This document shows, piece by piece, positions 1 to 64,000 of a stretch of DNA of 64,000 nucleotides. The notes below the pieces were generated by a model, which saw nothing but the letters and a program-made list of their open reading frames with translations, had not been told where the DNA came from and did not search any database. Position 1 is the first letter of the stretch. Every line of letters begins with the position of its first letter. Position numbers and translations under genes: made by a program. The DNA comes from Mortierella sp. BCC40632 (lineage: Eukaryota; Mortierellomycota; Mortierellomycetes; Mortierellales; Mortierellaceae), in NCBI GenBank assembly GCA_011634665.1, contig WAEK01000004.1:772001-836000 (forward strand). The letters run 5' to 3'.

Positions 1-1070
1 GCCTACAAGAAAAGAAATTAGATTGGGCCTTTCTCGTGAATTGATATTTACGCGGACGCGGCGTGGCTCTTTATGCTTACCTCCTCAGCGAATGGCTCAA
101 CGACATCCTCCGTATTAGGAATACCTTGACGGATAGCAGGGGCTCGGATACCCGAGATCAAAAGTGTAATATATTGATGCACACCATTGGGGAGCATAAG
201 GCAGACACGAAGAGTCGATCCATCGCGGATATTTTCAATGATGGCTAGAGGATAGCGAAAAGTAGACCTATCTGTTAGATCACGTCCTTTTCTTTTTTTC
301 TTTCTTTCTTTTTTTTAAAAAAAAAAAAAAAAAAAAATCGTCTTTACCTGGCAATTGCTTTCCCTTGTACTTTCCAAGAAAAGAGTCGGCATCTTCCTCC
401 AAGTTGTAGCTAGCCTTGCGAGCACCCTACAATCAGGCATGATTTGATTTTTTTCCCCCACCATAATGTCAAAGCATCAGTCTCCATGGATTTTTTTTCT
501 TCTTCTTTCAATTGAACTCGCTCTTTCCATCTCAAACCCTCTCCTCTTCTCTCAAAGGTTCATCAATCATACACTTACAGATTCAGCATCGGCCCAGATA
601 CCACGTTTGGCAGCCTGGGCCTCACCCTTGAACGAATACAATGCTTCCAAATCCGCATTCTCGGCTTCTGAAGATCGACCTTCACGAACATCTGCCCAAC
701 CTTCACGAACAATTGTCTGAGCTACATTCTCGTCGTTCAAATAGACGGAACCGTATTCACGGCCTGTGTTGGGAACCGTGTGATCAACTCGGAAGGAGAC
801 TTCTTTGCCCACCAAGAGCTTGCGAAGGAAATTGCGTGCTGCGAACGCGAAGGGCTACACAATACAGTAATAGTGTTTGAGAAAAGAAGAAAAGAGTGAA
901 TGGGGGTTGTTAAAGATCTGAAATAATGGGAGTAGTTCAGCATTGTTCATCTGAAAAGGCACAGATCAGCATGCCAGCCATGGAATAGTGACATGGGACT
1001 AAGATGAGAAGACGTGTCACATGCCAAAGAGACTGACGCGTTCCAAGGACGAGCCTTTTCTTTCTTAAAG

Positions 1071-1112
<42 letters not shown>

Positions 1113-1297
1113 GACATTCAGTAATGGAGGAGGTCATATACCTCATCAGAACGATCCTTGTTGCCGAGCTTAGGGGCCTGGATGTGGTTGAGTCCAAGGG
1201 TGCGTGTTGCTGGAGGTCCGCCGGCGCGTGGACGTCCACTAAGGACGACCATATCTGCAGAGAGAACGGACTTTACGGTAGCCTTGCCAGACGACAT
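1..1297 (-). CDS. SND1: Tudor staphylococcal nuclease (SND1), 5' part
   Basis: Partial gene running off the left edge. Tudor-SN carries tandem staphylococcal-nuclease-like folds and a Tudor domain and acts in RNA silencing, splicing and mRNA stability. Visible exons are 1142-1297, 579-854, 348-426 and 81-244, with the next exon starting at base 2; phases agree throughout. The start at 1297 gives MSSGKATVKSVLSADMVVL, the usual family N-terminus, followed by LVGKEVSFRVDHTVP and GWADVR motifs of the first SNase repeat. Exon 4 (ENIRDGSTLRVCLMLP, ISGIRAP) opens the second repeat. About 225 residues are present. Introns carry poly-A tracts on the plus strand (317-337 and 1071-1110). Family assignment is firm; the C-terminal SNase and Tudor parts lie outside the window. 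Confidence 0.93.
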
Positions 1298-1687
1298 GAT
1301 GGACAGGGAGGGGGATAGAGGAGAAAGGAAGGAAGGAAGGAAGAAGGGGAGGAGGGACGAGTAACAGAAAAAAAAAAAAAGGAAAGGAAGAATGAGAGTC
1401 GAAGAAAAAAGAGTAGAAAGGAGGATGGGGCGATGGAGAACAAAAAAGAGAATTGGGGGGATCAGAAAATATTAGTGTGCGTGTGAGAGCCAGGGGATGG
1501 GAGAGGAAGACCGTGTCGTGCAGTGGAACCTACCAGTCTGTCTGTGATGAAGCGCGCTCTTATTGGTCGGGCGACCAGCGTTGGATTCGTTGGAGACGAC
1601 TCAATTTTTAGACCACCTGAGCTCCCATCTTTTTGCTCGTTCACATTCCATCAGTCCATCTCCCCTTCCTTTGCTCGGGCCCCATTC

Positions 1688-1751
<64 letters not shown>

Positions 1752-2337
1752 TTTTTCCCTCTCTTTTAGCCAGGTTTGTAGCATCCATGACCACCTGTCG
1801 TTTAGGACGTCCATCTTATCAATAAAAAAGTTGGAGCTGCACAGGAGGCGAGAGCAGTGACCATGAGTTTGTACCCCACATCGGCCATTGGACCTTCTCA
1901 CAGCATTCTTCAGGTTGAAAGAGGGGAAATGGCAACGAAGACTGCGACAGAAGGCGACGTTGCCCGTTAGCTGGATTGAAAAATATGACTAAAAAGGTGG
2001 AATACTGTTATTTTGGCGCGTCTTGTTCCTGAAAAATGAAAAAAAAAAAAAAAAGCAACGAAATTGAGCTTGATCGAGAGATGACCTATTGTCGTGAATG
2101 CATTATCCTAGTATATCAAACACTGGATACGATAATCAGCCTCCTTCTCACCCCTCTTCTTTTCAATTGCTCCATGACGTCTGTGCGCCGTGGCTCTTGA
2201 AGCCTCAGAGATGTCCAATTTTTTTTTTTTGTAAATCTGGTTTTTATGTATTGTCGAAGTGAAAGGGACGACTATCTCTCCACGGACAGTAAATCAAATA
2301 CATGCCTTGTCCTTGTCTCTTGACATGGAGCATAGCA
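1298..2337. other. Spacer between SND1 and DAHP synthase
   Basis: Holds the 5' flank of SND1 (minus strand, reading from 1298 upward) and the 3' flank of DAHP synthase. It contains purine-rich stretches (1320-1460), a long (CTTT)n microsatellite at 1687-1752 and short A or T runs near 2038 and 2220. Open frames here are low-complexity products of the repeats. I see no gene. Confidence 0.6.
1687..1752. repeat. (CTTT)n microsatellite
   Basis: About sixteen uninterrupted CTTT units, 390 bp upstream of the SND1 start codon. It creates false Phe/Leu/Ser-rich or Lys/Glu/Arg-rich open frames on the two strands. Confidence 0.95.
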
Positions 2338-4028
2338 TTAGAGTGACATCACTCCACCATATCCGCGTTGCTTCTCCTGGTACTTGGCAATCAAAAAGGC
2401 CATATCCAACGCTTGCTCATAATTCATACGTGGGTCGCAGTGAGTCTCGTACCGCTCCAACAACTCTGCATCCGCCAATTCCATCGACCCGCCCAGACAC
2501 TCTGTTACTCGGTCTCCTGTCAACTCAAAGTGAACTCCTCCCAGATGGGTCCCGCACTGTTGATGGATCCGGATCGCTTGTGAGAGCTCCCGTGTAATGT
2601 CCATCATATGCCTCGTCTTTAGTCCCGAAAGCGATTGTTTCGTGCTATTGTGTATGTGAGACCAAGGAGTGAGCAAATCAGGACACTCGGCATCACTTTC
2701 TAAACGGCACAAAATACAGTCGTTTTACTTACTTTCCATGCATTGGGTCACAGGCCCACACAACAACGTGTCCCGAGTCTTGGACTGCCTTGATATGTCC
2801 TGGGAGATACTTGCCAACAAGATCTACTCCATACCGTGTGATCAATGTCACCTTGCCAGGCTGTCGGTCTGGATCCACCACATTCAGGAGATCTGCAAGT
2901 TCCTGAGGTGCCATGCTAGGTCCACACTTAATGCCGATCGGGTTCTCGATACCTCGGAAGTACTCCACATGCGCTCCATCCAGTTGTCTTGTCCTGTCTC
3001 CAATCCAGAGGAAGTGGGTTCCTACATTGTAGTACCTTTGTTGTGTTGGGTCATTGGGATCCGTCATCAGCCTCGTGAGAGCCTGCTCGTATTCAAGGAC
3101 GAGTCCTTCATGAGATGCAAAAATATCGACAGTTGTCAAAGTTGTCAGGAAGGAAGAGGCGCTCGCATTTGGACCAGTCGCATTGGGGTCCGCCCCGATA
3201 GTCTTCATAAAGTCAAGAGCATCTGTTAGTCGGTCAACAATTATCTGATATTCCTGTCGAAGAGTTGATGACTTGACGTGATGGAGATTCCAGTTGGATG
3301 GGTGGTGAAGGTCAGCGAATCCCTCTATAAAAGTTGAAAAAGAACCAATTTTTCATCAGTTACATCTTGTTTATCTTGCTTATCGTGTCTATCGTTGAGT
3401 CGAGTGCTCAAGGAGTACGACCGAAACTTACCAGCCAAAATGGAACGGACATAGTTCAAGGTTGCTGCTGAGTGAAAATAAGCACTATTTAGAACAAGGA
3501 TCCCAGAGAGGGTTGAGTTAAACTTTAAGATACACATCCAATTGACTCTCCTTTCTCCCCGTTCAACACACAAAGATTGATTCCCGTCCTACCCAAGTAA
3601 TCTTTCTGGGTCCGGATTCCTGTCAGCAGGGTCATAGCCATTGATGTTGTCTCCACGGTAGCTCAGGATCTCTTTGCCTTCATGCATCTCCGTGGGCTTG
3701 GACCGAGGTTTAGCATACTGACCAGCCATGCGAGCAATCCGAACAACCGGCATTCTTGAACCCCAAATGAGGACCAATGACATTTGAAGAAGGACCTTGA
3801 GCTTGGCTTCGATTGGGTTCTACAAACAAACACATTGCAGATCATGGTGGATCGTGTGGAGAAGGATAAAGTGGCCAACGTCCATCACGAGGAGATTGTT
3901 ATCAAGATAACAGTGTACCTGTGAGCATTTGAGCAACAAAGAGTCATAGAAATCTTTGGTACCAACCCCTCTCTTCCTCCAGTCGCCATCACCAGCCCCG
4001 GGAAAGAAACAGAGGAGGAGTAAGGGTC

Positions 4029-4087
<59 letters not shown>

Positions 4088-4562
4088 TAACTACCTGAGA
4101 ACAGTAATCAAACAGCTCTGCACAGTCACCACCTTGGAGCAGGAATGCTTTTCCTCGTGCCACATCCGCGAGCTGTCGTCGAAGTCGGTGGATCTAAGTG
4201 AAAAAAAAAGGCAATTTACTTCCGTGAGCGGAGAAACACAAATCTGGGAAAGAGGCCGAAGAAATGCAATGATCTTTTTCTTCTTTTTTGCTTTCCTGCA
4301 AACAGTTACTGAGTGGGAATGGAGCTAGTAAAGAGATAGCGTATCTTGAGAGCATTGATGGTCCTTATCCTTTGCTACTTACCTCTCCAGGAACGACCAT
4401 GGGTGGTAAACGCCCGACTTTGCCCAGGACCTTTTCCAGATGTGCTTGGTCCTCATACTGAACTTCTTGCTTAATAGGTTTGGACTGCCACGAGCTCGGT
4501 GTCCAGTCCTTGGCAGAGACCACCTTGGGAGGGAGTGTTGGGGTCATGGAACGAGATGACAT
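2338..4562 (-). CDS. Type II DAHP synthase (shikimate pathway entry)
   Basis: 3-deoxy-D-arabino-heptulosonate-7-phosphate synthase of the plant/type II class; it condenses phosphoenolpyruvate with erythrose 4-phosphate, the first step of aromatic amino-acid synthesis. Exons: 4383-4562, 4095-4193, 3593-3819, 3432-3484, 2733-3324, 2338-2644; 1458 nt, 485 residues, a usual length for the class. Diagnostic motifs appear in order: WTPSSWQSKP near the N-terminus, GGDCAELF (Cys and acidic metal ligands), RMAGQYAKPRS, YFHSAATLNY, SHEGL, FLWIGDRTR, GIKCGPS, WACDPMHG (split by intron 5), GTHLGGVHFELTG and ETHCDPRMN. Intron 2 contains a run of 51 A on the plus strand (4032-4082). Best-known yeasts use type I enzymes (ARO3/ARO4); type II forms occur in some filamentous fungi. 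Confidence 0.95.
4032..4082. repeat. Poly-A tract (51 nt) in a DAHP synthase intron
   Basis: Uninterrupted A run on the plus strand, poly-T in the sense of the gene, lying inside intron 2. Confidence 0.95.
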
Positions 4563-5250
4563 GTCGCTTGGGTGGAATGAATGTAGACGATGGAGAAAGA
4601 AGAAAGAAGAAAGAAGAGAAAGAGAAAGAGAGGGAGAGAGAGAAAGAAAAAGTGGAGCTCGAGGGCTTTTTTTCGTTGTCTGTGCGCGAAACTATATCCA
4701 TGCATCTTCTGATGGTAATAGTGGCTGCAAGTTTGCCAAATGGTTTAACGCACAGACGTCCTTTGGCAGTAAGATCTCTCCTTGCCACCATAGGATCAAA
4801 GGATGGTCTTGTCGATGAGTTGATACTGCGTTAATGAATCACTCATATTCTTAGGAAGTATACTTACAACGCTATAGAGTTAACTACTGAGGGCGCGGTA
4901 GTATTGAGCTCGTCGAGAAGAGCCATGTCCACAAACACAGAAATCAGGCAATCATACAACAAAACACAGTATCAAGCCAAGAGATGAATGGCAGCTAGTC
5001 AGGGTTCGGGGAGTATATGGCTCCTTGTCTATTACGATGAACGTCTATCCGGATGAGAAATCCGGCCCGCCCACTGACTCTCTTTCTGTTTACTGAGAAT
5101 GATCAAGCTCCTTGTCAAGCAATATAGTAACTGGTTTTGGTTAATGTTGGAGAAGGCTGCGAGTTACTTGATCCCACTCTTTTTTACATTTGACATGACA
5201 GAGATCTCACACCAAGGATCTCCAACTGTACTGAACTTAGCTTCCTATCT

Positions 5251-5285
<35 letters not shown>

Positions 5286-5818
5286 AGAGATCCAGATGCA
5301 AAGAGAGAGAAAGAGATAGAGATAGAAATGATGGTAATAAAATTAGGCACAGTATTAATGGGGATTCAGCAGAAGTGAAGCAAAACCGATGCTACCCATC
5401 AAGGAATAAAGCAGCTGAGGCAAAGGAAAAGACTATCCTTCATGGCAATTGCCGTTGTCAATGCCCCACGGAACCTGCAAAAAAATAAAATCGAGATGAC
5501 CAGAATTAAGGCCAAGGTCAACAGGCAGCTCCTGCTCCGACTTGCAAGGCTTTTCTCTCTCTCACAGACACCTTTTCTCTCTCACTCCATCCCTCTGTCT
5601 GTCTGTCTGTCTGTCTGTCTTTTTTTTTTTTTTTTGCACTCTCCGCCCCACCCTCCATCAAGCCCAGCATACGAGACCAGCTAGAGCAAATCGACCCCTT
5701 CACCCCTTCTCAAAGGCTGGAGAAGAGCAAGAGCAAGAATCCCACAGAACTAACAATAAAAATTATTTCGGTGACATAATTAGGAAATGTCACAATTTTG
5801 GCTGTGCCAGAGGACTGT
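4563..5818. other. Spacer upstream of DAHP synthase
   Basis: Contains the DAHP synthase promoter side and the region beyond the 3' end of the MULE remnant. It has a poly-T run (about 5252-5284), a (CTGT)n tract at about 5595-5620 followed by poly-T, and a short inverted repeat GTGACAT/ATGTCAC at 5771-5793. A 20-codon frame starts at 4932 on the minus strand and ends in a splice-like GTAAGT, but I could not extend it into a gene. Confidence 0.5.
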
Positions 5819-8521
5819 TTATTTGAGTTCTTGGGCTAAGTTCACAGTCTCCTCTAGCTTGGCAACGGTGCCTTGGAGATCCTTCCATGCACAATGGCGC
5901 TTTCTGGGACTGTCAATAATAACGCTCAGTTCACTCCAGAGTCTCTTCAACTTGGCGTAGCTATCTTTCATCTCTGCTGCTCTAGCTTCTTCCCTTTTCA
6001 TTTTCTCATCTCTTTGTCTAACTTTCCTTTGTACCTCCAGCTGGTAGATCAGGGTCTGGTGAGATAATGCTCTCTCGAGGGAATCCCTGAAGCCTTTTCA
6101 GAAAGTTTTGACTCCTGTATCCGAGTTTTCTCTGGCTCGCTCAAAGTAGGCGATTTTATGCCTACCGTAGATCCTTGCAATTAGGTACATGTGCTTGCAG
6201 GGTATCCGATGTCTCGTGTAGTCGGGACACGAACATGAGCAAAGGGCATCCTTCTCGTGATCCAAAGCTACCGAATACTCTACCCAGGAACGCTAAAGGA
6301 TTTGACAATGAACTGCAATAGTGTACAGCGGTCAGGATTAATCCCACACAGTATTAATAGAGTAGGTACCTGTTGATACATACCGCATGGGCTGCTACGT
6401 TCTCTGCAACCATTGCTTTGGCGGTACCAACATCCAATGCCATGGCTTCCTTTTCTCTCTCACCATCATACTCAGAGTGCTTCACTGGTTGAACGCCATG
6501 ATCAACCTTGAGAAGTTGAGCCTTGAAGTCTCTTTCTATCTCTCCTTGCAGCAAGAACATGACAACATCAGCCCTGTATCCAGTCTTGCCATCGAGGTAA
6601 TGAGATTTGAGGGTATGGAACCATGATTCCAATAGATTGTTTGTGTCGACATGTTGATAATTCTATTGGCGACAAAAAAGAGATTTGAGTGGAGAAGTCC
6701 ATATCTCACCCATCATAGCAAATCATTCCGCATACCTCTCGGACGAAAAGTACCCACTTCATTCTCTTTTCGCAACTAAGCCAATTTCGCTCAAGGAAAG
6801 TACAAAAGCGTTCAGTCCCTGGAAAGGCGACTTTAAACTTTTGCCACAATCCATCCAGCTCCTCATTTGATCTAGCACCGCGTATGGCTTTAAGTGCAGG
6901 CTCCATTTGGCCCCAGTGTCTCTTCTATCGGAGAGCAAGACCCGTTAATTTAATGAATGTCAATGGCTTTTGATATCATTCACGATAACTCTCGCGTACA
7001 TTGCAATCTTTTCTCATGCGCCTCTCCCATATCTGGGCCACATGGAAGAGGCAATAATAGATGGCAGTTTGAGGGAAGATGGCTTGAACAGCCTCCGTCT
7101 CTATTGGCGAGCAATCCATCATGAACTTTTTGACACTTTAAACTGGCATGTATCCTTGAGCCAGCTTAGCCACTTCTTGAGCAGAAACCTACAGACCTTA
7201 GTTAGGGACGATGCCATGGTTCAAGCTACTAGTTTTACTGGAACAGAGCCAATTTCTTACGTGGATTCGGTACTGCAAATCAAGTATGCAATGGGAAAGC
7301 CTTTCTGTAACACGACATCCTTGACGAGGATGGTAAACAAAGCCGAAGCTTCTCTGATCTTTTTGACATTAGGCATCAACGGTCTGAACACTTTATGTGT
7401 GGAGTCCATGCAAGCTATGAGGCAGTTGCGATGCATAATCTAACGGGGCACGCATACAATGAAGTAGATTAGAGTCGACTATGAATGCACTAGCATAGTG
7501 ATACTAACGTAAATTCATACTTAACCCTACCCCTAACTGGAATTTTGTGCACCATGCAATCATGTACGACTTCTCTTTGCCTTCCGTCTCGATCTGGAAC
7601 ATGCCTTCTCCTCCTCTCATCTTGATGTCCTTGATCCAGAGGTGAACGCTTTTGAAGATATCCTGGTCTTTAGTGGCCTCTTTCATCTGCCGACGATAAA
7701 ACACGCCATGCACATCCTTGTAGTTGATCAATAGACTAGAGGAGAGAGCACTGTTGTGTTCAAGCTTGTTGGAAAGGTTCTTAGTATTTGTGTAGACTCA
7801 TCACTGTTGCATTGAGTGGCAATGACTTACCAAGCAGAGGTTGTCTTCGCTGGGTATGAGTCGTTTTTGGATTCCCTTCCAGTCAAGTCCTTGGTCGACG
7901 TTCGACTTGATCCAATTTAACTCATTCGCACCCAAGGGCAAACGTGCCCTGTCTGACATAGAAGTTCCGTGGTTGTGTTTCCAATAATACTCGACAACGA
8001 CACAGTCGTTCCCCATGGGCTTCTGGATTCTGATATGCGCCTTGCATCCTGTACCAACTGATTCCCTTTGTAGATGTGTTTTACTCGAGGGCCGCCGCCT
8101 GCAATCATATCGTACTGTCCAGTCGAAGCTCCTTGGTCGGCCTGGCCCTATGTGCAATTCCTTATGAGTTGGAAGGGGGTTGTCCAAGCTTCCATTGTCA
8201 AAGACAATACTGCGAGAGTTTTCTTCGCTGCAGCGTAGCCATTGGAAGGTTATCTCGTTCTTGGTTCCAGAACTGTTTAAATCCATCGACTGAGAAGACC
8301 ATTCGAAGAGGAATAGGTGAATCAACAGGGATAGGATGAGGGCCGACAACGGCATTAATGTCATAGTCAGGCGAGTAGGGCAAGATGTCTCTGGCTGTCG
8401 GGGGATGCATTGCTGATGTGGTTGATGAGAACGATGCAATCATGCAAAAGCACCTGATATCATTTTCTGGGTCGCTTAAGCCACATTTCTCACAAGCAAT
8501 AAAAAGGCTTCTGTCTTCCAA
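5819..8521 (-). pseudogene. Decayed Mutator-like (MULE) transposase with SWIM zinc finger
   Basis: Remnant of a MULE transposase. Read on the minus strand: an N-terminal part with CKAHIRI and WKHNHG motifs (FAR1/MULE-type DNA-binding region, about 7830-8100); the DDE core with ACMDSTHK (Asp codon 7404-7406) and FMMDCSPIETEAV (Asp codon 7114-7116) followed by CLFHVAQ; NNLLESWFHTLKSHYL; a SWIM finger CSC...CKH at about 6185-6240; and a charged coiled-coil tail ending at 5819. Frame damage is clear: a one-base shift near 8240, an in-frame TAA at 7138-7140 and an in-frame TGA at 6098-6100. Several segments are joined by plausible short introns, so it is an old copy of an intron-bearing element. 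It starts head-to-head with the Fanzor-type gene. Confidence 0.85.
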
Positions 8522-8563
8522 CCTTGTCCTCTGACCCCATGCGCCATCGCAATCAGTTTCTTG
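8522..8563. promoter_or_regulatory. 42-bp divergent spacer between MULE and XPG-Fanzor starts
   Basis: Only 42 bp separate the first Met of the minus-strand transposase frame (8521) from the ATG of the plus-strand nuclease gene (8564). If both starts are right, the two genes share a bidirectional promoter or overlap in their 5' untranslated parts. No core promoter motif is recognisable. The transposase start is the weaker of the two. Confidence 0.35.
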
Positions 8564-9703
8564 ATGGGAGTCATCGGACTATGGGGATTCATTCGAAGAA
8601 AGGGGTACCACCCAAAAAATCACTCACAGCCACCGCATCCACCATCGTCCGGAACTAAGATCAGAGTTGATCTTTTATCATCCTTTTTATCCGACAATTA
8701 ACTATGCTTATTTCCATCATTACGATAAATCCATTGCTCACAAGATCCTCGAAGAGACCATCACTCGGCTTGGTGGCAAGGACGATATTGTGGTTTACAT
8801 CGACGGCGGACAAGCAAAGGAAAAAGAGGCTACTCAACTTCACCGAGCAGGGTTACGCCAAAAATCTCTTGATCGAGCTAACCATGCCCTTGATAACATC
8901 GAACAACGAGTATCAAGCAGAAAAACAGTTAAAAAGCATCACATAAACAATGTCAGCAAATATTTGCGGAAGGCGTTCCATTGGCAAGAAAGTGATCGAA
9001 GAGGATTCTTTGACTACATGTTTGAGAACGGATGGGATGTAAGATGGTGTATCACGGAAGCTGATATCGAGATCGCCACAGATTGTCAACCTCAAGATAT
9101 CGTCGTTTCAAAAGACAGCGATCTTCTTGTTTACCGTGCAGTTCGACAGCTTTTTGACGACCAATGGGCTGTTGGAAGAGAGTATGGTACCAAGTTTACG
9201 ACAAGTCGGCTGTCCTTGACTCGCTGGACTTTGATGACAATCAGCTTCTCGCTCTTGCAATTGTCAGTCATAACGATTACAGCAAAAATGTATTTTCACT
9301 TGGACTCGAATCCAATTACACAATTATCAGAGAACTTTTGGGCGAAGGTACTGTACTGGTTGCGATGAAATGAACGACTGCAACGGTATGTTCTTCCGAT
9401 TGTTTTTTTTTATCTAACTTTCTTTTTCCTCACAGACGTTGAGAAAATAGTACGGGAGTACTTGTTACACGATCGCGTTCAGTCCAAGAATATCAGCAAA
9501 GAAGATTTTGCAATTTCAACCCGGGTTTTCGCAACCCTCAAGCAGACGTCCGTTACCGCTACCAGTCCATTCAGCGAATGCGACAAGGATGTCGGTGTCC
9601 TCCGCAAACGCCTGTCAGACATCATCAAGAACCAGAGAGAGCAGCGGAGAGCAGACTATTTGGCTCGGAAAGAGAGAAGAAGGTGGGGTTAACACCTATT
9701 CCT

Positions 9704-9705
<2 letters not shown>

Positions 9706-9742
<37 letters not shown>
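9706..9742. repeat. Poly-A tract (37 nt) in an intron of the XPG-Fanzor gene
   Basis: Uninterrupted A run inside the second likely intron. The flanking exons do not rejoin cleanly in phase, so this intron may also hold an indel. Confidence 0.9.
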
Positions 9743-9743
<1 letters not shown>

Positions 9744-9970
9744 CATGTTAATCAATCTCTTTGTACATACGATACATCGATAGAGTTTGCTCGAAAATCA
9801 AGAGCCAGTGGCTACGATTAAGCATCGACCCTTCTTTACCAATGACAGACAAGGTCGAAAGAGATATTCTTACAAACAACGAAATGAAGCGACTAAGAGG
9901 TACGATCCACCAGACAAGCTGCTTCAATACCAGTGGAAACCTCACAGGGAAAATGCCGGTGCAGCCACGC

Positions 9971-10072
9971 AACTGGAGGGTAATACCAGTTCAACCATGC
10001 AACCGGGGGGGGGATGCCAGTTCGAACACGCAACCGGGAGGAAATGTCAGTTCAACCACGCAACCGGTACCT
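9971..10072 (+). repeat. 30-bp tandem repeat encoding a Gly/Ser/Thr/Gln/Pro linker
   Basis: About three and a half copies of a 30-bp unit, each starting GCAAC(C/T)GG and containing CCAGTTC or TCAGTTC. In the right frame they give ten-residue units of the type TQPGGNVSST. The second copy carries a run of nine G (10005-10013), where the frame changes by one base. The repeat lies between the PIN-like and Fanzor parts. Confidence 0.85.
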
Positions 10073-11527
10073 GCGAAGAAGATACCAAAGATCCGAAACA
10101 AGATAAAAAACGCTAGTAAAAAAAAACTGTTGCAGGAGATGGAATGGGAGCACCCCACGGTTTCCCTCGATATGGGCTCCCTCAAGACCAATGTTGAAAA
10201 GGCTGTCCCAGATCAAACACTTGCGAGCCAAGTTGTTTCATGTATCCAGAAAGCCGTCCGGGAAGCTTCTCGTGTCAAACGCCGATGCGAAGAACTCCTT
10301 GGCCGATATCTCGATGTGATAGTGTTAGCTGATGGTGACATCTGTAATGAAGACCAAGCGTTCTTAGACTATCTTTGTCCTCACGAGGATGAAGACGAAA
10401 GCACCGGCGCAAGCGACGCGATTTTGTGGAAGACTGCCCCGCAGACAAGGACAAAACAGGCGCGTTTATCCACTCACTTATGACTTATCTGTACAGCGGG
10501 AATCTCTCGACCAAGAAAAGCGGAACCGGTGCAGTAGTCAACAAGTTTATCAAGCGTCTACAAAACTCTAGGCTTTGTTACCTGAACCAGACGCGAAGGA
10601 CTTTCTCAATCCACCAAACAAAAAAGACTTTACTCCGTCGTCACTTGTGAGATCGGTAGCCAAGCAACTCGCAACTGCATTGAAGAAACACTGGCGGCAA
10701 GGCTGCCGAAAGCTCTCAGAAGAGGTTAGTAATCTTCGATATGACATCAATAATCAATATCTAGCCTGCCGAACCACTGACTCATACTTTTGTCATCAAA
10801 AATTAGCTATGCCGGCAAAGAGGACAAGGACGATGGCCCATCGTATTTAATTTCGATATGGGAATGCGGAAGCACGTCCCGGTCTTCGAGTCATTCGCGT
10901 GGTTTAACAGCCTCGTCGCCCGCCCGTGGCAGACAATCCCATTGTCACCTTTCGCAGATGGCTTTATGAATTTTACGGAGTACGAGGTGGGACAGTTTCT
11001 ATCAAAGGTACCCGAGTTACAAGCACACCTAAAGGGGATAATGGATGGTACCGAGGAGAGCGAGTTTACACAAATAGCACTTGTCCGCGATTGGCTACCT
11101 GGACAGGAACCCGGCAGCCTAATTAAGCACCTTATCTTGGATACCTCAGTGGAGGGACTCACCTCAAGACAGAAGGGAAAGGCAGGGTTAAAGGCATTGG
11201 TCCGGCACTTCACATTTCAACAGACCGAAGACCATATCAACGAACTCAGGGATCCCTCGTTTGACCCACGAGAGTACAATGAGAAAGGATACGTGTTACG
11301 AGGCTCCATTCAGACGAATGGGAGCTTGCTTCGGCTGCTTGCTTTTCAAGATACGAGAGCTCAATTCAGTTCGCTTCAAGAGATACAGTGCAGCTCGCAT
11401 GCCCAGTCGTATCACGTCGGATACCGGAGGAACTGACGGATTCTTGAAAGAAATACGAAATGTCGCAAGCTCTGTTCAGGATGTTCGTGAACTTTGGGAT
11501 TGTTCGCAAGACGAAACCAAGGACGTT

Positions 11528-12468
11528 TCATATCTCGGTATCGACCTAGGCGTGACCTGCGTTGTTGGGGCATGTGCCATTCTACCCGACGGCAATAACC
11601 CCAAAAGCAGAAAAAGGAAGAATCGAGGCAAGAGAAAACGAGGAGGAAAAAGAAAACGAGGATGTAGAGGTGGCAAAAACAGACACGGCAAAACGATCAA
11701 TATGGATGTAGAAGAAAACGGACAAGAGATGGATAAGGATCGAGCTAGGTTTATCAACCTGGTTGTCAAACAAAAGGCAACTTACCAACCATTATTCAAA
11801 TTCAGGCGATGGCTTGAAGAAAAAAAACAACGCAAAACAATACCGGACCAGGATGGGCATGGCCCCAGGTCCATCAAAGATGTGGAATCTTTACTTCCGG
11901 CGCGACGTGGCAAGGACTGTAGCATGTCTTCCTATTTCGATCAAGTAGCCAATTATTGGCAATACCTCGACAGTTTCTATAATGGTCACGACCAAACATT
12001 CAATCGAATGAGGCGCTGTCTAAAACGAGAAATGGATACCGAGTACAGACTGATCACGGACAGCTTACTACGTATGGTCGGCGGTAACATTGGCGCGAGG
12101 CGCGACAAATCCGACAAAGTGATAATTGGAATCGGTCTCGGGGAATTTTCCTCAACATCTGGACTATCCTCGAGACACAGTTCATTCCTTGACTACTTCA
12201 CTCGGAAGGTATGCACCAATCACGTTTACAATCAACTGGCCTGTCTCCTACACTGTACTGACAGTCTTCATTGGTACTTTGTGCATAGGCAAGGTCTCTC
12301 GGTTATGTAGTTGTCGGAGTGAATGAATTTTATTCATCAAAAATGTCCAAGGTGCCAAAACTTTTGGCACAAACAATCTCTATCCGGAGACTTTACTGCC
12401 AGAAGTGTCAATGGTTCCAGCACCGAGACCTGATTGCAGGCGAGAACATTGCAAGAGTCCTCAAAAGG
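11528..12468 (+). other. Fanzor/TnpB RuvC core with split catalytic D-E-D
   Basis: Domain entry within the larger unit. RuvC-I (GIDLG), RuvC-II (GLGEFSS) and RuvC-III (HRDLIAGENI) are all present with their acidic residues. RuvC-III lies in a separate exon after a phase-0 intron at 12209-12288. A lysine/arginine-rich block at about 11599-11690 follows RuvC-I and could serve as a nuclear localisation signal or bind RNA. The zinc ribbon keeps its second pair (YCQKC), but the first CPxC pair is out of frame: one shift enters near 12343 and a compensating shift leaves near 12363. Confidence 0.85.
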
Positions 12469-12675
12469 GTTTATCGAAACTCAAGAAAGGCCCGAATATC
12501 TCCAACCGACGGATATCAACGGCGTTGTTTTTATGGAAGCGGCCAAGTCAGCCGCCGTGTCACAAGCGGAAGTGGCAAGAGATAGAAGGGGAACATTAGC
12601 TTAGGTCTCATATTTTTTTTTGGTGTGTTGCACACACACAGAAGCATTTCGCTTCACTCAGATCGGCATGCAATC

Positions 12676-12709
12676 GCGGCTGAAAATACGGTGACGTAAT
12701 TTCAGCCGC
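12676..12709. promoter_or_regulatory. Near-perfect hairpin containing a CRE-like TGACGTAA
   Basis: A 10-bp inverted repeat (GCGGCTGAAA/TTTCAGCCGC) encloses a second 4-bp one (TACG/CGTA) after a single A-A mismatch, with a GTGA loop. The core holds TGACGTAA, close to ATF/CREB sites. It lies 107 bp upstream of the F1 delta-subunit ATG and 91 bp after the Fanzor stop, so it could be a promoter element or part of the element's right end. Confidence 0.55.
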
Positions 12710-12815
12710 CGATGCGTGGCTTTCTTGCAAATGGTTGTTCGGCGGGTCCTGTATAGGGAAAGGCAGGAATGGATCTCTTGACACTCTGCATCCATCTGCG
12801 TACCCTTCACTCACC

Positions 12816-14109
12816 ATGAACTTCCTCGCTCGCTCTGTCCGCGTTATCCGACCCGTGCGCTTGGGTAATGGGTCTTGTCCTTTGTGTTCTACTCTTTACT
12901 TTATTGCCATCGAAAAGAAAAAGAGAGTGACTCCACCATCATCAGCACACACCCACACACCCACATACTCTCACTCTCTCACGCCACACCAGAAACAGAA
13001 GACCAGGAAGAAGAAAAACAAAGGGCAGCGAACTGATGATCAGAATCCACTGGACAGGATCGGGAAGAAGATTGAGTCCATTTCTCTAAGCATTTATCCG
13101 ACCCAACCATTAGTCTGTAGCCATCATCAGACGATCATGGTCGCCATGGAGCTTCTATTCTCCAGCAGACGCGAACATTCCCAAAACCCAAAACCCAAAA
13201 AAAAAAAAAAAAAAAAAAAGCTTCATCCCAAGAATCCAATAGTTGCTAATCAACCCTTGTCGCCTCCTCCCACTACCTTCCTTGCTTAAACTATAGCTCG
13301 CACCTATGCCTCTGAGGCTGCCACCACTGGTCTCCGCTTGACCTTTGCCGTTCCTCACCAGGTGGGTACCGATGGACTTGATCCTCTTATCCAAAAACAG
13401 CAACATCATGATACTCTGCCTATTCTTTTCTATAGAGTTTGACCAGCATTTCTCTCTTTCTCTCTATAGACTCTCTACAAGAACGTCAATGTCACCCAGG
13501 TCAACATTGCTGCCGATTCTGGAGACATGGGTATCCTCGCCAGCCACGTTGCTTCGATTGAGCAGCTTCGCCCCGGCATTGTTGAGGTCATTGAGGCCGC
13601 TGGCTCCAAGAAGTTCTTTGGTATGTGCATAGAATCTCTATTCCTCTCTTTGATAGAGGGTTTATCACATGGATCACAGTGGGATTGAAAACAAAAGCAA
13701 CATATCAAAATCTAGGGATGAAGAATATCTTGCAAACGGTCAATATGACCTGATGGATCAAGTCTCCCTTTGGCAGATTCTCAGGGTGAACAACAAAAAA
13801 ACAACAAAAAAAAAAAAAAAACTACGCGACTGACAGTGGCCTCTCTTTTCTCTTCTTTTTTTAATACCTTTTATTTGTAAATTCTCCCTAGTCTCTGGAG
13901 GCTTCGCTACTATGAACCCCGACTCGTCGCTCAACATCAACGCTGTCGAGGCTTTCCCCGTCGAGGACTTTAGCCCCGAAACCATCCGCCACAACTTGGC
14001 TGAGGCTCAGCGTGTTGTCAACTCGGGTGCCACCGAGGAGGAGAAGATTGCTGCCAAGATCGAGGTTGAGGTTCTCGAGTCCCTCCAGGCTGCTCTCAGC
14101 ACCAAGTAA
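12816..14109 (+). CDS. ATP16: Mitochondrial F1 ATP synthase delta subunit
   Basis: Central-stalk subunit of F1-ATPase (homologue of bacterial epsilon), acting in the mitochondrial matrix. Exons: 12816-12864, 13297-13361, 13470-13620 and 13892-14109; 483 nt, 160 residues, the usual size. The N-terminus MNFLARSVRVIRPVRLG followed by ARTYASEA is a basic, acid-free mitochondrial presequence. The mature part has LRLTFAVPHQ, VNIAADSGDMGILASHV and IEQLRPGIVEV, typical of the delta/epsilon beta-sandwich, followed by VSGGFA and a C-terminal helical hairpin rich in Ala and Glu. Intron 1 is long (432 bp) and carries a CA-rich and poly-A stretch. The CRE-like hairpin lies just upstream. Confidence 0.94.
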
Positions 14110-14462
14110 ACAATCAAACCAACAAAAAAAACCCCCCAGAAAAAAACCAATTAAAGAAAATTGAATAATCCTTAGCCTGCATCCTTCCTCTCCTCCTCCT
14201 TCTCCTCCTCCTCCTCCTCCCTCCTCTCTCTCTCTCTCTCTCTTCTCATTCCTCTCCAAAAGAGCTAGCCCAATAAAATTGACACAATCTCCACTCTCCA
14301 TGACACATTGGTTTTTTTTTTTCTTTGATTAAATTTTTTGTGGGCGATAACTGGGATAGTTTTTTTTCTTTTCTTTTCTTTTCTTTTTTAAATATTGGTA
14401 AATAAGAGGAGCAAAGGGAAGCATAAAGACCATTTTGCTTTCGAACTATCAAAAGCATTATC

Positions 14463-14505
<43 letters not shown>

Positions 14506-14641
14506 TGTATGTGATTATGCCTTTCTTTCTCTTTTTTCTTTTTCTTTTTTCTTTTTTTTCTTTTCTTTTTTTCTTTTCTTTTAGTGCTTCCTTCAATTCG
14601 TCCAAGAAGATGAAGAAAAAATTATGTACCAACTGATACTA
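14110..14641. other. Convergent 3' spacer with low-complexity tracts
   Basis: Lies between the 3' ends of the delta-subunit gene and the Rho1 GEF gene. It contains a TCC/TCTC-rich stretch (14185-14243), a (GT)n tract (about 14468-14512) and T-rich sequence. I see no gene. Confidence 0.6.
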
Positions 14642-17600
14642 TTAGAGTCGGTACTCCTCTTGTGGATCATCTCTCAAGGGAAGAGAACTCGAAGATCCGC
14701 TGTGGTTCAACGAACTCGATCCAATATCCAAGATCTCTTGGAACGACTGAGGACTGTCCGGTGAGGTAGGTCCCAGATCAAAACCTTCACCAAAATCCAA
14801 TGTCAATCGGTTCACAGTCCTGTTCAAACTGCTAGGTCGATGTGGATAAGGTCCTTCCATTGGACTATAGTTGCCACTCTCATCATCGTCCAAATCATCC
14901 ATAAAAGGCGTTCCCTTCTCCTCCTCGGGCGTCGCCAACTCGTCTTCTTCGGCAATGGTTGGGGAGCCAAACAAGGTGGTAGTGGTTGACATGAGAGGAG
15001 TATCATCCTCAAATTCGCCCTCCAACATTTTCGGGATTTGGGATTCTCTGTAGAGCTGAGCAATCGTCTGATATTCTCCTTCTTCGTCCGTCTATTGATC
15101 AAGCATTCATCAAAGCACAGAGTATTAATACCTGGAAAAAGTAGTTACTCAGAGACTTTGAACAATCTGATGAGAAAAAAGAAATAAAAGGAGAGATGGC
15201 CCATAGATAGCTTACAGTAACGACATGGATAGCTCCAGGTTGATTGGCAACGTGGTAGAGGCATCGAATGTTGTTTCCTTGAATGATTTGTACAAGATCG
15301 CCCTATAGAAAGAAAAAATAGCATGAAAGAGAAGAGGAGAAGGGTTAGAACCTTTTATCATTTCAGACGACAACACTGGAAAGAATGAAAATGAAAATAA
15401 AGAGATGTACTCCAGGCCTTACAGTTTCAACATGTCGGATCTCGATAAATGAGTTGTCAAAGGCAATAACGTAGGGGAGCGACAACGCACAGAACGCTGG
15501 AGTACCCTCCCAATGGATAATCCATCCGTTGCGCGCGCGTCGACCTGTCTTGTCAACATAGAATGCAAATTCTAAGAAAGGTAGAGAATAAGGTTGGTTA
15601 GTTCAAGCTACACATCTCATCTTGAAAGAGATAAATCATTGATCCGATCCGACCCTTTTTTTTTTTACCTTCGTAACAAAGCAAGAAAGTAAAAGAGTCT
15701 CCAGAGCCAATACGATAGATCGACAGTGGCTTCAGGTTCTCATCCTTCTTGTGAACAAACTCCAATGTCGGGTCACTAAAGTCAAGCAGGTCTTGTGTGT
15801 TGAGGTTGGAGAGATCAATCAGCTCAAAGCCCTTGCTGCAGCCAACACAGAGCGTGTTCCTCAAGAAGTGCAGCGAATTGGATTCGCGAGGTATATAGAA
15901 ATCCTAAAATAAGAAGGTTGGTGCATCCCTTTTGTGTCAGTAGACACAAACACACACAGAGAGTAAACAAAACAAACAAAACAGGTCCTATTTTGGTTAC
16001 AATACAATACCTTGTAAAGCTTGAAGAGTTCGGCATTTCCTCCTCGAAGCATGCTCCGAATGCTAGACTTGTTCTTCTTGGCCCCATCCTGGTCGATCGG
16101 TTCGAGCGTCTTGATGGTCGAACTGGGGTCAAGAGCATTACTCGAGTTTTTGACAATCCCAACCAAGGTCCTGTTCTGGCAGACACCCGTCTTGAAGAAG
16201 CTGACAGATGAACCCAGTCTCTTGGCTCTCTTGTTGGTTGAGTTGATGTCATTGGGGTCCAGGGCCTCCAATCCATAGGCAAATAGTTGTTTCTCTGCCA
16301 AGACAAGCAGGATACGTTCGTCCTCCAACACATCGACTTGCGATACTCGCTCGCGAGGGATGATCTTTGCAAGCTGACCCTTTGGTTTGCCAACAAACAC
16401 GCCGGCATCTGTTCCAATGACAAGGCACCTTCCATTATCTAAGAACAGGAAACGGGAAAAAGAGTCATAGCGCGCGCCCATTGTGGTCAGCTTTAGATAT
16501 CTCGCACATGATGCATATTTGCTCCAATGCAAGGAAAAAGAATCCAGAAATAGGTTGGGCGCCACAGAGCTCGGGCGGCTGAAGAAGGGGGTGAAAGAGA
16601 GAAAGAGAGAAAGAGAGAAAGAGAGAAAGAAAGAGAGAAAGAAACAAGGTAAGGCGAAGCAGGAGAGACAAAGTTTCCATACCGTAGGTTGAGGAGCAGT
16701 TGACCTTGTTGCTCGTTGGGAAGAACCTCTCAGAGACAGGAAGCAGACGCCACGAGTCAGCCTTCGACCTGAGAGCATAAATCTGTTTCTGGATCTTGTC
16801 CATCCAGTTCTTTCGTCCTGCGTGGGTCGTTGCAAACAACGTGAACGAGCCGCCGTACCGCCCAATGTGATGAAAGACAATCGGGTATCCGTTCTTGGAG
16901 TCCGAGGTGATTTTAGAGAGTGGTCCCGAGGCTGGCGCAATCTTGGACACGACATTGCTGGCATGCGACGATGTTTTGTGAGGTATTAAGGAAGAAGTTC
17001 GACGCGATGATTTGGTGATCGGCTCTTCCATGGTTGAAAGTGTAAGCAGTTCGAGAGGGATGGGTCGCTTGTGAACCTTGTAGCCTTCGCCGCCCTTGCC
17101 CTTCTTCTCCTTCGTGAGCAAGAGTACATGATCGAACACAAAAACATAAATATCCGAGTGCTCTGAGCTAGTCCCCTTCTTCTTGAGGGGTCCCTTCATT
17201 ACAAGCTGACGATCCTTGGCAAGCAAATTCAATTCCTGGGAAAACAGACATTGAGTTTAGTTATTGGATGAATAAAAAAAAAAACGCTGGAAGCCAAGTT
17301 CCAGGTATGAAATCTTAAAAATGTCAAATCTGTACTCACCATGGGATCGCCTTTCCACGTCAGGCTCTTGTTAATCTGTCGTAGGTTGAAAGCATTTTCA
17401 CACTTGCCAGATTCCAAGTTGACTTTTTGCAAAAAGTCCTTGATAATGCTGATCGCCTGAGGTAAAGCCTTCTTGTCGGGATTGTCGTCTGGGGTATATT
17501 TAAGCACTGCCTCAAGCAACAGCGGATACCTTCCCAAACGGGTTGTCGGCTTGGTGAGGTATCCGTTCAGCTCCAACTTACGGGACTCTGGTCTTCTCTC

Positions 17601-19640
17601 CGTTTCCTAATGAAGTAAGTCCAGCAAGGAGCTTGATTAGTACACGACCTTACAAATATCGCAAAGCTTAGCCCAGCCCAGTCATCCAGTCAGTCAGCCA
17701 TTTTTTTTCCCCCCAACCAAGAATTGGCCAGTTACCTCGACAAATTTGCTGAAACCATTGTTTGCATTCTTCTCCGTTTCGAATTCAAACTTTGCTTCGA
17801 TCTGGTTGGCACCATAAAGAACGAAGGGCCCAAAATTGACAACGTGTTCCAAAAAGATATCACCCACTTCTGGGATCGCTGCATAGGCCTGCTGTCTCTT
17901 CAACAGGGACTCTGCTAGTTTTGAATTAACACTGTAAACGTCGTTGATATTGTAAAAGACTCTGTCGATGAATGCCTCCCTTCGTGACTCTGGCAACAGG
18001 TCATGTTCACGAATCGGTTTGATCCATTTCTATAGTTTCATGCGCAATGATTCGTCAGTTAATCGTGCAATCAATAAGCATGACGAGGGGGGGGGAGACG
18101 TTTAAATTCTGAATGAATCAATGAACATACCTCCTTCAAGTACTTCAAGTCATTCACAAAGTCTCTTTCGGTGTAAATCAACTCATAGATGACTTCTTGG
18201 CGTTTCTTTTCCTCCGTAGAGAGCCCCTCAGAGACATCCTTTGGTACAGAGGTGATCCAGAGACGCTGGTCCTTTTTGTCCTTGGAGGATGTCCTGCTCA
18301 ACTGCCGTTTCAGTCCTCCATTGGGCGTCAGATTTAGTCGTGATTGCTATAAAACCGGTTCAAGCAGGAAAAAGGAGAGAAAACAACGAGTGTCAGAACT
18401 GAGAGAAGTTTCTGGTGCTAGTCAATCCAATCCAACATCAATGGGCAATAGTCATAATGTGTTGGCGATAGGCATGTAAAAAATACAAACAAACAGACAA
18501 ACAAACAAACCTGTTCAAGACGACGAGGGCATGCAATACTGTAGCAGAGCTTGTCGCGTGTACATGTAGGAGAATAGCAGTCCGTCAAAAGAGTAAAAAC
18601 ACCATTTACATATTCCGTATCATCGGCTTGTTGGGTTGTTTGGTACGGGGCCATGTAGTTACTCTGTTCCATGGATCGTCCTCGAGAACCACCAGTGATC
18701 ATTTTGCTTCGGAATTGGTAAAGCTCGTTGACACTGTCGCGTAGCCGGTGATCATAAGTCACATCGTGAAAGAGTTTCTGGGCATCCAATGCTCGACCAA
18801 GAAGCAAAGCCAGATTCCTGTCCGTGGTTTTGATAATAAACGCGATTTTGTCCTATTGATCCCAATTGGGTGATTAGTGTTAAGGTATGTCAGCATGGTA
18901 ATCGACATTTATCCCTCAACTCCAGAACAACGACAGGAACAAAGAGAGAGGGGAGGAGCTTTAAAAAGTTTTCCAGAGATCAGACATACCACTGCATCCC
19001 TTCCGTCGAAACAATCCTTGTATTCGATAGAGTCTTTGATACGAGATGAAGTCGTGATTCTTTGTACAAACGCACTGGCGACACGTGAGAGAAGTGCGGG
19101 GTACACGATTGGAGGTTTCCTAGCCATAGTGGGGATCAGAGCCCCAGCTGAGGCGGGTCCATGAACTGCTGCCTGTCGCATCGCCGGGTCAAATGGTGGA
19201 GGGCTGTAGGACGAGAAGGACTGTGACCGTTCGCCCTGGAGTCTGGAGATCTTTGGTTGAGAAGGTGGCATCCTCATATACTCTGCACTGCGGCGCGAGG
19301 CTTCTGTCTGAGGTAGACTGGTTGCAAGGAATACTGGGGGTTACCTGGAGGCAGTCCAGTGATATGTTTAACAAAAAAAAATCAGTCCCAGATTTCGATT
19401 GACAATCAGATCGCCAGTATATTTTCGTGTGGTTTGTGTGGCTGGCTCGTGGGAAGAGGAACTTGACACACCCCAAATCACAAAACGATAATAATAAAAA
19501 CAAACAAAAAGCGTTATCAGGCGCATCACTCATCATCCGGTGTTTGGCAAATGGCGTAGGTCTTGGGAGAGGGGATCCAGAAATGAAACGGATATTCTCC
19601 CAAGGTTCATCCGCCGCCTGTCGTCATCACCTAGTCCAAC

Positions 19641-19728
<88 letters not shown>

Positions 19729-21477
19729 AAACTTACCGCCACCTCGGTGAGGCATTGGAGGGTTGGAACCCTGTCGCGTACGACCCGGTGAAGGCGTCCG
19801 CGCTCGCATCGAGTAAGGGTCCGCGCGATTTGACGCGTATCCTTGAGCGGATTGAATTGAAATCTGCGGCGGCGCGCCTCCGTTGGGTGTTCCTGCACGA
19901 CCCACATTCACACTGTCGAAATCTGCATAGTAGTCCGAGTTGATAGAATGAGTCGAGTAGTTGGTTCCAATCGAGGACTTGGAGGAGGTTCTCTGTCGAC
20001 CGGGCGGGAATGCATCCATACCATGCTCGATCTCGCGTGCATACATGCTAGGGGTCGAGTAAAGCGGAGGCTGACGACACGAAAATCCGGATTCTAGACT
20101 GGTGATCGAGTCTAGACTGATCCGACTGCTATCCAAGCTGTCGCTAAGCGACAGCTTACGGAATGGGGTGTTACCATGATAGTATCCCTCTGACGTGTTT
20201 GAGGCGGCGTTATGAATGCGGGCTGGCGCTGGAGGATCGGAGAGCTGATGGCGTACGAGCTGTCGCGGAGAATTAATCGTGTAGGGAGGCGGGGGTTGGT
20301 ATTGCGATGCTGCGTTCGGCAGAAACGATGGACCTGCATGGGGGCCTGGATGGCCGTTCCCAGATGTGAATCGAGCTGCTATCGACGTTGGACGGTCGAG
20401 ATTCTGGTTCTCGCCAGGGCCAAAGTAGGTTGGTTGGATTTGCGTCGAGGTCGCGCGTCGGTGGTTCAGCTGCCCTGGTCCTCCACCAGCGCCATTGGGA
20501 ACCGCCGAGTCATTCCAAGCAGGCCCTGACGGCTGAGGTCGCGGACCAGAGAGAGGAGAAGAGGGTCCTGCGCTGCCATAGGCCATGGTCTCATGCTCCC
20601 ATCCCGAGAGTGATTGCGTCGAGAAGCGGTTTGAGATAGGATAGCCTCCAGGATGCTGCTGAGGTGGTGGTCTCATTGCGCGGACAGGCATACCAGGGCC
20701 GCCGAGTCCTGGTCCTCCTGGCCCTCCTGGCCCTGGTCCTGGTCCTGGTCCTGATCCTGGCAATCCTGGTCCAATGACGCCATCTTCCCGCCCATAGTAC
20801 GACTGTGGTGGTCGGCCGGCGCCTCGTCCGTATTCGATGGGATATCCTGGGCTCGGGCCGGCACTCATGGGTCGAATAGGGGCGGGAGAGCCATAGTAGG
20901 TTGCCGATCCAGGCGGTCGTATTGGTGGCCCGTTGGGACGCACTGGCCCCCCATGAATGGGAGCGACTGGCCGCGGAGGGCCGAGCGAGGAGAAGCGCGG
21001 ATTGGCCATGGACGAATAGCTATCCATGGCTTGTGGTGGGGGCTGAGGAATGCCCTGGGGCGAGAAGGTTGAGGGAGAGGGTGGTTGCTGGACTTGGTGC
21101 TGAATGGCTGTAGCGTGCGGGGCGCGCGGCGGCTGGGAGCTGGGTAGGGCGCGCGAGGGAGAGTGGGCGGTGCTTGGGAAGGGAGATGGTGGCCCTGTGG
21201 TGGAAGGCGATTGCTGGGGTGGTGGAATGACATAGCCGTGGGAGCCGGATGGTGGAGGCGATCTCAGAGGCTGGGATGAATACGGGCCATTAAGCGATGT
21301 TGGGACGGCGGTCGAGGCGGGCCGATGTTTGGACACGTATTGTGCACTGGTGTATCCGTGATTGGCATGGGCCGCGGACGTGGGATGGTAGGCGGATGAG
21401 GCACTGGCCACTGCAGATGCCGTCGGAGAAGACGGGACGGCATCTTGTGGCACGGGTGGGGCCAGATTGTCAGCCAT
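14642..21477 (-). CDS. ROM2: Rho1 guanine-nucleotide exchange factor (DEP-DH-PH-CNH)
   Basis: Homologue of yeast Rom1/Rom2 and fission-yeast Rgf proteins, which activate Rho1 in cell-wall integrity and polarised growth at the plasma membrane. Twelve exons: 19737-21477, 18990-19333, 18511-18852, 18131-18346, 17736-18029, 17340-17606, 16683-17235, 16011-16438, 15669-15903, 15423-15571, 15216-15302 and 14642-15091; 5106 nt, 1701 residues, all phases consistent. Residues 1-640 are disordered and rich in Pro, Ser and Gly, with a Gly-Pro tract. A DEP domain (SRIKDSIEYKDCFDGRDAV) spans about 650-740, the DH domain (RQEVIYELIYTERDF) about 860-1045, PH about 1070-1215 and CNH (LVIGTDAGVFVG, IIQGNNIRCLYHV) about 1250-1560. 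The tail is acidic. Intron 1 carries a (GAAA)n plus poly-A tract. Orthology to ROM2 is by domain order. Confidence 0.93.
19643..19730. repeat. Poly-A followed by (GAAA)n in Rho1 GEF intron 1
   Basis: A run of 32 A (19643-19674) is followed by about fourteen GAAA units ending at the exon 1 splice donor region. In the sense of the gene it is a long pyrimidine tract directly after the donor site, which is unusual. Confidence 0.93.
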
Positions 21478-22174
21478 TGCTTGCTTGCGAGAAGCTTGCA
21501 GTCTAGGCGACTAGTGGAGAATATGAGTGCGAGTAAGGAAAAGTCAAATGAAGAGAGGAGAGAAGGAGAAAGAGAAAGAGAGACAGAACGAAAGAGCGAT
21601 GTGGAACAGAGAAAGAAGTGAATGAAAAGTGTGAAAGGCAAATGGCAAAGAAAACAAGAGCCGGGGAGCTTAGATGAGGTGATGGATCATCAGGCGTCGA
21701 GGGCCACGGTCATGATGATGGCGATGTAGAACAGAGGGATGGTAAGGCGGGAAGAGAAAAGGATGATCGAATAGCGATGGAGCCTGGCGGCAAATGATGA
21801 GAGAAGAGAATCGGAGGGTCGGAAGGAGCATGGATGGATTTGTTGTTAGAAAGAAGATGAGCGGATGGAGATGAAGAAAATAAAAAAAAAATAAAAAATA
21901 AAAAAAACAACAACAATAAAAAGATGGAAGGGGGATTGATGAGAAAGATGGACAGATGGATGGACCAACGGACCGGATCCGGACCTGATGGATGGATGGA
22001 TTTGATTTGACGGATTTAACCCAGCAAGAGGAGAAAGAGGATTACGAAACGGTTGATTTGAGAGAGAGCAATATTTATTTGTCGCAAGAGAGAGAGATTG
22101 GGAGAGATAGGAGAGCGAGATGAGAGAGCGACGCCGCGAGTTTTGTGGGAGAGAGGGGAGAGAGAGATATATAG

Positions 22175-22211
<37 letters not shown>

Positions 22212-22230
22212 TATAGAGAGAGAGAGAGAG

Positions 22231-22284
<54 letters not shown>

Positions 22285-23136
22285 GCAACAGTGCAAAAAG
22301 GACCCAGCGGCAGAGTAGAGCAAAGCAGAGCGAGCGAAAGAGAAAGAGAGCGGGAGAAAGAGAGAAAGAGACGAGCGGTGTGCGTGCGTGTGCGTGAATG
22401 CGTGTTGCTGCGATGTCTCTCTGTCTCTTACCGTCGTGTGTCCTTTGTGTGTGAAAGCACGCTCTTTCTTACTCTTACTCTTACTCTTACTCTATCTCTT
22501 ACTCTTGAACTCTCTCTCTCTTTCTCTCTCTCTCCTAGCCTTTGTGTCTTTTTCATTGTCCTAGGGATGCGAAATCCGGGGGGTGGAGATGATGCGCTCA
22601 TTCCCGTGCTTCTTCATCCCTTCCATCCAGTTCTGCTGAGATCATACTTGCTTCTTTCTCTCCCTTTCTCTCTTCTCTCTCTCTTCTCTCTCTTCTAGTC
22701 CTTTCTACTTGGCCTGCCCCACCGCACCCGTGCTCAAGAGCATATTTCTCCCACTTTGCTCGCTCCGGGTCATGGCCTCTTTGTCCAACGACCTGTCCTT
22801 TTGTCGCTGTTTTTTTTTGTTAGATGTTCCTCCTCCCTCTGCTTTCCAGAGGTTTTTTTGTCCGCTGTCTCGACCGTTTTTTATTATTATTATTGTTTTT
22901 TTTTTATATATAATGTCGCAAGCGGTGCCGCTGCGTCCTGCACTCGGTAACTTCAGCGCCACGTACTATCCAGCATGTATTACCTGTGGCCAGCACCGTG
23001 GCATGCGCAATCCCCGAAGCACCCTCGCCCTAGCCCAATATGAGCCCGCGGCTCCAGTCAGAACTTTCCCCTCCTTTGCCACCACGCTCCATAGACTACA
23101 CCTCTCTCTTTCCCTGTATGTTTGAGATACCATGAG

Positions 23137-23167
<31 letters not shown>

Positions 23168-23512
23168 TGTGTGTGTGTGTGGTAGGAAAAAAGAAAGAGA
23201 AAAAGACCGTTGCAAAAGGAGACGCCAGGGTCGAATGCAGTTCGATCTCACCTCACCTCACCCCAAGGCTAACTTTCTCGACTTGACTTTCCATCCTACA
23301 GTAGAGTAAGTAGAGAGAGAGGCGCTCAAAAGCTCAGAATCCCCCAACCAAGCGTCCGCCAACGCCACGCTTTTTTTTTTATTCTACGGTGAGCACATGT
23401 TCAAGTCAACGGCCACGTCTCATCAACAGCAGTCCCAGAAGGAGAGTAGAGCTAGGAGTGCTGCACTACCACCACCACTACCATTCTCAATTCAATAGAT
23501 TTTGTCTCAACC
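21478..23512. other. Long divergent promoter region between Rho1 GEF and NuiA-like gene
   Basis: Two kilobases with no recognisable gene. It contains GGAT-rich stretches (21940-22000), a mixed (GA)n/(TA) microsatellite at about 22155-22282, TTACTC repeats (22468-22505), CT-rich sequence and a (GA)n(GT)n tract (23141-23181). One 138-codon plus-strand frame at 22709 has no family features and a pyrimidine-driven composition. The region probably holds long 5' leaders for both genes. Confidence 0.55.
22155..22282. repeat. (GA)n microsatellite with ATATA interruptions
   Basis: About 128 bp of GA repeat broken by ATATAGA blocks, 680 bp upstream of the Rho1 GEF start codon. Confidence 0.93.
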
Positions 23513-24166
23513 ATGGATCAAGACAACGCTGCTAATGACGCCTACATGGCCATGCTCAACCGCCAAATTCCTGGCGTAGGAGGTGGTCGCCAGTCCACGG
23601 GCTCTTCTTCGTTTCAAGGCTCGACCACTCTTTCCAATATCCCTTCCAATGTTTCCTCTACGCCACGTCAAACCGAGGCACTTGCCAAGCTAAAGTCAGC
23701 ATGTCATGGCATTCTCTTTGTTTCCGAGTCAGAGACTCCCTTTGACATTGTACAGATCGCTCCACCCACCAATTATCAACCTATCTCGGCCATTTCGTCG
23801 CCGTCGCCGTCGTCGTCTCCATTACCAGAGCCGACTGCATTCCTTCAGATCCTCAAAGGCAGTCGATTGCTCTCAACTCTGGCCAAGGCTGCAGCAGCAG
23901 AACCAGGACTGTTAGTTGGTGACGACGACCCAAGCCATGAATGGCATTCCGCCCGCGCCACACAGGACCTGTCCTCGATCCTAGCTCACGCCCACCCGAC
24001 ACCCAACGCGATTCAGTCGACTGTTGGTCAGATCTGGCCCGACTCTTCACAACTCGCAATCTATAGAGTCGCAGAGGACGAGACATCAACTCGAGTCCAC
24101 TTGTTCATTTTGGGCTGGTTGGACGGGCAACTTGTTGGGCTCCACGCTCTCAGCATCGAATCATGA
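23513..24166 (+). CDS. Nuclease A inhibitor (NuiA)-like protein
   Basis: Single-exon frame of 217 residues. The centre has ACHGILFVSESETPFDIV, the pattern of the NuiA family (Leu-rich helix, then a phrase of the type L-x-SESD-x-PFE), and the C-terminal half (VGQIWPDSSQLAIYRVAED, RVHLFILGWLDGQLVGL) resembles the family's final strands. NuiA in cyanobacteria inhibits the secreted nuclease NucA; what the fungal members inhibit, if anything, is not known to me. The first 50 residues and a Ser/Pro stretch in the middle look disordered. There is no signal peptide. It converges with IDH1, whose stop lies about 200 bp downstream. The family call is from motif memory and moderate. Confidence 0.6.
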   Translation: MDQDNAANDAYMAMLNRQIPGVGGGRQSTGSSSFQGSTTLSNIPSNVSSTPRQTEALAKLKSACHGILFVSESETPFDIVQIAPPTNYQPISAISSPSPSSSPLPEPTAFLQILKGSRLLSTLAKAAAAEPGLLVGDDDPSHEWHSARATQDLSSILAHAHPTPNAIQSTVGQIWPDSSQLAIYRVAEDETSTRVHLFILGWLDGQLVGLHALSIES

Positions 24167-24369
24167 TCTTGTTTCACTCTCCATTATAAAAAGTCTTTTT
24201 TTTTTTTTTATTCGTATGAAAGAATGGAGATGAAGATGCGGGCAGCGAATGATCAGTGCATAAAATGTATAGGAAGGAGGGGGAAAAAAAAAAAGAGTCG
24301 GGAGTTCTTTGAAGAGAGAGAGAGAGAGGAGAAAGGAGAAACATAAAATAAAGAGTGTATAAAGATGAT

Positions 24370-26299
24370 TTACAAGTTCGAGATGACGGCAAAGGTAAAG
24401 TCGGTGGTGGTCGAGGAGCCGCCCATGTCAGGGGTCTTGACAGCGCCGCTCAAGATGGTCTTGGCAACAGCGTTGGCAATCTTGTTGGCGTGGTCCTCCA
24501 AACCGAGGTGGCGCAACATCATGACCGACGACAAGATCATGGCAGAGGGGTTGGCAGTGTTGCGTCCCTGGATATCCTTTCCGACGTGACGGCAACCCTA
24601 TTAGGAGAAACGAGAGCAAAATAAATAATACGAACACACACATGAATGAGCATTATTATTGGAATTTCGCTCCTTCCCTTTCTCACGCTCAGTGTTCTCC
24701 GATCTTTAAAATAAAAGAAAAAGATTCAACTTACAGGCTCAAACATGGCATACTCGCGACCAATGTTGCAGCCGGGAACAATACCGGGTCCACCGACAAG
24801 GGCAGCACCAACGTTCGAGACAATGTTTCCGTACAAGTTGGGCATGACCATAACATCAAACTGCTGGGGCTTCGAGACGAGCTGCATCGAAGCGTTGTCG
24901 ACAATCATGTCATCGAACTTGATGCCAGAGCTGGCGTACTCCTTCGAAACCTCACGGCAGGTCTTGAGGAAGAGACCATCGGCCAACTTCATGATGTTGG
25001 CCTTGTGAATGCAGGTGACCTTCTTCCTGTTGTTGCGGAGAGCAAAGTCAAAGGCAAAGCGAGCAATGCGCTCCGACTTGGTGCGGGTGATCACCTTGAG
25101 CGACTCAACAACACCGGGGTAAGACTGGTGCTCAAGACCAGAGTATTCACCCTCGGTGTTCTCACGGATGATGGCAAAGTCGACACCCTCGTGGCGAGTG
25201 GGGTAGCCGGGGATGTTCTTGCAAAGAACCAACGAGGCGTACATGTCGAGGTCCTTACGGATCGTGACGTTGAACGACGAGTGACCGAGAGAGGAGACAG
25301 GGGTGTAGAGAATTCCCTTGAGACCGACCTTGTTGCGGCGGAGAGACTCGACTGACTGCTTGAACAAGGTGTCGTCGGCAGAGGTGTATCCAGAGACATC
25401 GAACTGCTCCCAGTCAACGGGGACGTTGGCGGCCTTGAAGATGGTCTTCACTGCCGAGGCCGTCTCCTGACCGATACCATCACCGGGGATCAAGGTGACA
25501 GTGTAGCGACCTCCAAGCTTCGAGGAAGGGACCTAGAGCCGACAAACAAACGTCAGATAATCGGGAAGTAAATAGAAGGGATGGTCAGTCCAGCTAAAGA
25601 GATCGGGTACCCCACAATGGCTCCCGACGAGACGGACACAAGCCAGCCATCTTCCAATCGAGAGCATTGCCACATGCACCCCTGTGGTAATCGGGTCGAT
25701 CCTGTCAATCTTTTTCTCTCTCTTTTTTTTTTTTATCTTTTTTCTTTCTCTCTCTCTTGTCGACCACTCCTGCACAACTTACATCCTGGACCTGAGGGAT
25801 GGTGGCGGAGGTGCTCATAGCACGGGGACCCATCTACCAATGCAATAAAGCCAATAACAACCAGTAAAGTACGACGGTTAGAAGATCAGCCTGGTCAAGG
25901 GTATAAATCATCATGAGAAGAGAAAGGCTTCTCTCGCTCTGTCGAGTGAAAAAGAAAGAGCGAGAGAACAAAAAACCGCATTGAAATCGAGCAATGAAGA
26001 AGAAAAAAATAATAAAAGACAAGTAGGATATGAGACTAAAAAAATGATAGTGGCGATGGTAGTGATAGTAGTTGTGATAATGTAGTAGTGATGGGTGATG
26101 GCTTTAGAGGCGAAAATGTGGTGGTGGTGGCGGTAGTGGCGGCAGAGACAGTTTTGAGTTGAGAGAATATGAGAAGGAGGATGAACGAGCGAATGAATGA
26201 GTGATTGAATGAGAATGAATGAATGAATGGTGGCGATGGAGCATTTACCTTGCTGAGGGTCTGGGCAAGAGGCTTGGCGAGGACGAAGGAGCGCAACAT
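24370..26299 (-). CDS. IDH1: NAD-dependent isocitrate dehydrogenase subunit 1, mitochondrial
   Basis: Regulatory (AMP/citrate-binding) subunit of the NAD-IDH octamer of the TCA cycle. Exons: 26249-26299, 25783-25833, 24735-25532 and 24370-24597; 1128 nt, 375 residues. The N-terminus [17 protein letters not shown] is a mitochondrial presequence. The body has [82 protein letters not shown] and GGPGIVPG in order, with the family's last segment [12 protein letters not shown] and [10 protein letters not shown]. The pattern after the first strand ([12 protein letters not shown]) fits subunit 1 better than the catalytic subunit 2, which would have a longer serine/arginine isocitrate-binding loop. 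Confidence 0.94.
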
Positions 26300-27937
26300 G
26301 GTGATGGCGTGCGGGAGCAGTGTGGGGAGAAGAGGGGGGAAAGGTGAAGAGAAAGGGAAGAGAAGAAGAAGAAAAAGAAGAAAAAGAAAAAAAAAAGAGA
26401 AGAAGTAGAGAAAAAAAAAAAAAAAAAAAAAAAATCGAGAGTGAAAATAAAGAGTGTGAGAGTAGAGTGAGAGAGTGAGAATGAGTGAGAGTAGAGAGAG
26501 TGAGGTGAGCGAGAAACACAGAGACGCAACAAGTTAGAGCGATGGCTCCCTAGATAATTTTTTTCGTACTCAGTCGTGTTTACTTTTCGTTCTCCATCCA
26601 AACTCTTTCTGCGCGTGCTCTGGGCGATGGTCGTTTGATAAGGGAGGACGGATTTCCATAACCGGCAGGCAACTGTTGTGGAGCTCTCACGACTGGCTCC
26701 AGAGATAATGCGCCCGTCCCCCCTGGCTCGTCGTCATCAACCTCGCTCTCTCTTCTGGGAAAACCTTGCTGGCCACTGCTCCTCTCTCTTACTCTCTTCT
26801 CTCTTCTTTCCTCTCTCTTTTTTTTTTCTCTCTCTCTCCCCTCTCTTCCCTCTCTCTCTCTCTCTTCCCCGCCATGGCCCTCGCGCCCGCGGGTGCAGAC
26901 GTCATCCCACAGTGTCCTGGAATTATTTATTTCATTTTTATTTCCTTTCGACAAACGACAAACAAAAAAAAAAAAAAAAAAAAACTAGCAGGCAGACTAC
27001 ACACAAATAAAGAGACCGTTGGACATGGAAATGAGGCAAGCTTAAAGATGAATGGGACTATGGACTCGTCTTGACACTACGAAACTAGGAAATGAGCATA
27101 CACTGGGCTGGCATAGAGAGTCAATTGGAAGACTGTACATCGGCGGTCATTGAGCAGACAGGGAGAGTGAAATAAAAAGAAAGAAAAGAAAAGTAGGGGC
27201 GGCATGATGGGTCAGGGGAAGGGGAAGGGACAAACGAGAAGGGAGAGAAAGAGAGAAAGAGAGAGAAAGAGAGAGGAGGGGGGGGAGGGATATCAAAGTG
27301 ATCGTTAAAGTACATACAGAGTAGAGAGACTAGTGGATCGTCGCCTTTTGAGCAAAGGGATAAGGGAGTGGAGATTGCGCGCGAAACAGAAGATGGGCGA
27401 AGTATGAGAACAGGCCCGCAGGCGGGAAAACATGAACAAGATCGAACTGTGTGCGGAGGAGTGAGGAACGGTCAACTGGTGAACGCACGACAGCGAACAA
27501 AGAGGGGGGGACCGGGGACGGGGTTGGGCATGCTGTCTGAAAAAAAAAAAAAAAAAAATCAGAGGCATAGAGAGCGGGGGCTGTCGCCAAAAAAAAAAAA
27601 AAAAAAAAAGGGAAGGTCCGTTCATATCCAGAGAGTCGTTATCGAACAGCGCACGGGTTGTATAAAAAAAGAGAATAAAAAGAGTGCGGAGGAAAAGTGT
27701 ACAGGGAATACGAACAGCCGAACAGGGCGCAAGCAAACGTAACAGTAAAAGAAAAAAAAACACATACACAAAGAGCAATTGAGAACGTACAACAAAGAAC
27801 AAACAAAAGACGTCCAGACCAGGAACGTCTTCACTCCTTCTCCACGCTTCCTTCCAACTTCTTTCTCCTTTGGTCATTTCCTCTTGCCAGCACCAGACCT
27901 CCTTCCTTCTTTCTCCTTCTTTCTAAGCACCAATCAT
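26300..27937. other. Spacer upstream of IDH1, gene-free
   Basis: Holds the IDH1 5' flank and the 3' side of the APSES-type gene. It is strongly purine- or pyrimidine-biased (AGAAGA stretches at 26340-26440, CT-rich at 26780-26870) with poly-A runs near 26410, 26965, 27540 and 27590. All open frames are low-complexity. I see no gene. Confidence 0.6.
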
Positions 27938-29621
27938 CTATCGGGACCAGCTCTCATCCTCTCCTGGAGGCTTCGACGAGCCGCAATTGTTTGGCTCAGG
28001 CACACACTTGTATTCGCCGCCAACACATTGAAAGACCTGCTCGCCGAGCACAATCTTCTTGGGGAGTATCATTCTACCACCATCCTGCTTCCAAGGGCGC
28101 ACACCATCATCCTGCGACATTCGCTGAAGTGCCTGACCAGCCTTAAAAAATTCGACTAATTCCTGGTGCGTCAATCCAGACAGTGCAGGGGCCGAACTGG
28201 CTGCCTGAGAGGCCGAATACTCCATATCCATCGCTTGGATCGACTGCTGATGGGGTGACATGTGTGGTAGTGGCGACGGTGACGGCAATGAAGAATATTG
28301 TTGCTGCTGCGACTGTTGGAGATGTTGCTGGAGAGGATGCTGCTGAAGAGGGTGCTGGTGAAGAGGGTGCTGCTGGTGAGGGTGCTGCTGGTGATGTTGA
28401 TGCTGATGCTGATGTTGTTGTTGTTGTTGCTGGAGCTGGCTCTGAAGTTTTTGCTGTTGTCGAAGTTGCTGCTTATGTGCCCGTGTCGAGAGGCCACTAC
28501 CACGACCAAGGCCTTGAGCTACCTGAGTGTTGCTCGAAACATAATTATTGTAGGCGACATAGTTAGCCGCGATCCGACTGGCTATCGGCATCGGACTCCT
28601 CGTCGAGGGGCGTCCTCTTCGCCCCCGCACGGACGGTGGTCTAGGCTGACCTGCTGCAGACATTGCATAGGCAGCACTCATCGGCATGGGCGACGAGTTT
28701 CGGCGCGAAAGCTCTAGTCGAGCAAGACCACCATACATTGGTTCATCCTGGTCGTCAGAGCACGTCTCGCCCTCAACATCGATATCGTCGCCTTCGAACG
28801 ATCCTGACAGCGAATGCCTTTCATCCTCGTCCTCGGTTGAGCAGTCCAGAGGAAGCCCGTCGTCGTCATCGTCATCATCGTCGTCGTCGTCCCGATGGAC
28901 ATCGAATCGGCCTGCGGGATGGAAGCGTTGCAGTCGGTGACTGCTCATGAGGCTTCTTGTATGCTCGGACATGGAATCCTGATCCTGATCCTCCAGATCC
29001 AAACCATCGTCCTGATCTCCATCCGTACTGCCTCCTCGGCGGCTGTCCCTGCCACGACCACCCGTGAACGAGGTTGAGGAAGAAAGTTGGGTGGAACTCG
29101 AATGGCCCGATTGACCTATGCGGCCAAGCCGGCTCACGTCGTTACTCGAGTATCGCCTTTTCAGCCCAGGATGGACATGTGTGTGATGAAGTCGGAGCGG
29201 GTGTGTGTTCATCGTAGCCTGGCGTTGACCGACAACGCACTCGGATGCTCGACGACGAACAACCGTCAAGTGGATCGAGCCATATCCCGGGGCGTCTGGT
29301 GGGATGCAGTCGTTCACAAAACTCGGACCAAAGACAGGCACGAGCTCATAGCGTAATTTGAAGCATGTCTTTTTAGCAAGATCATACGCTTCTTGGTGTG
29401 GCATCCTAGCTCGGCATGGCAGTAAAAGTGGAGAGCGACCGGGGTTTGAGCTGCTGGTGTTAGTGACGGGACAAAAAAAGAAAGAGGAAGAGTATGGGAT
29501 AGAGAAATATAGGGGGAATGGGGAGAACGGAGAGGAAGGGAGAGAAGCTGGAGAAACAGGCTGAAGCGGGGTAGGCGTCACGAACGACTCAATTGTCCGA
29601 GCCGGGTTACCGTGACCGGTG

Positions 29622-29711
<90 letters not shown>

Positions 29712-30504
29712 TGGTGTGTGGACGTGCGAGGTAGAGAAAAGTTCCATACCATGTGCCCTGGATCTTGAGAAAACCGCCTCGGACCTTGCGGATAATGGTC
29801 TCCAGGATCGGGTTAGCGTCGATGATCTTGACAATATCGGCCTTGGTCTTCCCAAGGGCTTTCCAGATACCCGTAAAATGGACATAGAGGTTCTCTTGGT
29901 CCCACATAATGGGATGACCGTAGAGTTCATACTCGTACACTAGGTAACAAACAATTGACCATAGTAAAAGCACACAATGGAGAGGTTAAAAAAAGATATT
30001 ATGGCTCGCTTCTCTCTTTGCTTGCAATGCCCGAGATATAAAGGTGACGGGAGAGGAAGGGGTGGTGCAGTCAGCCTGGTGGAGGAGGACAGTCAATAAG
30101 GTAGCTGCGAGGACAGACATACCTGGGATGAAGCCCCTTGGATCGAGCGAGGTCGAGTATTTTGCCTTCTTGATGTTGGGTACAAAGTTCTCTCCTACAC
30201 CAGTCGATACATCACCCGCGACAGAAGCAAGCGTAGTGGATGAGGAAGAGACAGATGAGAGCGAAGGTGTCGAGAGCGAGGAATGGTGAGTTGAGTAGGG
30301 GTAGGCCGGCGGCAACGAGGCACCGACCGAGTTGGATTTGAGGCCAAGTCCCGAGACGGAAGAGAGCGTGCAGGACGAGGCTGAAGAGATGGGCAGGTGG
30401 TGTTGGAGCTTGGTGAGGCTATGGCTGTTGGAAAGATCTTGGTGACCATGGTGCTGTTGGAGCTGCTGATGCTGCTGCTGAAGCAGCTGCTGGTGACCGA
30501 GCAT
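27938..30504 (-). CDS. APSES/KilA-N-type transcription factor
   Basis: Putative DNA-binding regulator. Exons: 30123-30504, 29750-29939 and 27938-29405; 2040 nt, 679 residues. The start at 30504 ([11 protein letters not shown]) is the first ATG after a long pyrimidine-rich leader; a farther ATG at 30804 stays in frame but would add an implausible Phe/Ser/Leu stretch. Exon 2 and the start of exon 3 encode an APSES-like domain: [50 protein letters not shown], then [29 protein letters not shown]. The rest is disordered: an Asp run near the middle and a Gln/His-rich stretch (28280-28480). Such factors control cell cycle, morphogenesis or sporulation in fungi; the target here is unknown. Intron 2 lies inside the DNA-binding domain and holds a long (GA)n tract. 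Confidence 0.82.
29623..29706. repeat. (GA)n microsatellite in an intron of the APSES factor
   Basis: About 84 bp of uninterrupted GA, which is (CT)n in the sense of the gene, 43 bp into intron 2. The intron splits the tryptophan codon of the conserved GTW motif. Confidence 0.95.
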
Positions 30505-30963
30505 CCAGGCGTGGGCGGGAGAGAAGAAAGAGGAGGAGGGAGGGAGGAGAAGGAGGGGAGGGGAGGAGGCGGAAGGTAGAGGAGAAGGGCAGTAGTCAAC
30601 TTGTATAATAAATGTCTCTGTGGGGTTGAAAGAGTAGAAAGAGTTGCAGCTAAAGAGTTGGAGCAGGATGAACAAGATAGAAATAGAAGGGCAGAGGAGA
30701 GAGCTAAAGTACAAGAAAGAAAGAAAGAAAGAAGAGAGAGAGAGAGAGAGAGTAAGTGAGAGAGGGAAAAAAGGGAAAGAGAATAGAGAGAAGGGTGAAG
30801 CCAAAGGGCGAGTGACGAGTGCAGGGCTTGGACAATGGCCCAGAGCGGGGGGTTTCAGACAGAGAAGACAATGTTGTCAAAGCATAAATGAACGCCTTTG
30901 TTGTCAAGTCCAGGGATCCGCAGGGGACCAACGAACAGACGCGAAGGGGGGAGAGAGAGAGAG

Positions 30964-30996
<33 letters not shown>

Positions 30997-33804
30997 GAAA
31001 ACCTATTAGAAATATATATAAGATATAAATATATATAATATATAGAAATATAATATAAATATATATAGAAGATAAGAAAAGAAAAAAAGTTGTTGTTATA
31101 TATATAGAGATATAGACAGGGGGGGGGAAACGAAGGGGACAGAGCCAAACCTGGCAAGGCGGCGAGAGTAGGCAGCCCGGCGCGGGTGGACTAAAGACTG
31201 TGCGCGGGCGAAGGGTGAAAGTAGAAGGCCACAAGGGAGGACAAAAGGAACAGGCTTGCGAGGGCAACACGGGCAGAAGAAAGAGGGGCCAGCAAAGAGG
31301 CAAAAAAGGAGGGACGACCGCCTGGTCGTAGCTTTGCTCAAAGGTGCAGTGGCACGGTCAAACCGCTTCACACAGCCATGGGATCGGTGCAAAGATTGAC
31401 CTCGCGTGGGGAGGAGTTGTAGAACACACTGCAGTAGCAAAGCTGCAGAGCAGGGAGCGGCAGCTGCTTGCGGCAATGCGATGCAAACCACAGCATGCCA
31501 GATGCCGTTTGTCTCCCATACCTTATGCTCTCCATGCCTCGTCTGCTTCCATGCACTAGGACGCAGCACCTCTCAACACATGCCCATCACGTAAGAGACA
31601 GCGATCGCGCGCAAAGCAGCAGAGTCAGTGTTACAGTAGGCAGGGGTATGGTCAGCAAGAAGAACAGGAGGGAGAGGCTGTGGAAGTAAGGTGGTCTAAA
31701 ACAGGAGATATCTGACTGTGGTCTGAGAGAGACAAGATAAAGACCTGTGAAGGGCCGACTACAAAGAGAACAACAATTCTCTTTCTCTATCTCCATTCAC
31801 GCGCAATTGGTTACACATGCACCCATACGGGTTTAAGAGTATGCAATGCAGCGGATCTGAAGAGAAATAAGAAGAATAAAAAAGAAAAAACAAAAAACAA
31901 AAAACAAAAGAGAGAAAGAGAGAAGAGCGACATCGGCAGGGGAGCAGGTTAAGCCGGATGGACCTTCTGGAATGCAAAGACGGGGACGACATACTCGACA
32001 CCGTCCTCGAGATTCGATTTGCACCGCAACGAGACGGGGAAGGAATAGTGACGCCCGACGACGGTGTGTTATTGGAATGTGAATGTCGCCGTCTGCCTTT
32101 CCACAACCACCACTCCTCTCTTCTCTGCTCCCCCTCTTCTCCTCTCGATACCCCTCTGCTCTCTCCCACCCCCACTACAGTACTCCTCCTTTCCCCCGGT
32201 CGGGCCATTGAGACCTCCTCGTCCGCATCCTCGGATGTCAATACCAAATCCAGTGTCCTAAAAGGAGAGATCTTGTTGAGGGGAGGGAGCTCAGGAGAGC
32301 CATGTGCCGGTGGGGAGAGTGCTCAAGATGAAGGTCATGCCCGAAGTCTCCATGACAATGGTACACAGGTTATGGCTCCACAGAAAAAAATCACATAAAG
32401 GGTTGCCACCGTGTCGTAGAGAGTGCATCTGCGCTTCTAGTCTCCTCTCTCTCTCTCTCTCCCTTATCCCTGTGTTTGTGGTCTGGGAAGCATGGTGTCC
32501 CACCTTCTGGAGCAGATGCCAACAACGATCGGGCCTGCGAAATCCTAGGACACGCAGGTTTGCGCCAGACGCGTTGAAGAGTAACCAGTCCTTGAATTCA
32601 GTCTCCGACGACAGGCTTCTGATTTGATTCAAGCTACTTTTTTTTATCAATTTTACCTTGGAGAGCGAAGAAGGATCTTGACTAGCAAAGCCTTGCGTGG
32701 AAGTATCGAGAAGGAGGAAAGAAGGGATGGGTTGAATTGGAGAGAGCGGGTAGTTGTGGGGTGAGTGGAAGAGCGAGCGAGGAGAGAAGGAAAACGAGAT
32801 AAGTAGGAATAAAAAAAAACAAAAAAACAAAAAAAAAGAGTATTATAGTCTGAAGGCTGCAGTCTTGATTCCTCCCGAGGCACTGAGGGCAGCAAGCAAG
32901 GCCACTAGACGCCGCCCAAAAGAGATTGATAGTGGAGAACCCTTGGATAGTCCATCCTACTCGCTCGGCCTCATCGAAGCCACTCTCTTGCCTCCTTCGC
33001 CACAATCTTGGCCTTTTGCTTCGCTTTTGTTATTTGCTTTCTTGTATTCGAACCTGTCTCTTGCTCTTTTCTCTTGCCTGATCCCTGTTCTGGTCCCTTT
33101 GGTCATCTCAACCTTCCCTAAGATCACCTTCCCCTGGTCATGGCTATAGTCGAGTTCATGTCCCAGACCCGCACGCAGATGTGTACCACAGACACATACT
33201 TGCACCACAGACACGCTCAATTCGAACGCGACGACGACTACGTTGCACATGTCGCCAAACTGGCGCAGCGAGTAGGCCTGTGTCATAGGCCAATGAGCGC
33301 ATTTCTGTCACTCGGGTTGTTGCGGAGTTCAGACGTCAGTCTATCGCGTAAACTGCACAATGACCATGGCATTGGATCATCATAACATGCCTGTTGCTCG
33401 TCATATACTATTTGACCGATCAGTTGGAGCTCCGCTCTAGAAAACAGGGCCACTTTCACGAGGGAGTCGGGGCTTCACAGTCGAAAGAGGCATTCATCCA
33501 TTCTTCTTGCTTGTTCATTTTCATCCATTCATCCATCCATCTACCACACACACACACACACACGCACACCCCTCTCCGTCACTGTCTCACGCTCTCTCTG
33601 TCTCTCTTCCTTTGTCTCTCTCTCTTTCTCTCTCTTTTTCATCGCACCTTTTCTTGCCCACTCTCCACTCTTATTCGCATCATCATAATTCATTACTCTG
33701 AAAGACATCACTTCTTTCCCTCCTCTCCTCATTCCCTTGTCTGCACCTCCATCCCTTACATTCGCCCACTCTACTCTAACTCGTCAGTTCCCCAATTCCC
33801 TCCA
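30505..33804. other. 3.3-kb divergent region, mostly non-coding
   Basis: Between the divergent APSES factor and the MIL1-like hydrolase. It includes a (TA)n tract (about 30965-31000) with AT-rich sequence to 31110, GC-richer sequence to 31650, a CT tract (32440-32462), a CA repeat (33545-33568) and pyrimidine-rich sequence before 33800. A patch at 32.3-32.7 kb on the minus strand may be coding and is listed separately. Confidence 0.5.
32290..32660 (-). CDS. Possible exons of an unidentified protein
   Basis: I do not recognise this. The minus strand keeps an unusually protein-like frame: LSSETEFKDWLLFNASGAN and FRRPDRCWHLLQK (about 32490-32640), then, after a CT-rich patch, HSLRHGGNPLCDFF and TIVMETSGMTFIL (about 32290-32400). 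A donor-like GTGGGA follows LLQK and an acceptor-like CTAG precedes the second piece. Beyond 32290 a different frame (SPFRTLDLVLTSEDADEE) looks protein-like down to about 32170. I could not assemble one model with consistent phases and a clear start, so this may be a broken or mis-read gene. Confidence 0.25.
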
Positions 33805-36800
33805 ATGGCCTCAGAGACGGGTCAGGGTCAGTCCTCTACTCTTCAGCTTCCCGACACTTGTGTCGGTGATGCTTGTGCAGTGGCTGGAAAGGACCATCGT
33901 TCAGCGCTCGACCTTCTACTACACAGCAAGAGCAGCACCCCTGGCTCCACCTCGGTAAACTTTGACTCTCTTGATGCGGCTTCCTTTAATGCCAAGCATT
34001 TGCAGCGTAACCCTGCCACAAATAAACGGAGGCAACCCATTGATCAGACTTCCTATTTCTTTTTAAACTTCCTTCTATCAAATAAAAGACTAGCGCCTGC
34101 AAAGGAGGCAACAACGAAAGTGAGGCTATCACAGCTCTTACGACGACGACAGTATCGACTGGAAATATAGAACCGTTTGCAGTTGCAGAACATGACATCC
34201 AGTCAAGGACTAGCAAAGGTACTCCCGCATCAGAATCTCTCAGGAGCATAATTCGCAAGTCCAGCAACGCATCTTTACTGTCGTCATCGTCGTCATCCAT
34301 CTCAAAAGGGGCTGGAACCGGGCCCTCCACCGGTGCATCAGCGAACATAGCCCCTCAATCTGGGGTCTTGCTCGCAGGGCCGGCGACCGAGACAGAGTCA
34401 GAGAACCATGAGTCCACCATTTCTCCAGACCTCCTTCAGCCTGAACAGGCGCAGCCCATTGACAACAGTGACAGCTATAGCCAGACAAGTGTCCGAACTG
34501 GTCAGGTGTCAACTCTCAGTGTCATCACAACCTGGTGGTCAGGAAGCAGCTCTACAAATGTTGGCTTGGCTGATACATCAATCATCAGTGGCGGACCCGA
34601 ATTTATCTCTACTCCAAGGACAATCGCCGCAGTACCCCCAACGACCATAGTAGAGATAGAGGGATCGGATCAACCCAGCACATCCGGTTGGGAACCCTCG
34701 GATAAAGGTGCCACTCCCATCCGGCCCATTACAACCGGATGTTCATCTCCGCAGTCTTTACCATCATCCCTCCACTCCTCGGCAAGTTTCCCAGAGTCAT
34801 TTTCAAAACATCTCAAAGGCGCAGCATTAGCAGACGGGCGCAAAGGACGATACTCGTCTTCTCTACACGAATCCTTGAATGCCCGGATACTGGATAAGGC
34901 CTCAATTCGCCAGTATGACTCGGACAATGGAGCTCACTCAGCTGATGAAAGTCAAGGAGAAGAACCTGCAGGCAGGTTGTTTATTTCTCCACTACATGCT
35001 AAAGTAACAGATTCGTCGACAAACAGTTCCAAAAAGCGATGGTCATTGTTCGGATTCGGAGCCAAGGATAACAATGCAGAGGAAATAGCCAGTCAGACCA
35101 ACAATGATTCGACATCCTATGAAAAGACGCTTCGGAGGCAGAATGATGTCTTGATTGAGCCAGAGCCGGATTCAGAGTCAGGAGCAACACCCAGCAACAA
35201 TCCCTCGATTATGGCATCCTCTCCAGAGACAAAAGGAATTGTGAATGAGGGAGCTGCGGAGACACCCAAGGTTTCCGGGTCTTCTTCTCAGACAGGCCCC
35301 GTCGCAGCTGCCGTGGTCAGCACTTCTGACCTCAGTGTTGTCATTCCACCAGGAGATTCTACTTTGAATGAAAAGATCGGCTCAGATTCGAATACTGCAG
35401 GTACCGTCTCGAGCACCTACAGCTGGCTCTCTATGATCCCTGGATATGGAAGCAAATCGGATGAGTTGAGTAGACCAAAGAGTGAATCCATAGGGAACGA
35501 AAGTACTGCAACAGACACAACCATGGAGCGCTCAGAAAGTCTTGATGGTCTAAAGGAGCCTGTACAAGAAACACCATTAATTGAAAAGGTACAGGCTTTA
35601 CAGAATGGAAACAAGAGAGCCAATGGATCGATACCATCCGCAGTTGATTCAGAGAATGAAAGCAGCAATACTGTCGTGAACAAGCCCAAGGAGATTGGAA
35701 AGGCAGCAGCAGCTCTCTCAAAGGTTCTCAAGAGGAAGAATGTTGTACTGCCCAACTATTATGAAGTATACCCGGATCTCCAACAGAGTCTCCTTCGGAC
35801 ACCAGCTAGTATTACAGCAGCTGAGTCAGCACAGAATTGTGGGCATGAGCGATGCTCGTCTTCAATCATGAAGAATGCCGTGAACGCTCTAAGCTCCCTT
35901 CTCTTTCGTTCCGCCCCAGTGTCTCCTCCCGATTCGGAGAATATGAGAGTGGTAAATCGTCAGGATACATATGCCATCAAAAAAGTGGCCATCATCGGTG
36001 TCCATGGATGGTTCCCTGTGAAATTGATCCGCACAGTGATTGGCGAGCCGACAGGGACGAGCAAAAAGTTTTGTGATGAGATGGATCTTGCACTACGGGA
36101 TTATCTCAAGGCACATGACGTAGAGTTGAACGATGAGGACATTACATGTATTCCACTAGAGGGCGAAGGAAAGGTCTTGAAGAGGGTTGAGATTCTCTAT
36201 CAAAATTTGGTCAAGAACGAAAAGTGGAGAACGGCCGTCCATGAAGCTGATCTGGTCTTGGTGGCAACACACTCTCAAGGGACACCCACAAGCACTCTAC
36301 TTATTGCTAGGCTTATCGATGAAGGAATGCTTCGTGTTCAGGAGGATGATCCAAAGATGCAGCGGATTGGAATTCTTGCCATGGCAGGGATCTCTCATGG
36401 ACCCTTCCCATTCTTGAAGGGCAATTTGATTGTCCGATGGTTTGAGGCTGAGGCAGCACAAGAGCTGTTCGAGTTTATGGACTCTGAATCAGAGATTGCC
36501 ACCAAATACCGCGATGCACTTAAAACAGTGCTCGTCTCGGGCGTCCGGTTTACGTGTGTTGCCTCTTTAGAGGATCAGGTTGTACCGTTGTACTCGGCTA
36601 TTTTGACTTCTGTTCACCATCCCTCGATCGTAAGAGCTGTGTACATTGATGGGGTTAGTTTCCAGGACGACTTTTTGACCAACCTGATTGCCTTTGCACT
36701 GCGACTCCGGAACTCTGGCGTGGACGATCATGGGGTGCTGGTTCATCTTAGTGAAGCCGTCGCTGGGAGTATCTATGGCGAAGGCCATTCGACGATTTAT

Positions 36801-37219
36801 GAAGAGCGTGAAGTCTACTTGTAAGTTTGTCCCAGTGTGATTATTTTTTGTTTTGTTTTGTTTCGTTTTAATATGGACCTTTAGTATCTTAGACAGTAGT
36901 TCTAATAACCCTACCAATTCATTCATTGTTGTTCGACAGGCTATCAATCCGAGCTTTACTAGAGCCACCCAGGAATCTAACGCGTGAACTCATCCAACAA
37001 GAGCCAACGATGCATCCTTTCCGTGCGCGCCAATCTCTCAACCCGTTCTATTTGCCATGGGGAATGCGTGGAGTGATGGATGAACTCAAGGCCAAGGGAG
37101 ACGAAGTTCTCAATGTAGAGATGGAGAAACTGAAAAAGTTGTATGACGAGTGGAACCCAGTCTCGAAGGCTATGAAGGAGATCAAGTTCCGGCTAGAGCC
37201 TGTCCGCTCCAAGCTATAA
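33805..37219 (+). CDS. MIL1-like alpha/beta hydrolase with long disordered N-terminus
   Basis: Exons 33805-34006, 34105-36820 and 36940-37219; 3198 nt, 1065 residues. Residues 1-690 are Ser/Thr-rich and disordered. The C-terminal third is an alpha/beta-hydrolase fold: VAIIGVHGWFP (first strand and oxyanion region, about residue 695), then DLVLVATHSQGTP, where the Ser of HSQG (about residue 789) is the likely nucleophile, IGILAMAGISHGPFP, and VASLEDQVVPLYS, where the Asp can be the acid of the triad. This layout resembles the fungal family of yeast YFL034W/MIL1 and YJR098C, thought to be membrane-associated lipases. The substrate is not visible. Exon 3 (LEPPRNLTRELIQQEP) continues the domain to a basic C-terminus. 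The acceptor of intron 1 was chosen by phase. Confidence 0.78.
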
Positions 37220-37616
37220 TTAGGTCCAATACGACAAAAAAAAATCATAAAAAATTAAAGGCAACGTGGCATGTAAAAAAACAAGACAAGTGTCTAGAGG
37301 TTCTGAAAAAGAGCGAGTCAGCTTCGTGCCTTGATTACCACATACCGCAGCGCCATCAAAAAACAAAAAGCTTTGTCCAAAGAGTTGGTGGCGCACTTTG
37401 ACTGGATATGGTCTTTTGTCCTTGTAGGGGACCCCTGTTGCTCAGTCACTGTCACACTTGAGCTTTCTTCAGAGTCCCCCTTCCTTTTCTTTTTTGTAAC
37501 GCATTCTTTTTATCAGCCATGGATTTCGAGATCCCGCGTTCATCGGCTACAGTCCTGGCATGTCTCTTCTTACTGCGATGCTGCCTAGCAGAGCCCTTCT
37601 CATTGATTTGATTTGA

Positions 37617-38651
37617 ATGGGATCCCCATTTGTGGTACCCTCATTGCTAACCTCTTGGGTGATTGGTAATACTTCATGGGGTTGTTCCATTAGCTGGTGG
37701 GCCACGCGGGCATCGGAAAGAGAAGACTTGCCTCATGCATCCTTTCTGAGGTGACTAGACAACCTCCACAAAGAGGACCCGACGCTCCCATATTGCCACA
37801 TGAAGCCAAGTTGACCACCGATCCTAGTCAAATTAGTTCCGATACAGGCTTACGCTTCAGGACTACAGAAACCCTCCCTCTCGCCCATACTAAAGAAGGA
37901 GCGACAGACAATGAGGGTCTCCTACAATTACTAAAGGTCGATTCCAGGACTCTAGTCAAGGGGGCAGGAGAGTTGGTTGCCGAATCTGTGACTCGATACG
38001 ATTTGATCCTCTTTGTAGTAGACATGACAAGTCAAAGCTCTTGGGATCTCTGTAAACAATCTCTTTTGTGCCTCGAACCAGCATGGTTCCTAGGTCGATG
38101 TGCAATCATAGTCACGCAAGGTAAAGCACTATTTTGCATAAACGGAATACTCGCTATTAAGCATCGGAGGAAATGGGAGGAAAGTGTGCGCCTGAATTCC
38201 CCCGCATTGATACCGGCCTGTGTGCTTCTTCTTCCTTTTTCTCATTTCCCCACTTTTTTTTTTGTATCCTTCCCCGCTTATTTGCTCTTTAGTGGCCAAG
38301 GTTTCCAAGTATGCATTTGACCGAGACGAAATCACAAACTTTTTGGGTGACTTTTACAACGTTCCCACGCTGTGGACGAACCTTGACGACGACGTTCAAG
38401 TTCCAGTTACTGCACACCAGATTGTGAACCTTTTGGAAGTCAATACCGGATACCGAAGACCATCTAAATACAGGACTGGGGGTGGCCATGATTATGAGCT
38501 GAGTCGTGGCGATGGAGTCTATAGGTTGGCTCGACCTAATGGCTCTACTATTGGAATGGCTGAACATCGATCAACAGCCATGTATTTGATGGCCGAGACA
38601 CCGGATAAATTTACGGTTCAGATGACTGTATTGCCGTCCTCTCAACACTAA
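37617..38651 (+). CDS. CENP-M-like pseudo-GTPase (inner kinetochore)
   Basis: Exons 37617-37634, 37694-38120 and 38293-38651; 804 nt, 267 residues. The key part, YDLILFVVDMTSQSSWDLC followed by CLEPAWFLGRCAIIVTQ, matches the central segment of vertebrate CENP-M, a small-GTPase-like protein without activity that holds together the CENP-H/I/K/M module of the inner kinetochore. The N-terminus has LVGHAGIGKRRLA, a near-complete P-loop with Arg where Ser/Thr should be. A poorly conserved insert (residues about 30-95) and a C-terminal extension of about 70 residues make it longer than the 180-residue human protein. The first exon (MGSPFV) is short and chosen because an in-frame stop precedes exon 2; another start is possible. 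A divergent small GTPase of another kind is the alternative. Confidence 0.6.
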
Positions 38652-38749
38652 ATGACAATGGGGCCATGAGTAAAAGCAAGAGGCAAGGTTAGGGGATACT
38701 AGGAGGGGGGCACATTGGGTCTAGGAGGGGGCATAGTGAATGCCGTTTT

Positions 38750-38782
<33 letters not shown>

Positions 38783-39401
38783 CGCCAGAAGCCGTAGCAA
38801 TGATAGGCAAGTTGCGGACCTAAAAAAAATCCATGGCTTTCCCAACATGTACTATACTATTTTTGTTTACAAAGCAAAGCATCTCATCATACTAAAATTG
38901 ATGGCTAAAACAACGAATATGAAAGAGCCAGATATACCTTTGGCCCCATCTTTACTTTTATTGCTTGTCCGTTCAGTAAATCAATCACGTGCGGTAAGGT
39001 TGCCCGCAAATCGGGGGTTGGTGCCTTTTCCTCCTCCACGAGTCATGCCGGTGAGAGGTGTTGAGAAACCGCGGGGAGAAAGAAAGAAAGAAAGAAAAAG
39101 TATCAAGAGATTCGATGTTAACCGTTTTTTTCTTTTTTCCCTAACACCCTCGAGTCATTCGCCGGAAGGATGAGGAGCACCGGGCAAGAGAAGGAGCAAG
39201 AGCACAACTCTTGTTGGAGCGTATAAAGATACCGGGGTGAACCTTTCTTTGAACTAGTTATTTTTTTTCCATACCCTTGACCAAAAAGCTATCACTCTAT
39301 CCTTTTTCTTTCTCTCTTTCCCAACCTCCTCAATACACGTCTACGGCTCATTTGTACTTCACGCCCAGCGGACCCCCTTATTTAACAACCACTTTACAAT
39401 C
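38652..39401. other. Spacer between CENP-M-like gene and oxidoreductase
   Basis: Contains a poly-A run (about 38751-38780), purine-rich sequence near 39080 and a pyrimidine-rich stretch before the downstream ATG. I see no gene. Confidence 0.6.
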
Positions 39402-40518
39402 ATGACCAAGAAGAATCAAATTCTCCACCTGAAGCATCAGGATAGGATCGGATGGATCGGTCTTGGACAAATGGGATACTATATGGCAAACAACCTGCAG
39501 CGATACCTGGCCTCTCTGCACCTAACCATGACCGTCTGGAACCGAACAGCAGCCAAGACAGCAAAGCTGCAACATCATGGAGTGCATGTAGCCACTTCGC
39601 TCGAAGATCTGGTCGCACAGAGCAACATTATTTTCACATCTCTCAAAGACGATGCTGCGGTCGAGGAAGTCTACGAGACGTTGATTGACCTGGCTGGACA
39701 GGTAGACCATTCGATCATCTTTGTGGAGACCAGTACCATCTACCCAGCCTTGGCTGCTCGGCTCAAGGAGAGACTTGCGGTCACGCCACAGCACACATAT
39801 CTTCAGTGCCCAGGTAGGTGAAAAAAAAAAAAAAAAAAAAAAAAAGCCTGAGAGCCCTCTATTCCAATGTGCTTACTAGCTCTCTCTCTATCTCTCTCTT
39901 CCTCTTACACAATCACGACTGTCAATAGTGTTTGGACGCCCGCCTGTGGCAAAGGCGGCCAAGTTGGTCTGGGTGACCAGCGGAGACGAAAAGGCGATCA
40001 AAAAGATGTGCCTTTACTTCACAACCATGTCCAAATCGATCATCCATCTCCGGACCACCGATGTCTCCCGTGCCAGTGCCTTCAAGTTGGTTGGCAACTT
40101 CTTTGTTGTGGGAACCATGGAACTGTTGGCAGAAGGGTTGACCTTGGCTGAGAAATCTGGATTGGATCCAGAAACGAGTCTCAAGTTCATCGAGACGTTT
40201 TTCCCGGCCCCGGCTTGGATCGAGTATAGCCACAAGATGATCGATGGCAAGGTCTCACACAAAGATTTGGGATTCTCGGTCGATCTAGGTCTGAAGGATG
40301 TTGGTCATATGCTTCAGCTTGCACAAGAGACAGGCTCGTCCTTACCCTCTGCAGATCTGGCATATCGACATTTGAAGGTTCAGCAAGAGAAAGGATGTGG
40401 TAGTCAGGATTGGAGCAGTCTGATCAACACGTTGCGCCAGGCCTCTGAATTACCTTTGGTCCAAGAGCAGGATGTCGAAAGGGAGGGGCCTCCACTGTAT
40501 GAGGCTAAAGAGAAGTAG
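39402..40518 (+). CDS. 3-hydroxyisobutyrate dehydrogenase-like oxidoreductase
   Basis: Member of the beta-hydroxyacid dehydrogenase family (6-phosphogluconate-dehydrogenase-like fold). Exons 39402-39813 and 39929-40518; 1002 nt, 333 residues. The N-terminal Rossmann motif IGWIGLGQMGYYMANNL binds the dinucleotide; VWNRTAAK follows, where Asn-Arg after the second strand suggests NADP rather than NAD. The substrate-binding segment after VETSTIYP and the catalytic Lys in ASAFKLVGNFF with its helix partner Asn are present, as is the C-terminal KDLGFSVDLGLKDV motif with its usual Lys-Asp. No mitochondrial presequence is evident, so it is probably cytosolic. The exact substrate cannot be read from sequence. 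The single intron contains a poly-A run. Confidence 0.88.
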
Positions 40519-41514
40519 ATCTCATAGTTTTCTTTTCATCCTGTATAATCCCTCACCCCTTCACCCCACTAGACGATTGTAGCGCTGAGAAATAATTTCT
40601 ACAAGAGAGCAGTAAAATGAACAGCATGCCTGTAAAAAGGGTCCTGCATATATTTTTTTTTTTTTTTTTTTTTTTTTATTGATGTCCGTGAGCAACCTCC
40701 TGAAAACGAAGGAGAGAAACCGCGTTTCTCCTCTCTCTCAAGACTGTAGGTTTGTTTCCCCTCACTCTCACTCCCTCTCCGCGTCGCGCCCTTTTTTTTC
40801 GGCCCTTCCTTTTGGTTTGTGCGTAGAAACGGGGCGGCAGGGCAATTAGCCGGCGGACCAAAGACAAAGGGCGGAGGTCAGGGAGGAGAAAGGGTGAGGA
40901 ATAGAAAGAGGGAAGAGAAGTCCACAGGACCAAAGTCCGGAGGACGAAAGTGTGTCTCTCCTACTCCTCTTCTTCTACTTTTTTTTGTATAGATGTGGTT
41001 CCCAGGCTATTCATACCACTGTTTTCCCTATTCATCCGCTAAGGGCCTTTTCTGAGTCGCGAGTCGCAGTCCCACGTACAATTCGATTCGTCGCGGTCAA
41101 CGCCGTCCAGCAGACAGAGATATCAGGAAGAGGCATATTTGCATAGCGCGTTTCTTTGGTTTGAGAAGAGGAGAGAACATGCTCTGAGGTTCTGAATTTA
41201 CCGCACAACTTGGCAAGAAAAAATAAAGGGCCTCGGCCAATCTTTGTTTAGGGCTTTAGTCCCATATATCTCCTACTCTGAACGTTGTCGTCTCATCATG
41301 TCCCGAGGGCATGACGCAGGGTGTTCCATGTCTTTCTATCTTTTCTCGTCCCTTGTCCCTCCTCTACCTCTTTATTCTCGAAGCAAAACATGCATCTGGA
41401 CCCGGGTGTGGATCGGGGTAATGGGAAGCGAGAGATTAAGGGATCAAGGGATCAAGGGATCAGGGCTGATGGGATGTTCCCTGTAAATCGATGTTTGGGA
41501 CTATGGTTTTATCG

Positions 41515-41547
<33 letters not shown>

Positions 41548-42784
41548 TATTCATTATTGCCCTGGTCAATTATTGATCTGGTCCCCTCATTTCTCATCAA
41601 TAGAATGGTTGATAGGTGGCCGTAGAGATACACGTATTGGAGGAGGGGGAGGGGTAAAAGGTCCTCCCTACCACCTAGGAGGTTAACAAAAAACGAGGAA
41701 ACCCAAAGAACATCAAGGTCGTTTGATTACCATTTTGTTGTTGTTGCTGTTCACTGGCCAGATCGGCCAATCGTGATCAAGAATTTGTTTGAACCCGGAC
41801 CGACACTAGAGATGGGGAACAAGAAGAAGAGAAAAAAACCAGTCCCTCATATCAGAGTGGGAGGGCGGGAGAGAGACTGGGCGGATCCCTGGTCAGATCG
41901 ATCCAAAATTAAAGCGGGCCCGTGAAGAGTAAGCAAAGAGGCTCGGCGAGCACTCTGGGCTCCTGCGATTGGCTGGATAATAACCAGGGTGCGGGCATGA
42001 GTGCAGGGGCAAAGAGAAAGAAAAGCCGATGGTGCCTGAATTGTGCCATTTATGGGAGGGGATCCTGTCGGAGAACAAACCAAACAACGGGCGGTTGGCG
42101 TGCTATTCAGGGACTGTCAAGAGAAAAAAGAGAATGAACAAGAGAGAGTGTTTACATGTAGACGATTAATAAAATTCTGAGAGGGACACTGCCCCCTCTC
42201 TTTCCGCAACAGCCTCTCCTTCATTTACCAGCGCAGGGGTCCTTTTGTCTGCTACTCTTCTCTTGTCTGCCAAAAAGATAAAGTGGTCTGGTCTCACGAG
42301 CCCCGCTTCAGACAAGAGGGGTTTTGAAATCCAGACTTACGAAATCGACCACCTTGAATCTCCATCTGTTGTTGTTGCTGTATTTGCGCCACGCGAGGAG
42401 TGAGTAAGAGAAAAAAATGCACGGGGCGTAGTGCTCTCACCCGCTCAGCTCTGCGGGCACTGTATCGGAGGGGTAAACCCTGGCAGGGGCCGCAGCGACC
42501 CCTGACCCAGGCACTCTGTTCGGATATGAACAGGGCACACACACACTCGTCACTCATATAGGGGAAAAGTACATATTGACAAGGAAGAGACAAAGCTCAG
42601 CATGCTTCCTGGGACCTGTTGATCAAGTATAAAAGGGCATGCACTCAGCATGTCTTTTTGTTCTCCATCCCACTCTACTTCAAGAGCCAAAGACAGCAAG
42701 AACAAAAAGAAAAAACACAACTCTTCCTTCTCTCAGCACACAACAAACTACCCCACTCTCTCACCTTTTCACTTTTCTTTCACA
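40519..42784. other. 2.3-kb spacer, gene-free
   Basis: Contains a poly-T run (about 40651-40678), CT repeats (41518-41545), a short tandem GGGATCAA array (about 41438-41462) and a GC-richer patch (42400-42520). A TATA box lies near the right end. Open frames are short and without family features. Confidence 0.6.
42628..42635 (+). promoter_or_regulatory. TATA box of the secreted DPBB protein gene
   Basis: TATAAAAG, 150 bp upstream of the ATG at 42785, followed by a pyrimidine/A-rich leader. This is one of the few clear TATA boxes in the window and suits a strongly or conditionally expressed secreted protein. Confidence 0.6.
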
Positions 42785-43270
42785 ATGGCCATCTTCTACA
42801 AGTTCGCTCTCGTCGCCGCTGCCACCCTTGCAATGGTCTCGGCTGCCCCTGTTAACAACAATATCAACGCCCCCACCCGCAACACGACCGCTACCTTGAT
42901 CACCTCCAAGGACTCCATCCTCGACGACATGAACGCAAGCGGCTCTGTCAGCATCAAAGCCTCCTCCTCGGGCTCCGGTCCCTTCACTGGCCGCGGCACC
43001 TGGTTCACCGATGATTTCGGTAGCTGTGGCATCCCCTTCGACACCAACGATATGATTGTTGCCATGAACGAGGCCAAGATGCAAGGCCGCGCCTTGTGCG
43101 GCAAATATGTCTCGATCACCTATGGAGGCAAGACAGTTCGCGCTCGCGTCACGGATACTTGCCCCTCCCAGTACTGCTCCTCCACTGCTCTTGATCTTTC
43201 CCAGGCTGTCTTCAAGCAGCTCGCTCCCTTGGACAAGGGTGTCATCCAGATCCAGTGGCAGCTCGAGTAA
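42785..43270 (+). CDS. Small secreted double-psi beta-barrel (RlpA/expansin-like) protein
   Basis: Single exon, 161 residues. Residues 1-20 (MAIFYKFALVAAATLAMVSA) form a clean signal peptide with an Ala-rich cleavage site. After a Ser/Thr-rich spacer the domain has GPFTGRGTWF, SCGIPFD, IVAMNEAKM, LCGKYVSITYGGKTVRARVTDTCPSQYCSSTALDLS and a final VIQIQWQL strand. This is the barwin/expansin-like DPBB fold with paired Cys and the DTCP and ALDLS motifs. The expansin C-terminal cellulose-binding domain is absent. Such proteins are extracellular and may loosen walls or act as effectors; function here is unknown. High codon bias (Cys-Cys-ending codons) and the TATA box suggest strong expression. Confidence 0.88.
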   Translation: MAIFYKFALVAAATLAMVSAAPVNNNINAPTRNTTATLITSKDSILDDMNASGSVSIKASSSGSGPFTGRGTWFTDDFGSCGIPFDTNDMIVAMNEAKMQGRALCGKYVSITYGGKTVRARVTDTCPSQYCSSTALDLSQAVFKQLAPLDKGVIQIQWQLE

Positions 43271-43681
43271 ACGAGAAACAGAAAGAAGAAAAAAAAAGGA
43301 GAATCAAACGATTGGATGCGATGGGACGGCGAGAAAGATACTCTATCCTCTACCCCTTTACTTTCATTTCTCCTGGGTTGCTGGACAGCCCAGAATGATT
43401 GGTCGACTACCCACAATTCGGTGGGAGGCCATCTGTATACTACCAACGAAAAAAAGAAAGAAAGAAATGCTTGTGCAGAGCACAAGTCTGAATAAATACA
43501 GAATCATCCTTTGATACTACAACATATATACTTTTATCGTCTTCGAGGAAAGAGGAAGGGAAAATGGTGAATGATAACAGAATTTATATAACAGAGAAGA
43601 GTGCTTTTCCCTTTCAACCTCTCCTATCTTCTATTCTCATAAGACACATCCATGGTAGATGGGAAGGGAAAGAGGGGACGT

Positions 43682-45553
43682 TCAGACCCGTCCTACCAAG
43701 TCAGGATTCTCATCTGTATACACAAGTAACTTTGACCCAATCTCATCCGCATCAAACGAAACTGATGGTTGTTGAGATGATGATACCAAAGGTGCCAAAG
43801 CAGAAAATGGGAACGATAGAGGCTGATAATACCCCCATGAATGACTTGAATCCACATTTGAGAGACTCGCTGTCGTCGCCGAATAAGATGAAGAACAGGT
43901 CGAGAGTGTAGGGGAAGATTCAATGGTCTTTTCACTCATCAATGGCATATCCAGAAATGGAACTGGACCAAAATGAGGGGTCGACAGCGGATCCGAGAAT
44001 GAACTTGAAAATGAACTCGATAGTGACGACGATGAAGATGAGAACGATAAAGGTGGTGTGCTTGAGAGTCCGTCAATAAAGGCACCTTGACTAACTGCCT
44101 CGTAAAAAGGACTCTTACCGCTCTCATCGCCACCACCACTACCACTGTGGTCATAAACATGGTTACTATTACACGGATGGGTCGAAAGATGATTCGATGG
44201 CAAAGCTATAGCATATGGGGTAGGGAAAGGTAATGGAGTTGCGAGGGGTGTAGGCATAGGGGTGGGGAAGGGTATAGGCATAGGAAGGGATGGGAGTATT
44301 GGTTGGGCAATGGAAGGAAAAGGCTCGAGCCATGGTCCTTGCCAAAGCTCTACTGGGCTTGATGTCTTGGAAGAGGAAGTAGAGACTGTTTGCATCAAGT
44401 CAAGCGGAAGAGCTAAGGTCATCTTTGCCTCCGAGGTTTCATTGGTAGGATTTGCCGTCGTCATCGATGTTGTTGTCAATGTTGTTGTCAATGTTGTCGT
44501 CGAGGACTTGGAGAGCGTGCTGCAGCCAGGATAATTGCTGATAAGGACCGGGGTGGCTGCAGTCTTGTTGCGGGTGCGATGAGCTCTACCAAGTTCAGAG
44601 GAACCTCGTGTATTCAAGTCCACGAATAGAGACGGGTTCCACCGCGGAGGGAGGGTATTCTTGACTCCTTCTACTGAACCAAGGGAGCTGTCATGGGACG
44701 ATACAGATTCGTCTGTCGGGGTAACAAAGGTCACAGTGAAGTGTCTCTCTCTCGATGAGCGGCTTCGCCGGTCAACCTTTGTGCTTCTTTGGACAGATGA
44801 TCCAGTAGATGCGAGTACAGAGTGTGAAGGCGCATGTCTAGAGTATGCTAGAGACTGCGCCTCTGGCAAAGCAACTTGACAAGGTGATGGGTGGTGAACA
44901 AAATGTGAATGTGGGAGTGAAAGTGAATGTGAGGCTACATGAGTATCTAGACGAAAAGAGATGTTTGGCGTCGTCCCCACCACAGGGACATCTTCATGAC
45001 TTTCGACGTTTTTTTTCTTGCTAGTGCTTTTTGTTTTTCTTGCCCTGGGTTGGAACTTGTACTTTGGATGCTCCACTCGATGCAACCTATTGGCCTCGAT
45101 CTGCAGCTTCTTGTAATGGCTCATCTCTTCTGGGGAAAGGGCCCTCCAAGCCTTGCCAATCTCCCTTGACTTTTCAGCAACTGTCCTTGCAGTAGAAAAT
45201 TGTGAGCGTTCCTTTCGGAAAATCATGAACATGTTGAGTGGGCGTGGAATCTTGTTTTTCGGCTTGGGAATGCGTTTCTTTGGGGGGCGCTTTGGGGAAG
45301 GTGGTTCATATTTGATAGTATCTGCCCTTGGATGGGAGCCAGGGTTTGGCGAATTTGTGGAATTTAAATCAGCTGGTAGAGGTGTAGGTGGTGCAGATGT
45401 TGTGAGAAGGGTGCTCTCGTTGTGGGTTGCTGAGGTAATCGTGGGATGGGTATGAATGGGGCCGTGAAACGGAGGGATTGTTGGAGGGGACATCTGGTCA
45501 CCCTTAGATGCTGGGTATGAGTGTCGGGCTGTTGGTGTCATTGTGCGAGTCAT
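43682..45553 (-). CDS. MATA-type HMG-box transcription factor
   Basis: Single-exon gene of 623 residues. Residues about 102-170 form an HMG box of the mating-type (MATA) class: IPRPLNMFMIFRKERSQF, SREIGKAWRALSPEEMSHYKKL and HPKYKFQPR. A basic stretch (KRPPKKRIPKPKNK) lies before the box and another (RARKTKSTSKKK) after it; both could serve as nuclear localisation signals. The rest is disordered, with Ser, Thr and Pro stretches and a tandem Thr-rich segment near the middle. HMG proteins of this class include sex-determination factors of zygomycete fungi, but the usual sex-locus neighbours (triose-phosphate transporter and RNA helicase) are not here, so a general regulatory role is as likely. 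It converges with the secreted DPBB gene. Confidence 0.88.
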   Translation of the reverse strand: MTRTMTPTARHSYPASKGDQMSPPTIPPFHGPIHTHPTITSATHNESTLLTTSAPPTPLPADLNSTNSPNPGSHPRADTIKYEPPSPKRPPKKRIPKPKNKIPRPLNMFMIFRKERSQFSTARTVAEKSREIGKAWRALSPEEMSHYKKLQIEANRLHRVEHPKYKFQPRARKTKSTSKKKNVESHEDVPVVGTTPNISFRLDTHVASHSLSLPHSHFVHHPSPCQVALPEAQSLAYSRHAPSHSVLASTGSSVQRSTKVDRRSRSSRERHFTVTFVTPTDESVSSHDSSLGSVEGVKNTLPPRWNPSLFVDLNTRGSSELGRAHRTRNKTAATPVLISNYPGCSTLSKSSTTTLTTTLTTTSMTTANPTNETSEAKMTLALPLDLMQTVSTSSSKTSSPVELWQGPWLEPFPSIAQPILPSLPMPIPFPTPMPTPLATPLPFPTPYAIALPSNHLSTHPCNSNHVYDHSGSGGGDESGKSPFYEAVSQGAFIDGLSSTPPLSFSSSSSSLSSSFSSSFSDPLSTPHFGPVPFLDMPLMSEKTIESSPTLSTCSSSYSATTASLSNVDSSHSWGYYQPLSFPFSALAPLVSSSQQPSVSFDADEIGSKLLVYTDENPDLVGRV

Positions 45554-46442
45554 GGTGAAACGAGTAGGAAAAGCGGCCCATAGAGGTCAAGGGATTGGTT
45601 ATGGAGTGAGCAGACAAGGAGAGAATCCACGTCCTTTACTGAAAAAGTGAATAAAAATGAGTCTTGGAGAAGAAGAAAGCAAGGAAGAACAGTGTTACGG
45701 AAATGGAAATGGGTATGTCTGCTAGAGGGATATCCATCGATCCTGGCATCTAGGAGCGAGTAAACTCTCTTTTCTCCAAAGACGGGGGGATGGAGAAGGA
45801 AGGTGTTTGTTCGGGGTGATTTTGAATAGAAGAGGGCGTGGATATATTCTGTCAAAGGTAGGATCCTATAGGCGAGGGAATGCCGAATCGTTGAATCCTT
45901 TTATACGAGAGGTCTCTGGTTCGCCACCCATTGTGGCGACCGAAGCGCTCAATTAGCGAGCATACATGCTCTAATTACGAAGAAAGAGATAGGAATGAGT
46001 CCACAATCGTGAAGAAAAAAAATCAAGAGGGTATGCAGCAAGAAGGTGAAGGGGGCGAGAAAAAGTGCAGGGTACTAAAGCGAGAGGGGGGGTGAGTGAG
46101 AGAACGGAGCAAAGGAGCAAAGGCGAACGTCGCGTTGTGACCAGCTCTTTGGTGCAACGTGGACCGCATAGGAAAAGGTTATACAGGATTGAGGCGGCAA
46201 TCGGACACCGAAGTGCGCCTTGAACACAACCTCAAACAGATACAAGTGCATGCATAGCTTACTTGACTGTTGTTCTTACAGGACATGAGGACATGATTAC
46301 AAGACCAACCAGGCAAACAACGAAATAGGAGAACGAAAGTAAAGAAAGCACAACTAACAAAAAAGAGAGCATAGAGTCCAGCTATTGGTCCGCCCTAGGC
46401 GAGTAAAGTCCCATGTCTGGGCATCGTGACAATGAATGGGTT

Positions 46443-46528
<86 letters not shown>

Positions 46529-49500
46529 GCTAGGCGCCGCAAGGACGGTCGCCATGGGTGGGTGGGCCCTGTTGAGTGTTACATTAATTTGAGGCGGAGG
46601 CGGTAGACTGGCCAGAAGTGGAGAGAGGCGAAGATCACTACCCGGAGAAGGTAAAGGAACTAGAAGAAAATGAAGAGGAAAAAAAAAAAAAAAAAAAAAA
46701 AACGAGAGTGAGATGAAAAAGGACCCGTATACAACATGGTCTGGATCTGTAGAGAATCGGTCAAGTCATGCGGCCCTTGTCCCACTGCATTACCCCCCCT
46801 CCTCCCCTACTCCAATGCAAGGATGCAAGTTCGAGGAGGTGAATGGGTGGCGAGTTTTAACAAGCCTGTCGCATTTTCCTTGTCCTATGAGCCTCTTTCT
46901 CTTTTGGTTTATGCTCTGGCGAGGCGAAGCACTGCATCTTGTAGCCCCCATCCCCCTCGCCACTTTTGTCAAATTTACTTTTTGGGTGGAAGGGAGATGC
47001 GGATGGAGGGAGAAAAGAGTGTATGCTCCTAATTCAATGGTGTCTGAATAAACCATTTTCCCTTCCAAGTGTAAGAGTGTTCACACTTTTTCAGTGGCTG
47101 CTGTTGCTTCGCCTACCTTTTATCCTATGAAGAAATAGACCTCAACAAGGAAGAGGGGGAGAGGGAGGGGAGCAATTCTTGACTTTGAATATCCTTTTCG
47201 ACTTGCTGAATGTGGCAAACTACTTGGAATTCAATGAAGCACTATTAAGAAACCATCAAGGTCAGTCGTTTGCATTCCCAGCTCTTTCCGCTCTTGAATG
47301 TGCCCGATGCATCAAGATGATGAGAGCCTTTTTTATGCTTTCCCTCCAAATTCCATTTACTCCAAAGTCGATGCAAAGACACTCTTAGACACAAGCTGAA
47401 GAGAGAAAAAGAGAGCGAGCAGGGGCTCAGGGCTCGGGGAGGAGGTGGCAAATATTTGTCATTCTCCACTCATCGCTTCCAAGGAGAGGGGGATGGGGGA
47501 TGGAAGGGAGGAGGGGTTATACCCCACACAATCGTGCAGAACTAGTGACTATTTTTACCGAGGATTGAGCCAAAGAACAAGGCTGAGAGAAGAGAAAAGA
47601 ATGAGCCTGAGAAGAATAGAGGGAGGCAAATCTTCAAATACACGATAATTTCATGCATCACTTCCAGCATACCAAATGCTCAAGAATTCAGTGACGGCTG
47701 AGTAGAGGACCCGCATTACCCTGGCCATTCAGTTCTATGTCCTATTGGTTACTTCTCTCCTTCCCTGCACTTGTTTCATAATCTCGGCCGCTAGCTAGGT
47801 CTCTTCATTTAATGTCGTCCTTCGATGAAAAGAAGTACCCTCGTTCGTCAACTGAGAATAAAAGTCGGGAGAATTCTCTCCGCACATTTTTAGACAATCC
47901 TGGATGGGAAAAAAGGATGAGCCGTGGGGTCTACAATCTGTCTGCTATATCTGGTGTGGAACCCATGTCTCGCAGCGAAAAAAAAAAATATATAGCCATG
48001 TATACGGAGCCTGGAGTAAACAGCGAGGACAAGTCAGTAAAGAAAAAAAGAGTAGCCAAGTCCAGAGTCAATGGCGGAAGGATTTAATAGCGGTTGGCCA
48101 AAAATAACTAAGCAGTGGGAGTGAGAGTAGAAGGATGGTGTGGGAGAGATGAGAGAGGAACAGAGAACGACAAGCCAAAGGAGTGAGTTTATGGTCTATG
48201 ATTCAGGTTTAACCAACGAGTGTCGAGTGAGTCCATGCGTTCACAGCCGCAGCGAACTTTATTCGTCAGTCAACCACCTGATTGCACTGCTCTGATCTTT
48301 GCCTCGAGTCCCAAAGGCATGGCAGCACTCTTTGGGCACGCGTCCAAGAAGGTCTCACGTTTGCATCTCTCTCTTTTCTCTTTCTTTTCTCTCTTTTCCT
48401 CTCCCTCCCTCCCTCCCTCTCTATCTTTCTCTCTCTTTGTGGATTGCCGCCAAACAACACTTTCCCTCCCTTGTTTTTTTCTCTCGGGCATTTCGCCTAT
48501 TGTCTTCTCTCTTGTTTATGTTGTACACCTCGTCTCTTTCAGAAGTTGTACCACCAAAACACCAGTGTGAGGTGGTCAAGCAACTCCGAATGCAAACTGA
48601 TGGTACAGCAAAGTGTGAAAGCCTCTTCCTTCTCGTCCTCCGATGCATACACTCGATAGGAGCCAAAGCGCGCGGCCCGATCCGCATGGCAACATGTCAG
48701 CTGAACAATGTACCTCTACAACAAGGAAGCCTTCACACCTTTAGGGTAGTAGAAAAAAAAGAAAAAAAAGAAAAAGACCTCGCGAGTACCCTTTTTCTTT
48801 CTGAGCATTGAGGACCATTTTTTTTTTTTATTTTTTTTTTCTTGGCGAATTCAATAGCAAAGGAACATTAGTCTTTTCATGTTTGGGAACTCGTGCAAGA
48901 AAAAAAAAATGTACGAGAACTTGTCATGGCAAAGATTGGAACGAGGATGAAAGGTAGCCTTGTTTTCCTTTCACTCTCACCTTTTTTTTTTTCTTGCTCC
49001 ACCTGTCTCTGCATTTGTGAGCCGACGATCGGTGTAACTATGCCTATCAACCGCTCTCGGTTCGTTGACTTTGGTGGATAAATCCGGTAATGGACTAGAG
49101 TGCACGGCCTGCAGTTAAATCTAGAGTTTGGAAAAGTCGTTGTTGAGCCCTTCAAAAGGCTTTTGTGACTTACTTTTGATCAATGGTGGTAGGCCCTTTC
49201 GATCCTCTCGCCTTTGGAGCTTTTTGGGTCTAAAAGATGCGTTCTGTCACCATCGAAGAGACTCACAAAAAAGAAAATGAAAAGAAAAAAAAGCTTTCTA
49301 TGGTTCAGTTACATACATAGGTGCGTATTGAAGTTTTGTTGGGCGGGGGGAGGCTGCTGATGGTCACCCAATCTTCAAACATTGACAGGAGGTCCCAAGA
49401 CGCCCAAAGGTCACAATGTCGCCATCGTCGCCATAGTAACAATACGAGACTTTTTCACGAACCAATAGGGTATCATAAAGCGGATAAATGCTTAGTTTAC

Positions 49501-49574
49501 TGTAGAATACTAGAGCGAACCTTTACACCGTCCATGCATTCTCTGCAATGCGGAGCTTTTTATTTTGATTTAAT
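45554..49574. other. 4-kb region without a recognised gene
   Basis: Holds the 5' flank of the HMG factor and the 3' side of coronin. It has an 80-bp (GA)n tract (46446-46525), a poly-A run (46680-46702), TCCC repeats (48402-48420) and T-rich sequence (48820-48840). Frames of 60-170 codons exist (for example 47812-48087 and 48299-48811, plus strand), but they lack family motifs or are driven by CT repeats. Confidence 0.5.
46446..46525. repeat. (GA)n microsatellite
   Basis: About 80 bp of uninterrupted GA, 890 bp upstream of the HMG factor start codon. Confidence 0.95.
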
Positions 49575-51730
49575 TTATTGCTGCTGTCCAGTATTCAATT
49601 GCTCCAATTGAACCTCCAAAAGTCGGATCTTGACGTCCTTCTGAGCAAGTTGGTTCTTCAGCTCTTCATTCTCCAATCGTAACTTGTGGTATGCTTCCTG
49701 GTAATCCTTTTCGTTTTTGGGAGGAGGCGCCACATATTCTTCAGCTGCCTGGGAAGCGGCACTCGAGACAAATTCCTTTTTGGTCGAGACCGTGAATCCT
49801 TTTTCGAGCGAAATCAGTTTTGGCTCAGCATTCTCTCCATCAAACCATGCGTCCGCTGTCAGAGAAGGCTCGTCACCAATACAGTCTGGGAAGAGATCCG
49901 CCTGGAATGAGTCAGACTAGAGTGACAAAAGTGGGAGAGCATGCCACGATTAGTATTTTGAAGAATCCCCCCACCACCACCACCACCCACCACCACCAAA
50001 TGGATAGAGTGAAGTGCATGTGGAAAAGGAGAAGGAGAGTGACCCTTTAGGATCGGGGACTTTACCTTTCGCGGGACCGTGAAACTGATAGCCTCGACAT
50101 AGCCGTTTGAGACTTTGTAGGCCCGGGCAATCTCGCATTCATTCACGTTCAGAGCTCGCTTTGGCATGAACGCCATACCGCGTTGAGGCACATTCGAAGA
50201 GAATTCCGAGAGGGTGAAAACCTCGTCATTCTCATATTCGTAATAGCGAATGTTACCATCCCTAGTTCAATTTGCCAATATGGATGAGATGTTACCTCTC
50301 TTCCCTCTTCATGTAGGAACAAAAAAAAAGGTGCATCTGTAGAGTAGAGGTCATCTTACCCTTTGCCTGCTAGGTACAACATATTGCTGTCGCCATCATA
50401 AAAGGGCATGATAACACCCGAAGAAGTATCCAGATTGATGTTCCGGAGAGGTTTATCCAGATTGGACCCATCCCAAATGTTCAACTGACGGTCAGACATC
50501 TTGGAGAACCCTGTTGTCGCGATCCTGTTGGAATCTCCCATCCAAACAGCACGAGACCCTTTCACTCCTTGGTGCGACTCTCCATGCTTTATCCACCAAA
50601 ACGGATCCATTTCCCATTTTTTCCCCCCAAAAGGAAACAAGAACGGTTAGTAGAGTAAGGGAAAAAAAATAGAAGAGAGTGACCTAGAGCGTAGGCAAAA
50701 GACGAACACATGACTTTACCAATACAATCTTGTTGCTTCGAACATCAAAGATTCGCAACTTCTTGTCACGACAGGTCGTGGCAACCAAGTTTCCATTGTA
50801 ATTCCATGCGACACTTTGAATAATCTCGAGATGTCCCGTAATCTCTTGCTTTTCAGCACCCTTCTCAACATCCCAGAGTTTCATTGTCAAGTCTGCTGAA
50901 GCTGAGAGGAGGACATTCTCGGCAATGGGATTGAACACAACTTGGCCGACTTTTCGTCCATGGGACGTTAGTCGAACTACAGGCTCAATGTCCTCTTCTC
51001 CAATCTCTTCAGGGACCGTGTAAATAAACACTTTGCTGTCCTCTGAGCCAGACGCAACTAGGCGGTCATTGAAGGGCGAGAAGTCTGTGTCGAGGACAGG
51101 AGCTGTATGTCCGCGATACAAGGGAAGCGCATCCGAAATCTTGCCTACGCTCCCCAATAGTGATGGATACAAAGTCGAGGACAAGAGTGTTAATGAGCTG
51201 TTGGCGACAACCTGCATGGGCCCATGTTTCGGAGACCCTTTTTTGAGACTATCTAGAGCAAGAGTGTCTTGATGTGTTCAAGCCGAGATAAGAGCGTTCT
51301 TACCGGTCAACGAGAGCGGGATAACAGCAAAAGCTCCTCCGCCACTGGCATTCCAGTTGAGTGAAAAGTAAAGCTACAAGTTCCATTGTACAAAAAAAAA
51401 ATAGTTCCCAGTTGTAAGATGGGGTGCATCCAGTTGTCTGAGTTAGGAAAAAAAAAAAAAAAAAAAAAAAAAAAGCGCCATGCTAGGGATGCTTGCTCTC
51501 GCTTACTGGGTTGACCTTGATAAGGTTCGAATCCCACGCGTTGCTCGAGACTTTGACATTGTCATAGCCAGACTCTCGCCTTGCAGCTGTTCCGTAGACG
51601 TGTCTACCAGGATATACCAAAAAAAAAAAAAGGGAGTTCAGACACTGTTTTTACTGCCAAGAGTGTTCATAGACGTGAGCATAGTTCATTTGCTGCACCT
51701 GTATTTCGAGGGTCGAACGAATCTTGACAT
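49575..51730 (-). CDS. CRN1: Coronin
   Basis: Actin-binding WD40 protein that regulates Arp2/3 and actin turnover at endocytic patches. Exons: 51699-51730, 51507-51603, 51304-51373, 50720-51252, 50360-50586, 50066-50261 and 49575-49916; 1497 nt, 498 residues. The start MSRFVRPSKYRHVYGT and YDNVKVSSNAWDSNLIKVNP is the signature coronin N-terminus, followed by WNASGGGAFAVIPL. WD40 blades include RGHTAPVLDTDFSPFND, LVASGSEDSKVFIY, LLSASADLTMKLWDVEKG and VATTCRDKKLRIFDVRS, then SRAVWMGDSNRIATTGFS. The C-terminal 40 residues form a coiled coil (NEELKNQLAQKDVKIRLLEVQ) for oligomerisation. Exon 4 has an insertion of about 25 residues before GSVGKI compared with typical coronins; its acceptor was set by phase. 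Confidence 0.93.
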
Positions 51731-52325
51731 CTTTTCTCTAGAGCCGAGGAAAAAAAGAAAAGACACGACATGTCAGCCATAGTCATGGTTCCAAGAGAAT
51801 GCAAAGGCGGCATTTACTCTTCCTGCTTGGATGGAGAATCATTCATTTTCTGGACATTGAGCCAAGATGTAAACATGGCACTCCCAGCTTTTTTTTTTTT
51901 TTTTTTTTTTTTTTTCCACTTGAGTTTTTACCCTGGAGTTAGGTGTTAGCAAATGAGTTGTGTCGCTTGTCCCTGACTTGTATGCGTGTTTTGAGTGATG
52001 GGGAGTGAGGAAGAGAGAGATAAGGAGTAAACGGAGTCAAAGAAGAAAAAAAAAAAAAAAAAAAGCGTGCGTGGGGAATTTCGCAGGAGAGAGAGAGAAG
52101 GGGCTCCTTGCCCACACATGGTGCGGTTTGTCCCTGTCCCCCCTTCTCTTCCCGAAGCACAACAACAATGCATGAGAGAAGTAAACCAACAGCCCAACGA
52201 TTGGCACTTGACCATACTAGTCCCCCCATCCCCTTTTGAAAGAACAGTTTCTATGGTATATCAGTTTTATTAGTGTGAGAAAGAGAGTGAGATAGTGATA
52301 GAATGAAAGAGTGAGTGAGAAAAAC
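51731..52325. other. Spacer between coronin and TXNDC9
   Basis: Coronin promoter side and TXNDC9 3' flank. Contains a poly-T run (51891-51915) and a poly-A run (52046-52064). I see no gene. Confidence 0.6.
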
Positions 52326-53480
52326 CTAATAGTCATCATCATCAGTGTCTTCGTCCGAGTCTTTGTTGCGACCACCATAGATGGAGCGCATCTTTCCTTT
52401 GTTCACTTCCTTCTTCTTTTCAGTCTCGATCACACCCGCAGTCTTGAACCTCAACTCCATCATAGCTGTTGAAAAGTTATCCGTGTTTCCAAGCTCCTCG
52501 AATCCAATCAGGCTATTCAGTCATCATAGAGGAATAGAAAACAGTGGGTTCGTAAATCGTACTAACAAAAAAAAAAAAAAAAAAAAAAAAAAGAGACCTA
52601 CACAAAGAAACTATCCAAAATTGACTTACCGATCCACAGCAATGCCATCTGTGAACGAGATGACGCAGGGAAGCACCTTGACTTGCAGCTTCTCAACAAG
52701 GAAAGGGGCGTTCTCGACCTTGATCCTCATGAACTTTGTCTTGTAGTGTTTGCTAGCAAGCGTCTAGAGTGAGAGAAAGGATAGGTAGAATAATAAGTTC
52801 CAGACACTTTGTCATTTGGGAAGAAACGTATGCCCAAAATGGACGCCGGTGTAATTTCCCTTCTCTAGTACCTCCAAGTGTCTGTCGACAATCATGCACC
52901 GCCTAAAGTCCGAGTGGTAAAAATGGATCACACAATGCTTGGTTTTGGTTGTGATATCCATAATCTCTTTCTCATCCGTGATATCCTTGTAGACACCATG
53001 TTCATTTTCCATCATTAGCTTCTTCTTGTTAATCCTTTGATAGAGTAAACGAAGTAGTAAAGCATGGTATTAGCATTGCATAAAACAATTTGACAAACGG
53101 ATCACCGAGCAACATCGAATCAGATAGAAAAAAAAATACGCACTCTTCTTTGTACTCTTCGATCCTCTGTTCTCGAAGGCTGGCCATTCCAAAGTCGTCA
53201 TTTTCTAGTTCCTCAAAGAGCTCGTCATCGTCCAATTCCTGTTCGACATCCTCAGAAGGGTCTAGTGTCTCGTCCTTGATATACCTGTTGTCCTTTCCCT
53301 CGGTGGACTCGAGAGGTTTGGAAATTGACTCGCTATTGAAGCAGGAAAAAAAAAATACGTATACTACGAATGAGTCGATTGCATATTGGCATTAGAGTCT
53401 TTCTGATCATCCGAGACAGTGAGGGTCTAGTGTGGGTACCTTGCTTCAGGAGCAACTTCTGGTGCATTCAGATCAGACAT
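52326..53480 (-). CDS. PLP1: TXNDC9/Plp1 phosducin-like thioredoxin-fold protein
   Basis: Co-chaperone-like protein that works with the CCT chaperonin in tubulin and actin folding. Exons: 53440-53480, 53144-53332, 52872-53034, 52630-52763 and 52326-52512; 714 nt, 237 residues. The N-terminal third is acidic (DPSEDVEQELDDDELFEEL), followed by FGMASLREQRIEEYKEE, a family motif. The thioredoxin-like domain has KHCVIHFYHSDFRRCMIVDRHLE, where the redox CxxC is reduced to a lone Cys as in the family, then KFMRIKVENAPFLVEKLQVKVLPCVISF and LIGFEELGNTDNFST. The C-terminus is acidic (DEDTDDDDY). Intron 4 carries a poly-A run on the plus strand. Confidence 0.92.
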
Positions 53481-53736
53481 GCTTCCAGATGCAATGGGTT
53501 TGAGATGCTTGATGGTATTCCGCGACTCCTGATGCTGGGTTGGCTCGAGAACTGAAGGGCTCACGCACACTCCTCTCTTTCTCATCTGCAGTCTCGTTCT
53601 CCGACCTCCTTGAGCCAAGCCACTCAACTCTTTTTTTTGAGTCGAGTGAGGGGAGAGGGATGTAGGAAGCAAGATTATTTCCGACGCGACAAGAGAGCCT
53701 CTCTATCTTTCTCTTTTCTCTCTCTTTTTTTTTTTC

Positions 53737-53754
53737 AGGCGCCTCAGGCGCCTC
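53737..53754. promoter_or_regulatory. Two tandem AGGCGCCT palindromes upstream of TXNDC9
   Basis: Perfect 8-bp palindromes at 53737-53744 and 53747-53754, exactly 10 bp apart (one helical turn), embedded in T-rich sequence 257 bp upstream of the TXNDC9 start. It looks like a paired binding site for a dimeric factor. No factor can be named. Confidence 0.4.
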
Positions 53755-54532
53755 AGGTTTTTTTTTTTTCTTTTCTTTCTTTTCCTCCGGTTTGAGATTT
53801 TAACGGACATGCAGAAGCCAACTGTCATGCCCAAACCTAAAAAAAAAAAAAAAGACGAGCCCCTTTGCTGGGCAAAGGGTCAAGATCATTCCAGCCCAAG
53901 GCGCCAAATTCGGGGTTCAGATAGAAAAAATTTGGCCAAGGAGATTTTTTTCTCTCTTTCTCTTTCTCTTACCCCGATTCTGGGTGTTTTTTTTTTTTCC
54001 TCCTTTCTTTTTCTCTCTTTCTCCCTAACTCAGGGATTGGCTTCAAATGACCTGTTCTCTTTCTCCGAAGGAAAAAATACTTTCAACCAAAAGCCAATCT
54101 TTTTTATTAAAGGAAAAAAGAGCGCCTTATTTAGGTGGTCCCATGAAAAAAAAAAAAAAAGAAACTAAAAACAAGTACTTGTCCAGATAGGAGACAATGG
54201 GAGGGGGGCTGCGGTAGCAGCATGGAAGGTATCATAAAATAGGAAAAAGGGAAAAAGGAAAAAAGAAAAGAAAGAAGAAAAAAAAAAGAAAAAAAAAAGA
54301 AAAAGGATATAGAATAATTTACAGAACCAGAAAAAAAAAATAAAATGAAAAAACACGCGTGACAGAGGAAAAGAAGATGGTTGTAAAAGAAGGGGTGAGG
54401 GGTCATTGTCGCTTTCTTTTCTCTTTCTTTTCTTCTTCTTTTCTTGGGAGAAAGGAGGAATGCTTTGAAGTTCATAAATCATTAGGCGGATATTGAGAAG
54501 GGAGGAGAAAGCGGAGAAGAGTGGTGTTGAAT

Positions 54533-54534
<2 letters not shown>

Positions 54535-54596
<62 letters not shown>
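54535..54596. repeat. (GA)n microsatellite
   Basis: About 62 bp of uninterrupted GA in the spacer downstream of the LURP-one-like gene. Confidence 0.93.
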
Positions 54597-54600
<4 letters not shown>

Positions 54601-54974
54601 AAAGAAAGGTTCAGAAGAAAATTTTCGAGATGTTGGTTCTTCAATTAGGTTTCTTTCTTTTCTTTCATTTCTTTCTTTTTCATTCTTTTTTTTTTTTTTT
54701 TTTTTTTTGGGATCTTTTTTCGTGGCATTTTTGGGATTTTTCGTGTTTGCATTTGAGGTTTTTCTCTTTTCATAGGCATTATTCTTTTCTTTTCTTTGTT
54801 TTTTTCTTTTTTTCGTTTTTGTTTTGTTTGTTTGTTTGTTTGTTTGTTTTTTTTTCTTTCTTGATCGCATGGGGAGGAGTATGGGCATGTTGCAAAAAGG
54901 CGTTGAAAAAAAATATAAAAAATATATATGAGCTGGGTATTGAGTAACAGGCATTTAAAGCAAAGTGAAGGAAG

Positions 54975-55002
54975 GGGCATTGGGCATTGGGCATTGGGCA
55001 TT
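54975..55002. repeat. Four tandem GGGCATT units
   Basis: Exact 7-bp unit repeated four times, 77 bp beyond the stop codon of the LURP-one-like gene. It is the only exact short minisatellite of non-microsatellite type in this spacer. Confidence 0.9.
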
Positions 55003-55079
55003 GTTCAATTGGAGAGGAGGCCATTTTCGGGTCAAAGGCAACTACTGAAGAGGACAAAGGGCTAACTACCCTCCTTCTT

Positions 55080-55838
55080 TTAGTCAAAGTCAGCCAGTTC
55101 CCGGCTCCGGTCGTTCATAATCTCCATAAGACTCAACACACTTGTCAACAAAAGAATCTGTAGACCGTTCTTATCGAGCACGTTTGCGATTGGACCATTA
55201 TAGATCACAAGTTTATCCGACGTGCCTGTGTGGCCACTCTGAAGCTGGGCGATCTTTGTCATTGGGCCTGCACTAGCCATATGACAAACGAGAACGTCTG
55301 ATCCTGGAGGTGCATTGAGTCCATGTCCTCCTCCAGTCGTCCATTGATATGTCCGACCTTCAAACTCAAAGGCCCATCGAGCATTCTGGTTACAGGTCGA
55401 AGCCTCGGGGACATATCGGCCTGACATGTCATCTTCCTCTTCCTGACCAGAATGGAAGCCAGGCGACATCCGGTTGTTGAATCCTCCGCTCTGGCTCTTC
55501 TCGGCGGCCTTCTTAAAGGCAACCATATCTCGGAATTGAACATTGATGTCTTTGGACTCGGTGGTCAAATGGAGATCCAAGAGATGCTCGCCCTTGTTTT
55601 TGACCTTGCAGACCTGGTTTCCCTGGTAGTCCTTGACTGCCATGTTGCGGGTGAAGGCGTCCGATTTGGATTGGAAGGTATAGCAATCTTTCTTGCTATC
55701 TGAGACGCACTTAATCTTTGGCGCCAACAGACCAGTCGCAGTAAGCGTGAACGAAGTTGAGGTCTCCATTGATGACATAAAAGGTGCAGGTTGGTGGCGA
55801 GTGCTGAGAAGGGCAGGTGGAGGTCGAGTCAATGGCAT
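55080..55838 (-). CDS. LURP-one/tubby C-terminal-like hypothetical protein
   Basis: Single exon, 252 residues from the ATG at 55838 (MPLTRPPPALL). The frame stays open to an ATG at 55991, but the added 51 residues look like untranslated leader. The core has SFTLTATGLLAPKIKCVSD, YTFQSKSDAFTRNMAVKDY, GNQVCKVKNKGEHLLDLHL, ARWAFEFEGRTYQW and KLVIYNGPIANVLDKNGLQ. The alternation of short beta strands with a phrase of the type 'DxxGNxVxKV' resembles LURP-one-related/tubby-like C-terminal domains. The last stretch, GLQILLLTSVLSLMEI, is hydrophobic, like the central helix of tubby folds. There is no signal peptide. The function is unknown; the family call rests on pattern only. Confidence 0.55.
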   Translation of the reverse strand: MPLTRPPPALLSTRHQPAPFMSSMETSTSFTLTATGLLAPKIKCVSDSKKDCYTFQSKSDAFTRNMAVKDYQGNQVCKVKNKGEHLLDLHLTTESKDINVQFRDMVAFKKAAEKSQSGGFNNRMSPGFHSGQEEEDDMSGRYVPEASTCNQNARWAFEFEGRTYQWTTGGGHGLNAPPGSDVLVCHMASAGPMTKIAQLQSGHTGTSDKLVIYNGPIANVLDKNGLQILLLTSVLSLMEIMNDRSRELADFD

Positions 55839-57461
55839 AGATGAAAGAGTGGATGGCTTTTTGAGAACGTATTGGTGAATCAGGTGGGGTTGGAGGTGAG
55901 GAGACCTGAGAGGGTGGTGGTATGTCTTTTCACGATCGGAAAGTGAAATAGAGTAAAAGTGGGAAGTAGTGTAGAATGGCGGGAAAAACAAAAGATTGTT
56001 AGACTAGTGCGCATCCACATGCTTGGGAGGAGAGGCATGCAAGTCAAGCTTTGACTGTGTGTGAAAAGTAAGGATGTTGGAGCAGGGAAGGCCATGCCAA
56101 TGCAAAAGAGATAAAAGAGATGCAGGCTGCAATAATAGGCCTTTTTTTTTTTTTTTTTTTTTTTTACTTTGTTATTGAGAGCAAAGGATCTCTGTAGAGA
56201 CGAGGAGAACAAAGACCTGTCCATGCTTGTGCTCAACAGGTTATATCGGGGCAGCAATGTCTGGTTGTCTCTTCTCAACAAGATGGAGAAGATCCGGCAG
56301 AGATGCAGGGAGGAGAGAGAGAGAGAGCAAACAGAAAGTGAAAGGAAGGAGGAGAGAGAAGGAAAGCGGAGTACTCGGTCGGGTAAAAAGAGTAAAGAAC
56401 GAGTGTCGAGAAGGAAATCCTTTCAACCCAGGTTCAGGGCGATAGAAGAAGACAGAGCAAAGGGGGGGGGGGGCAGGAGACACACACGAAGAGAAAAGGA
56501 TAAAAAAAAAGAGAGAAAGACAAAGAGAAAAAAGACCAGATGTACAAAAGGTGCGCGCGTGTTGATGCAAGAATAAGTGGAAGAAGAGGAGAAAAGGAGT
56601 AAGAGCCAAGAGCCAACAACAAGCTCCATGGATCGTGATCCAAAAAGGACATCGGGCAAACGGGTAACACCATCGCCAGCAAGAACACGCCACGATGCTC
56701 ACTAGACCTCGGAGAGAAAGGGGCGAGGGGGGGAAGGAGAGGAGGAATTTGTCATTGAGCAATGACACCCATTTTCAAACAGCTTTTAGCCCCAAAACGT
56801 TGAACGACACTGGTTTGTACCTTCCAGTCCAAGGACTCTTAAATAGGAAAGGGGCAAAAAAGGAGCTCCAGTTCCAGGACGCCCCAAACTCGAACATTGT
56901 GTAGGGGTTGAAATGGCTCAACCAGAGCTGCTCCGAAATATCTGGTTACAGGATTTTTCATTTTTTCTTTCTCTTTCGGCTTCCTCAGCCTGGGGCAACC
57001 GTAGGGAGAACATCGCCTGTTGCCGAAGATGGACCGTTAACGTGCTTTGCCTCGGCCACCTTGCAGGAACCTATAAGGAGCTGCATCTTGTTGCTCTTCT
57101 GGGAAACCAAGCCATCACGACTCTTTGTCCGTGGCCCAATTACTTGTTCGCAAAACCCATGCACACCACCCCTTTTGAGCAAGGCAATTAAGGCGACAGA
57201 CAAGATGATGCATCCAACTTTCAATGGACGCGGGAATTAACAAAGAGAGAATGCATTGGGGGGGGAGACAGAGGGGGGAGAGGGACTAGGGAAAGATAGG
57301 CTTATGGACGGACGGGAAGTAGGGGAAAGGGGTGGAGGAAGGAAGAACCAGAGGATCCAGGGAGAGGATTTGAAAGGGGAGAAAAAAGAAAAAAGAAAAG
57401 AAACACAGAAAAAGAAAAAGAAAAAAAAAAGGGAATACTGCAAAGCGTCGAGTGTATCGGG

Positions 57462-57521
<60 letters not shown>
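57462..57521. repeat. Poly-A tract of 60 nt
   Basis: The longest homopolymer in the window, uninterrupted. A transcript-derived insertion would leave such a tail, but no gene remnant or flanking target-site duplication is visible beside it. Confidence 0.95.
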
Positions 57522-57524
<3 letters not shown>

Positions 57525-58319
57525 TAATTCCGAGGGGGGGGACGTCTAAGAGCTGTGAAGACGTTCGTTGAGGCTGAGGGGTGGAGAGAGGAGACATTTG
57601 TGTGGAAGGGTGGAAGGGTGAAAAAAGACCGAGAGAGGGAGGAGAAGAAAGGAGAGGAAGGAGAAGAGAGATCCCGTGCAACAGAAAAACACGTTGTGAC
57701 GTGGATAACTGAAGGCCTGTGTGGCAACTTACGATGATTCTATAAGTGGCAGGGTGTGGCGACAGCCGTTGTCAGGATGCAGCGGTTCAGACGGTTAAGG
57801 CGACGCGTCGTGTTAGGCCGAGTCGAATATCACAATGATTGTTAGTGCGAGTAGGCACAGGCGAAAGTAAGACTCGTATGCGAGAGAAAGAAAAGACTGG
57901 GAAAAGTGAAAGCGCAGTAGTAATTCAGCGATGAATGAAGGACAGATCGACGAAGAGAGGAAGGGGGAGGAGGAGAGGTGAGGGAATCTGGTTGTTATAA
58001 AAGAATGGAAGTTCGTGATGGCACGGTCGCGTCGTATCGAGTTGTGTTTCCGGGAGTTGTTTCGCGGTAAACTTAAAAACGGGTGGCGGATGCAGGAATG
58101 GATGAAGAAGGACTGAGCAGAAATAGATCTTTGGGAGGGGACATGGATAGAGGGGGAGGGTGGGAGTGGGCACCGTGGAAAGGAGAGAGCCGAGTGCGGA
58201 ACTGTCGAAGCCAAGAAGAGAGAAAAGAGAGAAAGAGAGAAAGAGAGAAAGAGAGAAAGAGAGAAGAGAGAAGAGAGAAGAAAGAAGAGAGAAGAGAGAA
58301 GAGAGAAGAGAGAAACGAG

Positions 58320-58324
<5 letters not shown>

Positions 58325-58371
<47 letters not shown>
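58325..58371. repeat. (GA)n microsatellite
   Basis: About 47 bp of GA following a longer purine-only stretch from 58210. Confidence 0.9.
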
Positions 58372-58374
<3 letters not shown>

Positions 58375-60484
58375 CGAGAGAGCACGGACGGGCAAAGGCA
58401 ACAGAAAGGGGAGAAAGTGGAGCGCAGAAGAACAGCAACATTGGTACAGAGAACTGTCCATGCGCAGAGATATAAGATACGAAGAGAGGCGAGGATACGA
58501 CGCCCAAAGGGCATCAATACAGAACACAGGGCACAGGGCACAGGACACGAGGAGAAGGCTCGCGGCAAAGAGCGGGATAGAGTGTCGTGACTGAATTGGG
58601 GCGCGGAAGAAAATAAAGCACGGCTGTGAGGATTGTGTACATGTACAAGAGCAGGATAGGTTAGCACGAGGAAGGATAGGACAGGGCAGGACTGTCCGAT
58701 GGCGAGGAAGCAGACCATCTTTTGTCGAATTATCAAGGGCTGCTTAAGTTGAGTGGCCGATTTCGATTCAGGCAAGATCGGTTGCCTCCCCTTTGCTCCT
58801 TGCTCCTCCCTCGCTCTCCTCGCTCTCCTGTGCTCTCCTTGGCCCCCCTACCCTCTCTGGGAGACGCATCCTGCTGGGATCGTGAGATGCTCACTCGCAG
58901 TGTGTGTTTTTTTTTTTTTTTTTTTTTTTTTAATTGACTGTATCGAGCTGCTTGCTCCCGGTGTACTCGAACTGATCCAATCTACGACTAGTGTTGATTG
59001 CACATTTATTTTGTTCTTTCTGATCCAAAGAGTGCATAGATAGTGCCTTCAAATTTTCGCATCACTCTATCAGTCGTTGCGCCATTTTAAAAACGATGGA
59101 TTCATGTTTGTCCAGGGCCTTTCTTTATCCTTGAAATTTAGTAGCTCAGCCCTGTCAGAATTTCAATGAGACGCAGCAGGGCGGCGTGCGCGGGTTGCAG
59201 GAACAGAGAAGGGCGCTGGTGTGTGAATATCAGGACCTCTAAAGAAGATGCGCAAAGGGTTATACAAAGGCTCCTGTGTTGATGTATCTCTTTGTGCAGA
59301 TCGACTTGAGGAGGTAAGCGAAGGAGCCATTGAGACTCAGTGAAAACGAAACTGCTATGTTTCGCCCCTTTGCAAAAAAAAAAAAAAAAAAAAAAAGACT
59401 GGGTACGGGAACGCCCCTCATCTTGTGCATCTCTCGACATGGATTGGTGTTTATGCTCTAAGGTACTTTCCGTTGAATAGTTCAAGTCTCCTTACCATGC
59501 CTTCGGCACCCTCGACATCGCATTTTCACTCTCACTCTTTCTCCATGTTTTTTTTTTTTTTTTTTTTTTTTGCTGATAATTCATAACTGAAGACTCTTTA
59601 CTTTCGGCCAGAGTTCTGGGCTTAAATGGTAAAAGCGCGGTCCTTGATCATGGGAATATGCAAATCCTATTTGTTTTGGCAGAAGGTATATCCATCCATT
59701 TCTCTTTCTCTCTTTCTCGCCTTATTTGCTCCGGGACTTAGAAAGCATGCTAGCTCTCCTTCCATGCCCGCTCAGGACCCCGCGATCCAGCGCTCGACCT
59801 TTGATTGTGCTGCGAAATAGGGGAAGGCATTGGTTGCAAGCATGAGCTGCATGAATGCGGCTTTTCCAGTATTCTCTGTAGCCTCGCCCCTGCTCCCCCA
59901 CCTAACCCCCTCCTCCTCCTCCTCCCTACCCAGAGAATCCAAACATCTCGATATCATGTTCCCGTTGAGTACTAGCGCCCTTTGCCTTTAAACTCAACTG
60001 TGTAGTTACTTTACCTTTTTGTCCTACACATCTACCATTTTCCCTGGCACGCACGTTCTTTTTTTTTGCCCCTAGCTCTCTCTTGCAGGAATGCAGCAAC
60101 CAAAGCACGAATAGTATCACTCGAAATGGATCAACGGATGTAAAAAGAAAGAAGGAAAGAAAGGAAGACAGCAACAACGTGTAAAAAGCCCATGGGCCAA
60201 TATGCATTTCATGACACGTTGAGGATGGTACAAAAGAGCCTCATTGAATGCCAATCTTTGGAGATCGTTGGATAGGATTCTGGTACACCGTTGGAAAAGA
60301 AATAAGTCAGAGACAGGGCCGAGATCCTATTGCAGGATTCTACAGACCAGTCCGTCTTTCTCCATTCTCGCGTGGCAATTGGAGAAGACACATACAATCT
60401 CTTTTCTGAAAGGCCATTGCTGCAAGTGCAGAGGTCAGAAGGAGACAGACAAGAGAGCAATAGATCGACACTTCTCTTTCTCCC

Positions 60485-60489
<5 letters not shown>

Positions 60490-60534
<45 letters not shown>
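60490..60534. repeat. (CT)n microsatellite
   Basis: About 45 bp of uninterrupted CT within a longer pyrimidine stretch. Confidence 0.9.
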
Positions 60535-60541
<7 letters not shown>

Positions 60542-60801
60542 TTTGATCTTGTCACTGGAAAGGGATGTGCAGTGACTCACGGCCAAAGTGGGGGCGGGTA
60601 TTCTCACTCCATGGATTTCTACATGCCATTGGTCTCCAGACCTCCAGACCTAGCTATTAGGTTCTAGAAGCTGAAAGTGAGAGAACGCGTTCTTTTCTCT
60701 ACATAGTTATGCTCCTTCCCAGGGTAGACTCGAATAGCACAGTTCTTCTTTCAGGCCGACTGACCGAACTACCTGGAGGAGAAGGAGGGAAGAGGGGGAC
60801 T

Positions 60802-60836
<35 letters not shown>

Positions 60837-62185
60837 ACTGAAAGCTCATTGAGCGAGAGCCGACTGGCCTGTGCCTCCTGTGCCTGAGTTCTATTTTGAG
60901 CCATAACTTTAGTTCTTTTAAATCAAGCCTGGTGCCTAGAGCTCTAGAGCTGTGCTACGCCTATCCCTATTTTCTGCTTCCTTCGGGGAATTGACTCGAA
61001 ACAACCATATCGGTTACATTTTCCCTTGTGCTTCCCTAGCTCTTTTACTCTCTCGCTCTCTCGCTCTCTCGCTCTCACTCTCTCACTCTCTCACTCTCAC
61101 TCTCTCACGCAAATCCTTTTGAAGTTCACGTCTACAGATCGGATTTATGCCAAGAGGGCTGATGAACCGTGCTTGGCAAGAGTTTCTCTCACGCCCAGTC
61201 TGTCTCAACGGCACGGCGGCGCCACCCCGATTATTTACTCTTTGCGCAAACGGGCATAAATAAAAACAACAACAGAAAAGAAAAGAAAAGAAAAGAAAAA
61301 GCCAAGGTTCGCAACGGGAATAAGGGGGTGGGAAGGGGGATGGGGGAGAATATGTCTGAAGAAAAAAAACATACACAATACAATAGAGGCCCGCAGGTGC
61401 TCATTTTTGACCCTTCTCCCAGCTCACAAGAGCGACTCTTGTGCGTTTTCCCATTTTCGTTTGCTTATTCCATGGAGTACGAGCAGCAGTCAGTGCGGAG
61501 CATTCAAAAAAAGTCCAGAATGTGCTTTCGACTCCAAACCCTTTGTTGGCCTAGAAGTGATAAAGGTACTTACTTGACTTTGAAGTTGTAGTAGCTTGTC
61601 CCCTTGCTAAAGCTTCCTTTCCTTTTTTTTTTTTATTCTTAAAAAAAAGGAAAATGTGCAAAGATGCAGATGGGGTTCGTGCAAGGGACGAGCACATTCC
61701 GATGGCCAGAATCTGTAGATGATGGCGCACGTACTCGAGTGCGTATTCCGCTCGCAGGACCTAAAGAAGCCTTCGGTTCTTCCGTTTCTTTCCTCCAATT
61801 GTTCACTCTGCATACTGTTGCTTGTTTCCTTACAGAAGAGGTCATTCTCTGCCACTCTCTCTCTCTCTGTTTCCGAATAGCTCGGGTCTTTCCTCTTTCC
61901 CATCTTTATTCTCTCCTCTTCTCAACCCCTACTCCTTCCCTCCAATCTTTACCCCTGCTCCGCCTTGTTACCAATTGCCTCTCTTCCTCTTAAATTATGC
62001 GCATACATGGACCGTTGATGCTGGATAATTCTATGTCTAGGGCACAATACGGCTTTTCATCTCGACAAAACGTTGTCTGGCTTTTTTTTTTTTTTTGCTC
62101 TTTATTGTCTTTGGCCTGCTTTGCTTTCTCCCTAACTCCAGCTCAACTCTGCGGACTCGTGTTACCGATTTTCCGCGCTCATTTA

Positions 62186-62232
<47 letters not shown>

Positions 62233-63911
62233 CTTTATTATTCCCCCCCTTCTCGCCAGGGTAACTCTATCTGGACTGGACATGCTACTCTGAGAACTCG
62301 CCTTTTGGCTTTGTTTATACATATCCATGCTCCCCTTACCCCTCATTTTTTCTTTTGTTCTTCAGAACCATGCTCCTTTGCTTTGTGGAGCATTGGGAGA
62401 GGGAGAGAGAGACGAAAGAGAGAAAAAGAGAAAATGAGACTGCACAAGTGTATGGGCTGTGTCCACGCAGTACACAAACTCATGTACCTTAACCCTGAAT
62501 CGGGAGGTCAAAGAGAAAGTAAAAAGATAGAGGTGTGCGTGAATGAGTACAAAGAAGAGGGGTGTGAAGACGCGTCAAATCAAAAAGAAAGAGACCCACT
62601 CCGATGGTCACTCGAATTGTCCCCCCCCCCTACTCAACATGTCCTTCTTTTGTCTGAAGGACCAGGGAGTACAAGAGACAGGATCGGGTGGAGTGAAGGG
62701 AGAAGATGAAGGCGAGAAAGATTGAGTTAGAAAAGGGAGCAAACAGTCTCTTTAGGATTAATAATATTTATTTATTGAAAGGATTCTCACGCGCCCATTG
62801 ATGCTGTCGTCGTTGTCATGGTCGTTGTTGGCCTGACCCTTTTCCAGTCAACGGGGCTTTTTCTCGCTGTTTCCCCTAGTTTGGATTCCTTCCTTCGCCC
62901 CCCTTTCGCATGGTTAATATGTAACACAACAACTGGACCTTTCTTCCTCTTGTACTTTCGTTTCTCCATGTTGGCTTTTTATTATTTTTTTTTTTTATTT
63001 TTTTTTCCTCCGTGCTTGACATCCTACCAACATGACCACTTTAGCAATATTCCAGAGATTTAATGAACGCTTAACTATGTTGTTGTCACCCTTTCTCTTC
63101 ACTACACTCTGTTCTTCTGGATTTTTTCCCTTTCTTTTGGCTTTCGACTTGTGGTCAATGCTGCGTTGATTGGTTTGCACTTACACCGCAACAAAAGCTA
63201 CCACCTTTGGTAGAGAAAAGAAATGATAAAAACAACATCAACAACAAAACAAAAGAAAAGTAATGGAAAGCACAGGAGAGTAGGGCTCAATGAAAGACAT
63301 CCAAGTGGTCCATGCGCATTCCTTTCGACTCTGTTCCAATCTCTTTTCTCTCTTTTTTTTTTTCACGCACATCCTGTACTGTCTGCTTCTTAGAGTTGCA
63401 TGAATAAAAAGAGATGCCTCGCCTCTCCCTTACACTAATTCACCTCCCACCTCGCGCGCTCTCTCTCTCTCTCTTTATCTCGTTCTTTCCGCCCGCCCGT
63501 CCCCTCCTCCTGTGCGCCTCCCAAAATCCATTCCCGGTTGCTATTGAGAAAGAAAGGGTCGGGATTCCACTAACAAGTTGTTAATCCAAGCAAATGAGGA
63601 CGATAGAAAGTAGAATAGAAGAGAAAGCGAACTCGGGGGAATTAATAAAGACTCTTTCTTTTTTTGCAAAAATATTCAATGCCAATGACTGTACCATTTA
63701 ATGACTCTTTTTCTTTTGCTTGAAGTACATGAAAAGGCGGATGGGCGAGCGGGCCTAATATTTTTTTTCGTAATCCTAGTGCTGGTCCATGTCCTTGACC
63801 CTGGTCTTTTGACCAGCTCCTTGAACTGCATAAGATGTAACAGTGAATCCCGTCTCTGCCTCTATCTCCTTGCCTTCCTTCTACCCTTTCTCTCTCCTAC
63901 ACATACACACA

Positions 63912-63979
<68 letters not shown>
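63912..63979. repeat. (CT)n microsatellite near the right edge
   Basis: About 68 bp of CT, followed by TCTCT/TCTTC repeats to the end of the window. Confidence 0.92.
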
Positions 63980-63984
<5 letters not shown>

Positions 63985-64000
63985 TCTCTTCTCTTCTCTT

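What the first reader, a model, noticed from the sequence alone, without database searches (positions are those of the whole stretch)
8564..12585. An XPG/FEN-like PIN nuclease and a Fanzor (TnpB-like) RNA-guided nuclease occur as one gene-length unit
Seen: MGVIGLWGFI start with XPG-type acidic motifs (YIDGG, EADIEIA, SKDSDLL) at the 5' end, and RuvC-I/II/III motifs with D-E-D plus a partial zinc ribbon at the 3' end, all on one strand, linked by a disordered repeat and exons with matching style, with no stop-plus-start pair that would suggest two genes. Known: Fanzors are eukaryotic TnpB relatives guided by an RNA made at the element's end. Inference: the family pairs a flap-type structure-specific nuclease with an RNA-guided cutter in one polypeptide, which could process the cut ends or the guide RNA.
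Basis: partly seen in the sequence, partly recalled or inferred. Interest (0 to 1): 0.9.

Follow-up and report, generated by a model that had tools for sequence, protein, structure and literature searches.

The report
Fanzor nuclease fused to flap nuclease
Mortierella-type fungi carry mobile DNA elements whose single large gene joins an EXO1/FEN1-type DNA-end-trimming nuclease to a Fanzor RNA-guided DNA cutter; the copy in this window is a dead relic, but an intact copy and annotated fused proteins exist, and what the partnership does is not yet known.

The parts
5783..12724 (.). Mobile element (family A) that carries the gene; MULE-like, about 6.9 kb
   Evidence: The end ...GATGCGTGGCTTTC is shared by 5 of 5 near-identical copies with unrelated flanks behind it; BLAST homology to the window stops at 12724 in three of the four others and at 12725 in one (one base by chance). 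The left end GGAAATGTCAC... is shared with two copies (C3, C15); two others (C2, C25) match only from 5805. 8-bp target duplications in 3 of 5 copies (C3 CCACTACC, C15 TAGTCCGA, C2 AAAAAAAG, the last of low complexity); none found for the window copy or C25.
5822..8439 (-). Degenerate MULE-type transposase gene, divergent from the fusion gene
   Evidence: Broken ORFs: FAR1-like N-terminus E 0.0021 (below the Pfam cut-off), SWIM zinc finger E 5.4e-8 (above it) at 6101-6292. MULE assignment from domain order is recalled knowledge.
8564..12599 (+). XPG-Fanzor fusion pseudogene
   Evidence: All modules collinear in changing frames; 98-99% identical DNA in four other copies.
8564..9337 (+). XPG/FEN/EXO1-type nuclease core: MG N-terminus, RVD, YIDGG..K..R, EADIEIA, SKDSD, NDY and the helix-turn-helix part
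   Evidence: HMM matches on L039, which is the window stretch; fold of homologue P0002.
9435..9689 (+). C-terminal helices of the XPG part (DVEKIVREYLLHD...) after a presumed intron
   Evidence: same exon order in the intact contig-9 gene.
9859..9948 (+). Conserved basic linker block (KRYSYKQRNEATKRYDPPDKLLQYQWKPHR)
   Evidence: Resembles the linker block of the A1 consensus (RPRYSFK...EH..P...KQ...KPYK.PP).
10145..12599 (+). Fanzor half: REC, WED, RuvC, zinc ribbon
   Evidence: PF07282 in window:12289-12582, E 1.2e-6; fold of homologue P0025.
11531..11572 (+). RuvC-I (IDLG, catalytic Asp)
   Evidence: Asp conserved in 14 of 14 rows of A1.
12310..12429 (+). Relocated RuvC glutamate (NEFYSS), zinc ribbon cysteines and RuvC-III HRD, split over two frames here
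   Evidence: Glu in 13 of 14, HRD Asp in 14 of 14 rows of A1.
12600..12724 (+). Candidate omega/reRNA scaffold: hairpin 12623-12637, terminal stem 12677-12708 with apical GGTGAC, then the element end
   Evidence: Inference; no RNA data.

Best explanation
It is a dead copy of a mobile-element gene of a Mortierellomycete-type fungus that encodes one polypeptide: a 5'-nuclease of the XPG/FEN1/EXO1 superfamily, a basic linker, and a Fanzor1-type RNA-guided nuclease. Shown by computation: the fusion, both folds, both sets of active-site residues, its home in an element with a defined right end, and a folded non-coding stretch between stop codon and right end. Inferred: that stretch is the guide-RNA scaffold, and the guide comes from the flank beyond the element end, as in other Fanzor/TnpB elements. 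Inferred mechanism: the Fanzor half cuts an empty site (sister or allele) in an RNA-guided way, and the XPG half, held at the break, resects or trims the 5' ends (EXO1-like) or removes 5' flaps (FEN1-like), so that repair copies the element into the gap instead of end-joining. My estimate: architecture about 0.95, 5'-end processing in cis about 0.45.
For: Intact gene: contig 9, start 2242145, stop codon ending 2246631 (L047 5730-5732), six exons, five GT-AG introns of 84-97 bases, 1346 aa without a stop. In another copy (L051, itself broken further upstream) one 395-aa stop-to-stop ORF runs from the XPG tail through the linker into the Fanzor N-terminus. 18 of 54 homologues hold both motif sets. 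Three deposited proteins (P0014, P0017, P0019) carry precomputed PF00867 and PF07282 together. XPG residues in the 14 rows of A1 (P0002 numbering): D85, K92, R99, E170, D172, D191, D242 in 14 of 14, D189 in 13 of 14, D42 in 10 of 14 (3 gaps). RuvC D847 and D1097 in 14 of 14, relocated E1061 in 13 of 14. Folds. dN/dS below 1 in both halves of L055/L057: XPG 0.29, Fanzor 0.16. For the mechanism: several EXO1 matches are complexes with 5' recessed-end DNA; a passage of Saito 2023 reports that a tested Fanzor leaves 3' overhangs, which have recessed 5' ends; that paper's discussion describes cut-and-copy for TnpB and considers it for Fanzor (passage).
Against: No transcript, protein or activity data. 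21 of 46 zinc-ribbon loci showed no XPG match upstream; of these I read two (L059, L060), where the Fanzor match starts mid-protein and no XPG lies upstream, so XPG-less pieces exist and I cannot say whether any works. Of the 20 loci fetched only the contig-9 copy was modelled as intact; I saw breaks in several others and did not score each. dN/dS for L048 pairs is higher (0.37-0.58). The chosen roles rest on analogy with EXO1/FEN1. The relative placement of the two halves in the whole-chain model is not reliable (pTM 0.52).
Confidence: 0.5

Rival explanations
1. The XPG half serves the transposition reaction (processing of element ends, branched or gapped intermediates left by the MULE transposase) and not the RNA-guided cut.
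For: The window gene lies beside a divergent MULE-like transposase relic inside one element with 8-bp target duplications in 3 of 5 copies. FEN-type nucleases act on branched and gapped DNA (recalled).
Against: In family C (L049/L051/L048) the shared stretch begins about 140-160 bases before the start codon and covers little more than the fusion gene, so the fusion is not tied to a transposase gene. A trans-acting end processor need not be in the same polypeptide as the guide-RNA nuclease.
Confidence: 0.2
2. The XPG half trims the guide RNA or the displaced strand of the R-loop, i.e. it matures or extends the RNA-guided complex.
For: A folded 3' stretch directly behind the gene would have to be processed out of a transcript; FEN-type enzymes thread 5' single-stranded flaps (recalled).
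Against: Fanzors shown to cut DNA with their RNA belong to a family given as 400-700 aa, too small to hold such a domain as well (PMC10432273, passages). The catalytic set is that of DNA-acting EXO1/FEN1.
Confidence: 0.12
3. The XPG half is now a passive DNA-binding or scaffold domain.
For: Of the 32 rows of A2, two change D189 (one G, one N), one changes K92 and two change R99.
Against: Seven catalytic or arch residues invariant in 14 of 14 rows of A1; dN/dS 0.29 for the XPG half of L055/L057.
Confidence: 0.1
4. Two separate genes or transcripts that gene callers join by mistake.
For: All gene models are predictions; no cDNA was available.
Against: A continuous 395-aa ORF bridges both halves in L051; all five introns of the contig-9 gene preserve frame; the linker holds a conserved peptide block; gene models from seven genera agree.
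Confidence: 0.05

Closest known systems
Fanzor1 (SpuFz1, GtFz1, PpFz1)
   Same: Fold of the C-terminal half (top seven Foldseek and top seven VIA matches are all Fanzor1 chains), relocated RuvC glutamate, zinc ribbon, TDG/TNG motif, folded non-coding 3' region, transposon home.
   Different: Extra N-terminal XPG/EXO1-type nuclease and linker (about 1,170-1,360 aa in the longer models against 400-700 aa given for Fanzors in PMC10432273, passage); mostly D[LGAM]G instead of DPG in RuvC-I.
EXO1 / FEN1 / XPG (Rad2) 5'-nuclease superfamily
   Different: Only about 12-18% identity to EXO1/FEN1 chains in the rows; fused to an RNA-guided nuclease; Pfam XPG_I reached in only some members (16 of 32 at E 0.01).
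MULE-borne and Mucor Fanzor1 elements of Bao and Jurka 2013 (ROr-4, PBl-3, MCi-4; MCi-2)
   Same: Fanzor1 carried in MuDR-type elements of early-diverging fungi; MCi-2 with fuzzy 5' and near-identical 3' parts (section 12 read).
   Different: The terms XPG and PIN domain do not occur in that paper's main text (supplements not seen); 8-bp instead of 9-bp duplications here.
Engineered Cas-exonuclease fusions (T5 exonuclease-FnCas12a, Cas9-TREX2)
   Same: RNA-guided cutter fused to an end-trimming nuclease (passages of PMC11471210).
   Different: Man-made; other exonucleases (that TREX2 is unrelated to XPG is recalled).

Membership tests
Fanzor1 | Fanzor1 fold (REC/WED/RuvC/TNB) | tested here: met
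Fanzor1 | Relocated RuvC glutamate six residues before the zinc finger | tested here: met
   E1061 in 13 of 14 rows of A1; definition from PMC10711439 (passage).
Fanzor1 | DPG in RuvC-I (described as near exclusive, not as an absolute criterion) | tested here: not met
   Window has DLG; of 47 homologues (of 54) with a readable motif 32 L, 7 G, 4 P, 3 A, 1 M. Subfamilies L055/L057 and L061 have DPG together with XPG. I therefore call it Fanzor1-type by structure, a divergent branch.
Fanzor1 | TDG motif in the WED domain | tested here: met
   T in 13 of 14, D in 10 and N in 4 of 14, G in 14 of 14 rows of A1; motif named in PMC10711439 (passage).
Fanzor1 | Guide RNA made from the right end of the element | tested here: inconclusive
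   Conserved folded 3' stretch; no RNA data.
Fanzor1 | RNA-guided DNA cleavage | not testable with these tools
   Needs biochemistry.
XPG/FEN/EXO1 superfamily | Superfamily fold | tested here: met
XPG/FEN/EXO1 superfamily | Seven acidic active-site residues and arch Lys/Arg (roles recalled) | tested here: met
   window retains RVD, YIDG..K..R, EAD, DSD, NDY in broken frames.
XPG/FEN/EXO1 superfamily | 5'-nuclease activity | not testable with these tools
   Needs biochemistry.
MULE (MuDR) element | MULE transposase | tested here: inconclusive
   Degenerate; SWIM 5.4e-8, FAR1 0.0021, no transposase core reached in Pfam on the pieces.
MULE (MuDR) element | Target duplication of 8-11 bp (range recalled) | tested here: met
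   8 bp in 3 of 5 copies, one of them a low-complexity A-run; none found for the window copy or C25. Other superfamilies also make 8-bp duplications (recalled).
MULE (MuDR) element | Terminal inverted repeats | tested here: inconclusive
   No convincing repeat; the local alignment of the ends found only a 7-base match.

The most novel reading that the evidence does not exclude
A natural, self-contained 'cut-and-resect' machine: one eukaryotic transposon protein that makes RNA-guided breaks and immediately resects the 5' ends with its own EXO1-like domain, forcing homologous repair that copies the element to the cut site, i.e. an RNA-programmed homing element that carries its own resection enzyme.
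Probability: 0.35. Interest if true: 0.95.

Novelty: new variant of a known kind. Interest (0 to 1): 0.82.

Why it matters
The biological role of Fanzors is stated to be unknown (PMC10432273, discussion passage). A natural fusion to an apparently intact EXO1/FEN1-type nuclease points at what happens after the cut and makes the question testable: kill one active site at a time and watch repair and copying. It would also be a natural counterpart of the exonuclease-fused Cas enzymes built by engineers (PMC11471210, passages) and a possible source of parts for editing that favours templated repair.

Tried and rejected
Separate neighbouring genes: rejected because of the intact contig-9 gene and the bridging ORF. 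Assembly artefact confined to the window: rejected, since pairs recur at 25 of 46 zinc-ribbon loci and in other genera.

Searches that led nowhere: the search for homologous proteins with the L055 Fanzor ORF gave one hit (P0054) and with alignment A1 only five; in both only the candidates sharing most words were scored, so spread outside Mortierellomycetes is effectively untested. Viral contigs: none of 36 pattern matches was a relative. Rfam (12300-13000 only): one sub-threshold match at 12627-12682 (RF03139, 23.3 bits against a cut-off of 34.7, E 0.017), taken as chance. MAFFT alignment of the hairpins (A4) put arms out of register, so no covariation count was made on it. My SL1 pairing score (100% paired; shuffled columns 57%) used 11 hairpins whose arms I had picked because they pair, so it is not independent evidence; the unbiased count is 15 of 19 loci with a hairpin against 7.5 expected from shuffles, and some of those 15 are other hairpins. 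My notebook calls the first XPG Asp D40; it is D42.

Paper searches: 'Fanzor'+'XPG' 0, 'Fanzor'+'PIN domain' 0, 'TnpB'+'Mortierella' 0, 'Fanzor'+'Mucoromycota' 0, 'TnpB'+'XPG' 1 listed (a Cas12a study, not opened), 'TnpB'+'fused'+'flap endonuclease' 1 listed (on large-cargo integration, not opened); 'Fanzor'+'domain'+'exonuclease' 17, 10 listed; a looser search 185, 15 listed, from which I used only papers already open or PMC11471210. The library lacks most subscription papers and holds only CC0, CC BY and CC BY-SA; a 2023 survey of eukaryotic Fanzors that I recall was not in the listing (40 of 82 papers shown), so I cannot exclude that the fusion is mentioned there or in supplements, none of which I saw.
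Full report
WHAT IS IN THE WINDOW. The reading frame changes about ten times outside presumed introns, the zinc ribbon cysteines are split over two frames, and a poly-A run lies in a presumed intron: this copy is a pseudogene. The window is contig 4, 772001-836000, of an unnamed 49.9-Mb genome; that it is a Mortierellomycete-type fungus is inferred from the relatives below.

THE FUSION IN INTACT FORM. In the same genome a copy on contig 9 (start 2242145, stop codon ending 2246631) reads as six exons with five GT-AG introns of 84-97 bases and gives one 1346-aa protein. In another copy (L051, contig 1, itself broken further upstream) a single stop-to-stop ORF of 395 aa runs from the last XPG helices through the linker into the Fanzor N-terminus. 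A search of 5.8 billion proteins gave 53 homologues, all bearing names of Mortierellomycete genera (I looked up the lineage of one of them and of the source of P0054); the best, P0001 of Mortierella sp. AD094, is 54% identical over 99% of the query; 15 of the 53 are named partial. Of these 53 plus P0054, 18 of 54 hold at least three of four XPG motifs and also the RuvC-I and zinc-ribbon motifs in one predicted protein; the 18 come from seven genera by name (Mortierella, Dissophora, Haplosporangium, Podila, Entomortierella, Linnemannia, Benniella).

PAIRING ACROSS THE GENOME. From the hits, with ten further stretches, I clustered 46 zinc-ribbon loci and 52 XPG loci. 25 of 46 zinc-ribbon loci have an XPG locus within 5.5 kb upstream on the same strand, 0 of 46 on the opposite strand, 3 of 46 downstream on the same strand. 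By XPG density alone about 0.1 would be expected (my arithmetic). Counting all 87 Fanzor clusters, 33 are paired. 21 of the 46 showed no XPG; of these I fetched and read two (L059, L060): the Fanzor match starts mid-protein and no XPG lies upstream. 19 of 52 XPG clusters were unpaired; some may be host repair genes or relics (not examined).

THREE DIVERGENT GROUPS SHARE THE ARCHITECTURE. The main group has D[LGAM]G in RuvC-I, with a few DPG. The L055/L057 group (contigs 18 and 7) has LDPGQ and an XPG part. The L061 group (contig 5; contigs 10 and 17 share its 3' sequence; probably also contig 8) has VDPG, a DEFKTSRQC glutamate-zinc motif and a very divergent XPG ORF with EAD, DSD and NDY motifs, found by the XPG HMM (E 1.4e-17) but by no Pfam family. 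I did not prove an unbroken gene in the L055/L057 or L061 groups.

ACTIVE SITES. In the 14 rows of A1, D85, K92, R99, E170, D172, D191, D242, RuvC D847 and D1097 are in 14 of 14; D189 and the relocated E1061 in 13 of 14; D42 in 10 of 14 with 3 gaps. That K92/R99 correspond to the arch Lys/Arg of FEN1/EXO1 is recalled; one EXO1 entry is titled R92A. In the wider A2 (32 rows) the counts are lower, largely through gaps in partial proteins: for example D85 26 of 32 with 6 gaps, R99 25 of 32 with 5 gaps, E1061 23 of 32 with 7 gaps. Pfam on those 32: TNB in 23, XPG_I in 16, XPG_I_2 in 6 at E 0.01. dN/dS between L055 and L057: XPG 0.29, Fanzor 0.16, zinc exon 0.09; L056/L057 XPG 0.39; L049/L051 0.12 (XPG) and 0.27 (tail, linker and REC); for L048 against L049 or L051 0.42 (XPG), 0.58 (linker and REC), 0.37 (Fanzor), closer to relaxation.

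THE ELEMENT. Five near-identical copies (contigs 2, 3, 4, 15, 25) share the same right terminus at window 12724 with unrelated flanks; the left end is at 5783, with two copies shorter on the left. Three of five have 8-bp duplications, one of them a low-complexity run; for the window copy and contig 25 none was found. A degenerate divergent gene with FAR1-like and SWIM parts fills 5822-8439. MULE-type carriage of Fanzor1 in early fungi is known (PMC3627910, section 12 read).

CANDIDATE GUIDE RNA. Between stop codon and right end lies a stretch of about 120 bases with a first hairpin and a terminal stem around GGTGAC. 15 of 19 loci have a stem of 6 or more within 95 bases of the stop against 7.5 expected. 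CGGTGACGTAAT occurs 49 times in the genome against 7 for the reversed control; 21 of 49 lie within 700 bases downstream of a Fanzor cluster on the same strand, 2 within 6 kb upstream on the same strand, 0 within 2 kb of one on the opposite strand (82 of 87 clusters used). This fits the right-end RNAs described for Fanzor1 (PMC10711439, passages), but no RNA data support it, 28 of 49 sites are elsewhere, and the motif could act as DNA.

MECHANISM AND VERDICT. Shown by computation: fusion, folds, conserved active sites, mobile context. Inferred: RNA-guided cutting followed by 5'-end processing in cis that favours copying of the element. Not shown: any activity or transcript. I rate it a new variant of a known kind (a Fanzor1-type nuclease with a built-in EXO1/FEN1-type nuclease). 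Papers seen: passages of PMC10711439, PMC10432273, PMC11423790 and PMC11471210; passages and section 12 of PMC3627910; others only as search listings.

Noticed in passing
L055, L057 (contigs 18 and 7): Mosaic copies: the XPG halves differ little (dS 0.16) while the Fanzor halves differ much (dS 0.87), suggesting module exchange or gene conversion between copies.
   Followed up: partly
L056 (contig 19): An internally deleted copy keeps the XPG part and the zinc-ribbon exon but lacks the middle, a possible non-autonomous derivative.
   Followed up: partly
window 5767-5804; L045 5808-5823; L064: On contigs 2 and 15 family-A elements sit directly (8 bases) behind the right end of a family-B XPG-Fanzor element; the window copy is preceded by TTCGGTGACATAATTA, a variant of the right-end motif, so element ends may be insertion hot spots.
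   Followed up: partly
window 12816 onward; L046, L048, L052, L054 right flanks: Five right flanks, chosen because an ORF there looked recognisable, lead into a host gene in the same direction: ATP synthase delta/epsilon and ribosomal L2 (above the Pfam cut-off), CHCH, RPB1 and SRP72-like TPR (below it), hinting at insertion just upstream of genes. The other flanks were not tested.
   Followed up: partly
L066, L067 (contigs 1 and 7): Other Fanzor loci, without a detected XPG part, share the exact right end GATGCGTGGCTTTC with family A.
   Followed up: no
genome-wide: 28 of 49 CGGTGACGTAAT sites are not just behind one of the 82 Fanzor clusters used; they could be solo ends or guide-RNA-only relics.
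   Followed up: no
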